From an uncultured Bacteroidota bacterium (lineage in GTDB: Bacteria > Bacteroidota > Bacteroidia > B-17B0 > Aurantibacillaceae), in NCBI GenBank assembly GCA_937873155.1, contig CALMVZ010000010.1:372001-436000 (forward strand): a DNA stretch of 64,000 nucleotides, in the 5' to 3' direction. Under the pieces are notes generated by a model. That model saw nothing but the letters and a program-made list of their open reading frames with translations. It ran no database searches and was not told where the DNA came from. Positions 1-64,000 of this stretch are shown piece by piece. Every line of letters starts with the position of its first letter. Within the stretch, counting starts at the first letter, position 1. The position numbers and the translations under genes are program-made.

Positions 1-730
1 TCAGACCGATCATCACCGGTGTTTTCGAATTCTTATCATTTTTCTTTTCGTAGAATGCTGTCACTTCTTTTTCATTAACACCTTCGTAAAAATTAACAGC
101 GGACGATGTTACCAGGTCTTGTTTTGGATCAAGCTGAACTTTTTTAGGCGCCACTTTTTCGTTGAACATAATGTCAATAATAAAATCTGAAAAAGCGGCT
201 GCAGTTTGCCCTGCTGCAATAGGTAATTTAGTTGAATCGGTATGATGGATCAATTCGCTTACTAATCCTTTTGAGGATTCAGGAATTATTTTATCGCTGC
301 TGTAATGATGATGGATACCATTACTGAAGAATACACGTTTAGCATACACCATGAATTTCTTGAATTCAGGATCATTCTGGTCAATATGCTCATCCACATC
401 AGAAAGGATAGCTTCTAATGTTTTCCTTACTGTTAAATTGTATTTATAGTTTTGGTCCCATGTTATATCTCTTCCGCAAAGTGCAGCTTCGTATAAATAA
501 TAAAGAAGTTCTTTTGTTTGGGCAGGAAGTTTTTCAAAATCCTTTACTTCGTAACGTAATACGCGCAGATCAGCGAACTGTTCAGATACATACTCAAATT
601 TTTCTTCAGGTTTTACTGAATCAACAGCTGCGATCTTCGATTCGATCTGTGCTAATTCGTTAGAATCCGATCTGCATGAGCTTAATGCAAGAGTAACAGC
701 AGCCGCAGCCAGTAAATGTAAGCGCTTCAT
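1..730 (-). CDS. Peptidase family M49 (dipeptidyl-peptidase III-like) lipoprotein, C-terminus cut off by window edge
   Basis: About 243 N-terminal residues are visible; the reading frame stays open to base 1, so the catalytic part of the protein lies outside the window. The start is the ATG at 728-730. Residues 1-19 form a lipoprotein signal ending LALSSC with Cys19 as the lipidation site, so the protein should be anchored to a membrane. Segments such as YYLYEAALCGRDITWDQNY, HHHYSSDKIIP and SAVNFYEGVNEKEVTAFYE match what I know of Bacteroidetes M49 peptidases, many of which are misannotated as dihydrofolate reductase. M49 enzymes are zinc exopeptidases that remove dipeptides from peptide N-termini; the HExxGH zinc motif is not in view here. 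Family assignment is therefore by N-terminal similarity only. Confidence 0.75.
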   Translation of the reverse strand, partial: MKRLHLLAAAAVTLALSSCRSDSNELAQIESKIAAVDSVKPEEKFEYVSEQFADLRVLRYEVKDFEKLPAQTKELLYYLYEAALCGRDITWDQNYKYNLTVRKTLEAILSDVDEHIDQNDPEFKKFMVYAKRVFFSNGIHHHYSSDKIIPESSKGLVSELIHHTDSTKLPIAAGQTAAAFSDFIIDIMFNEKVAPKKVQLDPKQDLVTSSAVNFYEGVNEKEVTAFYEKKNDKNSKTPVMIGL

Positions 731-789
731 AAATGGTGATTTTTAGAGGTACAAGGATACGGTTTTATGGAGTTTTTTGCAAGTTTTGA

Positions 790-837
790 CCTCACCCTTC
801 CGCCTGAAGGCGGACGTCCTCTCCTCAAAGGAGAGGA
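790..837. repeat. Double-hairpin intergenic element, copy A
   Basis: A CTCACCC lead is followed by two perfect hairpins: CCGCCT-GA-AGGCGG (800-813) and a 9-bp stem TCCTCTCCT/AGGAGAGGA (817-837). The same architecture occurs at 5019-5067 and 13111-13166. It lies between the M49 start and the end of the SpoIIE gene, both on the minus strand. Confidence 0.7.
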
Positions 838-860
838 ATGAACACTGTTTTTACGGAATT

Positions 861-2813
861 TTATACACGTACCCCAATAACACACACATCATCCACCTGC
901 TCAAGATTGCCTTTCCAGTTATTGAAGGCGTTGAGCAGGATCTCACATTGTTCTTTCATGCTTTTATTGGCATTGCTTACCAATAATTCTTTTAGCTGCT
1001 TGTATTTGAATTTCTTTCCTTTAGGGCCACCGAACTGATCGGCATAGCCATCTGTGAAAATATAAATGATATCGTTCTTGCTGAGTTGTATGGTATGAGT
1101 TGCGAATGGTTTAGGGTCATCAACTTTACCAATAGGTTGTTTGGTAGCAGTGACTTCTTTCGGTTCGCCTTTATGCAAATACCACAGCGGATTATTGGCA
1201 CCGCTCCAGGTAAGCTCTAATGTTTTTGTATTTAAACAACATAACGAAATATCCATTCCGTCCTGCACATTACTTTCGCTTTTCTCAAATGTTTCAAGGA
1301 CCAGTTCACGTACCTTGTCTAAGATCTGTCCTGTAACTTTTAATCCGAATTCTTTTACGGCGCGGTTAAGGGCGGTGCTGCAAATTACACTTACCATTGC
1401 GCCCGGTACACCATGGCCTGTACAATCGCAGGCAGCGAAATAGATACTGTCTTTTGTTTTCTCCATCCAGTAGAAATCACCGCTCAGTACATCTTTTGGT
1501 TTGTATAGTAAGAATGAATCCGTTAATGTTTTTTCCCAGAGATGGATAGGCGGCATGATCGCTTCCTGGATCCGTTTGGAGTATTGGATACTGTCTGTGA
1601 TATCCTTATGTTGTTCTTCAATGATATGATTCTTCTCGGCAAGTTCGGAGTTTACTTTTTGTTTGATCCTGTTCTGGCGGATAAGGATGAAAACAACAAA
1701 ACCAACGATCCCTAAAATTATAACGATAAGTACGATCGCGATTTGCTGGCGGCTGCTTTCTACATTCTTCAATTCTATTTGTTGATTCAATAATTTATTT
1801 TGCGCTTCTTTTTTCTCTGTGTCATATTTAGTTGACATTTCAATAAGCTGATTGTTTTGTGTTTGGCTTTGAAGAGAATCTTTAGCCTTCACGGAAAGAT
1901 CATAGTACTTTAAAGCCTTATCTAATTTATTTTGGTCACGATAGATCTCATGTAATGTGTGATAAGTTTCAACCAGATCACCGAAATCCCTGATCTTCTC
2001 ACCTATGAAAACGCAGCTATCCAGATATTTGATTGCGTTCGGATAATCTTTTTTATCCCGGTAAACCAACGCAATGTTGTGATAAGCTGCAACCAAGCCT
2101 TTTTGATCTTCTGATTTTTTAGCATAAACAAGACAAGTTTTAAGGCTTGTTAAAGCTTTCTCGAAGTTTCCGCGTTCCTGATAGATGACAGCAATATTAC
2201 CTAAACAAGTCATTACTCCGTCAATATCGTTAAGGAATTTGTAGATCTCAAATCCTTCTTCCCAGTATTTTTGCGCTTTGAAATCGTCCTTTTGATAATA
2301 TAAGCCTCCAAGAAGGTTTAAACAATCAGCATATGCTTTTTTGTTTCCCGAAGCTTTAGATCTTTCCAATACAATATTATATTGGGCCAGTGCATTTTCG
2401 AATAAATTTTGCTCAGCATAAACCAATCCCATGTTCATGCCTGTCTCAATCATACCTTTTTCTATTTTTAAAGTTTCATATAATTTATCGGCTTGAATAT
2501 AATATTCCAAGGCCATATTATATTTTCCTTTCTCATAGTAAACATTGCCAATACCCAATAGTAAGTCGGCTTCAGATGTTTTAAAGCCGTTCTTTTTTGA
2601 AAAAGTTAAACCATTTTTACCATAAAATAGTGCTGAGTCAGGATTGAGTCGACAGTATTTAAAACATAATTCAGAGTAGATAACGGCTTTTTGAGTGCCA
2701 TTTGAATTATTTAGTGCCAATTTGAGAGAATCAATACTTGAAATAAGTGGTTGACTGGTAATTACCAGTAAAATAAGGTAGAATATGCGTAAAGCGAGTT
2801 TCAAAATATCCAC
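861..2813 (-). CDS. TPR-repeat sensor with SpoIIE/PP2C-type serine phosphatase output
   Basis: The 650-residue protein starts at a GTG and has a hydrophobic N-terminal segment, then six or so tetratricopeptide repeats (about residues 60-310; for example GNVYYEKGKYNMALEYY), a coiled-coil stretch, one membrane helix (about 355-377) and a SpoIIE phosphatase domain to the end. The phosphatase motifs SGDFYW, DCTGHGVPGAMVS and FTDGYADQFGG carry the metal-binding Asp and Gly residues of the PP2C fold. The linker DSIQYSKRIQEAIMPP directly precedes the catalytic domain. Proteins of this plan in Bacteroidota are thought to sense periplasmic signals through the TPR part and dephosphorylate an anti-sigma-antagonist-like partner in the cytoplasm; the partner is not in this window. 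The domain assignment is firm, the pathway is inferred. Confidence 0.9.
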   Translation of the reverse strand: MDILKLALRIFYLILLVITSQPLISSIDSLKLALNNSNGTQKAVIYSELCFKYCRLNPDSALFYGKNGLTFSKKNGFKTSEADLLLGIGNVYYEKGKYNMALEYYIQADKLYETLKIEKGMIETGMNMGLVYAEQNLFENALAQYNIVLERSKASGNKKAYADCLNLLGGLYYQKDDFKAQKYWEEGFEIYKFLNDIDGVMTCLGNIAVIYQERGNFEKALTSLKTCLVYAKKSEDQKGLVAAYHNIALVYRDKKDYPNAIKYLDSCVFIGEKIRDFGDLVETYHTLHEIYRDQNKLDKALKYYDLSVKAKDSLQSQTQNNQLIEMSTKYDTEKKEAQNKLLNQQIELKNVESSRQQIAIVLIVIILGIVGFVVFILIRQNRIKQKVNSELAEKNHIIEEQHKDITDSIQYSKRIQEAIMPPIHLWEKTLTDSFLLYKPKDVLSGDFYWMEKTKDSIYFAACDCTGHGVPGAMVSVICSTALNRAVKEFGLKVTGQILDKVRELVLETFEKSESNVQDGMDISLCCLNTKTLELTWSGANNPLWYLHKGEPKEVTATKQPIGKVDDPKPFATHTIQLSKNDIIYIFTDGYADQFGGPKGKKFKYKQLKELLVSNANKSMKEQCEILLNAFNNWKGNLEQVDDVCVIGVRV

Positions 2814-2894
2814 GACAATTTAAATAAAAAATTTCAAAATTTCGAAAATTGTGCTATTATTGTATAAAGAAATAAACTTTAAAACTTATATATT

Positions 2895-3572
2895 ATGGCA
2901 AGAGGAATTATTACTAAAAAACCCGCAGGAACTACAACTGCTGGTAGAATTATCGTAACCAATGCTGAATCAGCCGGTGTTATCAGTGGTGGTGGTACGG
3001 ATACAGGAGCAGGTACCGGAGGCGATGCAGTTGGTGCTAGCCCGGTAAGTATTGAGAACGGACAAGGCGTTGATTTTACAGAAGCGAACGCAAATAATGT
3101 TGGTGATATCGTTGACTTTGTTTTCGATGGGCAGTTAGGTTCAGGTCTCCAGGGTGTGGGTAAAGCAACTGTGATCACCGGTAATTACACGGATAATGTG
3201 GTGGTGGGTGCAGGACAAAATACAGTTATTATCGCGGGAAACCTGGAAGGTAAGATCTCTGTTAATGGCGGAACTTTAGTTATCGCCGGTAATACATTTA
3301 TTGCAGGAAAGGTGGAATCAGCAGTTGCAGATTCTTCTATTCTTGTAGATAATGGTACTACGATTGAGGGAAAAATCGAGATGAGCGCTTTAAGTACATT
3401 GGTTGTAAGGAATTCTACGATCGAAGGTAAATTATCTGCTAACGGTCTTAATTACGTTTGTGTAAAAGGTTGTACAGTTAGAGGTAAACTGGAAGTATTA
3501 AACTCTAAAACCTGTAAATGCACAGGTAATACCGTACAAGGGCAAACTAACACGCCGGGCTGCCAGGCATAA
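2895..3572 (+). CDS. Unclassified Gly/Val-rich repeat protein, probable beta-helix
   Basis: I do not recognise this 225-residue protein. It has no signal peptide or membrane helix. Residues 1-75 are rich in Gly, Ala and Thr. From about residue 95 it consists of 19-22-residue units built around a TIxGK-like turn (GNLEGKIS, GNTFIAGKVE, TTIEGKIE, STIEGKLS, CTVRGKLE, NTVQG), the pattern of a solenoid such as a right-handed beta-helix or a bactofilin-type fold. Six cysteines occur only in the last 40 residues, in CVKGC, CKC and a final GC. The gene stands alone between the divergent SpoIIE gene and a strong terminator. A polymerising cytoskeletal or surface role would fit the fold but is not shown by the sequence. 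Confidence 0.75.
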   Translation: MARGIITKKPAGTTTAGRIIVTNAESAGVISGGGTDTGAGTGGDAVGASPVSIENGQGVDFTEANANNVGDIVDFVFDGQLGSGLQGVGKATVITGNYTDNVVVGAGQNTVIIAGNLEGKISVNGGTLVIAGNTFIAGKVESAVADSSILVDNGTTIEGKIEMSALSTLVVRNSTIEGKLSANGLNYVCVKGCTVRGKLEVLNSKTCKCTGNTVQGQTNTPGCQA

Positions 3573-3609
3573 TAACCTGCGTTTTTTATACTAAGTATAT
3601 AAACTTAAT

Positions 3610-3640
3610 AAGCCACGTAAAATTTTACGTGGCTTTTTTA
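3610..3640 (+). terminator. Intrinsic terminator after the beta-helix gene
   Basis: A perfect 26-nt palindrome (13-bp arms, AAGCCACGTAAAA and its complement, 3610-3635) runs into six T residues at 3634-3639. It lies 38 bp after the stop codon of the upstream gene. Confidence 0.9.
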
Positions 3641-3692
3641 TTGTTATTGAAAAGCAACAGCAAGTTTTCTTTTCTCCATTGTTAAAATCGTT

Positions 3693-3986
3693 AATGCAAT
3701 CGCGGGTTTAAGAAATGCAATTGTTAACTATGTTAAAGCAATCGCGAGAATTACCAATGCAGCCGTGAGAACTACCAGTGCAGCTGCAAGGACTATGGAT
3801 GCAGTCGCGAGAACTACCGATGCAGCCGCGAGAATTACCGGTGCGGCCGTGAGAACTACCGACGCAACTGCGAGAACTGCCAATGCGGCCGTGAGAACTA
3901 CTGACGCAACTGCGAGAACTACCAATGCAGCCGTGAGAACTACCGGTGCAGCTGCGAGAACTACTGATGCAGCCGTGAGAACCAGA
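3693..3986 (+). repeat. Minisatellite, 14 units of exactly 21 bp
   Basis: Fourteen head-to-tail units follow one another without an insertion or deletion from 3693 to 3986. The consensus unit is close to (A/G)ATGCAGCCGTGAGAACTAC. The first two units (3693-3734) are degenerate, the rest differ mainly at a few positions. One forward frame is open through the whole array and reads as heptads such as DAAVRTT and NAAVRTT. There is no spacer sequence, so it is not a CRISPR array. The array ends abruptly at GAGTGTCC (3987). Confidence 0.92.
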
Positions 3987-4130
3987 GAGTGTCCAACAAA
4001 GTGTGTAAACGAGTTCGACCAGAGACGAGAGCGTCGGATAAAGCGTTTAAAACTACTTTTAAAATATATGGATCAAGTACAGCTTAAGAATAAATACCCG
4101 CCTAAACTTCTCAACATTAACATCTCCTAA
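3765..4130 (+). CDS. Possible heptad-repeat protein encoded by the minisatellite
   Basis: The open frame begins after a TGA at 3648-3650 and ends at 4130; the first common start codon is a GTG at 3765, giving 121 residues. About 75 residues are heptads of the type (D/N/G)A(A/T)(V/A)RTT, followed by a Lys/Arg-rich tail (QRRERRIKRLK). If made, it would be a basic, alanine/threonine-rich, possibly helical protein. Upstream in the same frame lie more heptads (NAIAGLR, NAIVNYV) without a good start codon. I see no clear ribosome-binding site, and a 21-bp repeat will keep a frame open by chance of its length, so coding is doubtful. Confidence 0.25.
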   Translation: MRTTSAAARTMDAVARTTDAAARITGAAVRTTDATARTANAAVRTTDATARTTNAAVRTTGAAARTTDAAVRTRECPTKCVNEFDQRRERRIKRLKLLLKYMDQVQLKNKYPPKLLNINIS

Positions 4131-4159
4131 CAAAACAATTCCGTTTCTTTGCAATTCAC

Positions 4160-4981
4160 ATGTCACTTTTTACTGCCTCATTAAATTCGGGATCTAATGG
4201 CAATTGCTATTATGTGGGCAATGCACAGGAAGCTGTATTGATAGATGCAGGGATCTCCTGCCGTGAAACAGAAAAACGCCTGGCCCGTTTAGGTTTGAGC
4301 ATGAAACCGGTTAAAGCTATTTTCATTTCTCACGAGCACACCGATCATATCCGTGGAGTAGAGGTGCTCTCAAAAAAATATAAGGTCCCGGTTTACATCA
4401 CTGAACTTACCATGCGCTCGGGTGGTTTAACCATCCACGAAGAATTGATGAGAACATTCAAACCACATGAGTCGATTACCATTGGCAATTTAACTGTCAT
4501 TCCTTTTCCAAAACGCCACGATGCTTCCGATCCTTTCAGTTTTATAGTGAAGAACAAAGAAGTTTGTGTCGGCGTTATGACTGACATCGGCAGCAGTTGC
4601 GAACATGTGATCAATTACTTTAAACAATGTCACGCCGTTTACCTCGAGGCAAATTATGATCACGATATGCTGATGAACGGACAATATCCAATTTATTTAA
4701 AGAAAAGGATTAGCTCTGATCACGGACATCTCTCGAACGATCAGGCGGTGGAATTGTTTACAAACCATCGCGCGCCGTTTTTAAGTCATGTGTTCTTATC
4801 CCATCTTTCTAAAGAAAATAACGACCCTCAAAATGCGGCAGCAACTTTTCTTAAACATGCAGGAGATACTAAAATAATAGTTGCTTCACGTTACAAGGAA
4901 ACACCTGTGTTTTGCATCACTGCAAATAGTTTGAATGCGCAGGAAGTGAATCTGCCGGGAGCACAGATGGCTTTGTTTTGA
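4160..4981 (+). CDS. Metallo-beta-lactamase-fold hydrolase, YycJ/WalJ type
   Basis: The 273-residue cytoplasmic protein begins with SLNSGSNGNCYYVG, the N-terminal signature of the YycJ/WalJ subgroup, and carries the metal motif SHEHTDH (HxHxDH) near residues 57-63. Further ligands are likely supplied by the KRHDASDPFSF, TDIGSS and SHLSKENN segments. Members are related to dsDNA exonucleases of the beta-lactamase fold and have been linked to cell-wall and DNA-repair phenotypes in Firmicutes; the substrate here is unknown. A weak -7-like TTTCTTTG lies at about 4144-4151, so the 5' leader would be very short. The gene is convergent with the next one. Confidence 0.85.
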   Translation: MSLFTASLNSGSNGNCYYVGNAQEAVLIDAGISCRETEKRLARLGLSMKPVKAIFISHEHTDHIRGVEVLSKKYKVPVYITELTMRSGGLTIHEELMRTFKPHESITIGNLTVIPFPKRHDASDPFSFIVKNKEVCVGVMTDIGSSCEHVINYFKQCHAVYLEANYDHDMLMNGQYPIYLKKRISSDHGHLSNDQAVELFTNHRAPFLSHVFLSHLSKENNDPQNAAATFLKHAGDTKIIVASRYKETPVFCITANSLNAQEVNLPGAQMALF

Positions 4982-5018
4982 AGTAAGTGCTTATTAAAAG
5001 CGGGGCGCTTCATCCTAA

Positions 5019-5067
5019 ACCCTCATCCGTCAACCAAAGGTTGACACCTTCTCCCATAGGGAGAAGG
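5019..5067. repeat. Double-hairpin intergenic element, copy B
   Basis: After ACCCTCATCC come two perfect hairpins: GTCAACC-AAA-GGTTGAC (5029-5045) and CCTTCTCCC-ATA-GGGAGAAGG (5047-5067). It separates two convergent genes and could act as a two-way transcription stop, although neither stem has a strong T-run. The plan is the same as at 790-837 and 13111-13166, with different stem sequences. Confidence 0.75.
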
Positions 5068-5084
5068 GAAATTCTCCATCGGAA

Positions 5085-5501
5085 TTATTTCTTATATCCC
5101 ATACTAAATTCATAATCTACTTTGCACGGCACAGGAACTTTGCCGCAAAGTGCGGGAGAGTAGAGTGGGAGTAATGCTACAACACGTGTAGCTTCTGCTT
5201 CCAGTTCTTTATCTCCTGAAGGAGAAATGAGTTTTAAGAAAGTAGCTTTGCCATCCTTCTCCACCATCCATGCAAATTTTACCTGTGTATTCCTTGCATA
5301 TTCTTTAGCAGGGAGTTTAAAATTCTTTTCCATGAAATCCCATAAGGTAAATTTCTCATCTTTTATTTCAGGATATACATCCAGCTCAGTATACACCTGC
5401 ATCATTACCTCTGTATCAAAACCGGGTTTACAACGGTCTATCATCTGCGCATTCGCATTCGCAAACCACAGAACTACCAAAACAATAATTGATTTTCTCA
5501 T
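5085..5501 (-). CDS. Small exported protein with TonB C-terminal-like domain
   Basis: The 138-residue product has a signal peptide (about residues 1-18, ending ANAQ) and a single domain resembling the TonB C-terminal fold: the stretch VKFAWMVEKDGKATFLKLI followed by ELEAEATRVVALLP is the usual strand-strand-helix pattern. There is no N-terminal TonB membrane anchor or Pro-rich region, so it is not a complete energy transducer; Bacteroidota encode many such free TonB-C-like periplasmic proteins. Its ATG overlaps the stop of the propeller sensor by four bases (ATGA), so the two are translationally coupled. It occupies the place where the sensor's catalytic domain would be expected. Confidence 0.7.
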   Translation of the reverse strand: MRKSIIVLVVLWFANANAQMIDRCKPGFDTEVMMQVYTELDVYPEIKDEKFTLWDFMEKNFKLPAKEYARNTQVKFAWMVEKDGKATFLKLISPSGDKELEAEATRVVALLPLYSPALCGKVPVPCKVDYEFSMGYKK

Positions 5502-8146
5502 TTCTTTAGGTCTTTTAATTTCTTCTCAATATACTTCTCAGTCGGCATTTGAGCTTCCTGGATACGTTTCGCGTAATTGATACTGTCTTTAATATCTTTA
5601 TGTGCTTCTTCTACTTTTAATTTTTCCACTTCCAGTTCAGCAGTGCGCTCTTTCACTTTATTTTCAAGAATGGCTTTTTCATAACGTAACTTACTTTCCC
5701 TTCTCTTGATGTAACCGTAAATGATCAAACCTATCAGGACAATACACAAAACATAGAACCAGGTCGTCCGCCAAAAGGGTGGAGTGATGGTTAGTTTGAT
5801 CTTTGTTGGTTCCCCCCAGAAACCATCATTATTCGATGCTTTAATTAAAAGCGTATAAGTGCCGGGATCAAGATTGGTGAATGTAACGGATTGCTCGTTG
5901 CCAACGTTCACCCAATTCTCATTGAATCCCTCGAGTTTGTAAGCGTATTGGTTCTTTGTAGGGTCCGTATAATCTAAAGCAGCAAAATCGAATTCGAAGA
6001 AATAATTTTTATACGATAATGTGATCTCATCGGTGAAAGAAGGATCTAATGGTAATTTGTAAGGTTTATTTAATGATGTGAAGGCAGTGAGCACTACGTT
6101 AGGTGGTGTTGTGTTTAAACTGATGTCAGATGCGTTGAATGCATTGAACCCGTTCAACCCGCCAAAGAATAAAGCGCCGTTCGGTAAACTGCCGCATGCT
6201 TCGGCCGAGAATTGTTTTCCCTGTATGCCGTGTGCGGTAGTAAACATAGTGAATTCTTTGGTCAACGGATTTAATTTACAAATGCCATACTGATGCGTGA
6301 ACCAGATGAATCCTGTGTTGTCTTCCTGTATGGATGCAACCTGGCTGGTAAAAGCAATATTGAGTTCTGAGTAACCGGTTGCTTTCCCGGTTTGCGGGTT
6401 GTAAGAAAAAAGGCCGATGGATGTCCCAACCCATAAAATACCTTTACTGTCCTGGAATAAAGTGATAACACCAACGTCAGGCGGCAATAATTTCACTTTA
6501 TCCCCGAAGATCAATTTTGCAGTACGTGTATCCGGATCAAAAAGATTGACGCCATTATTAGCAGTACCTATCCACAATTTTCCGTCAGCATTCATGATCA
6601 TGGCGGTAATGTAATCACTGCTTAATCCGTTTGGTTTGTTAGCTGTGTATACGCGCGTGAAATTATCTTTGTCAGGATTATAAATGTTCAGTCCTTTTTC
6701 TGTAGCGATCCATAAGCGTCCCTTTTTATCCTCTACAATATGATTAGGCGCCTGGTTCGAAATAGTAGTAGTATCAGGGGTCGAAATATAATTCACGTAT
6801 CTTTTCTTCTTCGGAAAATAACGGTAGAGCCCTGCACCAAAAGAAGCGATCCATACAGTACTGTCGTGATAAGGAAAAATGGAAAGTACAATGGTATTAT
6901 GACGTATAGAGCCTTCCTGGAATTCATCCATCGGCAGCAGTGTGAATTGTTTGGTTTGATAGTTGAAGATACTAACACCTGCATTCGAACCAATATAAAC
7001 TTCATTGGCTGATCTAGGTTTGATAGAGAAGATAGAGTTATTGATCAGTGTATTTTCTTTATTGCTTTCATGTTTATAATAACCGAAATTCAGTACACGC
7101 GGATCCATCACATTCGCACCGCCTTTCCATGTACCTGTCCAGATCAAACCACTTCTGTCCTGGAAAATACTGAATGTTGTATTATCGTTTATAGTTTCAG
7201 GATCATCTTTGTTGCTTTCGAACAAAGTTGATTTTTTATCAATGGCATCAAATTTTCCCAGGCCGTGTTCTGCAGTAGCAAACCATATATTGCCTTTTGT
7301 ATCCTCATAATACTGTGATACAAGTGATGCGTCATGCAGGTCTTTATAAGGATGTCCTGAAACATCGAAATGATCATATACTTTTTTATTTTTCTTGTCA
7401 ATGATCACAGTACCGAATGCCCAGCAGCTTACCCAGGTATTTCCTTTACTGTCACAAAAGATCGCTTTGGGAGTGTTCGAAGGAAGTTTTAAGGCGCTGC
7501 TCTCCGTGTAATATTCACATTTACCTGTTTTCGGATCATATTCCGTAACACCTTTACCGGGATTGGAACACCAGAGATGTCCGTCCCTATCTGCAGCCAT
7601 GTAACGGATGTTGTTAGAGAGGAAAGGAATTTTATGTTCTCCTTCTGTCCGGTAAGTAGTGAACGTTTCTGTTTTCTTGTCAAAAACACTCAGGCCATTA
7701 TAAGTAGCGATGTAAAGTTTTCCCGGTTGTGTTTCAATGATCGCATTTACAAAACCATGACCGATCCGGTTTGTTTTTGTAGAATCCGGAAAGTAATTAG
7801 TGATCTCTAAAGTTTTAAGATCGATCCTGAACATACCGCCACCGCCTGTACCGCCCCATAAATTATCTTCATTATCGGCATACAAACAACGGATGGAATT
7901 ATGAGTGATGGAGGTGCTGTCTTCAATGTTAGCTTTAAAATTTGTGATCTTTTTACCGTCGTATTTATTTAAACCATCGTTGCTCCCGATCCAGATGAAA
8001 CCTTTTTTATCCTGCGCGAAACAACTTACATAATTCTGGGTGAGTCCTTCTTCAACGGTAATGTGGCGAAAACGTGCGAATTGGGCTTCGATAATTCCGG
8101 AAGCGAGAACAAGGAGAAGGACTATTTGTTTTTTGAGATTCAACAA
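5498..8146 (-). CDS. Two-component-type propeller sensor (Reg_prop and Y_Y_Y) lacking an output domain
   Basis: This 882-residue protein has a signal peptide (ending about residue 21, IIEAQF), a long periplasmic region of about 12 beta-propeller repeats of the two-component-regulator type (motifs such as GFIWIGSNDGLNKYD and GKLWIGTANNGVNLFD), a Y_Y_Y domain (about 710-780, ending TYTLLIKASNNDGFW), one membrane helix (about 795-815) and a coiled coil. It then stops at DSINYAKRIQEAQMP plus 16 residues. In related proteins that linker leads directly into a SpoIIE phosphatase or a kinase domain, as in the phosphatase encoded at 861-2813. Here no catalytic domain follows in any frame. It may be a decayed sensor or one that signals through a partner. 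Confidence 0.85.
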   Translation of the reverse strand: MLNLKKQIVLLLVLASGIIEAQFARFRHITVEEGLTQNYVSCFAQDKKGFIWIGSNDGLNKYDGKKITNFKANIEDSTSITHNSIRCLYADNEDNLWGGTGGGGMFRIDLKTLEITNYFPDSTKTNRIGHGFVNAIIETQPGKLYIATYNGLSVFDKKTETFTTYRTEGEHKIPFLSNNIRYMAADRDGHLWCSNPGKGVTEYDPKTGKCEYYTESSALKLPSNTPKAIFCDSKGNTWVSCWAFGTVIIDKKNKKVYDHFDVSGHPYKDLHDASLVSQYYEDTKGNIWFATAEHGLGKFDAIDKKSTLFESNKDDPETINDNTTFSIFQDRSGLIWTGTWKGGANVMDPRVLNFGYYKHESNKENTLINNSIFSIKPRSANEVYIGSNAGVSIFNYQTKQFTLLPMDEFQEGSIRHNTIVLSIFPYHDSTVWIASFGAGLYRYFPKKKRYVNYISTPDTTTISNQAPNHIVEDKKGRLWIATEKGLNIYNPDKDNFTRVYTANKPNGLSSDYITAMIMNADGKLWIGTANNGVNLFDPDTRTAKLIFGDKVKLLPPDVGVITLFQDSKGILWVGTSIGLFSYNPQTGKATGYSELNIAFTSQVASIQEDNTGFIWFTHQYGICKLNPLTKEFTMFTTAHGIQGKQFSAEACGSLPNGALFFGGLNGFNAFNASDISLNTTPPNVVLTAFTSLNKPYKLPLDPSFTDEITLSYKNYFFEFDFAALDYTDPTKNQYAYKLEGFNENWVNVGNEQSVTFTNLDPGTYTLLIKASNNDGFWGEPTKIKLTITPPFWRTTWFYVLCIVLIGLIIYGYIKRRESKLRYEKAILENKVKERTAELEVEKLKVEEAHKDIKDSINYAKRIQEAQMPTEKYIEKKLKDLKK

Positions 8147-8208
8147 TTATAAAAATAGTCAATTTCGCTTATGCGGAGAAGCTATTTGGAATAGTATGAA
8201 AAACAAAA

Positions 8209-8229
8209 AAGCCCCGATTGGGGCTTTTT
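8209..8229. terminator. Terminator between the sensor gene and tRNA-Arg
   Basis: The hairpin AAGCCCC-GATT-GGGGCTT (8209-8226) has a T-run on the plus strand and, read on the minus strand, ends in TTTTTTG, so it can stop transcription of the minus-strand tRNA, whose 3' end is two bases away. Confidence 0.85.
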
Positions 8230-8230
8230 G

Positions 8231-8304
8231 TGGTACCGTAGGGAGTCGAACCCCAAACCTTCTCATCCGTAGTGAGATGCTCTATCCAGTTGAGCTACGG
8301 AACC
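8231..8304 (-). tRNA. tRNA-Arg (anticodon ACG)
   Basis: The 74-nt gene folds as a full cloverleaf: acceptor GGTTCCG/CGGTACC with one T-T mismatch at the fourth pair, D stem GCTC/GAGC, anticodon stem TCTCA/TGAGA with loop CTACGGA, T arm TGGGG-TTCGACT-CCCTA, and discriminator A. The anticodon ACG (wobble position expected to be inosine) reads CGN arginine codons. CCA is not encoded. The first ten bases of the tRNA overlap the end of the GIY-YIG gene, whose TAG stop is made of tRNA positions 8-10. A second, interrupted copy of its first 21 bases lies at 8552-8591. Confidence 0.93.
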
Positions 8305-8543
8305 AATATTTTTCTTAAATAATCTCTTCCTTGTCCTGTTTTTAAAAACTTCTCTCTATTTCTTGCTTCAGCTAATGTAGCAAACTCCTCTTTATGAACT
8401 AACTTCCAAGGTAAATATCCTTTTGTCGATCTATTTTGTCCTTTATTGTGTTCAAGAAGTCTTCGATCTAGGTTATTTGTAAAACCTTTATATAACCTAC
8501 CATCTTTTTCACTTTTTAAAACATATACAAAGAACTTATTCAT
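8295..8543 (-). CDS. GIY-YIG nuclease-domain protein inserted at the tRNA-Arg gene
   Basis: The 82-residue product is a stand-alone GIY-YIG domain: VYVLKS (GIY position), then LYKGFTNNLDRRLLEHN with the YxG variant YKG and the conserved Arg, then AEARNREKFLKTG with the catalytic-type Glu. Such single-domain proteins are related to the nuclease domain of UvrC and to homing endonucleases; their function in Bacteroidota is unknown. I use the ATG at 8541-8543; an upstream ATG at 8597 would translate the tRNA-like copy. The stop codon lies inside the downstream tRNA. Flanked by the partial tRNA copy upstream and the full tRNA downstream, the gene has the appearance of an insert that restored the tRNA 5' end. 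Confidence 0.9.
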   Translation of the reverse strand: MNKFFVYVLKSEKDGRLYKGFTNNLDRRLLEHNKGQNRSTKGYLPWKLVHKEEFATLAEARNREKFLKTGQGRDYLRKILVP

Positions 8544-8551
8544 TTCAAGTA

Positions 8552-8591
8552 ATCCAGTTGAGCCCTGCCTGCTGCAGGCGGGTACGGAACC
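8552..8591 (-). repeat. Partial duplicate of the tRNA-Arg 5' end, split by a palindrome
   Basis: Read on the minus strand this is GGTTCCGTA, then a 19-nt palindromic insert CCCGCCTGCAGCAGGCAGG, then GCTCAACTGGAT. The 9 + 12 bases match positions 1-21 of the tRNA-Arg gene (8284-8304) exactly. The insert forms an 8-bp stem with a 3-nt loop and resembles short palindromes scattered in many Bacteroidota genomes. It lies between the likely promoter and the GIY-YIG start. Confidence 0.9.
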
Positions 8592-8605
8592 GTTCAAATA
8601 GGGCG

Positions 8606-8613
8606 CAAATATA
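8606..8613 (-). promoter_or_regulatory. Promoter -7 box for the tRNA-like copy/GIY-YIG/tRNA-Arg unit
   Basis: The minus strand reads TATATTTG, a perfect TAnnTTTG match, 15 bases before the first base of the tRNA-like copy. It is the only such box I see upstream of tRNA-Arg, which suggests that the GIY-YIG gene and tRNA share a transcript. Confidence 0.6.
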
Positions 8614-8620
8614 GTACTTT

Positions 8621-9418
8621 TTATTTATTCTTTAAAATAATAGCCCTTGCAACATCAGGCTTATTTGTAATGATCCCATCCACCCCGCGGCGCACCAATT
8701 TCTTCATTTTCCGCTTATTATCAACGGTCCAGACGAACACGGTCTTGCCCTGGGAATGAAGCTTTTTTATGACCTTTCTCGACGCAAATTTCCCGTACAC
8801 ATTTACCCCTTGCCATGCCGAGAAATCGTCTTTTTCTCCTCTTTTTGAGAAAGTAAAACTGGCTAAAGGGAATTTAAATACGATCAGTTTCTGAAGCTTC
8901 GCGCCTGTTTTTTGTTTTTGTAAATTCAGTAACGCTTGCTTATCAAACGAGTGAATGATATCTACCCAGCTCTCTGCATTATTCGCTTTTATTATGGTAA
9001 GGATATTGTTCTCTATACCGGGATAATAAGCGCTGCCTTTTTTAATTTCTATCAATAATTTACATCGTCCGTTAATGAATTTAATCGCAGAATCCAGGGT
9101 GGGAGGATTTTCATTTGTCCCTCTTATTTTCAGAGTACAGAACTCGGCGCAATTAAGATCCCTGACATCACTTTTACCTTTTGGACAACCTTCGCAGGTA
9201 CGATCTACCGAGAAATCATGCATCAGAACAACCACACCATCTTTGGTCTGGTGAACATCTGTCTCAATATAATCGGCCTTCATTTTTATAGCTTCCTCAA
9301 AGGCGGAAAGCGTATTTTCGGGTTTATAAGCACTGGCGCCACGGTGTGCTATTACGAGAGGCTGGGCCATAGTCCTTCCAATTAAAATAATGAAAATAAG
9401 TAATGAGGTCAGGCGCAT
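8621..9418 (-). CDS. Secreted glycerophosphodiester phosphodiesterase
   Basis: The 265-residue protein has a signal peptide (residues 1-18, ending TMAQ) and a full GDPD TIM-barrel: the opening VIAHRGASAYKPENTLSAF supplies the catalytic His and Arg, YIETDVHQTKDGVVVLMHD supplies the Glu-x-Asp metal ligands and the second His, and LLIEIKKG carries a further Glu. The C-terminal VDGIITNKPDVAR is typical. The enzyme would hydrolyse glycerophosphodiesters from phospholipids to glycerol-3-phosphate and an alcohol in the periplasm. It is a single gene; its end is next to the GIY-YIG promoter. Confidence 0.93.
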   Translation of the reverse strand: MRLTSLLIFIILIGRTMAQPLVIAHRGASAYKPENTLSAFEEAIKMKADYIETDVHQTKDGVVVLMHDFSVDRTCEGCPKGKSDVRDLNCAEFCTLKIRGTNENPPTLDSAIKFINGRCKLLIEIKKGSAYYPGIENNILTIIKANNAESWVDIIHSFDKQALLNLQKQKTGAKLQKLIVFKFPLASFTFSKRGEKDDFSAWQGVNVYGKFASRKVIKKLHSQGKTVFVWTVDNKRKMKKLVRRGVDGIITNKPDVARAIILKNK

Positions 9419-9580
9419 TTCACTGTAAAAATAGTGAGTAATAAAGGAGAAAAACTAAAATTGTTTATTTTTAACAGCATTCCTTCGGTTAACTCTCAGG
9501 ATATAATAAAACCATGCATTTTGTTTTACTCTTTATTATACCAATTGTAAAATGTAAGGAAATCGCTAACTTGCAGGCCT

Positions 9581-10390
9581 ATGCAAACTATAATTGAAGC
9601 CGCATGGCAAAACCGCGAACTGCTGAAAGAGGCAAATACGCAAAACACCATTAACGAGGTAATTGAATTATTGGATAAAGGAAAATTGCGCGTTGCAGAA
9701 CCTTTAGCTGATGGTAACTGGAAAGTAAATGATTGGGTGAAGAAAGCCGTGATCATGTATTTCCCGATCCGTAAAATGGAAACTATTGAAGTTGGTCCTT
9801 TCGAATTCCACGATAAAATGGCGTTGAAAAAAGATTATGCTTCCCTGGGTGTGCGGGTGGTGCCGCATGCTGTTGCGCGTTATGGTTCGTTCTTAGCGCC
9901 AGGTGTTATTATGATGCCGAGTTATGTGAATATTGGTGGTTATGTGGATAGCGGAACTATGGTTGACACATGGGCTACCGTTGGAAGCTGCGCGCAAATT
10001 GGAAAGAATGTTCACTTAAGCGGTGGTGTTGGTATCGGAGGCGTATTAGAACCTGTTCAGGCTGCACCCGTAATTATTGAAGATGATTGTTTCATTGGTT
10101 CACGCTGCATTGTAGTGGAAGGTGTTAGAGTAGGAAAGCAGGCTGTGTTAGGTGCTAATGTAGTTCTGACTTTATCAACTAAAATAATTGATGTTACCGG
10201 CGAAAAACCGGTTGAGACCAAAGGTTACGTTCCTGAAAGAAGTGTTGTGATCCCGGGATCATACACTAAAAAATTCCCTGCGGGTGAATTCCAAGTGCCA
10301 TGTGCTTTGATCATTGGTAAACGTAAAGCAAGTACTGATCTTAAAACTTCGTTGAATGATGCTTTAAGAGAGCATAACGTTGCTGTTTAG
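9581..10390 (+). CDS. dapD: 2,3,4,5-tetrahydropyridine-2,6-dicarboxylate N-succinyltransferase
   Basis: The 269-residue cytoplasmic enzyme has the DapD N-terminal helical domain (IIEAAWQNRELL, VNDWVKKAVIMYF) and a left-handed beta-helix with hexapeptide repeats (about residues 105-200: GSFLAPGVIMMPSYVNIGGY, GSCAQIGKNVHLSGGVGIGG). It transfers succinyl from succinyl-CoA to tetrahydrodipicolinate in the lysine and meso-diaminopimelate pathway. Length matches the family. The start is the ATG at 9581; TAACTTGC (9567-9574) with TTG 19 bases upstream (9545-9547) is a possible promoter that would leave almost no 5' leader. No other lysine gene is nearby. Confidence 0.95.
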   Translation: MQTIIEAAWQNRELLKEANTQNTINEVIELLDKGKLRVAEPLADGNWKVNDWVKKAVIMYFPIRKMETIEVGPFEFHDKMALKKDYASLGVRVVPHAVARYGSFLAPGVIMMPSYVNIGGYVDSGTMVDTWATVGSCAQIGKNVHLSGGVGIGGVLEPVQAAPVIIEDDCFIGSRCIVVEGVRVGKQAVLGANVVLTLSTKIIDVTGEKPVETKGYVPERSVVIPGSYTKKFPAGEFQVPCALIIGKRKASTDLKTSLNDALREHNVAV

Positions 10391-10417
10391 GCCAGGAAAT
10401 ATTAGTAAATTAGTTTA

Positions 10418-11740
10418 ATGTTAAGACTGGGGAAAATACTTTGTTTACTTGCTGTTTTAATGATATTGAACGGATGTAAGAAAGACCCTAAGATCGAAGA
10501 AGCGGTAATTGTAAATTCACAGGCGCCGGCTTTTAATTGCGGTAGACCAAGTTTTATCGATACGGTTTTAGTTACTCTGGCTGGCCCTCCTAAGATCACT
10601 TCTTCGATCAGCGGTATTAATAATTTATATGTTGCTACACCTGGCGCATCAACACTTGAAATAGTGAAGATGGATTGTGATGCGAATTTCATCTGGAAGA
10701 AGAATTTCTATTACGGGTCAGAAAAAGTAGTTTCAGTTTCTGCTCTTGGGAAATATGATGATTTTTATGTTTTGACCGCGACCGATAATTTTACTGTTTC
10801 AGGCGGTGTTGATACTGTTAAGGCATGGGTTAGTTATGCTGAAGTTACAAATTCAACTACTATCAATTGCGATAGAAGTGTTTTTGCTTACGTCTTTAAT
10901 CCGAAATTGGTAACAGATCAGTCTATTACCGCTTTGCCAAATTATTCTCGTTTGTATAAATATGATGGTGCCGGAAATTTGCAATGGCAGAAAAATTTAA
11001 CCGGAAATTTCTACAACAATATTGGATTGAGTGCTGATACTAATAGTAATATTTATGTCCTGACTGCAGAAAGGAAGACATATGCACCGCATGAGGTGTT
11101 TACTTTTACTCCTAGTACTTATCCAATGTACGACATGCCATTAGATTCGAATGGATTTACAATTACAAAGATCGATCCATTTGGGAATCAGGTGTCTTCT
11201 AAAACTGTAAATAAAGTTTATGCTTATAATGCGGGCGATTTCAATCCTGCCATTAGTGTTTCTGCAAATCATGTGAATGTTATTTGTAGCAGAGATGTTT
11301 ATGTTTTCGATATGAATCTGGGTTACTATATTAAAACGTCTCCTGTTTCCGCTAATTGTGTCAACAAAGCAATAATGCCTTTAAATAATCCATATGTTCC
11401 TAATTCGTTATTCCATCTTGGTGTAAACGACGGAATAAGCACAACTTATCTTTTTGAAACCTGGAATGGTGCAAATAAATTAAATTCATCTGTTTATTCA
11501 GACCAAACTAATTTAGCCGGTTTACCCAGTATGGACTCTGACGGGAATATTTATTTCGCGAGGGCAGGTTATATTGAAAAATTTGATCCTAATGGTTATA
11601 AAATATACCATTCAGCACTACTTATCCCTCCGTTCACAATAACATGTTTAGCGACTAAATTGGATCAGGTCTATTTCTTTGATTATGAAAGTTCAGGAAA
11701 ATTATATGTTGTAAAACCAAATGCCAACGGGAATTATTAG
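10418..11740 (+). CDS. Hypothetical lipoprotein, probably beta-propeller
   Basis: The 440-residue product has a lipoprotein signal with lipobox LNGC (Cys20). The rest is exported, rich in beta-strand and aromatic residues, with repeated segments of the type NLYVATPG, YDDFYVLTAT, SNIYVLTAE and GNIYFARAG that suggest a quinoprotein-like or PQQ-like beta-propeller; typical phrases are YKYDGAGNLQWQKNL and ITKIDPFGNQ. No enzyme motif is visible. It precedes the DUF3307 gene by three bases and may form an operon with it and the glycosyltransferase. Function unknown. Confidence 0.8.
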   Translation: MLRLGKILCLLAVLMILNGCKKDPKIEEAVIVNSQAPAFNCGRPSFIDTVLVTLAGPPKITSSISGINNLYVATPGASTLEIVKMDCDANFIWKKNFYYGSEKVVSVSALGKYDDFYVLTATDNFTVSGGVDTVKAWVSYAEVTNSTTINCDRSVFAYVFNPKLVTDQSITALPNYSRLYKYDGAGNLQWQKNLTGNFYNNIGLSADTNSNIYVLTAERKTYAPHEVFTFTPSTYPMYDMPLDSNGFTITKIDPFGNQVSSKTVNKVYAYNAGDFNPAISVSANHVNVICSRDVYVFDMNLGYYIKTSPVSANCVNKAIMPLNNPYVPNSLFHLGVNDGISTTYLFETWNGANKLNSSVYSDQTNLAGLPSMDSDGNIYFARAGYIEKFDPNGYKIYHSALLIPPFTITCLATKLDQVYFFDYESSGKLYVVKPNANGNY

Positions 11741-11743
11741 AAA

Positions 11744-12118
11744 ATGATATTAATATTAACCATACTTATCATTCATTTTTTGGCGGACTTTGTTTTCCAG
11801 TCATCGCAAATGGCCACAGGAAAAAGTAAAAGTGTTAAGTGGTTAAGCATACATGTAGGGGTTTATGGCTTGGTAACACTTCTTTCTGCTTTTCTTATTT
11901 CAATGAAACTGGATAGTTTTTATTATGGTTTCAGTTGGTGGATGGCGAATGTGGCTCTTCATTTTGTGGTTGATTTCTTCACTTCCAAAATAACTTCCCG
12001 TTTATGGGAGCAAAAGAATATGCGTTTGTTCTTTGTGATGATCGGTTTAGATCAGCTATTACACAACATTTGTTTGTTAGGTACGTTATATTTTCTTAAA
12101 GTAAATGCTTTAAATTAA
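11744..12118 (+). CDS. DUF3307 integral membrane protein
   Basis: The 124-residue protein has three to four membrane helices and the conserved DUF3307 pattern HFLADFVFQSSQMATGKSKS near the N-terminus, WLSIHVGVYG, and LHFVVDFFTSK and GLDQLLHN further on; the His and Asp residues inside the helices are characteristic. The biochemical role of the family is unknown. It starts three bases after the lipoprotein stop, and its TAA is immediately followed by the TTG start of the glycosyltransferase gene. Confidence 0.85.
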   Translation: MILILTILIIHFLADFVFQSSQMATGKSKSVKWLSIHVGVYGLVTLLSAFLISMKLDSFYYGFSWWMANVALHFVVDFFTSKITSRLWEQKNMRLFFVMIGLDQLLHNICLLGTLYFLKVNALN

Positions 12119-13099
12119 TTGAAAGCACATTACAATAACATATTAGTTATTCAAACTGCTTTTATCGGCGATGCGATCCTTGCAAGTTCTGTGTTGGAGA
12201 AATTGCATCATTCTTTTCCGGAAGCATCCATTTCTTTATTGGTAAGAAAAGGAAATGAACTTTTGTACCTCGAACATCCATTCTTAAAAGAGGTCTTAGT
12301 TTGGGATAAGAATAATGATAAATATTCTGATCTCCTTAAACTCCGCAAAAACATAAGACAAAAGAAGTTCGATGCGGTGATCAATTTACATCGCTATACC
12401 AGTTCCGGATTTTTAACTGCTTTCTCTGGCGCAAAATATACTACAGGATTTAGTGAAGGTATTTTTTCATTATTCTTCTCCAAAAAAGTAAAACATATTA
12501 TAGGTGATGGTCGTCACGAAACAGAACGCTACAATGAATTGATCGAGGACATCACAGACAAAACTGTCTTCAAACCTAAACTATATCCTTCTGCTGGCGA
12601 CTTCGAAAAAGTAAAACAGTATAAAAACGGACCTTATGTATGTATCTCTCCATCTTCAGTATGGCGCACGAAACAATTACCGGAACAAAAATGGATCAAT
12701 CTATGTGATGCTATTCCTGAAGAAATAACTATTTATATTCTCGGCTCTAATAACGACAGGGGAATGTGTAACAGTTTAAAAGCAAAATTAAAACACCAGA
12801 ATACAAAGGTTTTAGCAGGAGAATTGACCTTGTTAGAATCAGCCGCTTTAATTAAGGATGCAAAAATGAATTACGTGAATGATAGCGGACCGCTTCATTT
12901 AGCTTCAGCTACCAATGCTAACGTTACTGCGTTCTTCCTTTCAACGATTCCGGCGTTTGGCTTTGGACCATTATCTGACAATCAAAGAATTGTTGAGGTA
13001 AAGAACTTAGAATGCCGTCCGTGTGGAATACATGGTTATAAGAACTGTCCAAAAGTCCATTTTAAATGTGGGTTTGATATGAATGTGAGAAATTTATAA
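12119..13099 (+). CDS. Glycosyltransferase family 9 (heptosyltransferase-like)
   Basis: The 326-residue protein opens with ILVIQTAFIGDAILASSVLE, the nucleotide-sugar-binding start typical of ADP-heptose:LPS heptosyltransferases, and has the matching second-domain segments YVCISPSSVWRTKQLPEQKW, AALIKDAKMNYVNDSGPLHLASA and a C-terminal Cys-rich ECRPCGIHGYKNCP. GT9 enzymes extend the lipopolysaccharide inner core at the cytoplasmic face of the inner membrane. Start is a TTG directly after the DUF3307 stop, so translation is probably coupled. The acceptor and whether heptose is the donor cannot be told from sequence. Confidence 0.9.
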   Translation: MKAHYNNILVIQTAFIGDAILASSVLEKLHHSFPEASISLLVRKGNELLYLEHPFLKEVLVWDKNNDKYSDLLKLRKNIRQKKFDAVINLHRYTSSGFLTAFSGAKYTTGFSEGIFSLFFSKKVKHIIGDGRHETERYNELIEDITDKTVFKPKLYPSAGDFEKVKQYKNGPYVCISPSSVWRTKQLPEQKWINLCDAIPEEITIYILGSNNDRGMCNSLKAKLKHQNTKVLAGELTLLESAALIKDAKMNYVNDSGPLHLASATNANVTAFFLSTIPAFGFGPLSDNQRIVEVKNLECRPCGIHGYKNCPKVHFKCGFDMNVRNL

Positions 13100-13110
13100 A
13101 CTGCTTCAAA

Positions 13111-13166
13111 ACCCCTCCGTCTATTCTGCTAAAGCAGAATGAGCCTGTCTCCCCTTAAAGGGGAGA
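13111..13166. repeat. Double-hairpin intergenic element, copy C
   Basis: After ACCCCTCCG come two perfect hairpins, ATTCTGCT-AA-AGCAGAAT (13123-13140) and TCTCCCCTT-A-AAGGGGAGA (13148-13166). It sits between two convergent genes, as does copy B. Confidence 0.75.
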
Positions 13167-13169
13167 AAA

Positions 13170-13574
13170 TTATTCGGTAATCTTAATAATGTATGCTGCA
13201 GTTTTTATGGAGTCTCTTTCTTTCGTTACTGCATCTGTTTTGAAAAGAGTGAAGTGTAAAGTATCGGTACCACTTTGTGCTGCGATGAACCTGAAATAAA
13301 TGCCTTTATCGTTACCGTGCCAAACAGCGCCCATATTATCAACAATCTTCTCATGTTTTCCGGCTAGCTTCCATAAATGACCTTCATCATGGTTCTCAGG
13401 TAGAATGATCCTGAATTTATCTCCTGCATTCAACTCATTTACAGCCGGCGCTTCTTTGTCTACAGTCGGGTGGGAGCAGGCTCCTAAAATAAAAAGGAGT
13501 GAAAAAAGAAATAACACATTTTTAATGCAATTCCCTTTCTTAGATTCTTCACTTCGTTCAGAATGACACGTCAT
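13170..13574 (-). CDS. Small lipoprotein, chagasin/I42-inhibitor-like
   Basis: Up to 134 residues. A lipoprotein signal (VLFLFSLLFILGAC) is followed by a small beta domain whose NAGDKFRIILPENHDEGHLWKL and KGIYFRFIAAQSGTDTLHFTLF segments resemble chagasin-type (I42) cysteine-peptidase inhibitors: an N-terminal strand, then a G-x-WKL-like loop and a F-x-F-x-x-x-x-G strand. The ATG at 13574 puts the first dozen codons (reading CHSERSEESK) inside a dispersed repeat, giving an unusually long stretch before the hydrophobic core; a GTG at 13517 or an ATT nine bases further upstream could be the true start. Its target is unknown. It ends close to a double-hairpin element and lies five bases from the RNase Y stop. 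Confidence 0.65.
   Translation of the reverse strand: MTCHSERSEESKKGNCIKNVLFLFSLLFILGACSHPTVDKEAPAVNELNAGDKFRIILPENHDEGHLWKLAGKHEKIVDNMGAVWHGNDKGIYFRFIAAQSGTDTLHFTLFKTDAVTKERDSIKTAAYIIKITE
13539..13570. repeat. Dispersed CHSERSEESK-type repeat
   Basis: The sequence CTTAGATTCTTCACTTCG followed by TTCAGAATGACACG is a repeat I know from intergenic regions of many bacterial genomes; translated on the minus strand it reads CHSERSEESK. It spans the apparent 5' end of the small lipoprotein gene. Confidence 0.75.
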
Positions 13575-13579
13575 CTGGA

Positions 13580-15142
13580 TTACTTTGCGTAAGATGTGGC
13601 TCTTGTTTCGCGGATCACAGTTACTTTCACTTGTCCCGGGTAGGTCATTTCAGTCTGGATCTTCTGAGAGATATTAAATGCTAATTCTTCCGCTTTAGCA
13701 TCGCTGACTTTTTCGCTGGTAACAATTACACGCAATTCACGTCCTGCCTGGATAGCGTAAGTTTTTTCTACACCATCATAAGATAAAGCTAAGGCTTCAA
13801 GATCTTTCAATCGCTTCATGTATTGTTCTGCGATCTCACGGCGGGCACCGGGACGGGCACCACTGATAGCATCACATACCTGGATGATAGGTGAGTAAAG
13901 CGTTGTCATTTCAATTTCATCGTGGTGGGCCCCTATCGCATTACATACTTCAGGTTTCTCTTTGTATTTCTCGGCTAACTTCATACCTAAGATCGCGTGA
14001 GGTAATTCAGGTGAATCATCAGGCACTTTTCCAATATCATGTAATAAGCCGGCACGTTTTGCTATCTGGGCATTTAATCCCATTTCACTTGCCATAATAG
14101 CACAAAGGTTCGCTACTTCGCGGCTATGTTGTAATAAGTTTTGTCCGTAAGACGAACGGTATTTCATTCGACCTACATAACGGATCAACTCCGGATGTAA
14201 ACCATGAATACCAAGATCTATACAAGTACGTTTTCCGATCTCGATGATCTCTTCTTCGATCATCTTCTTTGTTTTCTCAACTACTTCTTCAATGCGTGCA
14301 GGGTGAATACGTCCATCGCCAACCAATTGATGCAACGCCAAACGTGCAATTTCACGGCGGATAGAATCGAAACAGGATAATGTGATCGCATCAGGTGTAT
14401 CATCAACTATGATCTCAACACCTGTCGCAGCCTCTAAAGCACGTATGTTACGGCCTTCGCGACCGATGATCCGTCCTTTCATTTCATCACCTTCAATGTG
14501 GAATACAGTTACTGAGTTCTCAATTGCAGTTTCAGTAGCAACACGCTGAATGGATTGTATAATAATTTTCTTTGCTTCTTTATTGGCAGTAAGCTTGGCT
14601 TCATCCATAATGTCTTTGATGTAAGCCATTGCTTGTGTTTTCGCTTCGCCTTTAACGCTTTCTACTAATTGAGCTTTTGCATCATCCGCTTTTAAGCCGG
14701 ATACTTTTTCAAGCATTTCAACCTGGCGGCGGTGAAGTTTTTCTACTTCCTCGTTGCGATGTTTATAAAGATCGATCTGTTGGGCAACCAACTGTTTCTG
14801 ATTCTCGAGTTCTTTATCTTTGCGGTTAAATTCTTCAATCTTCTTCGATAATTCGTTATCCTTTTGTTTCAGGCGGTTCTCTGTTTGGGAAATATGATTG
14901 TTCTTTTCGTGAACAGCTTTATCGTGTTCAGCCTTTAATTGAAGGAATTTTTCTTTTGCCTGGAGGATCTTTTCCTGTTTCAAAGCTTCGGCTTTTACTT
15001 CTGCTTCTTTAATAAGGTTTTGTTTTTCTTTATTGGCACTGCGGTTCAAACGGGAGCCGGCTAAGATAAAGCCGACGATCAATCCTAAAATGAGCCCTCC
15101 GGCAATGATGCCTATCTCGATGATATTTAAATCTAAATTCAT
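13580..15142 (-). CDS. rny: Ribonuclease Y
   Basis: The 520-residue enzyme has an N-terminal membrane helix ([21 protein letters not shown]), a long coiled coil (about residues 30-170), a KH domain with [19 protein letters not shown], and an HD domain ([17 protein letters not shown], then [10 protein letters not shown]). It is the membrane-anchored endoribonuclease that starts mRNA decay. I use the ATG at 15140-15142 ([11 protein letters not shown]); an ATG 12 codons upstream lies in a terminator-like hairpin. It follows zapA on the same strand, an order common in Bacteroidota, but a hairpin with a T-run lies between them. Confidence 0.96.
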
Positions 15143-15165
15143 GACTCTGTTATAATTAAATAAAT

Positions 15166-15217
15166 AAAAAACGCACAAACTTTAATATCCGACTATCGAG
15201 CATTAAAATTTGTGCGT
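15166..15217 (-). terminator. Terminator-like hairpin between zapA and rny
   Basis: On the minus strand the arms ACGCACAAATTTTAAT (15202-15217) and ATTAAAGTTTGTGCGT (15171-15186) pair over nearly their whole length, followed by TTTTTT. It should end or attenuate transcription from zapA into rny. Confidence 0.7.
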
Positions 15218-15242
15218 GAAACGTGTATCAGCCGTAGGCTGA

Positions 15243-15551
15243 TTATTCTTCTATATTTTTGATGTTTGATAAATGTTCTTGTAACATCATTTCCACATCA
15301 ATCAATAGTATTTTAAAATGGCTTAACTCTTTTTCAGATTCTTCAGCCTTCATGTAAAATTGCGATACTAACTGCAACATTACCATGGCTAAACAATCCT
15401 TCTTGTCTTTGATAGCATAAGTTTTTTCAAACTCAGCGATCTTAGTATTTATTAAATCAACAACCTTTCTTACGTTTTCTTCGTCTTCGGTTTTAATCTT
15501 TAACGGGTATAAGCCGCCTGCGATTTCTACTTTTATACTTACCTCGTTCAT
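15243..15551 (-). CDS. zapA: Cell division protein ZapA
   Basis: The 102-residue cytoplasmic protein has the ZapA layout: an N-terminal beta-rich part (VSIKVEIAGGLYPLKI, then DEENVRKVVDLINTKI) and a C-terminal helix. ZapA binds FtsZ and bundles its filaments in the division ring. The gene sits between the coiled-coil gene, 24 bp upstream, and rny. In Bacteroidota a short coiled-coil gene usually precedes zapA, which supports the view that the large upstream protein is its partner. A small hairpin (15227-15243) overlaps the stop codon. Confidence 0.9.
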   Translation of the reverse strand: MNEVSIKVEIAGGLYPLKIKTEDEENVRKVVDLINTKIAEFEKTYAIKDKKDCLAMVMLQLVSQFYMKAEESEKELSHFKILLIDVEMMLQEHLSNIKNIEE

Positions 15552-15575
15552 GAAAACTAAAAAGGGCGTTAAAAA

Positions 15576-17894
15576 TTAAGCACTTAGTAAAGCAATACAC
15601 TTGTCTATTTCACGCACCAATTCGTTAATTTGCTTCTTCATTGCACCACTTTCGTTAGTTGTGCCGTTAGAAGACTTAGCTAATATAATATTCTTCCGTT
15701 GATTATTCAAATCGCTTACATCAATATTCTGGCTGTCAACGTGTTGTGAGATGCCGCTAACCACTTCATTCATCTTTAACAGCTGTTCAGCCATTTGGCC
15801 TTTCTCATTCAACAGGTTTAATTTTTCATCATTTAGCGCATCAATTTGTTTGAATAAGCGATCGATGTACTCTTCCTGTTCAGAATTCTTAGATGCCGAT
15901 GCTTTTAATGTATCCAGTTCAGTTTCGTAAGATGCTAATTTAGAATTCAGGCTTTCGATCTCGTTATTGAATCCGTCAGCCGCTAATTTAAATTCTTCTA
16001 ATTCAGATGTAACTGCATTGAATTTGCTTTCCCATTCAGCGATCACTTCGCTTGAAGCTTTAGCAATTTCTAACTGACCTGTTAATTCTGTAACTTCTGA
16101 TTTTAAGGAGCTAACTTCAACAGTCAATGCGGCGTTATCAGCAGTTAAAGTAGTTAACTCGAAATTCTTAGTATTGATCGTTTCTTTTAATTCTGCAACA
16201 CGGCCTTCAATTCCGGAAGTCGATTCAGAAAGCTCAACTTTTAATAATTTGATCTCTTCTTCCGCTGCTTCAACTTTATCCTGTGCCAGATCTATCTCGT
16301 TAATTAAATTAGAGTTCTCAGCTAATAATTTTTCAAACTCTATATCTTTAGCAGTGATCTGTTGTTGGGAGATAACTTCTAATTCATTCTTAAAGCTTTC
16401 GAAGGATAGTTCTTTTTCGTTCCATTCTTCAAGGCTCTTGCTCATTTCATTATTAAGGCGTTCAATTTCTGATTTAGTATAACCTAATTCAGCACTTTTT
16501 GAAGAAACAGAAGAATTTAACTCAGCAATAATATTGTTCTTAGATTCCAATTCTGCTTTTAAAGAAGCGATAGTTTCAGCATGTGAGTTTAATTCTGAAC
16601 TTAAACCTTGCACTTGCTCGCTTTGTGATTGCTGTTGTAAGTTCTTATAGCTTTCGAATTCAGAAGTTAATGTATCGTATTTCCCGATCCAGATGTTGAT
16701 CTCATCGTTTTTGATCTCAATTTCACGGGAAAGATCTTCGATCTTAGTGTTTTGCTCATCTATATGTGTGATCATTTCGCGGATCTTCTCTTTGAAATGC
16801 TCGTTCTCTAAAACAAACTTGTTAAGGTCTTCAGTTAATTTACTGTTTTGTTCGTTAGAGTGTATTAATGTATTAGATAAGCGCGTTTCGTAATCGGCTT
16901 TAACAGTTTCTGCATCAGCATTCGCTAAATTTAATAACTGGGTGATCTGGTTTTCGTAATTTGTAACTAACTCTTCCTGTTTAGCAGCCGATTCAGTTTG
17001 CAGGTTGCTGATCTGTTTCTCGTAATTAGCAACTAACTCTTCCTGCTTAGCGGTCGATTCAGTTTGCAGGTCGCTGATCTGTTTTTCGTAGTTAGCAGTT
17101 AATTCTTTGTTCTTAAGAGCAGCTTCGCTTTGAATAGAAGAAACTGTGAACTCGAAAGAAGCCTTGTTCTCATTAATAGTATGCGTTAACGAATCTTCCA
17201 GGCGTTTTAATTTACCTTCATATTCATTAGTTAAAGAATCGATATGATTAGCAGATAAGGCAGCCGCATCATTTAACTTAGTTTCGTATGAATTTGTAAG
17301 TTCTTCAACTTTAGCGGTAAACTCTGCGTTAATTGAATAGATCTCTGATTCATGTTTAGAAGCCAGTTCAATTTCTTTTTCAGCCATTGCCTGGGTCAGC
17401 TCGTTTATTTTTTGTTCGCACTCTTCACGTACACCAATTTCGCGGTAGTGTGCGCTTGAACGGATCTCTTCGATCTGTGCATTCAACTCGTTTTTTACAG
17501 CTTCCAATTCTTCAGCCGAAGCTTTCAAACCGTTCTCTAATCTTGTGTCATAGTGTGCAGCAATGGTATCTAACTGAGCTTTCAGGCTTTCAATTTCGCG
17601 GATATAGCCTTCTATCTCTTCTTGTTTCGATTGTAATTGCTCTTTAATAGTTGAACGTAACTCTTTGAACGAAGCCAATTCGGCTTTGTAATTAACATTA
17701 TCGCGTTCCATCACAACCATCTTCGTGTTTAAAACATCGATAGTTACCTGGAGGCGTTTGCAGTCTTCATCACGTTCAATTAATTGATTGCGATAGTCGC
17801 TCAATGAGCGCTTTAGCTGTGTAAACTCCTTGCGCATGGCAAGATCACCGTCTAACACCGACTGCAATTCTGTTTTTAGGTTTTGTGTGTTCAT
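15576..17894 (-). CDS. Very long coiled-coil protein, expanded version of the zapA-linked coiled-coil gene
   Basis: The 772-residue protein is almost entirely helical coiled coil, rich in Glu, Lys, Leu, Ser and Asn, without signal peptide or membrane helix. An internal 66-bp (22-residue) tandem repeat, with units like YEKQISDLQTESTAKQEELV, lies at about 16965-17100. The last residues, KKQINELVREIDKCIALLS, match the C-terminus of the roughly 100-residue ZapB-like proteins normally encoded next to zapA in Bacteroidota. I infer that this is the same gene enlarged about sevenfold at its N-terminal side, acting in the cytoplasm as a spacer or scaffold at the division site. That role is not demonstrated; an SMC-like structural role is the alternative. 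Confidence 0.75.
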   Translation of the reverse strand: MNTQNLKTELQSVLDGDLAMRKEFTQLKRSLSDYRNQLIERDEDCKRLQVTIDVLNTKMVVMERDNVNYKAELASFKELRSTIKEQLQSKQEEIEGYIREIESLKAQLDTIAAHYDTRLENGLKASAEELEAVKNELNAQIEEIRSSAHYREIGVREECEQKINELTQAMAEKEIELASKHESEIYSINAEFTAKVEELTNSYETKLNDAAALSANHIDSLTNEYEGKLKRLEDSLTHTINENKASFEFTVSSIQSEAALKNKELTANYEKQISDLQTESTAKQEELVANYEKQISNLQTESAAKQEELVTNYENQITQLLNLANADAETVKADYETRLSNTLIHSNEQNSKLTEDLNKFVLENEHFKEKIREMITHIDEQNTKIEDLSREIEIKNDEINIWIGKYDTLTSEFESYKNLQQQSQSEQVQGLSSELNSHAETIASLKAELESKNNIIAELNSSVSSKSAELGYTKSEIERLNNEMSKSLEEWNEKELSFESFKNELEVISQQQITAKDIEFEKLLAENSNLINEIDLAQDKVEAAEEEIKLLKVELSESTSGIEGRVAELKETINTKNFELTTLTADNAALTVEVSSLKSEVTELTGQLEIAKASSEVIAEWESKFNAVTSELEEFKLAADGFNNEIESLNSKLASYETELDTLKASASKNSEQEEYIDRLFKQIDALNDEKLNLLNEKGQMAEQLLKMNEVVSGISQHVDSQNIDVSDLNNQRKNIILAKSSNGTTNESGAMKKQINELVREIDKCIALLSA
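16965..17100 (-). repeat. 66-bp tandem repeat inside the coiled-coil gene
   Basis: The phrase AACTAACTCTTCCTG recurs exactly 66 bases apart at 16965 and 17031, and a degenerate third copy begins at 17097. The intervening bases are nearly identical. The unit encodes 22 residues, so it keeps the frame but not a strict heptad phase. Confidence 0.85.
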
Positions 17895-18064
17895 TGCTGT
17901 TAAATAATTTTTGCGAAATTGTTAATATAACTTTTGCTAAAAGTAGAGAATCAAACGAGGCACAATATTCTGCCTACCGATTATGATTCAACATGTTAAT
18001 GTGTATAAACTATAGGGGTAATTAAGACAGCTTTGTTAATAACGTTGAGTTGAAAAGGTTATTA

Positions 18065-18127
18065 GGTTATCAGTTGTCGGTTATCCGTATGGGATAATAA
18101 ACATCATATAACCGATAACTAATAACC
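18065..18127. repeat. 20-bp inverted repeat upstream of the sugar aminotransferase
   Basis: The left arm GGTTATCAGTTGTCGGTTAT (18065-18084) and the right arm (18108-18127) are complementary at 18 of 20 positions around a 23-nt loop. It is the only clear structure in the 291-bp region 17895-18185 between the coiled-coil gene and the aminotransferase, apart from a weak -7-like TTAATTTG near 18161-18168. Confidence 0.75.
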
Positions 18128-18185
18128 AATAACATAAAACCATTTCACCATAATTTCGTTAATTTGCATGTAAATTAATTGAACT

Positions 18186-19394
18186 ATGATCCCATTTTCA
18201 CCCCCTCGAATCGACGATAAAATTTGTGACGAAGTAGTTAAAGCTTTAAAGTCGGGTTGGATCACTACCGGCCCTCGTACCAAGGAGTTCGAGAAAAGGA
18301 TCACGGCTTATTGCGGTAACAAAAACACGCTTTGTCTCAACTCAGCAACCGCTGGTTTAGAGATCATGCTTTTATGGTTTGGCGTGAAGGAAGGCGATGA
18401 GGTTATTTTACCTGCTTATACTTACACGGCAACTGCAAATGTTATTATCCATGTTGGTGCAACGCCGGTGTTCGTGGATGTGAACGAACATGATTTTACT
18501 ATCAATACTTTGGCCATCGAAAAAGCGATTACTTCGAAAACAAAAGCCATCATGCCGGTTGATTTTGCCGGATGGCCTTGTGATTTTGACGAGATCAATG
18601 CGATAGCGGTAAGAAATAAAGATAAGTTCAAAGCTAATAACGATATCCAAAAACAATTAGGCCGTGTTTTAGTTTTAGCGGATGCCGCTCACTCGTTTGG
18701 TGCTTCTTATAACGGAAAGAAAACAGGAAGCCTTTGTGATGTTTCGGTATTTTCTTTCCACGCTGTAAAAAACTTAGTGACTGCTGAAGGCGGCGCAGTT
18801 TGCCTGAATTTACCTGAACCTTTTGATAACGAAGCGATCTATAAGTATCTCTGTATTAAAACACTTCATGGTCAGAATAAAGATGCTTTAGCCAAAACCC
18901 AAAAAGGAAACTGGCGTTATGATATCATTGAAGCTGGCTACAAATGTAATATGACCGACATCTGTGCGGCCATCGGTTTGGTAGAGCTGGAACGTTACGA
19001 TAATGATACTTTGGTCCGTCGCCGTGAGATCTTTGATAAATACACGGCTGCTTTTATTAAAGATCTAAGATTCACTTTACCTATTTATAGTAAGGCCAAC
19101 AAAACCAGTTGCTACCATTTATATCCTTTACGTATTAAAGGTGTGACCGAAGAACAGCGCGATGCTATTATTAAGGAAATCTTCGATCATGATGTTTCGG
19201 TGAATGTGCATTTCATTCCAGTTCCTTGCATGAGTTTCTATAAGAATAAGGGTTACGATATTAAAGATTATCCGACAGCCTATAAGAATTATAGTACTGA
19301 GATAAGCCTGCCGGTATTTTACGACCTTACTAATGAAATGACCGAAACGGTTATAAAAGCAGTGATCGCATCCGTTAATAAAGTATTGGGTTGA
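18186..19394 (+). CDS. DegT/DnrJ/EryC1/StrS-family sugar aminotransferase
   Basis: The 402-residue PLP enzyme opens with IPFSPPRIDDKICDEVVKALKSGWITTGPRTKEFE, the standard start of the DegT family. NSATAGLEIMLL binds the PLP phosphate, ADAAHSFGA supplies the Asp that contacts the pyridine ring, and Lys195 in SFHAVKNL is the predicted Schiff-base lysine. These enzymes aminate nucleotide-linked keto sugars for lipopolysaccharide or capsule. The stop overlaps the start of the sugar transferase, so both are probably one operon for an amino-sugar-containing glycan. The exact sugar is not predictable. Confidence 0.92.
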   Translation: MIPFSPPRIDDKICDEVVKALKSGWITTGPRTKEFEKRITAYCGNKNTLCLNSATAGLEIMLLWFGVKEGDEVILPAYTYTATANVIIHVGATPVFVDVNEHDFTINTLAIEKAITSKTKAIMPVDFAGWPCDFDEINAIAVRNKDKFKANNDIQKQLGRVLVLADAAHSFGASYNGKKTGSLCDVSVFSFHAVKNLVTAEGGAVCLNLPEPFDNEAIYKYLCIKTLHGQNKDALAKTQKGNWRYDIIEAGYKCNMTDICAAIGLVELERYDNDTLVRRREIFDKYTAAFIKDLRFTLPIYSKANKTSCYHLYPLRIKGVTEEQRDAIIKEIFDHDVSVNVHFIPVPCMSFYKNKGYDIKDYPTAYKNYSTEISLPVFYDLTNEMTETVIKAVIASVNKVLG

Positions 19395-19981
19395 AAAGAC
19401 TCTTCGATATCATAGCATCCTTTATTGGCATTATTCTATTATCGCCGGTTTTACTTCTAATTAGTTTAGCGGTTGTCCTCACTTCCGGTTTCCCCATCTT
19501 CTATTTACAAACCCGGGTAGGGAAGAACAATGTTGACTTCAAATTATTCAAGTTCCGTTCGATGGCTAATAACTCTGATAAAAAAGGCTTGTTAACCGTT
19601 GGAGGCCGTGATCCGAGAATTACTCCGGTTGGGTATTTTCTCCGTAAGTTCAAATTAGATGAATTGCCTCAACTCTTTAATGTATTGTCCGGAAGTATGA
19701 GTTTGGTTGGTCCGAGACCGGAGGTCCGTAAGTATGTAGATATGTATAATGAAGAGCAAAAGAAAGTTCTATCGGTTCAGCCGGGAATAACTGATTATGC
19801 TTCTCTTGATTATATAAATGAGAATGAATTACTGGCAAAGTCTTCAAATCCTGAAGAGACCTATATTAAAGAAGTAATGCCTGCTAAATTAAAGCTCAAT
19901 CTTAAATACATTAATGAAGCGGGATTGGGTACAGATCTGAAACTCATTTTCAGAACGATCGGGAAAATAATCGGGACTTAG
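19391..19981 (+). CDS. Bacterial sugar transferase (initiating, WcaJ/PglC-like)
   Basis: The 196-residue protein begins with KRLFDIIASFIGIILLSPVLLLISLAV, the re-entrant membrane helix of monotopic phosphoglycosyl transferases, and has the conserved FKFRSM, RITPVGYFLRKFKLDELPQL and GPRPEV motifs with the Asp-Glu catalytic dyad in KLDELPQ. It transfers a sugar phosphate to undecaprenyl phosphate and starts glycan assembly at the cytoplasmic face. Start is a TTG overlapping the aminotransferase stop. The small size fits the PglC-like minimal form. Its TAG stop overlaps the convergent toxin gene by four bases. Confidence 0.92.
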   Translation: MKRLFDIIASFIGIILLSPVLLLISLAVVLTSGFPIFYLQTRVGKNNVDFKLFKFRSMANNSDKKGLLTVGGRDPRITPVGYFLRKFKLDELPQLFNVLSGSMSLVGPRPEVRKYVDMYNEEQKKVLSVQPGITDYASLDYINENELLAKSSNPEETYIKEVMPAKLKLNLKYINEAGLGTDLKLIFRTIGKIIGT

Positions 19982-20282
19982 TATTCCAAAGGCTCCCGAC
20001 TTGTATGCCTTACTCTAAGTATAAGAATGTGATCTTTTTCTATTTTGTAGGTGATCCGATAACTATAAATCGTGTATGCTCTGTAATTACCCTGATTATT
20101 GTTTTTTAACGAATCTGCTTCGTAAATAACTGAAGAAAGTGAAAGTGTTTTTGTCGATTCAAGGATTTTATTCCTTACTAAATTAGCGCCCTGAAGCGAA
20201 TCTTTTTTAATAAAAGTATAGATATTCTTTAATTGTAGTTTAGCAATATCAGACCAAACAACCTGATAATTTTTTTTACCAT
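19978..20282 (-). pseudogene. RelE/ParE-type toxin with a -1 frame disruption at an A8 tract
   Basis: From the ATG at 20280-20282 the frame reads MVKK and then meets A8 (minus strand; 20270-20277) and stops soon after. The frame one base away is open to the TAA at 19978 and encodes YQVVWSDIAKLQLKNIY, then YRAYTIYSYRITYKIEKD, HILILRVRHTSREP: a clear RelE/ParE toxin with its C-terminal Arg/His motifs. With nine A residues the gene would be an intact 101-codon ORF, and no ATG, GTG or TTG exists in the open frame. The start overlaps the antitoxin stop, as usual for such pairs. It is a decayed gene, a slippage-controlled gene, or a homopolymer sequencing error. Confidence 0.85.
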
Positions 20283-20506
20283 TTTTGAGCTTCCTTTTCC
20301 AAATCTTCCTGAGATGTAAAACGGCCCTTTTTTATTTGTTTTTCAGACTCCTCAAGCTCTTTATTGTATTGTTTTCGGCTGATCCTTTTGTCTGATGGAT
20401 CAATATGTAGAATACTTTTCACCATACTTAATAGCAATTCCTGTTGTTTTACCGTTAATAACGGTAAATAAGAATCTAACTGTTTTTTTATAGCTTTGGT
20501 AGTCAT
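20276..20506 (-). CDS. Antitoxin-like protein of a RelE/ParE-type module
   Basis: The 76-residue, highly charged protein has an N-terminal helical part (KKQLDSYLPLLTVKQQELLLSMVKSIL) and a Lys/Glu-rich C-terminal tail (KQYNKELEESEKQIKKGRF), the typical plan of small antitoxins that wrap a RelE/ParE toxin. I chose the ATG at 20506; an ATG three codons upstream is possible. Its TAA overlaps the start of the toxin reading frame. A TATCTTTG box lies 17 bases upstream. I do not see a clear DNA-binding fold, so autoregulation is only an expectation. Confidence 0.75.
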   Translation of the reverse strand: MTTKAIKKQLDSYLPLLTVKQQELLLSMVKSILHIDPSDKRISRKQYNKELEESEKQIKKGRFTSQEDLEKEAQKW

Positions 20507-20522
20507 GATATACAATGATATC

Positions 20523-20530
20523 CAAAGATA
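20523..20530 (-). promoter_or_regulatory. -7 box of the toxin-antitoxin operon
   Basis: The minus strand reads TATCTTTG (TAnnTTTG), 17 bases before the antitoxin ATG. Confidence 0.6.
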
Positions 20531-20567
20531 ATCAATTTTAAGAATCGGCGATCAAGAATTAAGGCAA

Positions 20568-21458
20568 CTATAAGCCCTTCTCCAACGATCTCAACTCGTC
20601 AACTTTATCACCGTAACCTAATTTCTCGAACGAGTACACGAGGTTGTGTAAAATGCGTTTTAAAATATCAAGGTTGCTGCAAGGGAGGTAATACTTATTC
20701 TCTGGCTCAACATTCAATTGCTTTAAGAACGAATCGATGTCCTTTTGCTGAAAGATCAAACCTTTACTGAAAGGGTTAACATAGAACAAAATATTATCGG
20801 AAAGTGTCTTGTGATTGGTATCGTAAAGATTAGCGTAATCATTCACATAGGCCAGGACAAAATGTTGAGGTAAATTCACTCCGAAAACAGGAATATTTAA
20901 TTCTTTACATACCAAAGCATAAACTACGCTTAACATTACAGGATTTCCTTTTTTGGTTTCCAGAACAATATTTAAGAAGGAATTCTGAGGCGCATGGTAA
21001 TTGGTGATGTTCCCCCCGAACTGATGAACTTCGAACAAAATGTGATTGATGATCTTGATTTTCTCTAAAGCAGTAAGGTCATCGTGGATCTCTAACCAAA
21101 CATCCTGTTTCAATTGCTGGATCTGTTTTTTGAGTTTTAATTCGTCAAGGTCAGGATATTGGTAACGGGCGATCATGCAAACGCCTTTGAAAAGATCTTC
21201 CTGTTCGTGCTCGGCCCAATGTTTAAGGGCTTTCTGAAGGGCTTCAAAATTTATGTTTCGGATAATGGTCTCAATGCGTTTTTGCATAACGGCATCAAAA
21301 CTATTTTCCCAGGCAGTTTCCAGATGTGGGATCGCCTGCGGGCCTAACATTATAAAGCGTTCTTTAACCTGGTTGTAGATAGTGTCGTCCGGATCATCAA
21401 GAAGGGTAATTAAGGCAATTACCTCTTTTAAGTTCATTTGGTTTTTTCCGGCCTTCAT
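20568..21458 (-). CDS. SirB1-type transglutaminase-like protein
   Basis: The 296-residue protein has an N-terminal helical repeat part (LLDDPDDTIYNQVKERFIMLGPQAIPHLETAW) and the SirB1/transglut_core2 domain (about residues 100-260), with GNPVMLSVVYALVCKELNIPVFGVNLPQHFVLAY matching the conserved core; the His of PQHFVLAY and Asp of NLYDTNH occupy catalytic-like positions, but the usual transglutaminase Cys is replaced (MLSVVY), as is normal in this subfamily. It is probably a non-catalytic, cytoplasmic protein; no precise role is established. A TATTTTTG box eight bases before the ATG at 21458 supports this start over the Met seven codons on. Confidence 0.8.
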   Translation of the reverse strand: MKAGKNQMNLKEVIALITLLDDPDDTIYNQVKERFIMLGPQAIPHLETAWENSFDAVMQKRIETIIRNINFEALQKALKHWAEHEQEDLFKGVCMIARYQYPDLDELKLKKQIQQLKQDVWLEIHDDLTALEKIKIINHILFEVHQFGGNITNYHAPQNSFLNIVLETKKGNPVMLSVVYALVCKELNIPVFGVNLPQHFVLAYVNDYANLYDTNHKTLSDNILFYVNPFSKGLIFQQKDIDSFLKQLNVEPENKYYLPCSNLDILKRILHNLVYSFEKLGYGDKVDELRSLEKGL

Positions 21459-21466
21459 AGTTGTAA

Positions 21467-21493
21467 CAAAAATACCCCAAGCATTCGGGGCAT
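21467..21493 (-). promoter_or_regulatory. Terminator hairpin whose T-run doubles as a -7 box
   Basis: On the minus strand ATGCCCC-GAATGCTT-GGGGTAT is followed by TTTTTG: a terminator for the phosphorylase gene that ends at 21523. The same bases give TATTTTTG (21467-21474), a TAnnTTTG box for the SirB1-like gene. Confidence 0.55.
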
Positions 21494-21522
21494 TTGGAAG
21501 GTGGCTTAGTTTTTTTTAACAA

Positions 21523-22392
21523 TCAGGCTGTTAATCGTTCTAAACTATTTTCTATTAATAACTCTACGCTTTTCTTGTAGTCTTTGGTAAATTCCTTCCG
21601 AACGCGGTTCGCAATAATGACGCAAGCTGTAAGGCAATTGTGGCCTAACATCTTCCCTAAACCGTATAAGGCTGAAGTTTCCATCTCGAAATTGGTAATT
21701 TTTAAACCGTTATGATCGAAACTTGTTAAAAGGTCGTTGAGGTTCTTTGAAGAAGCTTTGAGGCGGATCTCCCTTCCTTGCGGACCATAGAACCCCGGTG
21801 CGGTAGCCGTTATCCCAACGTGATTCCCGATTTTGAATTTTTGGAGGAGGTTTTCTGAACCTTTCACGCAGTAGGGGTACGGTAGGTTAGTTTGCCAGTT
21901 CACATGTTTCATGAAAGCTTCACTGATCGGTGTTTCATTCACATTTTTCCAGCCTTCGTAAAAATTTAACAAACCATCCAACCCAATGCCGTGAGAGCTA
22001 ACAACAATTCCGTTAACGGGAATTTCTTGTTGCAAAGCACCGCTAGTTCCGAAACGGATGACATTCAAACTTTTTAATCGGGGATTTAATTCGCGTGTTT
22101 CAGGATTGATATTGACTGCCGCATCCAATTCATTCATCACGATATCAATGTTATCAGTCCCAATGCCGGTCGACAAAACCGTAATGCGCCTATTATTATA
22201 CCAACCTGTGTGAGTTACGAATTCACGATGTTCTGTTTTAAAATCTATTTTACTGAAGAAGGAACTGATCTGGGCAACGCGTCCCTGGTCACCAACAACA
22301 ATAACTGTATCAGCAACATCTTCTGCTTTTAAGTTGATGTGGTAAACACGTTTGTCTTCAGTTAAAATAAGTTCAGTTTCAGCGAATCTCAT
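21523..22392 (-). CDS. Nucleoside phosphorylase (uridine/purine phosphorylase family)
   Basis: The 289-residue enzyme shows the phosphorylase-I fold: VIVVGDQGRVAQISSFF with the phosphate-binding Gly-Asp, VLSTGIGTDNIDIVMNEL as the second phosphate loop, VIRFGTSGALQQEIPVN for ribose and phosphate binding, and ITNFEMETSALYGLGKMLG with the conserved EMETS ribose-binding motif. It cleaves a nucleoside with phosphate to base and sugar phosphate in salvage; uridine is the best guess from overall similarity. It is two bases from the DgkA gene and probably in one operon with it. Confidence 0.88.
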   Translation of the reverse strand: MRFAETELILTEDKRVYHINLKAEDVADTVIVVGDQGRVAQISSFFSKIDFKTEHREFVTHTGWYNNRRITVLSTGIGTDNIDIVMNELDAAVNINPETRELNPRLKSLNVIRFGTSGALQQEIPVNGIVVSSHGIGLDGLLNFYEGWKNVNETPISEAFMKHVNWQTNLPYPYCVKGSENLLQKFKIGNHVGITATAPGFYGPQGREIRLKASSKNLNDLLTSFDHNGLKITNFEMETSALYGLGKMLGHNCLTACVIIANRVRKEFTKDYKKSVELLIENSLERLTA

Positions 22393-22393
22393 G

Positions 22394-22765
22394 TTATTGA
22401 TTATTGGTGATATTGTACAAAAATGATAAAAAATATTTTCCCAGAGTAATTACTCCGATAATAAATGACAAGATAGAAAATATCAGAACCGCACCTGCGG
22501 CAATATCTTTTATTCGTCCGGCTTTTTCGCCCTGTTGCGGATGCACCAGATCTACAATTCCTTCTATCGCGCAATTCATCATTTCAAGGGAAATAACCGC
22601 CCCAATACAAATTAAAAGAATACACCAATCGGTCGATTTAACTTGTAAAGGAACCGCAACAACAATTGTAAGGACCGCGCAGACAAAAATAATTTTCATA
22701 TTCCGCTGTTTTAAAGCAGAAGCTATTCCTTTGAAGGCGTATGAAAATGACTTTAAGAACGACAT
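22394..22765 (-). CDS. dgkA: Diacylglycerol/undecaprenol kinase
   Basis: The 123-residue integral membrane protein has three helices and the DgkA signature LEMMNCAIEGIVDLVHPQQGEKAGRIKDIAAGAVL, with Glu and Asn residues that bind lipid and magnesium-ATP. Gram-positive-type members phosphorylate undecaprenol; Gram-negative members phosphorylate diacylglycerol; the longer soluble-loop form seen here is closer to the undecaprenol type. Start and end abut the DUF1361 gene (one-base overlap) and phosphorylase gene. Confidence 0.92.
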   Translation of the reverse strand: MSFLKSFSYAFKGIASALKQRNMKIIFVCAVLTIVVAVPLQVKSTDWCILLICIGAVISLEMMNCAIEGIVDLVHPQQGEKAGRIKDIAAGAVLIFSILSFIIGVITLGKYFLSFLYNITNNQ

Positions 22766-23391
22766 TACGTTTTTTCTTTGGAGTTAAAGTTAACCAAAGT
22801 CAGGTAAACTAACCACATAAAAACAGCAAAAATAACTGTAAAAGCGATGGTCTCTTTATGAAAAAGCGAATCAAAACTCTTATGCGCAAGCCTGAACGGA
22901 TGATTCACAATATCCCAGCTGTTAAAGCGGAGATATCGTCCCATATACAAACCAAAAGCGATTACCCAGAAGAATACAGGTAAAATGTATTCCAGGTAAG
23001 AGTTTTGTATTTGTTCCCTGGCTAATCTGATCATGTCAATTAACGATTTGTAAAATAAAGTAAAACCGATCAAAGCGAATGAGCAAACGAGGACCAGGTC
23101 GTACCAAAGTGGAATTTCAGCCCGTTGTTTTAAATGAAAGAGATCGGTTAATATGTACGGGGAGTTCGGTAAGAATAAAACCCACAATAACACAAATGGT
23201 AAATAATAGAACGTGATCTTTTGCTGTTTGATCAGGTAATTGCTGATCCAGAACGGAATGAATGCTAAGAATAAGTTCCAGGCAAGGAAAATGTAGACCG
23301 GGCTATCGGTTTTACAGATCCGATATATCAAAAGGCTCGCTGCAAAAAAACTGAAGCCGTAAATTATCGTTTTAAAATTAATTTCCTTCAT
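22765..23391 (-). CDS. DUF1361 integral membrane protein
   Basis: The 208-residue protein has about six membrane helices and the DUF1361 signatures AWNLFLAFIPFWISNYL, FLPNSPYILTDLFHL and WYDLVLVCSFALIGF. Family function is unknown. It overlaps its upstream and downstream genes by one base each, which implies an operon running from the Coq4-like genes through DUF4173 to the phosphorylase. Confidence 0.88.
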   Translation of the reverse strand: MKEINFKTIIYGFSFFAASLLIYRICKTDSPVYIFLAWNLFLAFIPFWISNYLIKQQKITFYYLPFVLLWVLFLPNSPYILTDLFHLKQRAEIPLWYDLVLVCSFALIGFTLFYKSLIDMIRLAREQIQNSYLEYILPVFFWVIAFGLYMGRYLRFNSWDIVNHPFRLAHKSFDSLFHKETIAFTVIFAVFMWLVYLTLVNFNSKEKT

Positions 23392-24869
23392 TATTTTTGA
23401 TTTAAATCGTTCATGATGCGTTTATCCCTTAGATCATAACTTCTTACATCAGATGTATAACTGCTGAGGTAGTCCTCCAGTTTATTACGCATCAAATTCA
23501 AATAATCGAACGGATAGGCGTAATAGACCTTCCCATCTCTTTCATTGATATTTTTAACGATCGGAACTCTTTCAGTTTGTAATTTCTGTTCACAAAAGGC
23601 CATTAGTTCAGGAATTGCCGAGTCTGATAAACTAAAAAGATAATTGTAATCGATCTCGTTTATTTTTTTATTCTGAAGATTATATCGTGCTATGGTCAGA
23701 TCCCAATCTACAGATCCGCTTAAAACTAAAAACACCATCCAGGTTGAGAAATTTATTCGTACTAAAAACCAGTTGCTCTTATTTGAAATGACTTTGATAG
23801 CAGTTAAGGTCAAACCTATAAACGCAAGTATTAACCAGACAGACACGCCGATCCGTAAGTGGGTCAATGTATATTCGGAAATATAGAGGTTGTTGCGCCA
23901 CGCAGCAGAAAGTACCATTAATACGTTTTGGAAGATCCAGGATAGAATCAAACCTTTAAAGAAAGAATTTCCTTTATAAAAATTCAGATCATTACGTAAA
24001 AAATACATAATAATGACAATCGCAAAAACGATGGAAAACATCAAAGCGGCAATACTTTCGTGAACAAAATCGGATAGTGTAACCCCTTCAGGTAATTTAC
24101 CGTCGAGGAAAATAGTATTCACATCGCCGATATTTAAAACTAAAAGCATAATGTTTAAAAGTGAGAACAGGACAATCAAACTGAATTTTTCTGTTTCCAA
24201 GCGAGGTTGAGTTGTTTCTTCGATTGGTCTTGCTGATAATTGAGGGTTCAAGCCATTTTCCCATTTCTCAATGAACGGAATTGTTTTGTGGTATAAGACA
24301 GCATACATTAAATAAAAACCGAAGCCTGTAAAAATGAACCATGAAAGTTTGGCAAGATCAAAATTCAGCCATTTGGTATTCTCAGAGAATAAAGGATTAC
24401 TTGCACGGTACAGCAGAAAGAAAAGGAAACTCACAAAAATAACAATCACTGCGCCGATCCATTTGTGATCTTTCTTTTTGTTTGGGTTTTTTGAAGATTC
24501 TTCGCGCCTTTTAACACCATCAATGATCATCCATATAAAAGCCGAAGCAATGCTATATCCGGCGAACATAAAATTAAAAAGAGAAGAGGTTTTTCTATTG
24601 AATGAGAGCCCGGATAGGATAAGAAGTGAAATAACATTTCCAATAATAGCCAGAGCGCTTGAATGAACAAAAATGCAAATTGAGCTGAATAGCACCATGC
24701 CTGCCGTTATAACCCATCTTTTATCTTTGATAAGATCTTTATTCCTGATCAATAAAAAAGTGATAAGAATAATTGAGAATAGTAAAAAATTTATTCCGGC
24801 GTTCTGTTCGTAGAACAAAATGCTATAAGCAGCTGTAGCTCCAATGAGCAATTGATCATTAGTTTTCAT
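23391..24869 (-). CDS. DUF4173 integral membrane protein
   Basis: The 492-residue protein has roughly a dozen membrane helices. The mid-protein DUF4173 region includes VHESIAALMFSIVFAIVII, LTHLRIGVSVWLILAFIGL and an aromatic/charged C-terminal periplasmic tail (NEIDYNYLFSLSDSAIPEL). Family function is unknown; members often occur next to regulators and small membrane proteins. The start overlaps the second Coq4-like gene by 11 bases. Confidence 0.85.
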   Translation of the reverse strand: MKTNDQLLIGATAAYSILFYEQNAGINFLLFSIILITFLLIRNKDLIKDKRWVITAGMVLFSSICIFVHSSALAIIGNVISLLILSGLSFNRKTSSLFNFMFAGYSIASAFIWMIIDGVKRREESSKNPNKKKDHKWIGAVIVIFVSFLFFLLYRASNPLFSENTKWLNFDLAKLSWFIFTGFGFYLMYAVLYHKTIPFIEKWENGLNPQLSARPIEETTQPRLETEKFSLIVLFSLLNIMLLVLNIGDVNTIFLDGKLPEGVTLSDFVHESIAALMFSIVFAIVIIMYFLRNDLNFYKGNSFFKGLILSWIFQNVLMVLSAAWRNNLYISEYTLTHLRIGVSVWLILAFIGLTLTAIKVISNKSNWFLVRINFSTWMVFLVLSGSVDWDLTIARYNLQNKKINEIDYNYLFSLSDSAIPELMAFCEQKLQTERVPIVKNINERDGKVYYAYPFDYLNLMRNKLEDYLSSYTSDVRSYDLRDKRIMNDLNQK

Positions 24870-25377
24870 AGCGGTTGGTTTTATAGAGTGATGATCTTAT
24901 TTTTTGCAGGTCCTCATTCAAAAGTTCTTTTAGATTCAGTTGTGAGATGTCGATACATTCTTGTCCGCGCTTATAGGAATTCTTTAGATAATTCCATTGG
25001 GTAGGAAGAAGGATCCATGCACCAATAGAAGTACCGAAAGAAGCAAGTGATCTTTTTCCATTGCCACGCAGGAAAAATTGTAGAGCCACTTCATCTTTAA
25101 ACGTGATCTGATAATCAAACAACACATGATGTACATCGTGGTATTCAGCATGAGCTAATGGTTCTACTTTGTTTTGTTGAAGGAATTGTCCCATAGCCCT
25201 GCCTAAACTCCCTTCTGAATACTTTAGAAGATCGGAAGTTGTGAGGTTCCAGTTCTTATCTTTAGAACCGAAGTCAAAAACCATCGGGCCGATAAGTTTA
25301 GCAACAAAACTTGAAGTTTTAAGATGAATGTCGTATGCGACACCTATTATTTTTTTAATGAGTGTTTTCATGATCAT
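24859..25377 (-). CDS. Coq4-like protein, copy 1
   Basis: The 172-residue protein carries the Coq4 metal motif HDxxH-x11-E (HDVHHVLFDYQITFKDE), followed by the family's VALQFFLRGNGKRSLASFGTS segment. Coq4 in eukaryotes and ubiquinone-making bacteria acts in coenzyme Q assembly and has been reported to remove and hydroxylate C1 of the quinone ring. Bacteroidota make menaquinone, so the substrate here is open. It starts with an ATGA overlap on the previous gene, its paralogue, and overlaps DUF4173 downstream. No signal peptide; membrane association likely. Confidence 0.82.
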   Translation of the reverse strand: MIMKTLIKKIIGVAYDIHLKTSSFVAKLIGPMVFDFGSKDKNWNLTTSDLLKYSEGSLGRAMGQFLQQNKVEPLAHAEYHDVHHVLFDYQITFKDEVALQFFLRGNGKRSLASFGTSIGAWILLPTQWNYLKNSYKRGQECIDISQLNLKELLNEDLQKIRSSLYKTNRYEN

Positions 25378-25862
25378 ATTAGTTTAAATTGACTCCGTAA
25401 TTGAAAAATATCCTTATTAAGGAATTGTTTAAAATGTAAATGTGTAAATGGTAAACTGTTCTTACCGCGTTGCCAGGCTTTTTTAAAATAGTTGAAATGT
25501 TCAGGGAAGAGCAGGAGAGAAATAACGCAAGTGCCTAATGTAAAAGGAGAGCGTTTCCCATTTCCGGCTAATACAAATTGCATGCAGACCTCATCTCTCA
25601 CATCCGTATTGTATCCGAACAGAACATGAAATACATCATGATGTTCGGCTTTTGGGATCGGCGCAAATTTCTGAATCCTGTAAAATTCCGACAGACAGTA
25701 ACCGAGCGTATTCTTCGGATAAGCCAAAAGCGACTCGAGGGTGATTCCCCATGAAGCACGTTTATAATAGAGCTTGGTGTGAACAAAAGTTCCAAATCCC
25801 AATAGCCACAATACAAATTTGTTACGGACGCCAAAGGTTTTGTTATAGTATATCGTTATCAT
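25374..25862 (-). CDS. Coq4-like protein, copy 2
   Basis: The 162-residue paralogue keeps the same metal motif (HDVFHVLFGYNTDVRDE) and the GNGKRSPFTLGTC segment. The copies differ strongly outside these motifs, so the duplication is old. I use the ATG at 25860-25862; a TTG ten codons upstream extends the frame. It is the first gene of the run 25892 to 21523 on the minus strand. Both copies keep all metal ligands, which argues that both are functional. Whether they act as a heterodimer is unknown. Confidence 0.8.
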   Translation of the reverse strand: MITIYYNKTFGVRNKFVLWLLGFGTFVHTKLYYKRASWGITLESLLAYPKNTLGYCLSEFYRIQKFAPIPKAEHHDVFHVLFGYNTDVRDEVCMQFVLAGNGKRSPFTLGTCVISLLLFPEHFNYFKKAWQRGKNSLPFTHLHFKQFLNKDIFQLRSQFKLI

Positions 25863-25930
25863 TTCGTAGTATAAAAGTACTTTGTATTTCAAAGTAAATG
25901 AATAAAAAAAATCTAAGTTGTGTTAATGCG

Positions 25931-26242
25931 TTAACTACCTGCGAATGGTGAACCTAAAATTCCAACTGCCAGTTCAGCCCAGATCAGGAAGAGAATCAGG
26001 AAAAGAGCGATACCGAATACGATCCTTTGTTTCGTTGTTTTTACTTTTCTCATGATCAATTCAAATGTTAAGCCGACAATAGTGAGCAGGAATCCCATAA
26101 TAATAAAGTCGAACACACTCCACTTTACTTCCTCTGTGAATTGCATTGCGATGAAGGGAATTAATAGTAAGACCGGAACAGCCAAAAGGATTCCGGCGAG
26201 CCGTTGGTTCGGCGTGATGACAGGTGTTTGTTGTGTTTCCAT
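25931..26242 (-). CDS. Small integral membrane protein
   Basis: The 103-residue protein has three hydrophobic segments (LAGILLAVPVLLLIPFIAMQ, VFDFIIMGFLLTIVGLTFELI, IVFGIALFLILFLIWAELAVG) and resembles small unannotated membrane proteins found next to a winged-helix regulator in Bacteroidota. A Pro-rich start (TPVITPNQRL) precedes the first helix. Function unknown; it lies 56 bp after the regulator on the same strand. Confidence 0.75.
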   Translation of the reverse strand: METQQTPVITPNQRLAGILLAVPVLLLIPFIAMQFTEEVKWSVFDFIIMGFLLTIVGLTFELIMRKVKTTKQRIVFGIALFLILFLIWAELAVGILGSPFAGS

Positions 26243-26298
26243 TTTATTTGTATTATTGGTTAATATCTATTTATAATGAAGTGCGAAGCTCTACTTCA

Positions 26299-26595
26299 TT
26301 ATCTGTTCTTCAATAATTTTTCAAGGGCATCAAGGTGTTCATTAAAAGCTTTCACGCCGATCTTGGTTGCAGAATAGGAGGTAAGTGGTTTCTTACCTAC
26401 AAATTCTTTTTTCACATGTACATAACCTTCTTTCTCTAAAGCTGTGATATGACTAGCCAGATTCCCATCCGTCAGATCCAAAAGATCTTTCATCGTATTG
26501 AAATCCATGCTGTCGTTAACCATCAACGCACTCATTATACCGAGGCGCACGCGGTTATCAAAAGCTTTATTGAGGTTATGTATTTTAAAATTCAA
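26299..26595 (-). CDS. Small winged-helix transcriptional regulator
   Basis: The 98-residue protein is a single winged-helix domain: FDNRVRLGIMSALMVNDSMDFNTMKDLLDLTDGNLASHITALEKEGYV is the HTH, and VHVKKEFVGKKPLTSYSATKIG forms the wing. It resembles the ArsR/MarR-like HTH_34 group. Start codon is a TTG at 26593-26595. Flanked by genes for two membrane proteins on the same strand, it probably controls that small cluster; no operator was identified. Confidence 0.85.
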   Translation of the reverse strand: MNFKIHNLNKAFDNRVRLGIMSALMVNDSMDFNTMKDLLDLTDGNLASHITALEKEGYVHVKKEFVGKKPLTSYSATKIGVKAFNEHLDALEKLLKNR

Positions 26596-26624
26596 GATTT
26601 AAAGATTCAATATTCAAAGATTGT

Positions 26625-27266
26625 TTAATTTTTAACGCGATCATACTTCCACCACATTAGGGCGCCGTAAATAATATGTAGCACACCAAAACCTAATGCC
26701 CAATATAGTAAACCATTTCCAAGATCGAACGCGGAAATTAATCCTAACGCAATTTGTCCCAGACCAAGATACTTAACATCATCATAGGTCATACGGCTTG
26801 CAGCAAAAATAGCGGTGCCGTAAAAACAAAGCATCATCGGTGCTATAAAAGCCAGGGAACCGTGAAGTAAGAATACAAAACTTAAAATTCCACCTGCAGT
26901 TAATGGTACGGCCATTTGCCACATTAATTGCCATGCTGTGTGATCAAATAATTTTGTGTTGTTTTTTTTAGCTTTCCTTGATGAAAAATAATAAGCCGTA
27001 ATTAATGAAAGACCTAACACGGCAGCTGCATCAAGAATGAAAAATCCATAGCCATCAAACCAGTCAGCATTCCGGCCATAAACAATTTGCCGCATACTTA
27101 ATACGTCGGAATTGATTCGCCATACGGCAAGGTAATAACCGACCAAAGCATAAACGCCGGCAAAAATTCCTGATAAACCGCTAAGCGATAAAAAGCGTGA
27201 ACTCTTCCGCATCATACTGCGTATATCGTTCAGCGCCTCAATGTGTTTGATATCTTCCTGTTGCAT
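26625..27266 (-). CDS. Multi-spanning membrane protein of the regulator cluster
   Basis: The 213-residue protein has about six membrane helices (for example FLSLSGLSGIFAGVYALVGYY and LGLGQIALGLISAFDLGNGLL) and a charged N-terminus (QEDIKHIEALNDIRSMMRKSS). It precedes the winged-helix gene by 29 bp. It has no enzyme motif that I recognise and resembles conserved hypothetical membrane proteins linked to HTH_34 regulators. Confidence 0.78.
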   Translation of the reverse strand: MQQEDIKHIEALNDIRSMMRKSSRFLSLSGLSGIFAGVYALVGYYLAVWRINSDVLSMRQIVYGRNADWFDGYGFFILDAAAVLGLSLITAYYFSSRKAKKNNTKLFDHTAWQLMWQMAVPLTAGGILSFVFLLHGSLAFIAPMMLCFYGTAIFAASRMTYDDVKYLGLGQIALGLISAFDLGNGLLYWALGFGVLHIIYGALMWWKYDRVKN

Positions 27267-27419
27267 GGTGAAAGGTTTTATTTAAAAGGACTTTGAAATA
27301 CAAAGTTAAGTATATTTTCTATACCTCCAAATTATTTTTAAGCCCCATTTTACATACATATGTAACATCCGGATAAGAGGAATAATTGTATATTTACTAC
27401 TCCCTTGCCAGGTAGGAAA

Positions 27420-28985
27420 ATGAGATGTTTTTTATCCATAATATTTAGTCTGAGTACCGGTTTTTTATTAAGCCAAAGTGGTGATGATAAGAAACTTGAG
27501 GTTGAAGCTGAGGCGGAATTCCAGGCCGGGAATTATGAAGATGCCCTTGAGGGTTATCTTAACCTTTTAAGTCTTGATCCGAAGAACGAAACCTACAATT
27601 ATAACATTGGGGTATGTTACCTCAACTCAAATATCAATAAAGCTAAGGCCATCCCTTATCTGCAAACTGTAGTTAATAAAGAAAAACACAATCCGAACGC
27701 TGATTTTTTATTAGGAAGGGCTTATCAATATGGTAACCGTTATGATGAAGCCATTGCCAGTTTTAATAAGTTCAAAGAATTGGCAAAAGGGAAATACGAG
27801 AACCTGGCGAATGTTGAACAAGAGATCCAATACAGTATCAATGCAAAAGAATTAACCAAGTTCCCGGTTGATGTTATTTTTCAGTCGCTGGGAAAAACAA
27901 TTAATTCCCCGTTCGCGGATTATTACCCTTTCGTTACTGAGACTGAAAATTATATGGTATTCAACTCTAAACGTCCCGTTAAAAAGGATGCGCAGAAAAT
28001 GGAGAATGGTCAATACAAAAATTCAATTTTCATTTCTAAAGTAATTAATGGCCAGTATGCCGAAGCCGATGTTATAGGCGAACCTGTTTGTGAAGGTAAC
28101 AGTGGTGAGGAAGTGATCGGGATGAATGCGAAGGGCGATATTCTTTTGATCTACAAGGCAGATTACAAAGGCGCAGGAAAAATTTATATAACTAAAATGT
28201 ATGCGAACGGTACTTTCTCAAAGCCTGAATTATTACCGGCGCCGATCAATAGTTCAGGTGACGAAATTGCAGCTTGCGTGAATAACGAAGGAAATACGAT
28301 TTATTTTGCCAGCGACCGTAAAGGTGGTTTTGGAGGAACGGACATTTATTCCTGCACAAAATTGCCAACCGGTAAATGGGGCGATCCACGGAATTGTGGA
28401 GTAGGGGTGAATACACCAATGAATGAAGACTTCCCGAATTTATCGCCTGACGGAAAAACTTTATTCTTTAGTTCAAAAGGTCATGCCAGCATGGGTGGTT
28501 ATGATATTTTTAAAGCTACTTATGATGAAGGCCAGCACCGTTTTATTAACCCAAGAAATTTAGGTTATCCTGTTAATACATCTTACGATGATCTGAATTT
28601 CAGAATTTCTAAATCCGGAAAGTATGGTTATGTTGCTTCTGTAAGGGGAGGTGGCAATGGTGATTATGATATTTACCGTGTATTATTTAACGAAGCAGAC
28701 CTGGATTACACTGTTCTGATCGGACAATTAGTGGCCAGAGATAATTCGCAAATTGAGTATCGTGACGTTATTATAGGTGTGAGCGATATTATTACAAAAG
28801 AATTGATCGGAAATTATTACCCGAATCCCGCTAACGGAAGAAGTATTATAATTTTGCCTCCCGGAAAATATATTTTGAATGTGGAAGCTCCGGGATTTAA
28901 GGATACCTCAATGCAAATTGAGATACTGGACAAATCATCATATCAATCAGAAAAACATTTATTCATAGAACTAAGCAAAAAATAA
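27420..28985 (+). CDS. Exported TPR and PD40 (WD40-like propeller) protein
   Basis: The 521-residue protein has a signal peptide (MRCFLSIIFSLSTGFLLSQ), two to three TPRs (about 25-120), then a WD40-like PD40 propeller (about 150-440; blades such as GNTIYFASDRKGGFGGTDIY and GKTLFFSSKGHASMGGYDIF) and a carboxypeptidase-regulatory-like beta domain (about 440-520). The layout matches the PorE/OmpA-family proteins linked to the type IX secretion system but lacks their C-terminal OmpA domain. I start at the ATG at 27420, not at the TTG five codons upstream. A TATATTTA box is at 27388-27395. Confidence 0.82.
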   Translation: MRCFLSIIFSLSTGFLLSQSGDDKKLEVEAEAEFQAGNYEDALEGYLNLLSLDPKNETYNYNIGVCYLNSNINKAKAIPYLQTVVNKEKHNPNADFLLGRAYQYGNRYDEAIASFNKFKELAKGKYENLANVEQEIQYSINAKELTKFPVDVIFQSLGKTINSPFADYYPFVTETENYMVFNSKRPVKKDAQKMENGQYKNSIFISKVINGQYAEADVIGEPVCEGNSGEEVIGMNAKGDILLIYKADYKGAGKIYITKMYANGTFSKPELLPAPINSSGDEIAACVNNEGNTIYFASDRKGGFGGTDIYSCTKLPTGKWGDPRNCGVGVNTPMNEDFPNLSPDGKTLFFSSKGHASMGGYDIFKATYDEGQHRFINPRNLGYPVNTSYDDLNFRISKSGKYGYVASVRGGGNGDYDIYRVLFNEADLDYTVLIGQLVARDNSQIEYRDVIIGVSDIITKELIGNYYPNPANGRSIIILPPGKYILNVEAPGFKDTSMQIEILDKSSYQSEKHLFIELSKK

Positions 28986-28988
28986 ATT

Positions 28989-29639
28989 ATGGTACACAAT
29001 CTATCGCAACACAACTCTATCTTCACTCAATTCTTAAATGAGATCCGTGATGAGAACATTCAGAAAGACAGTATGCGCTTCAGAAGGAACATGGAACGTA
29101 TTGGTGAGGTCATGGCATATGAACTGAGTAAAACACTGAACTATTCACCTTCAGAAACCATAACGCCTTTAGGAACCGCAGAAACAGTTGCATTATCTGA
29201 ACAACCGGTTGTAGCGACAATTCTCCGTGCAGGGTTGCCTTTGCATTTCGGAATCTTAAATTATTTTGACAGAGCTCAGAATGGATTTATCAGCGCCTAC
29301 CGCAGACATCATAAGGATAATTCTTTTGAGATCGCTTTAGAATATGTGGCTTGCCCGGATCTTAATGATAAAATTTTGATCCTTTGTGATCCAATGTTAG
29401 CAACCGGCTCATCAATGGTTCTAACTTATAAATCTCTTATGGCAAAAGGCAAACCAAAGCATACACATCTTGTAACAGCTATTGCTAGTCAGCAAGGAAT
29501 TGACCATGTGAAAACTCACATGCCTGATTCTAATTTTACTTTGTGGTGTGGTGCAGTGGATGAAGAATTAACAGCGCAGGCATATATTGTACCGGGTTTA
29601 GGTGATGCAGGAGACTTAGCATTTGGAAGTAAATTATAA
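28989..29639 (+). CDS. upp: Uracil phosphoribosyltransferase
   Basis: The 216-residue enzyme has the type I PRTase motif LILCDPMLATGSSMVLTY, the uracil-binding C-terminus AYIVPGLGDAGDLAFG, and the substrate segment TILRAGLPLHFGI. It makes UMP from uracil and PRPP. The gene lies three bases after the propeller gene and just before bshC on the same strand. Confidence 0.95.
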   Translation: MVHNLSQHNSIFTQFLNEIRDENIQKDSMRFRRNMERIGEVMAYELSKTLNYSPSETITPLGTAETVALSEQPVVATILRAGLPLHFGILNYFDRAQNGFISAYRRHHKDNSFEIALEYVACPDLNDKILILCDPMLATGSSMVLTYKSLMAKGKPKHTHLVTAIASQQGIDHVKTHMPDSNFTLWCGAVDEELTAQAYIVPGLGDAGDLAFGSKL

Positions 29640-29643
29640 AATA

Positions 29644-31242
29644 ATGCTCTCGAAAAGGGATATTGAGTTTAAAAAAGAATTTTTTAATCCTTTGGTGTAC
29701 GACTATTTGTCGGAGCATAAAGAACTTTTTGGTCTTTATGATTTTTTTCCGGACCGGGAAGGATTCACCAATGCTGTGTCTGCCATCCAAATGGAAAAAT
29801 ACAACCGCGCTTTATTGGTTGAAGTTTTGACCGAGCAAAGTAAACGCGTTAAGAATACGAGTTCAGCATCAGAAAAGAATATCCGGCTTCTTTCAAAAGA
29901 AAACACTTTCACTGTTACAACCGGGCATCAGTTATGTTTATTTACCGGCCCGTTGTATTTTATTTATAAAATATTTTCGGTGATCAATCTTTGTGAGAAG
30001 TTGAAACAGGAATTCCCTGACCAGAATTTTGTTCCTGTTTATTGGATGGCGAGCGAAGATCATGATTTTGAGGAAGTAAATCATTTTATTGTTTATGGAA
30101 AGAAGATTGAATGGAATTCTTCTGAAAAGGGTGGAGTTGGAACTTTCAAAACGGAAAGCTTAACGGAAGTAAAAGCAAAACTAAAAGAAATTTTAGGAGA
30201 AGGACCAAACGCAGATCTCTTAACTGATCTGTTTGAGAAAGCATATTTGAAACATTCAGATCTTGCTTCAGCAACTCAGTTTTTAGTTAATGAATTGTTC
30301 GGTAAATATGGTTTGGTTGTTGTAGACGGGAGTTCAAAAAAATTAAAGGAATCATTCATTCCTTATTTTGAGAAAGATATTTTTGAGAGTATATCCTTTA
30401 AGAAAGTTAATTCTACAATTGGAAAGCTGAAACAATTAAAGTATGAGGCACAGGTAAATCCTCGTGAAATAAATTGTTTCTATATAGAAGCGGGCCTGAG
30501 AGCACGAATTGAAAAAGAAGGGGAGGGTTATACTATTGTTGGGACAGATAAGAAATTCTCTAAAACTGAATTACAGCAACTCATAAAGTCAAATCCTGAA
30601 AAGATTAGCCCGAATGTTGTTCTGCGTCCTTGTTACCAGCAATTCATTCTGCCGAATCTCGCTTACGTGGGTGGTCCTGGCGAGTTGGCTTATTGGCTTG
30701 AGTATAAAGAACTATTTGATGAATCAGATCTGTTCTTCCCGGTATTAACGCTGAGAAAGATGATCACTATAATAGATAATAACACATTAAGTAAAATTAA
30801 AAAACTAGGATTCGGGATGGAAAATGTATTTGAGAACGAGCAGGAGTTAGTGAAGCTTTACATAGAGAAAAGCAATAACTCATTTAATTTAGAGAGTTAC
30901 AAAAAGACGATCGAAGATCTTTTCAGGAAGATCTCTGAAGAGACAGGTAAGGTCGACAAAACCCTTAACGCTACAGTAGAAGCTGAAAAGCAAAAGAATT
31001 TAAATTCAATTTCTACTTTGGAGCAAAAGACTATCCGTGCCATTAAGGCGAAGCTGGACACAGAAGTAAACCAGATCAAAGCGGTAAAAGCAAAATTATT
31101 CCCAAACGGAATTCCGCAGGAGCGCGTTGAGAATTTCAGTACTTATTACAATAAGTGGGGCAGTGATTTCCTAAGTTCATTAAAGGAAAGCATCACTTAC
31201 GATCTTGAGAACAATAAGCATATTATTATTGAGGAGAATTAA
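29644..31242 (+). CDS. bshC: Bacillithiol biosynthesis cysteine-adding enzyme BshC
   Basis: The 532-residue protein has the BshC signature VTTGHQLCLFTGPLYFIYKI, then VPVYWMASEDHDFEEVNHF and VLRPCYQQFILPNLAYVGGPGELAYW, with a C-terminal coiled coil (about 440-500). BshC adds cysteine to glucosaminyl malate as the last step of bacillithiol synthesis. I use the ATG at 29644; a TTG 21 bases upstream would overlap upp. The bshA and bshB genes are not in this window. The TAA shares one base with the next ATG. Confidence 0.93.
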   Translation: MLSKRDIEFKKEFFNPLVYDYLSEHKELFGLYDFFPDREGFTNAVSAIQMEKYNRALLVEVLTEQSKRVKNTSSASEKNIRLLSKENTFTVTTGHQLCLFTGPLYFIYKIFSVINLCEKLKQEFPDQNFVPVYWMASEDHDFEEVNHFIVYGKKIEWNSSEKGGVGTFKTESLTEVKAKLKEILGEGPNADLLTDLFEKAYLKHSDLASATQFLVNELFGKYGLVVVDGSSKKLKESFIPYFEKDIFESISFKKVNSTIGKLKQLKYEAQVNPREINCFYIEAGLRARIEKEGEGYTIVGTDKKFSKTELQQLIKSNPEKISPNVVLRPCYQQFILPNLAYVGGPGELAYWLEYKELFDESDLFFPVLTLRKMITIIDNNTLSKIKKLGFGMENVFENEQELVKLYIEKSNNSFNLESYKKTIEDLFRKISEETGKVDKTLNATVEAEKQKNLNSISTLEQKTIRAIKAKLDTEVNQIKAVKAKLFPNGIPQERVENFSTYYNKWGSDFLSSLKESITYDLENNKHIIIEEN

Positions 31243-32174
31243 TGGGTTCTTATTTAAATAGATTAGTCGAGCTTAATGATATTCCTGAATTAAATTCTAT
31301 TATTCGTAGTGCTTTCGGAGTTAATGTTGACCCGGAAATTTTAAAGAAAAAATATTTTCATAAGTATCAAAAAAAGGACCTTTCGTTCATTTCTTTTAGT
31401 GAAGAAAGGACTGGCGCATCCTTTTATGGGATGATCTATATGAAAGCGACGTACAATGGCGATGTTTTTCCTATAGGTCAATCTTGCGATTCCATGACTC
31501 ATAAATCCCACGGAGGGAAGGGCCTTTTTGTGAATCTGGCAAACGAAGCATATAAGAATGCTAAAGAAAAGGGAATAGAATACATTTTTGGGTTCCCTAA
31601 TGAAACTATTTATCCTTTAAGAACCAAAAAACTCAACTGGCTTCATTACGAGAACATAAATGTTTTTCAAGTAAAAATTTCAACTTTTCCTTTCGCTAAG
31701 CTGGCAAAAAAGCTGCCTTTTTTCAGGCCATTGTATTTGGCTTATGTGAATAGGATTGTATCAATACACAAAAGTCACGAGCCGTTCTTCAGGAATTCTG
31801 TGCTTGCCAAAAACGTTGGCGGAATTTTGCATGATGCAGATTATTTTGAATACAAAAGCAGTAAGGATAAGTTCGTCATTAAGATCGGAAATATCCATTT
31901 ATGGATCAAAATTGATGGTTACATGTGGATTGGTGATTTTGAGAAAACAAATAAAGAAGAGTTCAATCAGGTGTTTAATAAATTGAAGAATATAGCATCC
32001 CGGATCGGATGTTCGTCAATTGTATTTCGTTTCCAGGAAGGAACTTCTAATTCTGAATTATTGAAACATTTTTTAGATGTTGATCATACTATGCCATTAG
32101 GATATATTCACTTAACAGAAAAACATAAGAACAAAATATTTAAATTTTCGGGTGCAGATTTCGACAGTTGGTGA
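31242..32174 (+). CDS. GNAT-fold acetyltransferase-like protein
   Basis: The 310-residue protein has a GNAT-like core in its first half: GASFYGMIYMKATYNGDVFPIGQSCDSMTHKSHGGKGLF resembles a beta-strand and CoA loop in which Gly-rich GGKGLF replaces the usual RxxGxG/A, and YIFGFPNETIYPL is a typical following strand. Such proteins with FGFPN occur in polysaccharide clusters. The ATG overlaps the bshC stop by one base, but the job is more likely in the glycan genes that follow. The acyl acceptor is not predictable. Confidence 0.72.
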   Translation: MGSYLNRLVELNDIPELNSIIRSAFGVNVDPEILKKKYFHKYQKKDLSFISFSEERTGASFYGMIYMKATYNGDVFPIGQSCDSMTHKSHGGKGLFVNLANEAYKNAKEKGIEYIFGFPNETIYPLRTKKLNWLHYENINVFQVKISTFPFAKLAKKLPFFRPLYLAYVNRIVSIHKSHEPFFRNSVLAKNVGGILHDADYFEYKSSKDKFVIKIGNIHLWIKIDGYMWIGDFEKTNKEEFNQVFNKLKNIASRIGCSSIVFRFQEGTSNSELLKHFLDVDHTMPLGYIHLTEKHKNKIFKFSGADFDSW

Positions 32175-32177
32175 ACG

Positions 32178-33629
32178 TTACGCTTTTTTAGAGAAGAATT
32201 GTTCTTGTAAGGCGTAGATCTCATTTTTGAAAATGAAGTAGAAAAGAGCTCCAAATACAACTAATTGCGTCAGGTAAACCATTATATTATAACTCGGGAA
32301 GAGAAAATAACAAAATGCATTAGTTACCAAGAAGAGAAAAGGGATTCCGTATATTTTTATATAATTAATGTTGTAAGTGAAAATACCCTTTGTTAAATAA
32401 TAGGAGAAGAATACCTGTACCAATTTCGTAATTAAACCGGCATAAATTGCGCCGATTATTCCAAAATAGTAAGCTAAGACCATTGTGGTCAGAATTTGGA
32501 TAACAGAACTATAACCAAATATCTTGATCAGTAAAATGGTTTTTTTAGTAAAAAGGATCGTTGAAAGGTAATAGTTTATTATGCCTCTTGTGATATATCC
32601 TGCAGAAACTAAACCAATAAAGGCAAAGCTTTGAAAGTAATCATCTTTATTTACAAACAGGCGTATCATAATTGGGATGACAATACAAAAAGAGATCAAT
32701 ATCAAAACGTTCAAAGCTGTTGAAACGTTAAAATAACGGTTAGATTCTTGCGTAGTTTCGTTTGTTTTATTAGCGGTCCAAATTGCAAACACCTTCGGAA
32801 ATACAATGGCGGCTAAACCATTCTGAACAAACTCTATTCCAAATAAACATTTAAGTAAAAGATCGTAAGCAGCTAATTCTTCAGATGAAACAATATTCTT
32901 TAAAAAGAAGCGGTCTATAAATCCGAGTATCCAATAGAAAAGCACAAATGAAATATAAGGTGTGCAAAATTTCTGTAACTCTGTGAGAAATTTTTTATCA
33001 AATACCCAAATTGAATTGGTTTTGAAAATGTAAATACCTAAAAAGAAAATGATGACGCCGGAAAAAAAGCGTCCGGCAATAGGACCTACCAATGAACAAG
33101 GAAATGCATATAATCCCCAGATGGAGATGCCTATGGTTGCTAAAAGATTTATAACATTGAATAACAAAAAGATATTAGGTTTTTTAAAATAGATCAAAGC
33201 ATTAGTTGAAGCTTTAAAATACGAGTTAAAAAAAGCGGTAATAATTGAAGCTAAACCAAAAGGCCAAAAACTAACCTGGTCTTTTTCATTAAAAATAAAT
33301 GGAAATAGAAAAGGTCCAAGAATTATGGAGAGCAAAAGCAAACCCGCACCTATCATTAACAATAGATTTGAAACGGTACCAACGAATTTCTTTTGTTCAA
33401 CAGGGTCTGCCGTTAACTGCGTGTATTTTACTCCAAAATAAGATTCAATGGAATAGGAAAATAAGATTTGAAAGAGTAAGGATACTAAAATGTAAAAGTT
33501 TAAGGATACATATTGGGCCGGACTGAAAAAGTTAGTATAAAATGGCAGGAGAATTAAACTTCCCACCATCGGCAATGCACCACCTACAGTATAAATAATG
33601 GAAGATTTTAAAAACGATTTGCTTATCAT
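32178..33629 (-). CDS. Polysaccharide flippase (Wzx/MATE-like)
   Basis: The 483-residue protein has about 12-14 membrane helices with the MVF/PST layout: KSSIIYTVGGALPMVGSLILLPFYTNFF at the start is typical of lipopolysaccharide O-unit exporters, and LVSAGYITRGIINYYLSTILF lies in the second half. It should flip undecaprenyl-linked oligosaccharide to the periplasm. It faces the acetyltransferase-like gene and precedes the methyltransferase gene with a seven-base gap (same strand, read first in order methyltransferase to flippase). Confidence 0.88.
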   Translation of the reverse strand: MISKSFLKSSIIYTVGGALPMVGSLILLPFYTNFFSPAQYVSLNFYILVSLLFQILFSYSIESYFGVKYTQLTADPVEQKKFVGTVSNLLLMIGAGLLLLSIILGPFLFPFIFNEKDQVSFWPFGLASIITAFFNSYFKASTNALIYFKKPNIFLLFNVINLLATIGISIWGLYAFPCSLVGPIAGRFFSGVIIFFLGIYIFKTNSIWVFDKKFLTELQKFCTPYISFVLFYWILGFIDRFFLKNIVSSEELAAYDLLLKCLFGIEFVQNGLAAIVFPKVFAIWTANKTNETTQESNRYFNVSTALNVLILISFCIVIPIMIRLFVNKDDYFQSFAFIGLVSAGYITRGIINYYLSTILFTKKTILLIKIFGYSSVIQILTTMVLAYYFGIIGAIYAGLITKLVQVFFSYYLTKGIFTYNINYIKIYGIPFLFLVTNAFCYFLFPSYNIMVYLTQLVVFGALFYFIFKNEIYALQEQFFSKKA

Positions 33630-33636
33630 TTAGCCT

Positions 33637-34323
33637 TCAGGCTTTTTCGTAAATATAGAAATCCGAATACGACCCAATCAGACCATTCTCTGTTTTAGGG
33701 TATTTGTTCTTTATGAGTTCTTTCAGTTTCCAGCCTTTAATGTTTTTATTTACAAAATCAGTGAAACTTCTTCTGTTCTCATGCTGATGAACCGGCTCTT
33801 CTGTTTGATTATAATCAGAAGCATAAATGATCACGTATTTATCTGCGGCGGCAAACAGATGCAGTAGATAATTTTCGAAGATATCACGTTCAACCAAGTG
33901 ATAAAGCACATCCAGCGACATCGTAAGATCAGCATGGAAAAAACGAGCGTTGTCATGAAAAGCCATCGAGTTATAAACGTAAAAACTTTTGCTTTTGTCT
34001 GCTTTAAATTGATTATAACACATTTTAACAGCAGTAGGCGATACATCCAATCCAACATACTCTGGATATTTTGCGATCTTCAATTGATTGCCATCGCCGC
34101 AGCCAAATTCCATTACAGTTTTAATATTGTTCTTCGCAACAAAATCGTTAATAACATCTGCTTTATGTTCGGCTAAATGATCGTAAGAGCCGGAGCCCGA
34201 ATTGTCACCTTGCTGGTAGCGTTCTTCCCAATATAATTCTGAACCTTTGAATTTCTTTTTTTCGCGGTTGCGTTTCCAGTTCTTAATGAAAGGTATTTCT
34301 AATAATTTTGATCTGATTCCCAT
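33637..34323 (-). CDS. SAM-dependent methyltransferase
   Basis: The 228-residue class I methyltransferase has motif I VMEFGCGDGNQLKIAK, motif II VGLDVSPTAVKMC and LTMSLDVLYHLV. The N-terminus WEERYQQGDNSGSGSYDHLAEHKAD is common to glycan-cluster methyltransferases. It is divergent from the GT4 gene and upstream of the flippase, which suggests methylation of a surface glycan. The accepted substrate is unknown. Confidence 0.88.
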   Translation of the reverse strand: MGIRSKLLEIPFIKNWKRNREKKKFKGSELYWEERYQQGDNSGSGSYDHLAEHKADVINDFVAKNNIKTVMEFGCGDGNQLKIAKYPEYVGLDVSPTAVKMCYNQFKADKSKSFYVYNSMAFHDNARFFHADLTMSLDVLYHLVERDIFENYLLHLFAAADKYVIIYASDYNQTEEPVHQHENRRSFTDFVNKNIKGWKLKELIKNKYPKTENGLIGSYSDFYIYEKA

Positions 34324-34341
34324 AATAACGGCTTTATTCCT

Positions 34342-34349
34342 TAAATTTG
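34342..34349 (+). promoter_or_regulatory. -7 box upstream of the GT4 gene
   Basis: TAAATTTG matches TAnnTTTG, 38 bases before the GT4 ATG, in the divergent intergenic region. Confidence 0.5.
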
Positions 34350-34386
34350 ATCTGTAAGATCCCTTAAAAGTACAAAAATTACCGAA

Positions 34387-35502
34387 ATGAAGGTCCTGTT
34401 TATTTCCTCCTGGTATCCTAATAGTACGAATCCCTTAAAAGGGATCTATGTAAAGAAGCATGCTGAAGCTATTAAAAAGACCGGAGTTAAGATAGTGGTT
34501 TTGGCCTTAACGGTGAGCCACTCGAAAAGGTTATTCGAAAAAAAAGTCAGTATAAGTACTGACGAGAATGGGATCACGACTCATTTAATAGAGCTGAATT
34601 CGGGTTTTTATAAATTGATCCATGTTAATTTACTGTTGCAATCTAATTTTCTGAGAAAACACTTTGATCGCGAGATCAAGCCTTCCTTTAAGCCTGATGT
34701 GATCCACTCAAATGTTTTGTATCCGGCGGCTATAATGGGGTATTGGTTATCGAAACGCGAAAATATCCCACACATAATTACAGAGCATTGGAGTAAGGTC
34801 GATAAATTCTTAAGCACGAACCTCTTTGCAGTTTCTGGAAGGAAAGCTTACAATTCAGCTAAATATGTTACAGCTGTTTCAGGATTTTTAGGAAGAAGTT
34901 TAAGTAAACATTTCGAAAAACCCGATAAGATCAAAGTGGTGCCCAATGTTGTGGATACATCAGTCTTTTCATATAAAGCAAAACCTTCAAATTCAAAATT
35001 AATTTTTTGCTGTGTCGCGCATTGGAATGGGGTAAAACGCCCGGACCTTATCTTTAATTCTTTGGAAAGTTTTTCTAAGCAAAGTAATAAAGTTGTTGTT
35101 CTGAATGTAATAGGGGAAGGTGTTTTGCTGAGTGAATTGAAAAAAGAAAAATGGAATTTTGAAATTAATTATTTGGGAAACCGTCAACGAAAAGAATTAG
35201 CTGATCAATTACAAGCAGCCGATTATTTTTTGCATGCTTCAGAAATGGAAACATTCTCGATCGTAATAGCAGAAGCTTTAGCTACAGGAACACCTGTACT
35301 TGCTTCAAATGCCGGTGCTATTCCGGAACTGATCAATAAAGAAAACGGTTTACTTTGTAATAATGATGTTGATAGTTGGTTGAAAGGACTTAACGATCTT
35401 GTGAAAACAAAATTTGATCACGAAAAAATTTCCGGACAAGCTCAGAATTTTAGTTTGGAAAAGGTAGGAAACAAGTTTCTTGAGTTATACAAATCTATTT
35501 GA
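34387..35502 (+). CDS. Glycosyltransferase family 4
   Basis: The 371-residue protein has the GT4 Rossmann halves: ISSWYPNSTNPLKGIYVKKHA at the start and EALATGTPVLASNAGAIPELI, the donor-binding motif with the conserved Glu and Gly. LHASEMETFSIVIAEAL carries the ExFGxxxxE-type motif as EMETFSIVIAE. It transfers a sugar from a nucleotide donor to a growing glycan at the inner membrane. It converges with the PKD adhesin-like gene with an eight-base overlap. Confidence 0.92.
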   Translation: MKVLFISSWYPNSTNPLKGIYVKKHAEAIKKTGVKIVVLALTVSHSKRLFEKKVSISTDENGITTHLIELNSGFYKLIHVNLLLQSNFLRKHFDREIKPSFKPDVIHSNVLYPAAIMGYWLSKRENIPHIITEHWSKVDKFLSTNLFAVSGRKAYNSAKYVTAVSGFLGRSLSKHFEKPDKIKVVPNVVDTSVFSYKAKPSNSKLIFCCVAHWNGVKRPDLIFNSLESFSKQSNKVVVLNVIGEGVLLSELKKEKWNFEINYLGNRQRKELADQLQAADYFLHASEMETFSIVIAEALATGTPVLASNAGAIPELINKENGLLCNNDVDSWLKGLNDLVKTKFDHEKISGQAQNFSLEKVGNKFLELYKSI

Positions 35503-38116
35503 TCACGGTCACATGACCAGTCCTTTCATGTGATTTGGAATAAACATCAGTGAAATTGATCTTCCATACATAAACATCTTCCTGGACAAGCACACCTTTA
35601 TATTTACCATCCCAACCCTGGTAGATGTCATCTGAGGAAAATATTTTTTCTCCCCAACGGTCAAAGATCATGATGGTAAATTTTTTTATATTGGTGCCTT
35701 TCGCAAAAAAAAGATCATTGAATCCATCTGCATTCGGCGTGAATGCATTTGGTACATATAAGGTCCAATCTTCATCCACCTTTATATCTTTACAGATCAC
35801 ATCATAACAGCCTATAACATTACTTGCCATTAAACAAGCTGTATAATTACCCATTTGAGAATAAGTATGGGTGGGTTCAAAAAATCCCGATCCATTGCCG
35901 TCACCAAATGTCCATTCAAATATAGTTGCATTCTGAGAGAGGTTAGTGAATTGTACTTCGGTTGTGAGTGGAGGATTTGTATAGGTGAAATCTGCGACAA
36001 CCTGAATGTAGTTATTGACCACAACGACTTGGGAGAACGTAACTGCACAGGGGAATCCCGGTTGTGCGGTTAAGCTTACCGTATAAGTTCCCGGGTTATT
36101 AAAATTAAATGTCGGATTGATCAAATTTGAACCCAAGCCGCTATTGAAGCTCCACTGATAAGACGTCGAATTGATACTATTGTTTATGAATGTGACATTT
36201 GCTGAACACGGATCTGTAATATAAGTGAATAAAGGAATTGGAGACCCTGAAATAGTTACAGGCTGATAAGTAGTATCCGCACAGTTGGTGCCGGGATTAG
36301 CAATTAAAGTAATGGTATAGTTCCCCTGCGCAGTGTAGTTGTGATTAGGATTAGTTGCTATACTTGAGTTGCCATCTCCGAAATTCCAATTATAAGAAGT
36401 AGCGAATGAAGATGTATTTACAACGGATAATGATGTTGTACAAGGTGAAGTGTTGGCGTTGAATTGTGATATTACACCCTTACTTACACCTACTACCTTT
36501 TTTAAAGTGTCAGCACAGGTTGTTCCGGGATTTGTGATTAAAGTAATTGTATATACACCGGTGGTTGCGTATCCGTGACTTCCGGGATTTGCAGCTGTTG
36601 ATGTATTACCATCTCCAAAATCCCATAAATAAGATGTACCACCTATTGAATTGTTGCTTAATAAAACAGTTGAATCACAAGCTACATTTGTAAACGAATA
36701 AATGCTCTGGACAGGGTTGCTAATAGTAACTATTTGTGATGTGGAATCTTTGCATGAACTTGAAGGGTTAGTTATCAAACTAATAGTGTAAGTGCCGGGT
36801 CCACTGTATGTATAAGAAGGTGAAGCTTGAATGGAGGAATTTCCATCACCAAAATACCATTGATATTGAGATGCTCCATTAGAAGTATTTGTGGTTGTGA
36901 GAACTCCTTTACAAGTATTAATTGAGTGCAGGAAATTACTGACAGAAAGATTATTTATTGTAATTGAACCAGATGCGCTTGATTTGCATCCCTGCGAATC
37001 CGTTACAGTACATGTTATCAAACCGGCGCTTGCGTTCATATTTACAACTGATGAAGTTGAAACACCTTGTGACCATGCATACGTATAACCAGGAGATCCG
37101 CCTGATGTAGTTGCGGTGATACTTATATTGGCATTTGTACAGGCTGTGTAATTGCTTACAGTAATAGTTGGGTTCGGCTGCTTGCCAATGGTCAGTGTTT
37201 TTGTATCTGATCCGCATGAATTAGAAATAGTAACAGTATAAATACCTGCTGTTAAGTTGGAGACCGAAGGTGTGCCGAAATTTCCGGGCTGCCAGTTATA
37301 AGTGTATGAACCGGCTGAAGTCGGTGTAATAGTAGCACTTCCGTTATTGGTTGAATTACACGAAACACTTTGAGTGCTTATTGTAGAACCAATGCTTGAA
37401 CCGTTTCCAATCACTGAAATATCATCCCAAAAATAATTAGCATATACAGAAGAAGGGCCACCAGGTACTGCGTATGAACTAACAGGGCCATTTAAAGCAT
37501 CGGTTCTGAATGAACCTAAAGTAATATATTGCCAATTTGCTGTAGCGGTAATTGTAAATGAATATTGTACCCAGGCGTTAGATCCTGAGTAACCAGTGAT
37601 CTCACATTGTGGTATCACGTTAATAATATTCCAGCCTGTTTGAGATAATGGCGTTGTAGAAAAATGTGCGCCAATATTCTTTATAGTATAAGGTGATTTT
37701 GGCCCCGTACCGTTTGTTAACCACCAGGAAACAGTATATGTGTTACCGGCGACCATAGGACAAGATAATTGAGTAGAAAAATATTCGCGGTAACCGGGAT
37801 AGGGGACGTTATATAATACAGTTGCAGCAAAACCATTGCCAAGATGTGGATTACAGGTTCCTGCAAAAGTTGCGGGCGGTTGTGCGCTATAACCTGCACT
37901 TGAAGTTCCGCATGCATGAAAATAATCAGGTGTACCTACAGTAAAATTATTGTAAACTAAATTGACATTATTCCACCCAACAGCACGGTTTATTTGTCCG
38001 GGATAATTAGGACAAGGGCTCGCAGTTTCGAAATCCCCATTAGGAACAAGATTAACCTGGGCATTAATACCTATAGCTAGTAAAAGGAATGCAATGAATA
38101 TATGGGCTTTTCTCAA
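35495..38116 (-). CDS. PKD-repeat surface protein with gliding-motility type B sorting domain
   Basis: The 874-residue protein has a signal peptide (RKAHIFIAFLLLAIGINAQ), an N-terminal beta domain, about five PKD-type units (each with a YxYxxPGTYTISL- or similar core, for example PSYTYSGPGTYTISLIT and EPTHTYSQMGNYTACLM), and a C-terminal CHU_C/type B sorting domain (VPNAFTPNADGFNDLF ... MIFDRWGEKIF ... GWDGKYKG). Such proteins are exported by the type IX system and exposed on the cell surface. I use the TTG at 38114-38116, with AGGAAA upstream and TATATTTA at 38133-38140; a longer ATG form would run 52 residues into a divergent gene and spoil the signal peptide. Confidence 0.88.
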   Translation of the reverse strand: MRKAHIFIAFLLLAIGINAQVNLVPNGDFETASPCPNYPGQINRAVGWNNVNLVYNNFTVGTPDYFHACGTSSAGYSAQPPATFAGTCNPHLGNGFAATVLYNVPYPGYREYFSTQLSCPMVAGNTYTVSWWLTNGTGPKSPYTIKNIGAHFSTTPLSQTGWNIINVIPQCEITGYSGSNAWVQYSFTITATANWQYITLGSFRTDALNGPVSSYAVPGGPSSVYANYFWDDISVIGNGSSIGSTISTQSVSCNSTNNGSATITPTSAGSYTYNWQPGNFGTPSVSNLTAGIYTVTISNSCGSDTKTLTIGKQPNPTITVSNYTACTNANISITATTSGGSPGYTYAWSQGVSTSSVVNMNASAGLITCTVTDSQGCKSSASGSITINNLSVSNFLHSINTCKGVLTTTNTSNGASQYQWYFGDGNSSIQASPSYTYSGPGTYTISLITNPSSSCKDSTSQIVTISNPVQSIYSFTNVACDSTVLLSNNSIGGTSYLWDFGDGNTSTAANPGSHGYATTGVYTITLITNPGTTCADTLKKVVGVSKGVISQFNANTSPCTTSLSVVNTSSFATSYNWNFGDGNSSIATNPNHNYTAQGNYTITLIANPGTNCADTTYQPVTISGSPIPLFTYITDPCSANVTFINNSINSTSYQWSFNSGLGSNLINPTFNFNNPGTYTVSLTAQPGFPCAVTFSQVVVVNNYIQVVADFTYTNPPLTTEVQFTNLSQNATIFEWTFGDGNGSGFFEPTHTYSQMGNYTACLMASNVIGCYDVICKDIKVDEDWTLYVPNAFTPNADGFNDLFFAKGTNIKKFTIMIFDRWGEKIFSSDDIYQGWDGKYKGVLVQEDVYVWKINFTDVYSKSHERTGHVTVIK

Positions 38117-38247
38117 GAAAAATTTCCTATGGTAAATATACTTAAAAAACAATAAGTTAAAACGTTTTAAAGAAAGTTTTTTGTTTACTCGGTAAAGCAT
38201 TAACTTTACTCGGTCAACAATTGAATCTAAAAGTTTAGGAAGCGTCA

Positions 38248-39252
38248 ATGGGTATTTCAAAGACCATAGCAAGGAAGATAGTTTTACCTTTTTTGGTACT
38301 TTTCAAAGTAGATAAATTGTTGTTGTCAGGTGCGAAAAAAAAGTGTCTTATCGTCAATTTTCATGGTGTTTCGGATGTTATAGGTAACAGGTTCAATAAC
38401 CGTCATCTGCATGTGAATGAATTCGAGAAAGTATTGATCTACCTCAAACAGAATTTTAAAATTGTTGGCTTGCGCGAAATCTTCGAGATCCACCGTTCAG
38501 GAAAACAACCTAAAGAAAAAACAATTGCTTTAACTTTCGATGATGGTTATGTAAATAATTTTTCAATTGCCCTTCCTGTTTTGAAAAAACATAATATTCC
38601 GGCAACATTCTATTTAATTTCAAAAGGACTTGTTGATGATTCATATTATGTTTGGCCAGATATAATTGATCTGATCCAGAGAAATGTTAAGGAGAATATT
38701 GTTTTAGACGGAACAGTTTTTTCCTATCCAGGGTTTTATTCTGATAAATTAAAAATGAATCTTGTTGATTTTTTGAAATCGTGTGGTTCTAGCCGGGAGA
38801 AATACATTAAAGAACTCACTAATAAATATTCTTTCCATCTTGAGATGGCAAAGAATTATCCTCAATTGATCGAGTTGATACGGAAGAATGAATTTACAAA
38901 ATACGCGAATGAACCTTTGATCGAATACGGATCCCATACCCATACACATTTTAACCTGGAATATTTAACCATAAGTGAATGTGAAGCAGAGTTGACAGAA
39001 TCTAAACGAATAATAGAAGAGTTTACAGGCAAAAATCCGGTCTCGTTAGCATTTCCGGATGGAAGTTATAGCAAAGAAACATTAGAGGTTGCGGCAAAAG
39101 CAGGTTATAAGAATCTTGTAGCAGTTACTTATAAATTCAACGAAGCAAATAAAGATCCGAATTTGCTTTCAAGATTCACCATTAGTAATTCAACTACATG
39201 GCAATCGAATGCATTGCGTTTAGGTGCGGAATTTAAAAAGTTCGCTTTTTAA
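38248..39252 (+). CDS. Polysaccharide deacetylase-family protein
   Basis: The 334-residue protein has the NodB-domain motif TIALTFDDGYVNNF (Asp of the TFDDG), then HNIPATFYLISKGL and IEYGSHTHTHFNL with the HxxxH-type zinc His residues, and PVSLAFPDGSYSK near the end. NodB enzymes remove N-acetyl groups from chitin-like or peptidoglycan sugars. The first 30 residues are basic and hydrophobic and could anchor it. The start is divergent from the PKD gene; the last four bases overlap the proC stop. Confidence 0.88.
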   Translation: MGISKTIARKIVLPFLVLFKVDKLLLSGAKKKCLIVNFHGVSDVIGNRFNNRHLHVNEFEKVLIYLKQNFKIVGLREIFEIHRSGKQPKEKTIALTFDDGYVNNFSIALPVLKKHNIPATFYLISKGLVDDSYYVWPDIIDLIQRNVKENIVLDGTVFSYPGFYSDKLKMNLVDFLKSCGSSREKYIKELTNKYSFHLEMAKNYPQLIELIRKNEFTKYANEPLIEYGSHTHTHFNLEYLTISECEAELTESKRIIEEFTGKNPVSLAFPDGSYSKETLEVAAKAGYKNLVAVTYKFNEANKDPNLLSRFTISNSTTWQSNALRLGAEFKKFAF

Positions 39253-40043
39253 TCTTTAGCAATTTTTTTATAAGAAACCGTAATTCCTTTTATCAAAGAA
39301 GAACTCAAGCCATTATGCTCCATTTCATTCAGTCCGGCAATGGTACAACCTTTTGGAGTAGTAACTTTATCGATCTCCTGTTCAGGATGCGTGCCTTTTT
39401 TAATTAAAAGATCTGCCGCTCCTTTTACAGTTTGAGCTACAATTTTATGTGCAGTTTTAGCATCAAAACCAATCTCAATTCCGCCTTGTATACTTGCACG
39501 GATGTAACGCATCGCAAATCCCGTGCCGCAAGCGCCGATAATTGTAGCGGCTTCCATTAATTTTTCTTCAATAATTGTGGTCTGACCAAGATTGTCAAAT
39601 AGCTCTTCAACAATTTCAATTTCTTTTTTGCCCGCATTTTGATGTGAGACACAGGTCATGCTTTCACAAATAGCGATCGCTGTATTTGGCATGGCGCGGA
39701 AAACTGATAATTTCTTGCCAACTGAATCCAGGATCTCAGCAATAGAGACACTACTCACTACCGAAATTAAAATTTGCCTGGAGTTTAAATTCTTAGAGAT
39801 ACCTTTTAAAACTTCTTTTATCTGAAATGGTTTTACGCATAACAAAATAATGTCCGCATGTTTTACAGCTTTAGTATTGTCAGTTTCAACGTGACAACCT
39901 TTTTTCTTCAGATCATTCAATAAAGAAACAGTTCTCCTGGTAATTGTAATATCGGAAGCTTTAGAATATTTAGAGCCAATTAATCCTTCCGCGATGGCAA
40001 TTCCTAAATTACCTCCGCCTATAATGGTAATTTTTCTGCTCAT
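39249..40043 (-). CDS. proC: Pyrroline-5-carboxylate reductase
   Basis: The 264-residue enzyme has the Rossmann start ITIIGGGNLGIAIAEGLI, then VFRAMPNTAIAICESMTC, and the family's C-terminal active-site helices (IIGACGTGFAMRYIRASIQGGIEIG, TTPKGCTIAGLNEMEHNG). It makes proline from pyrroline-5-carboxylate with NAD(P)H. It follows alaS with a four-base overlap, an operon of housekeeping genes without a known functional link. Confidence 0.94.
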   Translation of the reverse strand: MSRKITIIGGGNLGIAIAEGLIGSKYSKASDITITRRTVSLLNDLKKKGCHVETDNTKAVKHADIILLCVKPFQIKEVLKGISKNLNSRQILISVVSSVSIAEILDSVGKKLSVFRAMPNTAIAICESMTCVSHQNAGKKEIEIVEELFDNLGQTTIIEEKLMEAATIIGACGTGFAMRYIRASIQGGIEIGFDAKTAHKIVAQTVKGAADLLIKKGTHPEQEIDKVTTPKGCTIAGLNEMEHNGLSSSLIKGITVSYKKIAKD

Positions 40044-42715
40044 TGTAATAAGGTTTTAGCTTTGTTTATGGCGTTATCTAAAGATGATAACTCGGGTCCT
40101 TTTCCTTGTGCGAAGAATTTTTGTCCCCCGCCGTTTCCTTTCATAACAGCCGCTGATTCACGAATGATCTTCCCCATATCAATGTTCTTATCTTTCACCA
40201 ATTCATTAGAAGTAGAACCTGTTAATCCGGCTGCACCATCTAATTCATAACCGGTCACTAAAACAAGATCAGTATGTTCTTTTGTCAATTGGAAATGGAT
40301 ATTCTTAATTTCATCCAAATGATTGAAATCAATTTTAGTGGATAATAAACGGATGCCATTGTTAACGGGAGTTTTCTCAATATCTTTTTTCAGGTTCTCC
40401 TTAACAACTTTAGCGCGCTCTCTTATCAATTCCATATATTGTTTTTGTAATTGATTGTGTTCTTCAATAAAATCAGAAACACTCTTCACAATATTCTTGC
40501 TGCCTTTGAACATATTTTTGATCTCATTCAAAGTAGTAGCTTGATTTTCGAAAAACTCTTCCACTTTAGCAGAAGAAATAGCTTCAATACGACGGATACC
40601 CGCAGCAACAGCCCCTTCACTTACTAATTTGAAGAATCCGATTTGTCCGGTTGAAGTCACATGAGTGCCGCCGCAAAGTTCTATCGAGAAATTTTTATCA
40701 ATAGTAACAACACGAACTACATCGCCGTATTTCTCTCCGAATAAAGCCATAGCGCCTGTTTTTTTAGCAGCTTCAATGTTCATCAATTCGATCTTCACCG
40801 GAATGTTCTCGCGGATCTTTGTATTAACAATATGTTCGATCTCTTTTAATTCTTCATCAGTTACTTTCGAGAAATGCGAGAAGTCGAAACGCAAATGCTC
40901 ATCATTCACTAAACTCCCTTTTTGCTCAACATGTGTTCCTAATATTGTACGTAAAGCAGCATGCAGCAGGTGAGTAGCACTATGGTTATTTGTGGTATAT
41001 AAACGTTTTGCTTTATCAACTTTCGCAACGAATTCCGTGTTGATATTCTCAGGTAATTTATCGCAATAATGAATAGTAACACCATTCTCTTTTTTAGTAT
41101 CAGTGATAAATACTTTTTCATTGATACTTTCTAAAACTCCGATATCCCCAACCTGACCGCCACTCTCAGCATAAAAAGGAGTTTTGCTAAGTACAACATT
41201 GTATTGCTCTTTGTTCTTTGCTTTTACTTTACGGTAACGGACAATTTTACATTCCGATTCTAATTCATCGTAACCAATGAATTCAGTTTCTTTTTCACCT
41301 TGAACAGATTTTCCGAATTCAGTATAAATCCAATCTTCAGTGTCAACACTGGTAGCCGCACGCGAACGGTTCTTTTGTTCTTCTAAATACTTTGCAAAAC
41401 CAGCCTCATCAACACTCAGGTCATAACTCTTAGCAATAAGCTGAGTAAGATCTAAAGGGAAACCAAATGTATCGTACAATTCAAAAACAACTTTACCATC
41501 GATAACTTTTCCTTTTTTCGAATTAGTAAGATCGATACAAACCTGGTCGATGCGTTTCAACCCAAACTCTAAAGTTTTATAAAAAGAAATTTCTTCTTCT
41601 TTAATTACTTTTTCAATCAGAACTTTTTGATTCACTAATTCAGGAAACGCTTGTCCCATTTGATTCGCCAATGTAGGAACCAACCGGTGCATGAATGGTT
41701 CTTTCAGGTTCAATGATTGATAACCATAACGTATAGCACGGCGTAAGATACGACGGATCACATAACCAGCTCCTGTATTACTCGGTAATTGACCATCAGA
41801 AATAGAAAAAGAAATTGCACGGATATGATCAGCAATAACACGCATGGCGATATTGATCATCAATTGTTTTTTATGGTGCTCTTCATCTTCAGGCTTGTAG
41901 CGCAAGCCGCTTAATTCTTCAATTTTATTGATGATCGGCATGAACACATCAGTATCGTAGTTACTTTGCTTTCCTTGTAAAACAACGCACAAACGTTCAA
42001 AGCCCATTCCGGTATCCACATGTTGTTTTGGTAATTTCACCAACGAACCGTCAGCTTTACGCTCGAATTCCATGAATACATTATTCCAAATTTCAATTAC
42101 CTGAGGATGTCCTGTATTTACTAAAACATCTCCCGGACTTCCTAATCTGTCTTCCGATTTACGGATGTCGCAATGAATTTCACTGCAAGGGCCACAAGGA
42201 CCCATATCGCCCATCTCCCAGAAATTATCTTTTTTATTGCCTTTTAAAATTCTGTCTTTCGGGATCAATTTCGCCCATGTATCGTAAGCTTCCTGATCAA
42301 ACGCCAATCCTTCTTTTTCATCACCTTCAAAAACTGTAACGTATAATCTGTATGGATCGATCTTGTAAACTTTAGTCAGTAATTCCCATGCCCATTCGAT
42401 GGCTTCATTCTTAAAATAATCTCCGAAACTCCAGTTACCCAACATCTCGAACATAGTGTGATGATAAGTATCCACACCAACTTCTTCCAGGTCGTTATGC
42501 TTGCCGCTAACACGTAAACATTTTTGAGTATCGGCAATACGCGGATATTTAATAGGGGCGTTCCCTAAAAAAATATCTTTGAACGGCGCCATGCCGCTGT
42601 TGTTGAACATCAATGTCGGATCACCTTTCACCACCATTGGTGCAGAAGGAACGATCTCATGTCCTTTACTCTTGAAAAAATCTAAAAATGTTTGTCGTAC
42701 TTTATTTGCTTCCAT
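40040..42715 (-). CDS. alaS: Alanyl-tRNA synthetase
   Basis: The 891-residue enzyme has all AlaS parts: class II motif 1/2 region (FLDFFKSKGHEIVPSAPMV, MFEMLGNWSFGDYFKNEAI), motif 3-like GAGYVIRRILRRAIR, the editing domain with NNHSATHLLHAALR (HxxxH) and ELCGGTH, and a C-terminal DHHA1-like segment ending GGGQKFFAQGKGP. It charges tRNA-Ala and edits Ser and Gly mischarging. Length is near the usual 875. The ATG overlaps nothing upstream; proC follows in an operon. Confidence 0.97.
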   Translation of the reverse strand: MEANKVRQTFLDFFKSKGHEIVPSAPMVVKGDPTLMFNNSGMAPFKDIFLGNAPIKYPRIADTQKCLRVSGKHNDLEEVGVDTYHHTMFEMLGNWSFGDYFKNEAIEWAWELLTKVYKIDPYRLYVTVFEGDEKEGLAFDQEAYDTWAKLIPKDRILKGNKKDNFWEMGDMGPCGPCSEIHCDIRKSEDRLGSPGDVLVNTGHPQVIEIWNNVFMEFERKADGSLVKLPKQHVDTGMGFERLCVVLQGKQSNYDTDVFMPIINKIEELSGLRYKPEDEEHHKKQLMINIAMRVIADHIRAISFSISDGQLPSNTGAGYVIRRILRRAIRYGYQSLNLKEPFMHRLVPTLANQMGQAFPELVNQKVLIEKVIKEEEISFYKTLEFGLKRIDQVCIDLTNSKKGKVIDGKVVFELYDTFGFPLDLTQLIAKSYDLSVDEAGFAKYLEEQKNRSRAATSVDTEDWIYTEFGKSVQGEKETEFIGYDELESECKIVRYRKVKAKNKEQYNVVLSKTPFYAESGGQVGDIGVLESINEKVFITDTKKENGVTIHYCDKLPENINTEFVAKVDKAKRLYTTNNHSATHLLHAALRTILGTHVEQKGSLVNDEHLRFDFSHFSKVTDEELKEIEHIVNTKIRENIPVKIELMNIEAAKKTGAMALFGEKYGDVVRVVTIDKNFSIELCGGTHVTSTGQIGFFKLVSEGAVAAGIRRIEAISSAKVEEFFENQATTLNEIKNMFKGSKNIVKSVSDFIEEHNQLQKQYMELIRERAKVVKENLKKDIEKTPVNNGIRLLSTKIDFNHLDEIKNIHFQLTKEHTDLVLVTGYELDGAAGLTGSTSNELVKDKNIDMGKIIRESAAVMKGNGGGQKFFAQGKGPELSSLDNAINKAKTLLQ

Positions 42716-42728
42716 AAAAGATCAAAGA

Positions 42729-42893
42729 CTATTTTTTTGAAATGAGATCTTTCGCTTTTACCCTGTAAGGCTTTCCGTTCTCATCAACCAATACAACATC
42801 TTCGTCAGATTTAGCTTTTAACGCAATCATTTTATTAACCGCTTTCCTGATGCCGGCAATAATTTTTTCTGATAATGAATTATTAATACTCAT
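42729..42893 (-). CDS. 54-residue partner protein of the zeta-toxin-like kinase
   Basis: The ATG at 42891-42893 overlaps the end of the zeta-like gene by 11 bases; the frame runs to the TAG at 42729 and gives 54 residues. The protein has an N-terminal helix (SINNSLSEKIIAGIRKAVNKMI), then an acidic beta-like part (SDEDVVLVDENGKPYRVKA). No match to a known antitoxin is recognised, but the overlap and position suggest a toxin-antitoxin-like unit. It lies only 13 bases before alaS on the same strand. It is a small, hypothetical but well-framed gene. Confidence 0.6.
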   Translation of the reverse strand: MSINNSLSEKIIAGIRKAVNKMIALKAKSDEDVVLVDENGKPYRVKAKDLISKK

Positions 42894-43461
42894 ATTTTCT
42901 GGCTTCTGTTTTTATTTGTTCGAGTTTTTCCTGTTCGAATATTTTCAGAGTATTGTCCATATTTTGGGCAATACAATTTGTTTCTTTATTATTATCTATG
43001 AACATCCAACTATCACACAAAGGTATGAAAACATTGAATAGGTTAAATAATCCTCTTTTGAATCGCCTTTCAACGATTTCTGGTGGAATATTATGTCCAC
43101 CCTCTTCAACTCTTTTTGCTACCCTTACTTGTGCTGCCGTCCAAGTGGATAGCCAAAAAAACAATAAAGTTACTTTATAATCTTTCTTTTGAGCATCGAG
43201 AATTAATCCCTTATAACTTCTGGTAGATAATGTTGTTTCTATGGCAAAATCAAGGCCCTGATCAATATGTTTTTTTATTTGAACTAACATTATTTTTCCT
43301 GCCTCAAATGAAGCTTTTTCAGGCTTCAGAGGCGAAATTCCCCTTGCTATTTCATCAGCATTTACAAATTCATAACAATTTAAAACCTCAGGTAAAATTG
43401 TGTAAGAAGCAGTCGTTTTTCCTGCACCATTTGGACCTGCAATTATGTATAAATTTGGCAT
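42883..43461 (-). CDS. Zeta-toxin-like P-loop kinase
   Basis: The 192-residue protein opens with the Walker A motif YIIAGPNGAGKTTASY (Lys15), followed by FVNADEIARGISP and the second motif FAIETTLSTRSYKGL, then RVEEGGHNIPPEIVERRF: the plan of chromosomal zeta-family kinases. Plasmid zeta toxins phosphorylate UDP-N-acetylglucosamine; the substrate here is unknown. The start lies 13 bases from a TAAATTTG box. Downstream in the same frame direction comes the 54-residue partner and then alaS. A true epsilon antitoxin is not visible. Confidence 0.88.
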   Translation of the reverse strand: MPNLYIIAGPNGAGKTTASYTILPEVLNCYEFVNADEIARGISPLKPEKASFEAGKIMLVQIKKHIDQGLDFAIETTLSTRSYKGLILDAQKKDYKVTLLFFWLSTWTAAQVRVAKRVEEGGHNIPPEIVERRFKRGLFNLFNVFIPLCDSWMFIDNNKETNCIAQNMDNTLKIFEQEKLEQIKTEARKYEY

Positions 43462-43473
43462 TAATTAAGATTG

Positions 43474-43481
43474 CAAATTTA
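43474..43481 (-). promoter_or_regulatory. -7 box for the zeta-like gene
   Basis: The minus strand reads TAAATTTG, 13 bases upstream of the zeta ATG at 43459-43461; the 5' leader would be only a few bases. Confidence 0.6.
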
Positions 43482-43492
43482 GCTTAATTTTT

Positions 43493-43500
43493 TATCTTTG
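43493..43500 (+). promoter_or_regulatory. -7 box for the M23 peptidase gene
   Basis: TATCTTTG (TAnnTTTG), 31 bases before the ATG at 43531, back to back with the zeta-gene box at 43474-43481. Confidence 0.6.
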
Positions 43501-43530
43501 CCATAGCCAAAATGGCTGTTTTTCAACAAG

Positions 43531-44502
43531 ATGTCGAAAGTCAAATATAGATTTAATACAAAATCCCTCACTTACGAGAAGGTTAAAGTCACCTTTAAGG
43601 ATAGGTTATGGCGTTTTATGTCGTATTTGGCTATTGGACTTGTATTTGCTACAGGTACAGTTTTATTAGCTTACAAGTTTATTGATTCTCCAAAAGAAAA
43701 AATGTTGAAACGGGAGATCGAAGCGCTTCAGTTACAATATAATTTGTTGCATAAAAAGATGGATCAGACCCAATTGGTTTTGAACGACCTTCAGGACAGG
43801 GATGATAATATTTACCGTGTGATATTTGAATCGGAGCCTATCCCAAATTCGATCCGACAGGCCGGTTTTGGGGGGAGCGACCGTTATTCAGTTTTTGATA
43901 ATTACGATAATGCAGAACTTTTAAAAACTACAACCGAGCGTTTGGATAAGATCACTAAGCAATTATACATTCAATCTAAATCATTTGATGAAGTTGTGAA
44001 ATTGGCTAAGAACAAAGAGCAATTGATATCTTCCATTCCTGCCATCATGCCTATCAATAATAAAGATCTTAGAAGACAACCTGGAGGTTTTGGCTGGAGA
44101 ACGCATCCTATTTATAAAACTCCTGAGTTTCATCCCGGAATGGATTTCGCGGCAGAACAAGGCACACCAATTTACGCCACCGGAGATGGCGTTGTTGAAA
44201 CGGCAGATGCAAATGCACAAGGTTACGGGAATCACGTAGTGATCAATCACGGTTTTGGCTATCAGACTTTATACGGTCACATGAGTAAAATGGCGGTTCG
44301 TGTCGGTAAAAAAATTAAACGAGGGGAGTTAGTTGGATATGTCGGAAGTACAGGTTTAAGTACAGCGCCGCACATCCATTATGAAGTCATTAAGAATGGT
44401 GAAAAAGTAAATCCAATTAACTTTTACTTTAACGACTTAACACCACAACAATACCAGGTGATGTTGGAAATGTCATCCAAATCTTCCCAATCGTTCGACT
44501 GA
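43531..44502 (+). CDS. M23-family metallopeptidase
   Basis: The 323-residue protein has a cytoplasmic start, one membrane helix (MSYLAIGLVFATGTVLLAYKF), a coiled coil (about 58-100), and the M23 domain: FHPGMDFAAEQGTPIYATGDGVV (HxxxD) and APHIHYEV (HxH). It would cut peptide crosslinks in peptidoglycan from the periplasmic side. The gene is followed at once by a permease gene with its own -7 box. Confidence 0.92.
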   Translation: MSKVKYRFNTKSLTYEKVKVTFKDRLWRFMSYLAIGLVFATGTVLLAYKFIDSPKEKMLKREIEALQLQYNLLHKKMDQTQLVLNDLQDRDDNIYRVIFESEPIPNSIRQAGFGGSDRYSVFDNYDNAELLKTTTERLDKITKQLYIQSKSFDEVVKLAKNKEQLISSIPAIMPINNKDLRRQPGGFGWRTHPIYKTPEFHPGMDFAAEQGTPIYATGDGVVETADANAQGYGNHVVINHGFGYQTLYGHMSKMAVRVGKKIKRGELVGYVGSTGLSTAPHIHYEVIKNGEKVNPINFYFNDLTPQQYQVMLEMSSKSSQSFD

Positions 44503-44510
44503 GTGAAGTA

Positions 44511-44518
44511 TAAATTTG
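44511..44518 (+). promoter_or_regulatory. -7 box for the permease gene
   Basis: TAAATTTG (TAnnTTTG) overlaps a TTG that would otherwise be an upstream start; this argues for the ATG at 44561. Confidence 0.55.
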
Positions 44519-44560
44519 GAATATCAATTGTCGTCGGACACATTTAACTTCACTCCAGGA

Positions 44561-45877
44561 ATGAACTCATCGAACGTCCAGAAAATTGGTTTCGCAACAG
44601 CTATTTCATTGGTAATTGCCAATATGATAGGGACGGGTGTATTCACTAGTCTTGGTTTCCAGGTAATGAATATCGAATCCGGTTTTGCAATTATCATGTT
44701 GTGGGTAGTTGGCGGAATTTTGTCTTTATGCGGCGCGTTAACTTACGGGGAAATCGGTTCTGCTTTTCCTGATAGTGGGGGAGAGTATAATTATCTCTCT
44801 AAATTATATCATCCCTCAGTTGGATTTTTATCAGGGTGGGTTTCTGTAACCGTTGGGTTTGCCGCTCCTGTTGCTGCTGCGGCAACTGCATTAGGTTTGT
44901 ATGTGAATAAGATCTATCCCGGAGTTGATCCTGTGATGTTAGCAATTACAATAATTGTAATTCTTACTTCGATACATTCTATTAACTTAAAATTAGGAAG
45001 CGCTATTCAACGCGCATTTACTTTAATTAAAATTGTTATCATTGTTATGTTTGTTGGTTTCGGATTATTTCATAAACCTGGTCATACAACATCTTTTGCA
45101 CCAACTTCTGATAGCTGGAACCAAATTACATCAGCCGCATTTGCAGTTTCATTAGTGTTTGTAACGTATGCTTATAGTGGATGGAATGCTGCTGCTTACA
45201 TATCAGGAGAAATAAAAGAACCACAAAAGAGTTTACCGAAAGCTTTGGTTTGGGGAACGTTGATAGTGATGATTATTTATACCGCTCTTAATTTCATATT
45301 CATGTATTCTGTTCCTGTTCCGGAATTGAAAAGACAGGTAGAAGTTGGTTATTTAAGTGCGAATAAAATTTTTGGTCATGACCTCGGGCAATTCATGAGT
45401 TTAGTGATCGCTTTACTATTAGTTTCAACCGTAAGTGCTATGATACTGGCCGGGCCCCGCGTAATGCAAGCAATGGGAAAAGGAATGAGGCAATTGAGTA
45501 TTTTCTCAAAAACAAATAGGAATAACGTTCCTTACATCGCAATTATTTTTCAATCAGTGATCTCAATTGTTTTGGTGTTGACATCCTCTTTCGAATCTTT
45601 GATCACTTATGTAGGATTCACATTGAACTTATTTACATTTTTGACAGTTTGTGGTGTATTTATTTTAAGAAAAAAATACAAGCATATCCAACCGGAATAC
45701 AAAACACCTTTGTATCCTGTAACACCAATTCTCTTCTTATTTATCAGCGGTTGGATTTTATTTTTTATCTTTAAAAATAAAACAGAAGAATCCTTGTACG
45801 GATTGGGAACTGTACTTTTAGGATTTATTTTTTATTGGTTAAGTGAGAAATTCAATAATAAAAAAGAGAATGTTTAG
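44561..45877 (+). CDS. APC-superfamily amino-acid permease
   Basis: The 438-residue integral membrane protein has 12 helices and the APC start IGFATAISLVIANMIGTGVFTSLGFQ, which holds the unwound helix-1 GTG/S substrate site. It is like L-type or basic-amino-acid permeases (SGWNAAAYISGEIKEP in helix 6). Substrate unknown. I use the ATG at 44561, preceded by AGGA. Its stop overlaps the next start by eight bases, so the two are one operon. Confidence 0.92.
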   Translation: MNSSNVQKIGFATAISLVIANMIGTGVFTSLGFQVMNIESGFAIIMLWVVGGILSLCGALTYGEIGSAFPDSGGEYNYLSKLYHPSVGFLSGWVSVTVGFAAPVAAAATALGLYVNKIYPGVDPVMLAITIIVILTSIHSINLKLGSAIQRAFTLIKIVIIVMFVGFGLFHKPGHTTSFAPTSDSWNQITSAAFAVSLVFVTYAYSGWNAAAYISGEIKEPQKSLPKALVWGTLIVMIIYTALNFIFMYSVPVPELKRQVEVGYLSANKIFGHDLGQFMSLVIALLLVSTVSAMILAGPRVMQAMGKGMRQLSIFSKTNRNNVPYIAIIFQSVISIVLVLTSSFESLITYVGFTLNLFTFLTVCGVFILRKKYKHIQPEYKTPLYPVTPILFLFISGWILFFIFKNKTEESLYGLGTVLLGFIFYWLSEKFNNKKENV

Positions 45878-47069
45878 GGGAATTTTCCTTCTTGCATTTA
45901 TTTGGCCTTTTTGTTCCCGCTCTCAAACTTTTTCCCTGGAAGCGCTTTTAAGATCCGAACTTACTTCTTACACTAAAATTTTGGATAACCCGAATAAATA
46001 CAAGCTTCAGATCATCTATACTCAAATTGACCGTGACAAGAATAATGATCCCTCATTTAAGGATCTTAAATTTCACGAGTATAAAAATTACATCTATCCT
46101 GCCAGCGTTGTTAAATTGCCTGTGTCGTTGGTTGCTTTATTAAAACTCCAGGAATTAACCGAGAAAGGTGTTGACCTGAATACAACAATGGTAACCGACA
46201 GCGCTTTTTATTGCCAGAAACGGACAACACTAGATTCTTCTGATCTTCCTTCTATTGGAAATTACATCAGTAAAATGTTATTGGTGAGTGATAACAGTGC
46301 TTGTGCAAGAACATATGAATTTGTCGGATGCGATTATCTTCATAAAAAGCTTGAAGACATGGGTTATGGAAATATCCGTATTGTTAACCGTCTCGATGGC
46401 GCTTGTCCGGGCGACACAGCAAAGATCACGTCTCCTGTTTATTTTATGAATAAGAAGGATACTATATATAAACAACCGCTGATATTCTCCGAATATAAAA
46501 AGGGACATCCAATAGAGAGTTCAACAGTCGGGAAAAAACCTAAAGGGCAAAAAGATTTCGCAAGACATAATTATCTCGAATTGCAGGATCTTCACGATAT
46601 GATGCGGCGTATCATTTTTAACCGGCACTTAAAAGGCGACGAAAAACTGCTTTTGACAGAAGAGAATTGGAAGTTCATGGTAAAAAAATTGGGAATGATG
46701 CCCAAAGAAAGTGCTTATCCAAAATATGATAAGAAAGTCTATTACGATTCATTCAAAAAATATTTCATGTACGGAAGTGCGGTCACAACAATAAAAGGGG
46801 ATAGTGTACGGGTTTTTAATATAGTGGGAAGGGCTTATGGCTTTTTAATTGATTGCGCCTACATAGTGGATTTTAAGAATAAAGTGGAATTTCTTATAAG
46901 TTCTTCCATTTACGTTAATGAAAGGGATATGATAGGAAGCGGTAAGTATGAATATGACCAATTAGGCCTTCCTTTTTTAAGGGATCTGTCAAAAACAATA
47001 TATAAGTATGAGCGTCAGCGCTCAAAAAAGTACAACCCCAATCTGAAGGAGTTTAATCTTTTCAAATAA
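45870..47069 (+). CDS. Class A beta-lactamase-fold serine hydrolase, secreted
   Basis: The 399-residue protein has a signal peptide (MFRGIFLLAFIWPFCSRSQ) and a beta-lactamase/transpeptidase core: the SxxK motif ASVVK (Ser79, Lys82), and SDN (140-142) in LLVSDNSACARTYEF. The third motif, KTG, is not apparent; YGSAVTTIKGDS occupies the region. It may be a low-activity beta-lactamase or a penicillin-binding-like hydrolase. The ATG at 45870 overlaps the permease stop; an upstream ATG at 45843 is in the permease and less likely. Confidence 0.8.
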   Translation: MFRGIFLLAFIWPFCSRSQTFSLEALLRSELTSYTKILDNPNKYKLQIIYTQIDRDKNNDPSFKDLKFHEYKNYIYPASVVKLPVSLVALLKLQELTEKGVDLNTTMVTDSAFYCQKRTTLDSSDLPSIGNYISKMLLVSDNSACARTYEFVGCDYLHKKLEDMGYGNIRIVNRLDGACPGDTAKITSPVYFMNKKDTIYKQPLIFSEYKKGHPIESSTVGKKPKGQKDFARHNYLELQDLHDMMRRIIFNRHLKGDEKLLLTEENWKFMVKKLGMMPKESAYPKYDKKVYYDSFKKYFMYGSAVTTIKGDSVRVFNIVGRAYGFLIDCAYIVDFKNKVEFLISSSIYVNERDMIGSGKYEYDQLGLPFLRDLSKTIYKYERQRSKKYNPNLKEFNLFK

Positions 47070-47176
47070 CTCCTTTAAAAGAGTCCAGTAGGGACAATAC
47101 ATTATTAGCAGACGAAAACCCCATAATTCCACGCATTTCTGTTGTCATATTTAAAGCCGATTATCAATAAATTCCA

Positions 47177-47184
47177 TACATTTG
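47177..47184 (+). promoter_or_regulatory. -7 box for the lipoprotein at 47198
   Basis: TACATTTG (TAnnTTTG), ending 13 bases before the ATG at 47198. Confidence 0.55.
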
Positions 47185-47197
47185 TCCACCCAATTTT

Positions 47198-48436
47198 ATG
47201 AGAGCGATCATTCCTATAATCACCATTTTCAGTGCGTTCATTTGTTGCAATGGCGTTGAACCAAAAGAAGAAAAAAAGGAAACACCCAAATCAGATACAG
47301 TTAAACAGGTAGTTAAAAAAGATACTGTTGTTACAGAGCCAAAAACTGAATTAACTCAAACATTTGCACCATTCAACCCGGATAACCAGTTCAATAATGT
47401 TACAGCGGTTATCAGTGGTTTAAAAGGCAAGGCTCATAAATTAAATTACCTGTTCGATTCAGCGGCATGGTCTTCGCACGAGGAATTCATTGATAAGAGC
47501 TGGAAAAAATTAGAGAGAACAAGATTGAAGTCAATGCGTGAATGGGCTTCGAAAGAATTCGAAACTCCGAATACTGAAGCAAAAGTGGTGTTCTATCCTT
47601 TCTCAGGACCGGATTTTTTAACTGCAGATGCTTTCTTTCCGAACGGAGAAAAATATGTGATGTTAGGATTGGAACCCGTTGGAAAATTACCTGATCTGAA
47701 AAAATTCAAACCGGGTGAACATTCAGATTACGCGCAGGATTTTAAAGAATCCCTGGGTGATATTTTCGATAAGAGTTATTTCATCACCCGCAAAATGCTT
47801 CACGATTTCGGAAAACAAAAAGTGAATGGTTTATTACCTGTTCTTACTTTCTTCATCCGTAAAACAGGACATGAGATCGCTGATGTAAAATATTTATACC
47901 GCTTTAAACAGGATTCGATCATAGAAAGGCCTTATGATACAAAGGTGATGGACCGTGAAAATCCTAAAGAAGTTAAAAAACCTTTTGGCGTGAGAATTGA
48001 TTTTGTGGCGGGAGAAAAACAAAAATCGGTTTATTATTTTAAATATGATGTGAGTAATAAATTCTTCAATGATACTTGTGTGTTCTATAAATATCTGAAT
48101 GCCGATAAGAACGTAGTGACCTACATTAAAAGCGCTTCTTATTTATTGCATAATGGTTTCATGAGTAACATGAAGAATATGATCCTCGCAAATTCCGGCT
48201 GGATCATCCAGGACGATACCGGCATGCCTTACAAAAACTTCGCTTCAAACGAATGGAGCATCAAATTGTATGGTCAATATGCCCGTCCTGTATCCGATTT
48301 TAAATGGCTAAACAAAGAACAAGCTTTGGAAGATGCCTTTAAAAAAGATAGTGCCCGTATTGGTAAATTGCCATTTCATTTGGGCTATCACTGGGGCAGT
48401 AAAAAGGATGTGATCATCTACGCTACGCGTAAGTAG
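47198..48436 (+). CDS. Hypothetical lipoprotein
   Basis: The 412-residue protein has a lipoprotein signal (MRAIIPIITIFSAFICC, Cys16 or Cys17), a Lys/Glu/Thr-rich linker, and a large domain I do not recognise. It contains LTADAFFPNGEKYVMLGLEPVG, KSYFITRKMLHDFGKQ and a C-terminal GYHWGSKKDVIIYATRK, all conserved-looking. It is probably exported to the periplasm or outer membrane. No enzyme motif is visible. It is alone, with a -7 box just upstream and convergent with the type A sorted protein. Confidence 0.78.
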   Translation: MRAIIPIITIFSAFICCNGVEPKEEKKETPKSDTVKQVVKKDTVVTEPKTELTQTFAPFNPDNQFNNVTAVISGLKGKAHKLNYLFDSAAWSSHEEFIDKSWKKLERTRLKSMREWASKEFETPNTEAKVVFYPFSGPDFLTADAFFPNGEKYVMLGLEPVGKLPDLKKFKPGEHSDYAQDFKESLGDIFDKSYFITRKMLHDFGKQKVNGLLPVLTFFIRKTGHEIADVKYLYRFKQDSIIERPYDTKVMDRENPKEVKKPFGVRIDFVAGEKQKSVYYFKYDVSNKFFNDTCVFYKYLNADKNVVTYIKSASYLLHNGFMSNMKNMILANSGWIIQDDTGMPYKNFASNEWSIKLYGQYARPVSDFKWLNKEQALEDAFKKDSARIGKLPFHLGYHWGSKKDVIIYATRK

Positions 48437-48462
48437 CTTCATTGACCTTCAGAATACCGAGG

Positions 48463-49080
48463 TTATTCCACCACAATTGCCAGGTTTCTCGGATTGCCGG
48501 AACCCTCAACAACACAACGGTACAATCCCTTATTTACAAATGGCACTTCTACTTTCATCTTTACCTCATCGTTGATCGGGTTCAATTCTGAACAATATAG
48601 TAGTTGACCATCACCACTATAAAGGCTTACAGTTGTTTTCGTGCCACTAACGTTAACGAAAAATTCTTTTCCTCGAACAGGATTCGGAAAGACAACAGCC
48701 TCAGGTACCGGCTGCTGATATTTAACAGCTATGATATCAGAAAATTCATGCTGTCCCGAGTTATTATGCCGTTTTAGGCGGTAGTACAAAATGCCTCCGT
48801 CAGGTTGATGATCTGTACAACTATATTGTGTTTTCCCTGATCTCATCGTAGTTTCTAAGGTAGCTTCAAAAGGCGAAAAATTGCCATCTAAACTTTTTTC
48901 AACCTTTGTTTCACTTAAGTCCAGGGGATTATTGTCAAGCCAAGACAGACGAATGTCATTGCCATCTTGGTACGCTGTGAAATCTGTTATGTTAATGGAT
49001 ACAACTTTTGCGGTGTGTTGTGCTTTAATTGCAGAAACTCCGAGTACCAATGAAGCGGCTATAAGTATAAAAGTTTTCAT
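48463..49080 (-). CDS. Small secreted protein with type IX (type A) sorting domain
   Basis: The 205-residue protein has a signal peptide (MKTFILIAASLVLGVSAIKAQ), a fibronectin-like beta domain (ITDFTAYQDGNDIRLSWLDNN, QPDGGILYYRLKRHNNSG), and a C-terminal sorting domain (about 130-205: VVFPNPVRGKEFFVNV, then VSLYSGDGQLLYCS and FVNKGLYRCVVEGSG). The sorting domain would send it through the type IX secretion system to the surface. The product is too small for an enzyme and is probably adhesive or structural. Confidence 0.85.
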   Translation of the reverse strand: MKTFILIAASLVLGVSAIKAQHTAKVVSINITDFTAYQDGNDIRLSWLDNNPLDLSETKVEKSLDGNFSPFEATLETTMRSGKTQYSCTDHQPDGGILYYRLKRHNNSGQHEFSDIIAVKYQQPVPEAVVFPNPVRGKEFFVNVSGTKTTVSLYSGDGQLLYCSELNPINDEVKMKVEVPFVNKGLYRCVVEGSGNPRNLAIVVE

Positions 49081-49354
49081 AGTTCTGAATTTTATTCAAA
49101 TATCCGTCAGGACCAGTATATAAGAAATTCGACATTGTTAACTATACTACATATGTAAGATATAGCCCTTTTTTGTAAAAAATGGTCACAGCTTCTCCCC
49201 CCTCCTTAAAAAATGCACTGTCTGATGCAAGGGGTTATAGAATGTAGTCCGTTAGGATAAATTAGCCCAAGCCACTTTCATTAACCCCCTCTAAAGTGTT
49301 CGTAATGAGGTCTAAGTGTTAATAAGTCGTTAACTTCTCTTTAATTAAAGATTT

Positions 49355-49362
49355 TATATTTG
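49355..49362 (+). promoter_or_regulatory. -7 box directly before the MerR start codon
   Basis: TATATTTG ends three bases before the ATG at 49366, so the mRNA is probably leaderless. The preceding 49081-49354 region has no gene I can support. Confidence 0.65.
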
Positions 49363-49365
49363 AGT

Positions 49366-49704
49366 ATGTCTTTACAAAAAGAGCAAACCGAAAAACTTTA
49401 CTATTCAATCAGTGAAGTGTCAGATATGTTCGAAGTAAATGCTTCAACTATCCGTTTCTGGGAAAAAGAATTTGATATTCTTAAACCTACAAAAAATAAA
49501 AAAGGTAATCGTTTATTCACCGCGAAGGATATTGAGAACCTGAGGCTGATCGTTCACTATGTGAAAGAGAAGGGCTACACCTTAAGTGGCGCTAAAGACA
49601 AATTAAAAAGCGGTTCTCCTGAACTGGAAAGCGTAAAATTGGAGGTGATTGATAAACTGAAGAACATCAAAGAACAATTACTTCAAATGAAGTCGAAATT
49701 ATAG
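49366..49704 (+). CDS. MerR-family transcriptional regulator
   Basis: The 112-residue protein is a single MerR HTH domain (YYSISEVSDMFEVNASTIRFWEKEFDIL) plus a short coiled coil, without an effector-binding domain. Bacteroidota have a widely conserved MerR of this size and type near M23 peptidase genes, but no direct link is shown. The ATG at 49366 is preferred over a TTG two codons upstream because the -7 box overlaps that TTG. A terminator follows. Confidence 0.9.
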   Translation: MSLQKEQTEKLYYSISEVSDMFEVNASTIRFWEKEFDILKPTKNKKGNRLFTAKDIENLRLIVHYVKEKGYTLSGAKDKLKSGSPELESVKLEVIDKLKNIKEQLLQMKSKL

Positions 49705-49726
49705 TTCAAAATCACAAATAAAATTA

Positions 49727-49753
49727 AAAGGGCAGAGTTTTCTGCCTTTTTTT
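49727..49753 (+). terminator. Terminator after the MerR gene
   Basis: The stem GGCAGA-GTTT-TCTGCC (49731-49746), with A-T pairs at its base, is followed by seven T residues. Confidence 0.85.
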
Positions 49754-49787
49754 GTTTATCAAAACGCCAATGTGAAAAAGTCCTTTT

Positions 49788-49795
49788 TACCTTTG
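49788..49795 (+). promoter_or_regulatory. -7 box of the O-acylation cluster
   Basis: TACCTTTG (TAnnTTTG), 38 bases before the ATG at 49834 of the first SGNH gene. Confidence 0.55.
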
Positions 49796-49833
49796 CGTAA
49801 TCCCTTTCATTTTTCTCTAATATTAAGCTTTGT

Positions 49834-51336
49834 ATGCTGCACAGGCCTATCCATACTTTATTGTTCTTACTGGCGACTTTAGCTTTGTTGGCAGGATTAG
49901 CTTTTATCTTCCCGAAAGGTGGTATTAACCTTGGTACTGAGCTTAGTTTATCTTTTCCAACTTTGAATAGTATCTTCGAAAGGAAAGAAGAAAAACCTGA
50001 TATCTCAAAGATCCTGGCTTTAGCGGATGCGGAAGATAAAGACACCATCGTAAAAGTAGATACAGTTTGTAAAGTACCTGGCATAAAAAAAGCTTCTCTT
50101 AAAGTTGATTCGGTGAAAGGAATAAATTTAGGAGAAGTTCCAACTGATACTACAATAAAGCTTCTTACTACCATTCAATACAAGAATGCTGACAAAACAG
50201 CAATGAAGAATTTTTTCTATTCGCTTACGAATGTTTACAACGAACCAAAAAGTGTGCGTGTTCTGCATTATGGGGATTCACAAATAGAGGGGGACCGTAT
50301 CAGTGATTATCTCCGTTCAAAGTTACAGATGCAGTTCGGTGGCGGCGGTCCGGGGTTAGTTTCCCTTGTCCCAATTGCGCCAAGCGTTATCAACCGGATA
50401 AGTACAAGCGGAGGGAATTGGGATCGTTACGGCGTGTTCTCATTCAAAGATAAACGCGTGCCGCATAATAATTTTGGTGTGATGGCGCAGATCTGCCGTT
50501 ATGCAAATTACAATTCAAGTACTGATACGACGGCTCCAACCAAAGAAGCTAGTGCAAAGATCATCACAACAAGAAACGGGGGCGCAACTGCAACCTCGTA
50601 TAACAAAGTGAAATTATTTTATGGCGGTGCTAAATCAAAAGTGCTGTGTGAATTCTATGATGCTTCAATTTTTAAGGAGAGTGACAGTTTAGAAAAGGGA
50701 GGAAATTTTAATATCAAGGAATATCCTGTCACATCTTTGACCCATGAATTTAAGTTTTTCGGTCAGGATAGTCCTGATTTTTATGCTGTGTCACTTGAAG
50801 GTGGAAAAGGCGTTATGGTGGATAACATGGGATTAAGGGGAAGTTCAGGAACATTTTTCAATCAAATTAATTACGGACAATTAAAACAGTTCTATGATTA
50901 TCTGAACGTGAAGCTGGTCATTCTTCAATTCGGCGGGAATACATTACCATATTTAAAAGATAAAGAGATGGCTGATAAATTCGGAGGTTATTTAAAATCA
51001 CAGATCTATACGCTGAAAAAAATGGCACCGCAAGCTTCAATACTTCTCATTGGTCCTTCAGATATGAGTATCAAAGAAGGAACTGCATATGTCACGCATC
51101 CTTTGTTAGAAGATCTGCGCAACGCAATTCGCCAGGCTGCTTTTGATACGGATTGTGCTTTCTTCGATATGTATGATTGCATGGGAGGAAAGAACAGTAT
51201 GGTGGCCTGGGTCGAAAAAGGAATAGCCGCCAAAGATTACATTCATTTCAGTCCTGCAGGCGCAAGAAAAATTGCCACACTTTTATATTCATCATTAATT
51301 AACGATTACAATGCCTATGTACGCTCTAAAAAATAA
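49834..51336 (+). CDS. SGNH/GDSL-fold hydrolase, membrane-anchored
   Basis: The 500-residue protein has one N-terminal membrane helix (TLLFLLATLALLAGLAFIF), a linker (about 30-130), then an SGNH domain: block I VLHYGDSQIEGDRISDYL (Ser149), block III LVILQFGGN, and the Asp-x-x-His block V in AAKDYIHFSPAGARKIA. SGNH enzymes in such clusters add or remove O-acetyl groups of surface sugars. It is the first gene of the group that also holds an MBOAT and an acyltransferase-3. Its stop overlaps the next start. Confidence 0.85.
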   Translation: MLHRPIHTLLFLLATLALLAGLAFIFPKGGINLGTELSLSFPTLNSIFERKEEKPDISKILALADAEDKDTIVKVDTVCKVPGIKKASLKVDSVKGINLGEVPTDTTIKLLTTIQYKNADKTAMKNFFYSLTNVYNEPKSVRVLHYGDSQIEGDRISDYLRSKLQMQFGGGGPGLVSLVPIAPSVINRISTSGGNWDRYGVFSFKDKRVPHNNFGVMAQICRYANYNSSTDTTAPTKEASAKIITTRNGGATATSYNKVKLFYGGAKSKVLCEFYDASIFKESDSLEKGGNFNIKEYPVTSLTHEFKFFGQDSPDFYAVSLEGGKGVMVDNMGLRGSSGTFFNQINYGQLKQFYDYLNVKLVILQFGGNTLPYLKDKEMADKFGGYLKSQIYTLKKMAPQASILLIGPSDMSIKEGTAYVTHPLLEDLRNAIRQAAFDTDCAFFDMYDCMGGKNSMVAWVEKGIAAKDYIHFSPAGARKIATLLYSSLINDYNAYVRSKK

Positions 51337-52555
51337 ACTTCAGGCATTAATTGCTTTCGTTCTCTTGGGTGGAAATCTATTTTCACAAACAGTTACCCCA
51401 ACTGCTACAAGAACTTATTCGTTCATTAATTACGGAGAAAATCATCTGCATTACGGAAAAGATAGTTCGCTGATGATGAATTTTTTCAATAAAGTTTCAG
51501 ATATGAGAGAGGGGAAGAGGGATAAGGTGACGATAGTGCATTACGGCGGGTCCCATATCCAGGCAGGAACGTGGAGTGATAAACTGATCTCTAATTTCCA
51601 GTCATACGGCAATTATGAAGGTGGTGGATTATATTGTTTTCCTTATAAAGTTGCAAAGACAAATAGCCCGCATTATTTTAAATCATACACAACCGGAACG
51701 TGGAAACGTTTCCGGTGTGCGACCTGGAAAGAAATGTGTGTTGATCTTGGAATGGCCGGAATTGCAGCAGTAACTAACGATAGCGCCAATACATTCGGGA
51801 TCAAACTTCAGAAGAATGGCCACCACGAAAAATTTAATTCGCTAAAGATCTATAATAACATGAATCCAAGCTTTCAATACAGTTTAGCGCCAATGGAAGT
51901 AAAATATAAACGTACTGAAGATTCCCTTCATCGCTATTCTTTATTCGAGTTTGAAACGCCTATTGATTCAGTTAACTTTCAATTAGTGAAATTAGATACA
52001 TTGCGCCGTGATTTTATGTTGCATGGTTTTAGCCTGGAATATGATAAGCCCGGATTTTACTACGCAGGCTTTGGAGTGAATGGAGCAGCAAGTAATTCGT
52101 ATCTGAAATGCAATTTATTTGGTGAACAATTGGAAACGGTAAAGCCTGACCTTGTGATTTTTTCATTGGGCGTGAATGATACACAGGGAAAGGATTTCAC
52201 TAAAGAAGACTACATTGAGAATTATGATAGTTTAATTATGGAAGTAAGAAAAATTTCGCCGGACTGCGCTATTCTTTTAACTACTACAACAGATAATTAC
52301 ATTAAGAGAAGAACAGCAAATAAACGTCCGATCAAAGCGCAGGATGCGATGTTCGAATTAATGGAAAAACATAAAGCGGCGGTTTGGGATCTGTATGCGA
52401 TCATGGGCGGTTACAAATCCATTTACAAATGGTCCAAAGTAGGATTAGCGGCTCGTGATAAAGTTCATTTTAGCCCTAAAGGTTATGCAATAGTAGGGCA
52501 GATGATGTTTGATGCGATTGATAAGAGTTACAAGAATAATAATAAAACTAAGTAA
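51311..52555 (+). CDS. SGNH-fold protein with altered block I
   Basis: The 414-residue secreted protein (signal peptide ending NLFSQ) is a paralogue-like partner of the previous gene: block I reads VHYGGSHIQAGTWSDKL (GGSH instead of GDSQ, so Ser is kept but the Asp is missing), block III VIFSLGVNDTQG, block V ARDKVHFSPKGYA. The ATG overlaps the upstream gene by 26 bases; a Met two codons on is possible. It should act in the periplasm with the MBOAT. Confidence 0.82.
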   Translation: MPMYALKNKLQALIAFVLLGGNLFSQTVTPTATRTYSFINYGENHLHYGKDSSLMMNFFNKVSDMREGKRDKVTIVHYGGSHIQAGTWSDKLISNFQSYGNYEGGGLYCFPYKVAKTNSPHYFKSYTTGTWKRFRCATWKEMCVDLGMAGIAAVTNDSANTFGIKLQKNGHHEKFNSLKIYNNMNPSFQYSLAPMEVKYKRTEDSLHRYSLFEFETPIDSVNFQLVKLDTLRRDFMLHGFSLEYDKPGFYYAGFGVNGAASNSYLKCNLFGEQLETVKPDLVIFSLGVNDTQGKDFTKEDYIENYDSLIMEVRKISPDCAILLTTTTDNYIKRRTANKRPIKAQDAMFELMEKHKAAVWDLYAIMGGYKSIYKWSKVGLAARDKVHFSPKGYAIVGQMMFDAIDKSYKNNNKTK

Positions 52556-52636
52556 TGGAAGCAAGACAAAAAGAATCAAGAGCCAAGACGCTACTTAAAT
52601 GTCATGATCTAATTGTCTTGTATCACCATTAAGAGA

Positions 52637-54301
52637 ATGAATGATTATTTAACATACTTACAAGATATTTTTGCTTTTACTGAGGGAAAACCTTTATTGT
52701 TCACGCAATTATTTTTCTGGGGATTCTTTGCAGTAGTTCTGTTATTCTACGCTTTGGTCTATAAAAAGATCGCACTGCGGAATATTTACCTCTTACTTGT
52801 AAGTTTCTTTTTCTATTATAAGACGAGTGGTGTTTTCTTAGTTCTTCTCATTTTCACAATTTGTAGTGATTATAATTGGGGTCGGCTTATTCATAATGCA
52901 AAATCAAAAAGAAGCAGAAAAATATTTCTGACGATCAGTGTTTGTCTGAATATGTTATTGCTGGGATATTTCAAGTACGCTTATTTTTTCGCGAGCAGTT
53001 GTAATGAATTATTTGGAGCAGATATTCAATTCTTCAATCATTTCTCACATTTCACCAATACATTTCTCGGCACTCATTTCAGCGTAGATAAATTGATATT
53101 GCCTGTCGGTGTTTCGTTCTTTACATTTCAATCTATTTCGTATACGGTAGATATTTACAGGGGAAACGTCCGGCCGGTAAAAAACATCTTCGATTATGGT
53201 TTCTTTGTTTGTTTCTTCCCGCATTTAGTGGCCGGGCCAATTGTAAAAGCTCACGATTTCATCTACCAGATCTATTTACCTTATGATCTGAAACGGAAAG
53301 AGTTTGGCCTGGCATTGTTCTGGATCCTGAATGGTTTGATGAAAAAGATCTATGCGGATTATATCGCTACAAATTTTATTGATCGTATTTTCGATAATCC
53401 GAATTATTATTCAGGTGTTGAAACTGTATTGGGGATCTTCGGTTATTCGTTGCAGATCTACATGGATTTCTCAGGTTATACTGATATTGCCATTGGCGTC
53501 GCTCTTCTGTTAGGATTCAGATTAAAAACGAATTTTAATTCCCCTTACAAAGCACAGGATGTAAGTGATTTCTGGAAGCGCTGGCATATTTCTTTGTCAT
53601 CATGGTTGAAAGAATATCTCTACATTCCATTAGGCGGTAACAGGCAAGGAACTGTTGGTTCATACATTGCCATTAGTATTTTAGCTATCGTTCTCGTAAT
53701 GCTCACAGGCAAACTATGGTTATTACTAGTTCTGTTCGGACTTGCGATAGCTTTTGCATTGATCTCCTATTTCAGTAAACAATTCAGGGATTCTGTCAAT
53801 ACGAATATCAATTTAATGGTGACAATGTTACTTGGTGGTTTATGGCATGGCAGCAGTTGGTTATTCATCATTTGGGGCGGACTGAACGGATTAGGATTAG
53901 TGATCCATAAATTATGGTTGCGGGTTTCTCCATTCAAAAACTCGAAATCGTTTGTAGTAAAAGCTATAATGGTACTTATAACCCTTACTTTTATAAGCTT
54001 TACGAGGATATTTTTCAGAAGCGATAGTCTGGATACGGTGAGTTTGATCTTTGATCGTATAGGAAACCATTTTGGAGGTTCTTTATTTTTTGAGATCATT
54101 AAAGGTTATTCTGTTGTGTTATCTTTGATACTGATAGGGTATTTGATCCATTGGATCCCGGCAAAACAAAAAGAATGGTACCGCAATTTTTTCGCAGGAT
54201 TACCTGTGTATGTGATGGCTTTAGCTGTTGTAGCGGTTATTTTTGTGATGTACCAGTTGATGAGTGATGAAATGCAACCTTTTATCTATTTCCAGTTTTA
54301 G
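52637..54301 (+). CDS. MBOAT-family O-acyltransferase
   Basis: The 554-residue membrane protein has about 11 helices and the MBOAT core: YLYIPLGGNRQGTVGSY, and LGGLWHGSSWLFIIWGGLNGLG with the catalytic His of WHGSS. It resembles AlgI and PatA, which pass acetyl groups across the membrane to a periplasmic SGNH transferase. Start is the ATG at 52637 (a TTG eight codons upstream is possible). The immediate neighbours are two SGNH genes and an acyltransferase-3 gene. Confidence 0.94.
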   Translation: MNDYLTYLQDIFAFTEGKPLLFTQLFFWGFFAVVLLFYALVYKKIALRNIYLLLVSFFFYYKTSGVFLVLLIFTICSDYNWGRLIHNAKSKRSRKIFLTISVCLNMLLLGYFKYAYFFASSCNELFGADIQFFNHFSHFTNTFLGTHFSVDKLILPVGVSFFTFQSISYTVDIYRGNVRPVKNIFDYGFFVCFFPHLVAGPIVKAHDFIYQIYLPYDLKRKEFGLALFWILNGLMKKIYADYIATNFIDRIFDNPNYYSGVETVLGIFGYSLQIYMDFSGYTDIAIGVALLLGFRLKTNFNSPYKAQDVSDFWKRWHISLSSWLKEYLYIPLGGNRQGTVGSYIAISILAIVLVMLTGKLWLLLVLFGLAIAFALISYFSKQFRDSVNTNINLMVTMLLGGLWHGSSWLFIIWGGLNGLGLVIHKLWLRVSPFKNSKSFVVKAIMVLITLTFISFTRIFFRSDSLDTVSLIFDRIGNHFGGSLFFEIIKGYSVVLSLILIGYLIHWIPAKQKEWYRNFFAGLPVYVMALAVVAVIFVMYQLMSDEMQPFIYFQF

Positions 54302-54304
54302 GAG

Positions 54305-55456
54305 TTGAAGAAAGAAGAACATATTTATTTCAGCGGATTGAACGGCTTGCGTTTTTTTGCCGCTATCGCTGTTGTAATTACACACATTGAATTGATCAAA
54401 TACCAATCCGGTTTTTCGGATATATGGAGGAATAATAAACTTGTGTTTGAATTGGGTTCTTTAGGCGTGATATTCTTTTTCGTACTAAGCGGATTCCTCA
54501 TTACTTATTTATTGTTGCAAGAGAAAAAAGTAACACAAACGGTTGCAGTTAAAAAATTCTATTTACGACGCATTTTAAGGATCTGGCCCTTGTATTATTT
54601 GATTGTATTATTAGGATTTCTTGTACTGCCGCATATTCATTTCATTGATAATCCATATCTCATTAAATTTCTTGATACTAATTTCGCGCCGAATTTTCTC
54701 CTGTATTTGTTGTTCTTACCTAATTTGGCCTTTGCAGCTTTTGCAGCAGTGCCGCATATCGGACAAACATGGTCGATAGGTGTAGAAGAGCAATTTTATG
54801 TATTATGGCCTTTGATCGTAAAACATTCTAAAAATATTCTCAAGGCCTTATTATGGGTGATCGGCATTTTGATCACTTTGAAAGTAATAGTTCTTATTCT
54901 GTATAAACAAATGCCGGATAACTCTGCTTTAAAGATCATTAAGCCGTTCTTAGCAATGACCAAAATGGAAAGTATGGCAATTGGTGGAATAGGAGCTTAT
55001 TATTTGTTTATCGGTAACCAAAAGATAAAATTACTTTACAGTAATGCTTTGCTGTTGTTCTCAATCGCGATGATAATTGTTCTGGTTTATTTTACACCGG
55101 CTGTTATTCAGGATGGAATGTACCTGGTGTTCTCTGTTCTGTTTCTGATCATTATTTTAAATGTATCCTCAAACCCCGACTGTATTTTTAAACTGGAAAA
55201 CAAAGTGTTTAAAGTGTTGGGAAATATATCTTACGGAATTTACATGTACCATTTAATTATAATAGCTTTCGTTTTTGCCGGGTTAAAACATTTTGGATTA
55301 CAAATTGATGATAGTGTAATTTCCCAGCTAATTGTTTACACTTCAACTATTTTAGGAACGGTCTTATTAGCGTGGATATCGTATTCCTATTTTGAGAAAT
55401 GGTTCCTGGACCTGAAACATAAGTTCACTATTATAAAAAGCGGAAGTAACAATTAA
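54305..55456 (+). CDS. Acyltransferase-3 family (OafA-like) membrane protein
   Basis: The 383-residue protein has about ten helices and the AT3 start SGLNGLRFFAAIAVVITHIELIKY with the conserved Arg and His residues, FFVLSGFLITYLLLQE, and IGQTWSIGVEEQFYVLWP. AT3 proteins move acyl groups to sugars outside the inner membrane. The TTG start follows AGGAG of the MBOAT stop region. It completes the O-acylation group. Confidence 0.92.
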   Translation: MKKEEHIYFSGLNGLRFFAAIAVVITHIELIKYQSGFSDIWRNNKLVFELGSLGVIFFFVLSGFLITYLLLQEKKVTQTVAVKKFYLRRILRIWPLYYLIVLLGFLVLPHIHFIDNPYLIKFLDTNFAPNFLLYLLFLPNLAFAAFAAVPHIGQTWSIGVEEQFYVLWPLIVKHSKNILKALLWVIGILITLKVIVLILYKQMPDNSALKIIKPFLAMTKMESMAIGGIGAYYLFIGNQKIKLLYSNALLLFSIAMIIVLVYFTPAVIQDGMYLVFSVLFLIIILNVSSNPDCIFKLENKVFKVLGNISYGIYMYHLIIIAFVFAGLKHFGLQIDDSVISQLIVYTSTILGTVLLAWISYSYFEKWFLDLKHKFTIIKSGSNN

Positions 55457-55507
55457 TTAACAAGTTTTCCTCTTAAAATCACTGTTTTTTTCGGAACAAA
55501 AAAATAC

Positions 55508-55538
55508 TTGTTTCTGTACTTTTAATAATTTACATTTG
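55508..55538 (+). promoter_or_regulatory. Promoter of the DUF349 gene
   Basis: TTG at 55508-55510 and TACATTTG at 55531-55538 are separated by 20 bases, the spacing of a Bacteroidetes -33/-7 promoter. The start codon is 32 bases further on. Confidence 0.65.
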
Positions 55539-55569
55539 GTATATATAAAAGAAGGTACCCGATAAAATT

Positions 55570-57312
55570 ATGAAAGCTGAGATCATTACAAAATTAGAAG
55601 AGCTCCTGAATAAAGGGGCAAGTGAAGTTGCTAACGATGTGCGCACTCTGCAAAAAGAGTATCAAAAGCAATGGACAGCCGAGTTCGAACAAGCTAAACA
55701 GGCATTTGTTGACGAAGGAGGAAAGGCTAAAGAATTTGTTTACGAGAAAAATGCTGACGATCAAAAGATAGCTGAGCTATTCGAGAAGCATCTTAAACTT
55801 AAAAAAGAAGAGGACGAAAAACTGGTGCGCGAACAACAGAAAAACCTGATAATCCGCCAGGAGATCGTTGCAAAGATAAATGACTTAAGCCAGATGAGTT
55901 CGAATGTTGGTGCAGCTATTAAAATGCTCCAGGAGTTGCAAACGCAATGGAAAGAGACAGGAGCTGTATCGCCGCATAAGTACAAAGATCTTCAGAGTGA
56001 ATACAGTAAAGCTGTAGAGAATTTCTATTACAATTTAAAGATCTTCCGTGAATTACAGGAACATGACCTGAAGAAGAATTTTGAGTTAAAAGAAGAATTA
56101 TTAGGAAAGATAAAAGCGATCGTTTCCTTAGAGAATATAAAAGAAGCAGAGCGTCTGATAAAAATTTACCGTAACGATTGGGAAGATATTGGCCCGGTTC
56201 CGAATGAAAAATGGGATGTACTTAAAGGTGAGTACCGTAAAGCTTTGGATGAAGTGTACGGAAAGATAAAAGCATTCTATAACGCTGCCGAAGAATTAAA
56301 AGAAAATAATCTTAAGTCTAAAAAAGACCTGGTTGAAAAGGCAAAAGCTTTATTAGCTGAATCGATAGGTGGGAATGTCGGAAAATGGAATGAGACCACA
56401 AATAAATTAATTGAAGTTCAAAATGAGTGGAAAACCATAGGGCGTACTACTCAAAAGGACAATGATATCGTTTGGAACGAATTCAGGTCGGTATGTGATG
56501 AATTCTTTAACAAGAAGAAGGAATACTTCAATGTTGTTCATGAAAAACAAGGTGAAGTAAAGAAAGCGAAAATGGAGCTGATCGAAAAGGCAGAAGCGCT
56601 TCAAAGCAGTACCGATTGGCAAAAAACCACGCAAGACCTTATCCGCTTACAGGATAATTGGAAAAAGCAACATTTGATCAACGAACGAGAAGAGGGGAAA
56701 TTATTTTTCCGTTTCCGTAAAGCTTGCAATACATTCTTTGATGCTAAAAAAGCATTCCTCGAAGCAAAAGGTGCTGCATTAGAAGGGAATGTTAAAGGGA
56801 AAGAAGAAATTGTAGAAAGGATCAACGCTTTTAATTTAGGAGAGGACGTGGCAGAAAATGTAAAACAATTGAAACAATTTGCTACAGAATGGAATTCCGG
56901 CGGACAGTTACCGTTTAAGGACAGGAAACGTTTGAATGAGATCTTCTTTAACCGCCTTGATGAATTATATGAAAAACTGAACCTTGACAAAAAGGAAAAG
57001 ACTGTATTACAATTCAAAAATAAATTGGAACGCTTATTATTAGCTGAAAGTCCGGGTGAATTATTGAAACGCGAAGCAGATTATTTGAAGAAACAGATCG
57101 ACGAAATTCAAAGCGATATCAAAACTTACGAGAATAATTTAGGATTCTTTAAAAATGCCAAGAAAGACAATCCTTTATTGAAAGAAGTGAACGAGAAGAT
57201 AGATACTGCTAAACAAAAGATCGCTGATTTCACTGCTAAACGTAAATTAGTAGTAGAAGAAATGAATAAACTGAGAGCTGCTTTCGAAAAGAAAACGGAA
57301 GAACCGGCTTAA
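55570..57312 (+). CDS. DUF349 repeat protein
   Basis: The 580-residue cytoplasmic protein is helical and holds about five DUF349 repeats (each a three-helix unit with W and W/F landmarks: LQTQWKETGAVSPHKYKDL, YRNDWEDIGPVPNEKWDVL, VQNEWKTIGRTTQKDNDIV), plus a coiled-coil C-terminus (about 500-575). Function unknown. It is alone and converges with the thioesterase gene with a four-base overlap. Confidence 0.9.
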   Translation: MKAEIITKLEELLNKGASEVANDVRTLQKEYQKQWTAEFEQAKQAFVDEGGKAKEFVYEKNADDQKIAELFEKHLKLKKEEDEKLVREQQKNLIIRQEIVAKINDLSQMSSNVGAAIKMLQELQTQWKETGAVSPHKYKDLQSEYSKAVENFYYNLKIFRELQEHDLKKNFELKEELLGKIKAIVSLENIKEAERLIKIYRNDWEDIGPVPNEKWDVLKGEYRKALDEVYGKIKAFYNAAEELKENNLKSKKDLVEKAKALLAESIGGNVGKWNETTNKLIEVQNEWKTIGRTTQKDNDIVWNEFRSVCDEFFNKKKEYFNVVHEKQGEVKKAKMELIEKAEALQSSTDWQKTTQDLIRLQDNWKKQHLINEREEGKLFFRFRKACNTFFDAKKAFLEAKGAALEGNVKGKEEIVERINAFNLGEDVAENVKQLKQFATEWNSGGQLPFKDRKRLNEIFFNRLDELYEKLNLDKKEKTVLQFKNKLERLLLAESPGELLKREADYLKKQIDEIQSDIKTYENNLGFFKNAKKDNPLLKEVNEKIDTAKQKIADFTAKRKLVVEEMNKLRAAFEKKTEEPA

Positions 57313-57728
57313 AATTCCTTTTGTTCAACAGACTTTATTTTATCACGTAAAAAGAGCGGAATCGGCTCTTTTTCGTGTTTTGTGAAGTCGTAGTACACTA
57401 CAATATCTTCCGCTTCGGCAACAACCACGCCTTTATCGTTAAATAAAAGATGCTCTATCGAAAAACTTGTTGTTTTCATGAAGCCAACTTTACATTTTAT
57501 GGTTATTTGTCCCGGATAGAATAAAGGCTGCTTGAATTTGCAGCTGGTAGAAGCAAGCATCGGTCCTTTGTTACTATTGTTGTGATGTTGGGTCAGACCT
57601 ATCTTTTCCCAATAATTAACCCTGGAAGCCTGTACATACTTGAAGAAAGATACATTATTTACATGTCCGAACAGGTCCATCTCGCTCCAGTCGATGCGCA
57701 ATACCAGTTCTGTGTTATAACCTTCCAT
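57309..57728 (-). CDS. Acyl-CoA thioesterase (4HBT hotdog fold)
   Basis: The 139-residue protein has the hotdog core WSEMDLFGHVNNVSFFKYVQASRVNYWEKIG, with the catalytic Asp of the YbgC/4HBT group (D in EMDLFGHVNN). It hydrolyses acyl-CoA esters; substrate length unknown. It is convergent with the DUF349 gene and divergent from the ABC genes. Confidence 0.9.
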   Translation of the reverse strand: MEGYNTELVLRIDWSEMDLFGHVNNVSFFKYVQASRVNYWEKIGLTQHHNNSNKGPMLASTSCKFKQPLFYPGQITIKCKVGFMKTTSFSIEHLLFNDKGVVVAEAEDIVVYYDFTKHEKEPIPLFLRDKIKSVEQKEF

Positions 57729-57821
57729 ATAATTGAATTAACACCGTAAATATCTTAAAAATTCCGTTCATAAAAATTGTGTGAATTCAGTAAATTCTAA
57801 TGTACCTTTAACACCTGATTA

Positions 57822-58784
57822 ATGGAACCTATTTTAGATATACGCCACGTTACCAAACGGTATTCTAATCACACCGCTGTGAACGACGTGAGCATTACGG
57901 TTCCTAAACAAAGCATTTATGGTCTTTTAGGGCCGAATGGTGCCGGTAAAACTTCATTGATCCGTATCATTAATCAAATTACGGCTCCTGATAGTGGTGA
58001 GATCTTATTCAACGGTGAAAAATTAAATCCGAAGCATGTTGAGAGTATTGGGTATTTGCCTGAAGAACGTGGTTTGTATAAAAAAATGCCTGTTGGAGAA
58101 CAAGCGATGTATCTGGCACGTTTAAAAGGTTTATCGAAAGCAGATGCTAAAGCGCGTTTAAAATATTGGTTCGAGAAATTTGAGATGCAAACCTGGTGGA
58201 GCAAGAAAATCGATGAACTCAGCAAAGGGATGCAGCAGAAAGTTCAATTCATAGTTACAGTTCTGCACGAACCGAAATTATTGATCTTAGATGAACCTTT
58301 CAGTGGTTTCGATCCTATCAATGCACAATTGATCCGCAACGAAATTTTAGAATTACGAAAAAAAGGTTCTACTATTATTTTCTCGACGCATAATATGGGA
58401 AGTGTAGAAGAGTTATGTGATCATATCGCACTGATCAATAAATCACAAAAGATATTAGATGGTTCTGTAAAAGAAATCCGCCGTTCACACAAGAATAACA
58501 TTTACAGGATCACTTTTAAAGGGAATATGATGGGATTTACCAATGCCATTTGGGACGGGGCGAAATTATTGGAAAGCGGTAAGATAGAAGATGAAAAAGA
58601 CATGTATTGGGCTTTAATAAAAATAGTTGATGGAGTTAAAACAAGCAGGTTACTGCAGGAATTATTGCCTTTGATCGAGATCGTTTCATTCAATGAAGTG
58701 ATCCCAAGCATGAATGATATTTTTATATCGCATGTGAACCACCAAAATAATGTAGCTGGCACTCAAAGTAATTTTACCGAATAG
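57822..58784 (+). CDS. ABC transporter ATP-binding protein
   Basis: The 320-residue ATPase has Walker A GLLGPNGAGKTSLIR, signature ELSKGMQQKV, Walker B KLLILDEPFSGFDP and the switch STHNMGS, with a DUF4162-type C-terminal domain (about 230-300). It pairs with the permease gene five bases downstream. The combination resembles NatA/NatB-like exporters, but the substrate is unknown. Confidence 0.94.
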   Translation: MEPILDIRHVTKRYSNHTAVNDVSITVPKQSIYGLLGPNGAGKTSLIRIINQITAPDSGEILFNGEKLNPKHVESIGYLPEERGLYKKMPVGEQAMYLARLKGLSKADAKARLKYWFEKFEMQTWWSKKIDELSKGMQQKVQFIVTVLHEPKLLILDEPFSGFDPINAQLIRNEILELRKKGSTIIFSTHNMGSVEELCDHIALINKSQKILDGSVKEIRRSHKNNIYRITFKGNMMGFTNAIWDGAKLLESGKIEDEKDMYWALIKIVDGVKTSRLLQELLPLIEIVSFNEVIPSMNDIFISHVNHQNNVAGTQSNFTE

Positions 58785-58788
58785 GAAA

Positions 58789-60129
58789 ATGGGAAAAATA
58801 GGACTGATCATACAACGCGAAATAATGGCCAAGCTGAGGAGCAAGACCTTTATTATCATGACTTTTTTAGCACCGGTATTAGTGGCAGGCTTTTTTGGGG
58901 TGGTGATCTGGATGAGCATGACCGACAAAGCTGATCAGGATATTTTAGTAATTGATGAGACACAATTCTTCAAAGATAAGTTATCAGGTAACGATTACAT
59001 CACTTTCTCATTTACTTCGAAAGACCTTGAAAAATCTTTAGATGGTTTTTATGCTTCTGATAAAACCTGTTTGCTTTACATCCCGCATAATTTACTGGAA
59101 GGAGCAGGAGGAGCAGTTAAAATATTCTATAAGAAAGCCCCCGGATTTGCTGTCCAGACAGATATTAGAAACCAGGTAGAGAAAATATTATATGAGCATA
59201 AATTAAGGGCGAATAACATTGATCCGCAGATCATTCACAATGCAAAACAATCCGTAAAACTGATCACAGAAAAAGTAAATGAAAAAGGTGAGCATGCCGA
59301 ACAAAGCACAGGTTTCATCAGTATTTTCGGATTTTTAAGCGGGGCGGTTATGTTCATGTTCATCTTGCTTTACGGGATGATGGTATTCAGGAGTGTAATG
59401 GAAGAAAAAACGAACCGTATTGTTGAGATCATTGTTTCCTCAGTAAAGCCATTCCAGTTAATGTTAGGGAAGATCATTGGCATCGCAATTTTAGGAATAG
59501 GACAATTCATTACGATGGGAGTTCTTACTGCGGTTTTATCTACAGTACTTTCTTCAGCTTTATTGGGAGATGTTAAAAAAGATCTTGCTAAATTCCAGCA
59601 ACAACAAGATCTTGTTTACAAAAATGGAACGAATGTCGATCTTGAGAAATTTGATAAGATGCAGGATAAACTTGAAGTATTCGAGATGATAAAACAAGCA
59701 GGAAATATCAATTACCTGGAGATCGCAATTTGTTTCCTTCTGTTCTTCCTGGGAGGATATTTATTTTACAGTTCTATTTTAGCGGCAATAGGAAGTGCTG
59801 TTGATGCGGAAGCCGACGCTCAGCAATTCATGATGCCGATCATGATGCCGTTGATCGTGGGTTATATTATTTCTGCAAGAATGATGACAAATCCTGAAGG
59901 CAGTATGGCATTCTGGGGCTCTATCATTCCATTCACGTCACCAATAGTGATGATGGCACGTTTGCCATTCGGAGTTCCGACACATCAGATCGTAATTTCA
60001 ATTACTTTATTGTTCGCTTCATTTATCGGGACAACATGGCTGGCAGGCAAAATTTACCGGACAGGTATTTTGATGTACGGAAAAAAAGTCAGCTGGAGAG
60101 AATTAAGTAAATGGCTGTTCTATAAATAA
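58789..60129 (+). CDS. ABC-2 type transporter permease
   Basis: The 446-residue membrane protein has one N-terminal helix, a large periplasmic domain (about 45-175), and six further helices, as in ABC-2/NatB permeases; the segment MEEKTNRIVEIIVSSVKPFQLMLGKIIGIAI is typical. The C-terminal half includes SSILAAIGSAVDAEADAQQFM. It is the partner of the preceding ATPase. Confidence 0.9.
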   Translation: MGKIGLIIQREIMAKLRSKTFIIMTFLAPVLVAGFFGVVIWMSMTDKADQDILVIDETQFFKDKLSGNDYITFSFTSKDLEKSLDGFYASDKTCLLYIPHNLLEGAGGAVKIFYKKAPGFAVQTDIRNQVEKILYEHKLRANNIDPQIIHNAKQSVKLITEKVNEKGEHAEQSTGFISIFGFLSGAVMFMFILLYGMMVFRSVMEEKTNRIVEIIVSSVKPFQLMLGKIIGIAILGIGQFITMGVLTAVLSTVLSSALLGDVKKDLAKFQQQQDLVYKNGTNVDLEKFDKMQDKLEVFEMIKQAGNINYLEIAICFLLFFLGGYLFYSSILAAIGSAVDAEADAQQFMMPIMMPLIVGYIISARMMTNPEGSMAFWGSIIPFTSPIVMMARLPFGVPTHQIVISITLLFASFIGTTWLAGKIYRTGILMYGKKVSWRELSKWLFYK

Positions 60130-60149
60130 ATTGCGTCTTAGCAAGAAAC

Positions 60150-60677
60150 TTACAGGTAACGCTTAGCGATCTCCCAAACAACAATTCCTATACTAACCGA
60201 AATGTTTAACGAATGCTTTGTTCCCAGCTGTGGAATTTCAATACTTCCATCACAAACATCTATTACTTCCTGTTCAACACCATAAACTTCATTGCCAAAA
60301 ATAATAGCGATCTTTTCATCTTTCTGATACTTGAAATTTTGCAAATAGGTACTCTTTTCAACCTGTTCGATAGAGTAAACCTGGTATCCTTTTTCTTTCA
60401 GATCTTTAACCGCATCTTTTGTAGTTTTAAAATGCTTCCAGTTGATACTTTCAGTTGCACCCAAAGCAGTTTTTTCGATCTCCGCATTCGGAGGAGTGCC
60501 CGTAACACCGCATAAATAGAGGTTTTCAAGCAAAAAAGAATCAGCTGTTCTGAAGGCTGATCCTACGTTATTGAGACTGCGAACGTTATCTAAAACCAAA
60601 ACAACCGGCAATTTTTCCGACTGTTTGAATTCTTCAACGGATTTGCGTCCTAAGTCCTCGTTTTTTATTTTTTGCAT
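60150..60677 (-). CDS. SpoU/TrmH-family RNA 2'-O-methyltransferase
   Basis: The 175-residue SPOUT enzyme has motif 1 VRSLNNVGSAFRTADSF, motif 2 IIFGNEVYGVEQEVID and motif 3 IEIPQLGTKHSLNISVSIGIV. It methylates a ribose in tRNA or rRNA. I use the ATG at 60675-60677 because TATTTTTG (60682-60689) lies four bases upstream; a longer frame (to 60716) starts before that box. No other RNA gene is nearby. Confidence 0.9.
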   Translation of the reverse strand: MQKIKNEDLGRKSVEEFKQSEKLPVVLVLDNVRSLNNVGSAFRTADSFLLENLYLCGVTGTPPNAEIEKTALGATESINWKHFKTTKDAVKDLKEKGYQVYSIEQVEKSTYLQNFKYQKDEKIAIIFGNEVYGVEQEVIDVCDGSIEIPQLGTKHSLNISVSIGIVVWEIAKRYL

Positions 60678-60681
60678 AGGG

Positions 60682-60689
60682 CAAAAATA
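60682..60689 (-). promoter_or_regulatory. -7 box of the SpoU methyltransferase gene
   Basis: The minus strand reads TATTTTTG four bases before the ATG at 60677, another nearly leaderless arrangement. Confidence 0.55.
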
Positions 60690-60728
60690 GCTATCTTTAA
60701 GCTTTAAATTTAACAATTATCTGTATTT

Positions 60729-61721
60729 GTGAAAATCAGTAAAGAGTTTAAGATCGGCGTAGTAGTTATCGCAGCAATTGGCGCCTTTATTTGGGGACTT
60801 TTCTACTTAAAGGGCAGCAATCTTTTTTCTGAGAAGTATGTGCTTTACGCGGTTTATCCGAAGATAGACGGATTAATTGAAGCAAATCCTTTAATGATCA
60901 ATGGTTTTAAAGTAGGGCAGGTGAATAAGATCTCCTTAGTTAAAACTCCCGGTAAATATTACAACCAGGTTTTAGTGAAATTTTTACTTACAGAGGACGT
61001 TAATATCCCGAAGCATTCAATAGCAAAAGCGGTAAGTTCTGATCTTTTAGGTTCAAAAGCAGTTGAGATCATTTTTAGTCCGGAAACAGAATATGTTTCG
61101 TCAGGTGATACACTTTTATCAGAAACAGAAGCAGGTTTAAAAGAATCGGTAAATAAACAATTAACGCCATTGCAGAAAAAAGCAGAAGGGTTAATTTCAT
61201 CAATTGATTCGGTAATGACGATCGTTCAATTCGTATTGAATGATAAAACACGTGATAACTTAAGTAAATCATTCGAGAGTATTAAAAAAGCGATTCAAAG
61301 TTTAGAGCAAACAGCTTATAAACTGGATGACCTTATCGCTTCTGAAAAAGCAAAGATATCTTCCTTGCTTACCAAATTAAATTCGGTAGGAACAATGCTT
61401 GAAAAGAACACTGATAAAATTGAGAACGTGATTGGCAACTTAAGTACATTGAGTGATAGTCTTGCTAAAGCCGATATTAAGAAAGCAATTGATGATGCAG
61501 ATAAGACATTAATTGAGTTTAAACAAATATTAGCGCAAATTAACGCAGGACAAGGAACGCTTGGTAAGTTAGCCAAGAACGATTCATTGTATAACAACTT
61601 AAATAAAACAAGTGAGGATCTGGATAAGTTGATGAAAGATCTTCGTATCAATCCTGAGCGTTACATTCACTTCTCCGTTTTCGGCAGAAGGGAAAAAGCT
61701 AAAAACAAACCTAAAGATTAA
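60729..61721 (+). CDS. MCE/MlaD-family lipid-transport substrate-binding protein
   Basis: The 330-residue protein has an N-terminal anchor helix (FKIGVVVIAAIGAFIWGLFYL), an MCE domain (about 38-120: YVLYAVYPKIDGLIEANPLMINGFKVGQVNKI) and a long coiled-coil tail. MlaD-type proteins bind lipids between inner and outer membrane in complex with an ATPase and permease; neither is beside it. The start is a GTG. The Fe-S gene follows. Confidence 0.9.
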   Translation: MKISKEFKIGVVVIAAIGAFIWGLFYLKGSNLFSEKYVLYAVYPKIDGLIEANPLMINGFKVGQVNKISLVKTPGKYYNQVLVKFLLTEDVNIPKHSIAKAVSSDLLGSKAVEIIFSPETEYVSSGDTLLSETEAGLKESVNKQLTPLQKKAEGLISSIDSVMTIVQFVLNDKTRDNLSKSFESIKKAIQSLEQTAYKLDDLIASEKAKISSLLTKLNSVGTMLEKNTDKIENVIGNLSTLSDSLAKADIKKAIDDADKTLIEFKQILAQINAGQGTLGKLAKNDSLYNNLNKTSEDLDKLMKDLRINPERYIHFSVFGRREKAKNKPKD

Positions 61722-61729
61722 GATCTGTT

Positions 61730-63055
61730 ATGGTAAGTTCTATTGTATTCATCATTCTATTTTTAGCGGGATCTGCCTTCTTCTTTATCAATGCAAAAAA
61801 AGTACGCCGTAATATCTTATTGGGAAAAGACATCTCAATTAAAGACAATAAAGGTGAGCGCATTAAAATAATGACCCTTATTGCTCTTGGACAAAAGAAA
61901 ATGTTCACACGTCCAATTCCTGCTATCCTGCATTTATTTCTTTATACTGCATTCGTTATTACACAAATTGAATTATTGGAGATCATTTGGGACGGGGCAT
62001 TAGGTCATCACCGCGCTTTCCGTCCTGCTTTAGGAGGATTCTATACGTTCATGGTGAGTTTCATTGAGATATTGTCTGTGTTAGCGTTTATAGGAACGAT
62101 TGCATTCTTATCACGCCGTAATTTATTAAAAGTCCCGCGCCTTGTAAAAAGCGAATTGAATGGCTGGCCAAAATTAGATGCGAATTTTATTTTATTGGGA
62201 GAATTAACTTTGATCTGTTTCATCTTCATGATGAACGGTGCTGATGAAGTTCTGTATTCAAGAGGAGCATCTCATGCTAAGAATTTAGGTGATGGATCTT
62301 TAGGGTTAACGATCTCTTCTCATTTAGGCCCGGTCTTATTCGGAGGGATGTCAGATGGCGCGCTTCATGTAATCGAGCGTATCGGATGGTGGGGGCATAT
62401 TGTAATGGTATTTGGTTTCCTGAACTACTTACCATTCTCAAAGCACATTCATATCCTATTAGCATTTCCGAATACGTATTTCTCGAATCTTAAACCAAAA
62501 GGTGAATTCAGGAATTTATTTGAAGTAACTGATGTTGTTAAACCGAATTTCGATCCATCGTATCAACCTGTGCTAGATCCGAATGCTCCTGTAAAGTTTG
62601 GGGCGAAAGATGCAACCGATCTTACCTGGAAACAATTATTGGATGCATACACTTGTACAGAGTGCGGAAGATGCACTTCGGCTTGTCCGCAGAATATAAC
62701 AGGAAAGAAATTGTCACCGCGTAAGATCATGATGGATACGCGTGACAGGATAGAAGATATCGGAAAGAACATTGATAAGAACGATGGAAAGTTTGTGGAT
62801 GACGGCAAATCTCTATTAGGGGATTATATCACAGCAGAAGAGATCTGGGCATGTAACACTTGTAATGCTTGTGTTCAGGAATGTCCTGTGAATATCGATC
62901 CTTTAGGAATTATCATGGACCTCCGTCAGCAATTAGTATTGGAACAAAGTGCTGCACCGGCTGCATTAAATAATATGTTTGGGAATATAGAGAATAACGG
63001 AGCCCCTTGGCAATTCTCTCCTAACGACCGTGCAAATTGGATAAACGAAAATTAG
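61730..63055 (+). CDS. Membrane-bound Fe-S oxidoreductase subunit
   Basis: The 441-residue protein has about five membrane helices (residues 1-230) followed by a ferredoxin domain with two [4Fe-4S] motifs, CTECGRCTSACP and CNTCNACVQECP. The plan resembles heterodisulfide-reductase-like or glycolate-oxidase-like Fe-S proteins found in Bacteroidota. It precedes a CCG-type protein in the partial gene at 63510, the likely partner, with a small HAD gene between. It should pass electrons at the inner membrane; the donor is unknown. Confidence 0.88.
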   Translation: MVSSIVFIILFLAGSAFFFINAKKVRRNILLGKDISIKDNKGERIKIMTLIALGQKKMFTRPIPAILHLFLYTAFVITQIELLEIIWDGALGHHRAFRPALGGFYTFMVSFIEILSVLAFIGTIAFLSRRNLLKVPRLVKSELNGWPKLDANFILLGELTLICFIFMMNGADEVLYSRGASHAKNLGDGSLGLTISSHLGPVLFGGMSDGALHVIERIGWWGHIVMVFGFLNYLPFSKHIHILLAFPNTYFSNLKPKGEFRNLFEVTDVVKPNFDPSYQPVLDPNAPVKFGAKDATDLTWKQLLDAYTCTECGRCTSACPQNITGKKLSPRKIMMDTRDRIEDIGKNIDKNDGKFVDDGKSLLGDYITAEEIWACNTCNACVQECPVNIDPLGIIMDLRQQLVLEQSAAPAALNNMFGNIENNGAPWQFSPNDRANWINEN

Positions 63056-63056
63056 T

Positions 63057-63476
63057 ATGACAAAGAATTTGATTGAAATAGAAGAGAACGGAAAAAAGTT
63101 GAGTCCTGTATTGCCGGAGAATATCAAGAATTATTTGATTGATATCGATGGAACCATCTGTGATGATATTCCTAACGAAGAACCAGAAAGAATGGTTACA
63201 GCTAAATTGTATCCGGATGCTTTGGTGACCTTGAATAAATGGTTCGATGAAGGGCATATCATTACTTTTTTTACTTCAAGAACAGAAGAGCACAGAAAAG
63301 TAACAGAAGAGTGGTTAAAAGTGAATGGGTTTAAGTATCACGGATTATTAATGGGAAAGCCACGTGGAGGAAATTACCATTGGATAGATAATCATATGGT
63401 AAGAGCAACGCGTTTTACCGGAAAATTTACGGATCTGATTGAGAAAGAAACAACGATACAGGTATTCGAAAATTAA
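63057..63476 (+). CDS. Small HAD-family phosphatase-like protein
   Basis: The 139-residue protein has the HAD motif I YLIDIDGTICDD and motif II-like FFTSRTEEH, with KPRGGNYHWIDNH near the end. It lacks a cap domain. It is often annotated as phosphoheptose isomerase, which is not supported by the motifs. The start is two bases after the Fe-S gene stop. Confidence 0.85.
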   Translation: MTKNLIEIEENGKKLSPVLPENIKNYLIDIDGTICDDIPNEEPERMVTAKLYPDALVTLNKWFDEGHIITFFTSRTEEHRKVTEEWLKVNGFKYHGLLMGKPRGGNYHWIDNHMVRATRFTGKFTDLIEKETTIQVFEN

Positions 63477-63479
63477 ATT

Positions 63480-63505
63480 TGGCGTCTTTGCGCCTTTGCG
63501 AGAAA
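63480..63505 (+). repeat. Dispersed CTTTGCG repeat
   Basis: TGGCGTCTTTG and CGCCTTTGCGAGAAA between the HAD and Fe-S genes match a short repeat that is common before genes in many bacterial genomes. Confidence 0.5.
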
Positions 63506-63509
63506 CAAA

Positions 63510-64000
63510 ATGACTGAAAAAAAGATAATAGTCCCTACAATGGCAGAGATGATCGCAAAAGGCGAGACTCCTGAGATCTTATTTTGGGTGGGTTGCTCTG
63601 GTAGTTTTGACGATCGCGCTAAAAAGATCACAAAAGCTATTGTTCGTATTTTAAATCACGTTGGAGTTAAATTTGCGGTACTTGGTACTGAAGAAAGTTG
63701 TACCGGTGATCCGGCAAAACGCGCAGGAAACGAATTCTTATTCCAAATGCAGGCTTTTCAGAATATAACTGTGCTGAATGGTTATGCAGTGAAGAAGATC
63801 GTTACCGGTTGTCCGCATTGCTTTAATACGATCAGGAATGAATATCCTGAATTAGGAGGAAAGTATGAGGTTGTTCATCATACACAATTAGTGCAGGAAT
63901 TAATTAATTCAGGAAAGTTAAAAGTTCAGGGTGGTGAATTCAAAGGAAAGAAAATAGTTTATCACGATCCATGTTATTTAGGGCGTGCTAATGATGTTTA
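63510..64000 (+). CDS. CCG-domain Fe-S oxidoreductase subunit, cut off by the window edge
   Basis: About 163 residues are visible from the ATG at 63510 to the window end. It has the CCG signatures: ILFWVGCSGSFDDRAKK, LGTEESCTGDPAKRAGNEFLFQ, IVTGCPHCFNTIRNEYP and IVYHDPCYLGR. CCG domains bind an unusual Fe-S cluster in heterodisulfide-reductase-like proteins. It probably works with the membrane Fe-S protein at 61730. The C-terminus is outside the window. Confidence 0.88.
   Translation, partial: MTEKKIIVPTMAEMIAKGETPEILFWVGCSGSFDDRAKKITKAIVRILNHVGVKFAVLGTEESCTGDPAKRAGNEFLFQMQAFQNITVLNGYAVKKIVTGCPHCFNTIRNEYPELGGKYEVVHHTQLVQELINSGKLKVQGGEFKGKKIVYHDPCYLGRANDV

Follow-up and report, generated by a model that had tools for sequence, protein, structure and literature searches.

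The locus described here appears to be a small mobile unit that rebuilds the tRNA genes into which it inserts, is mobilised by the GIY-YIG nuclease that it encodes and has nuclease-free derivatives mobilised in trans; we estimate the probability of this reading at roughly two in three. It lies in the window, a stretch of 64,000 nucleotides from the genome of an uncultured Bacteroidota bacterium (G000), and it belongs, judging from sequence comparisons, to a large family that also rebuilds tRNA 3' ends and exists without a nuclease. From these comparisons we conclude that the units move and rebuild their targets, and the single-domain nuclease is most likely what mobilises them. An earlier note on the window had offered a tRNA-targeting mobile element as one possibility, which is now supported by empty sites in relatives and by presence/absence differences between two sister genomes, G006 and G007.

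On the minus strand, that note had read a -7 box, bases 1-21 of a tRNA-Arg split by a palindrome, a GIY-YIG gene and a complete tRNA-Arg, an order borne out by our re-reading of the sequence, by ARAGORN and Rfam and by the match to PF01541 (Table 1). The box, an instance of TAnnTTTG, which we take to be the Bacteroidota -7 consensus, sits 14 nt ahead of the broken tRNA copy. The 19-nt palindrome splitting this copy is present, although it is imperfect rather than perfect, with 8 pairs, 1 mismatch and a 1-nt loop. The nuclease was said to stop within the tRNA at positions 8-10, and its TAG codon occupies exactly those bases. That the stop codon marks the palindrome site as a general rule was an idea that we dropped: it holds in the window and fails in several other 5' units. 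The unit has one ORF, and neither an integrase nor a Y1 transposase was found in it, its sole annotated domain being GIY-YIG.

Table 1. Features of the window locus and nuclease-carrying units at other tRNA genes of the same genome.
Locus	Feature	Position in window	Strand	Basis
Window	-7 box TATATTTG, native tRNA promoter	8606..8613	-	read from sequence
Window	displaced copy, tRNA-Arg bases 1-9, GGTTCCGTA	8583..8591	-	read from sequence
Window	19-nt near-palindrome CCCGCCTGCAGCAGGCAGG, taken as unit end	8564..8582	-	sequence and related palindromes
Window	displaced copy, tRNA-Arg bases 10-21, GCTCAACTGGAT	8552..8563	-	read from sequence
Window	single-domain GIY-YIG nuclease gene, 82 aa	8295..8543	-	ORF and PF01541 match
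Window	intact, rebuilt tRNA-Arg(acg)	8230..8304	-	ARAGORN; Rfam 60.2 bits
Window	terminator-like hairpin of tRNA-Arg, GGGGCTTTTT / AAAAAGCCCC	8206..8229	-	read from sequence
L012	tRNA-Leu; 5' copy broken by TCCCGATAGCTATCGGGA			
L004	tRNA-Ser; intact tRNA, then GIY-YIG gene, then 3' copy broken by TCCCCACAGAATTGTGGGGA			
L007/L008	tRNA-Met; two tandem units 356 bp apart, CCCTTCCC..GGAAGGG			

Two relatives, G006 and G012, provide the empty site that the earlier note had proposed to look for: the orthologous GDPD gene is followed by the TATATTTG box and, 12-15 nt further on, by an uninterrupted tRNA-Arg without insert. As the same box stands ahead of the broken copy in the window, the unit must have inserted into the tRNA itself, with the old 5' end and the old promoter staying behind, in agreement with what had been surmised both for the rebuilt end and for the promoter that stays with the displaced one. 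Entry into the tRNA is thereby upheld. By analogy with the clean inserts of the sister genomes, each of which can be read as one insertion at the palindrome, the palindrome site (base 9/10) is a more plausible entry point in the window than base 21. The window tRNA-Arg is identical over 75 nt to that of the G006 empty site, which led us to reject, for this locus, a recoding of the rebuilt tRNA that would protect it from cutting; identity to the window's tRNA-Arg is also 100% in G007, and it is 96% in G012.

In other relatives this locus is occupied. That of G002 holds the window's unit (86% protein identity), and its tRNA has a further GIY unit, of the 3' type. In G007, tRNA-Arg(acg) has a 70-nt nuclease-free insert made up of ten bases of the tRNA, one of them changed, followed by a double hairpin, six further tRNA bases, a linker and the intact tRNA. 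The GIY units of G002 and G000 are related, and the G007 hairpin is unrelated to them.

The window ORF matches PF01541 with an E-value of 4.3e-13 (49.8 bits, cut-off 22.6). Residues Y7, Y18, G20, R28 and E64 are invariant in all 15 aligned members, and we take the two Tyr, the Arg and the Glu to be the GIY-YIG catalytic residues. The solved structures nearest to the family profile are those of UPF0213 (1zg2, 1ywl; BH0048, E 2.3e-16) and SLX1 (best 1e-7). Between the window gene and its G002 orthologue, the one pair compared, dN is 0.083 and dS 0.492, which indicates purifying selection on this gene. A tree of 224 nuclease proteins, 123 of them labelled tips, has 45 isotype changes (shuffled mean 89, minimum 80 in 500 shuffles) and 21 changes between 5' and 3' types (shuffled 31, minimum 22). 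Nuclease lineages thus tend, by this measure, to keep one tRNA, yet they can switch end and isotype. At E 1e-3, none of three family proteins had a PHROGs match. Two unannotated Staphylococcus phage records, OR849895.1 and OR845007.1 (H1 and H2), contain a protein weakly related to the window nuclease (38.8% identity). As for the GIY-YIG subfamily marked by PYCVY(V/I)LFS.., with proteins of about 100 aa, its genes at L005, L063, L069, L072 and L079 have no tRNA within 1 kb, L072 being located at a contig end.

The genome of the window, 4.85 Mb in 39 contigs, has 14 GIY-YIG matches. The earlier note had asked whether its other tRNA genes share the structure, and five GIY-YIG genes at four tRNA loci, the window's included, follow the same plan with different tRNAs and four different palindromes. 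There are two mirror-image types of unit, one of which rebuilds the tRNA 5' end and the other the 3' end. The 5' units at Ala, Gly and Phe of this genome have TCCCGATAGCTATCGGGA within the D-loop, and a profile search of those loci found no GIY gene. At L004, the acceptor strand of the displaced tRNA-Ser 3' end reads AGTCTCC, a mismatch to CCTCACC in the intact tRNA, as if part of the unit derived from another tRNA-Ser.

Relatives of the window protein were found in 47 of 60 related genomes (E <= 0.001), and a 15-member profile had matches in 186 of the 296 genomes sampled from the phylum (E <= 1e-12), several of the matches coming from single-contig genomes and several forming tandem arrays. 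A scan of named genomes yielded 17 loci, of which L160 is the G002 locus. A same-strand tRNA lies within 120 bp at 11 of the 16 others, which include MAGs labelled Acidobacteria, Planctomycetota, Doudnabacteria, Woesebacteria, Peribacteraceae, Parcubacteria and Patescibacteria, labels that may be wrong. Our census set comprised 262 distinct GIY genes, the pattern-hit loci L015-L024 and L115-L129 being excluded; its loci are mostly best-scoring matches, so that the sample favours the window nuclease's subfamily. For 132 of these genes a tRNA is present within 120 bp, upstream in 95 and downstream in 37 and always on the gene's own strand; none of the 262 has a tRNA on the opposite strand within that distance, and 130 have no tRNA there at all. 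One tRNA-adjacent gene was dropped because of short flanks, leaving 131 to be scored for a partial copy. The 131 unscored genes consist of 66 array members, 14 genes with a tRNA fragment or a farther tRNA, nine at contig ends and 42 others, many of which belong to other branches of the nuclease tree.

The earlier note had suggested a search of related genomes for GIY-YIG genes beside tRNA 5' halves. Of the scored genes, which cover 18 isotypes, 115 of 131 are flanked, on the side away from the intact tRNA, by a partial copy of that tRNA (81 of 3' type and 34 of 5' type). With a shuffled tRNA the count is 0/131 and with the tRNA of another isotype 6/131, so that the split-copy plan is more than chance. 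An indel interrupts 108 of the 115 copies; seven have none, among them L167, L193 and L048. A palindrome of at least seven pairs is found in 75 of the 108 indel-bearing copies (shuffled mean 8.9, maximum 12 in 20 rounds). We relied on this threshold since that of at least five pairs, reached by 102/108, has a high chance rate (shuffled mean 41.9). A partial copy beyond the intact tRNA, with no GIY gene between, was present in 40 of 129 cases, a count that includes both nuclease-free units and neighbouring tRNAs. Among the 34 5'-type units, a -7 box occurs within 45 nt before the broken copy in ten and before the intact tRNA in one. In the 81 3'-type units, a hairpin with a T-run is found between tRNA and nuclease in 57 and within 60 nt after the displaced copy in 48.

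Seven inserts are present in G007 and absent from G006, each leaving an intact tRNA: 126 nt at tRNA-Phe (aligned flanks 692/694 identical), 47 nt with a single hairpin at tRNA-Thr (683/693), 351 nt with a GIY gene at tRNA-His (523/541; two nearby stretches, of 53 and 101 nt, are present only in G006), 99 nt at tRNA-fMet (277/287), the 70 nt described above at tRNA-Arg-acg (301/309), 100 nt on the 5' side of tRNA-Met (595/620; the 3' side differs too) and 95 nt at tRNA-Arg-tct (561/589; farther flanks diverge). A single insertion at the palindrome site could account for each of them, the inserted DNA closing with a tRNA copy that runs from there to the tRNA end; the insertion points are inside the tRNA genes, for example GG^TTCGA and GTAG^CTCA. 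The nuclease-free inserts of G007, at 47-126 nt, have no room for a gene. In the Phe unit, the tRNA sequence next to the hairpin is a short piece that departs from the local tRNA. At tRNA-Arg-ccg of G007 there is a 5' unit as well as a tandem row of three 3' units, all three nuclease-free (flanks 632/692). The pairs at Val, Leu-taa, Cys, Asp and the second Met (L312/L324) show more than one insert difference and were excluded as clean cases. Counted by eye, units occur at 12 of the 32 tRNA loci of G007; census matches from the Ala/Ile and Gly/Thr clusters, which are ordinary neighbouring tRNAs, were set aside by eye.

Some further features of these loci may be mentioned. The 399-nt insert of L324 in G007 also holds a GIY gene. 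The linkers before the rebuilt tRNA in L087 and in the G007 5' inserts at Arg-ccg, Met, fMet and L324 contain GTTCTTT, which we take to resemble the boxA antitermination leader, as if the unit restored the tRNA leader too. Upstream of the tRNA-Val of L087 (about 321-551 of the oriented region) are three tandem nuclease-free units 87 bp apart, and upstream of the tRNA-Asp of L045 two, likewise 87 bp apart; each consists of a 5' tRNA copy, a hairpin and an A-rich linker.

One double hairpin, TCGCGAG..CTCGCGATGGCGAG..CTCGCCA, occurs 12 times in G007, once each in G006 and G001, and in neither G000 nor G002. Ten of the 12 G007 hairpins lie in partial copies beside the intact tRNAs of eight genes, namely Arg-ccg (three times), Phe, His, Arg-tct, Asp, Arg-acg, Met and fMet, and nine of these ten belong to units without a nuclease gene. 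The intact fMet and Met tRNAs also have, on their other side, a GIY unit with another palindrome. The G006 double hairpin and its G007 counterpart are located 189 bp past tRNA-Arg-tct, outside any tRNA copy, and that of G001 has no tRNA near. Such a distribution makes it very improbable that the units are ancestral and the empty sites products of precise deletion between direct repeats. With repeats on either side of the insert, precise loss could in principle occur, and at some single sites loss in G006 instead of gain in G007 may have taken place. However, this explanation fits poorly with a hairpin found at eight tRNA genes of G007, absent from G000 and G002 and represented in G006 outside tRNA copies, or with a tRNA-Arg site that holds related units in G002 and G000 and an unrelated hairpin in G007.

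Palindromes are not confined to tRNA genes. Those of the form TCCCG-N-CGGGA occur at 91 sites in G000, compared with 28 for the reversed control, and many of the dispersed ones are TCCCGATAGCTATCGGGA, also away from tRNAs (e.g. L115, L022). Some of them seem, by eye, to lie inside other repeats, and palindromes of this form are also found at L075 of G006. As for the window palindrome, we ruled out that it is a high-copy repeat of G000: its 16-nt core occurs once in the genome at 0-1 mismatches, and at eight further places with 2 mismatches. Its kin, CCTGCCTGC..GCAGGCAGG or CCCGCCTGC..GCAGGCAGG, are found in 5' units of L026, L029, L032, L132 and L161. The GIY genes of L012, a 5' type at Leu, and the second gene of L026, a 3' type at Arg, are divergent (48% identical) and have an identical palindrome. 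Palindrome class changes five times over 89 tips of the nuclease tree (shuffled mean 16.7, minimum 12 in 1000 shuffles). We nevertheless set aside the idea that it follows nuclease lineage after a pairwise check: similar palindromes are found in 49/85 same-isotype and 3/86 different-isotype pairs of close nucleases, and in 1/87 and 60/1615 pairs of far ones. This check leaves nuclease and isotype effects inseparable, and exact palindrome similarity, as far as these comparisons indicate, follows neither alone.

It is unlikely, in our view, that the palindromes are independent REP-like mobile repeats entering tRNA genes, with the GIY-YIG gene as a passenger or a separate homing gene at the same spots and the tRNA saved by local duplication or unequal sister-chromosome exchange. 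The prevalence of nuclease-free double hairpins in G007 and the dispersal of TCCCGATAGCTATCGGGA outside tRNAs in G000 would suit this explanation, as would the linker of the G007 Met 5' unit, which resembles the native leader, and the G007 His unit, in which some nucleotides of the native flank are repeated past the tRNA end. What would not be expected of a passenger is a gene that has the intact tRNA on one side and the partial copy on the other in 115 of 131 cases, that invariably reads in the same direction as the tRNA and that appears to be under purifying selection in the orthologue pair compared.

Genomic islands and phages that integrate by means of tyrosine recombinases also enter tRNA genes, restore them and leave a partial copy behind, which is the same single-crossover topology; in contrast, the units measured here span tens to a few hundred bp, and the short ones are too small to leave room for a recombinase. 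In REP/RAYT systems (REPINs), a Y1 tyrosine transposase spreads short palindromes, and non-autonomous copies outnumber the enzyme gene. The likeness lies in both these traits, whereas the units described here have a GIY-YIG nuclease instead of a Y1 transposase and insert into tRNA genes with rebuilding. UPF0213 and SLX1, structure-specific nucleases, are the nearest by sequence among solved structures, but the matched SLX1 chains are longer (183-324 residues), and the UPF0213/SLX1 entries imply no mobile or tRNA context.

By analogy, the nearest counterparts of the tRNA-rebuilding units appear to be the mORFs of fungal mitochondria and SegB of phage T6. The mORFs occur in Glomus atp6, atp9, cox2 and nad3 and in Allomyces atp6, bring a replacement gene end and displace the native one, the hybrid genes being expressed (PMC3630166). 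A mobile nuclease ORF between a rebuilt gene and a displaced native end is what they have in common with our units. Unlike mORFs, the units target tRNA genes in bacterial chromosomes, can rebuild either end, encode in the window a nuclease with a single domain of 82 aa, usually have a palindrome at the displaced end and also exist without a nuclease. Moreover, the rebuilt end is not foreign or diverged in the window, L004 being a diverged case. SegB, a free-standing GIY-YIG homing endonuclease, is described as cutting within tRNA genes at the motif RAWTSGAAC and driving tandem amplification of tRNA genes, and the 3' end of segB as sharing microhomology with a tRNA 5' end (PMC13096335). In our own reading, the reverse complement of the motif resembles the tRNA T-arm. 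The two systems resemble each other in a GIY-YIG nuclease beside tRNA genes, with tRNA-gene cutting and tandem amplification as SegB's features, and the microhomology parallels the window nuclease, which ends inside the rebuilt tRNA. Inserts inside tRNA genes would fit SegB-like cutting, without proving it. In contrast to SegB, the units reside in bacterial chromosomes, their profile is nearest to UPF0213/SLX1, and three of three members are without a PHROGs match; no tRNA rebuilding is described for SegB in the available part of its source (PMC13096335).

In the mechanism that we propose for the mobile unit, one end would be the palindrome and the other a tRNA copy extending from the insertion point to the tRNA's own end: the 5' end in the 5' type, as in the window, and the 3' end, often with its own terminator, in the 3' type. 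After insertion, one tRNA would be intact and the displaced old end, marked by the palindrome, would lie on the far side; tRNA genes are essential. Movement would begin when the nuclease encoded by full units cuts the target tRNA gene or the palindrome, possibly as a cruciform, and repair of the break via tRNA homology would complete it. The product would have the topology of a circle integrated by a single crossover, the circle bearing a partial tRNA interrupted by a hairpin and the crossover falling on the side that does not face the nuclease gene. The palindrome might be cut as a branched structure, as SLX1 relatives suggest, or the tRNA gene might be cut in a SegB-like manner. The former fits better because the rebuilt tRNA is identical to the empty target, so that a nuclease simply cutting the tRNA should still cut it. 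As an intact target would always be recreated, repeated insertion or unequal exchange could build tandem arrays. Hairpin units of 47-126 nt without a nuclease would be non-autonomous derivatives moved in trans. Since most tRNA-associated double hairpins of G007 are in such units, the link between nuclease and movement is indirect.

Strict homing in the style of fungal mORFs, in which only unoccupied alleles of the nuclease's own isotype would be cut, gene conversion would operate between strains and the palindrome would be a later decoration of a useless displaced copy, strikes us as quite unlikely. It draws on the tendency of nuclease lineages to stay with one isotype and on a unit anatomy that resembles that of mORFs (PMC3630166). 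However, resistant alleles are a misfit with a rebuilt tRNA identical to the empty target; palindromes of at least seven pairs are already present in most indel-bearing displaced copies, clean single inserts contain both palindrome and copy, and one hairpin family occupies eight tRNA genes of one genome. The mobile-unit reading has its own difficulties: the far-side copies without a GIY gene between, TCCCGATAGCTATCGGGA outside tRNAs and the seven indel-free copies count against it, as do the displaced acceptor strand of L004, which a simple insertion leaves unexplained, the mismatched piece in the Phe unit of G007 and the changed base at Arg-acg.

It is also conceivable, if highly improbable, that the nuclease benefits the host, being regulated by tRNA transcription or processing, or that the tRNA-like copies are decoys against tRNA-targeting defence or toxins. 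The position of the window nuclease between the old promoter and the tRNA might be understood in this way, as might the hairpin and T-run that separate tRNA and nuclease in most 3'-type units, and SegB-driven tRNA amplification is described as helping phage T6 to evade Septu (PMC13096335). Against this, the units differ in presence and absence between sister genomes and are spread over many isotypes, the displaced copies are without one acceptor strand, and nuclease-free units exist. Nor does any observation at these loci require the other possibility raised in the earlier note, a nuclease mRNA matured through tRNA processing.

Among the matches listed in the open-licence PMC literature, we found no paper on bacterial chromosomal tRNA-rebuilding GIY-YIG units. 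We tentatively propose, at not quite even odds, that they form a class of their own among the mobile DNAs of bacteria, namely units of ~50-450 bp with a palindrome at the end that would insert at tRNA arm boundaries and rebuild the tRNA from either side, with an SLX1/UPF0213-like GIY-YIG nuclease acting on the hairpin and nuclease-free derivatives spreading in trans across isotypes, in Bacteroidota and several other phyla. With more than 100 comparable arrangements next to tRNA genes of other bacteria, the locus points to mobile DNA of a kind that is little known. If our reading is true, a one-domain nuclease and a short palindrome would make up a very small mobile element that widely reshapes tRNA genes and their flanks, many small GIY-YIG genes beside tRNAs would be accounted for, and structure-specific nucleases would be linked, in a way open to test, with dispersed palindromes and with the tandem amplification of tRNA loci.
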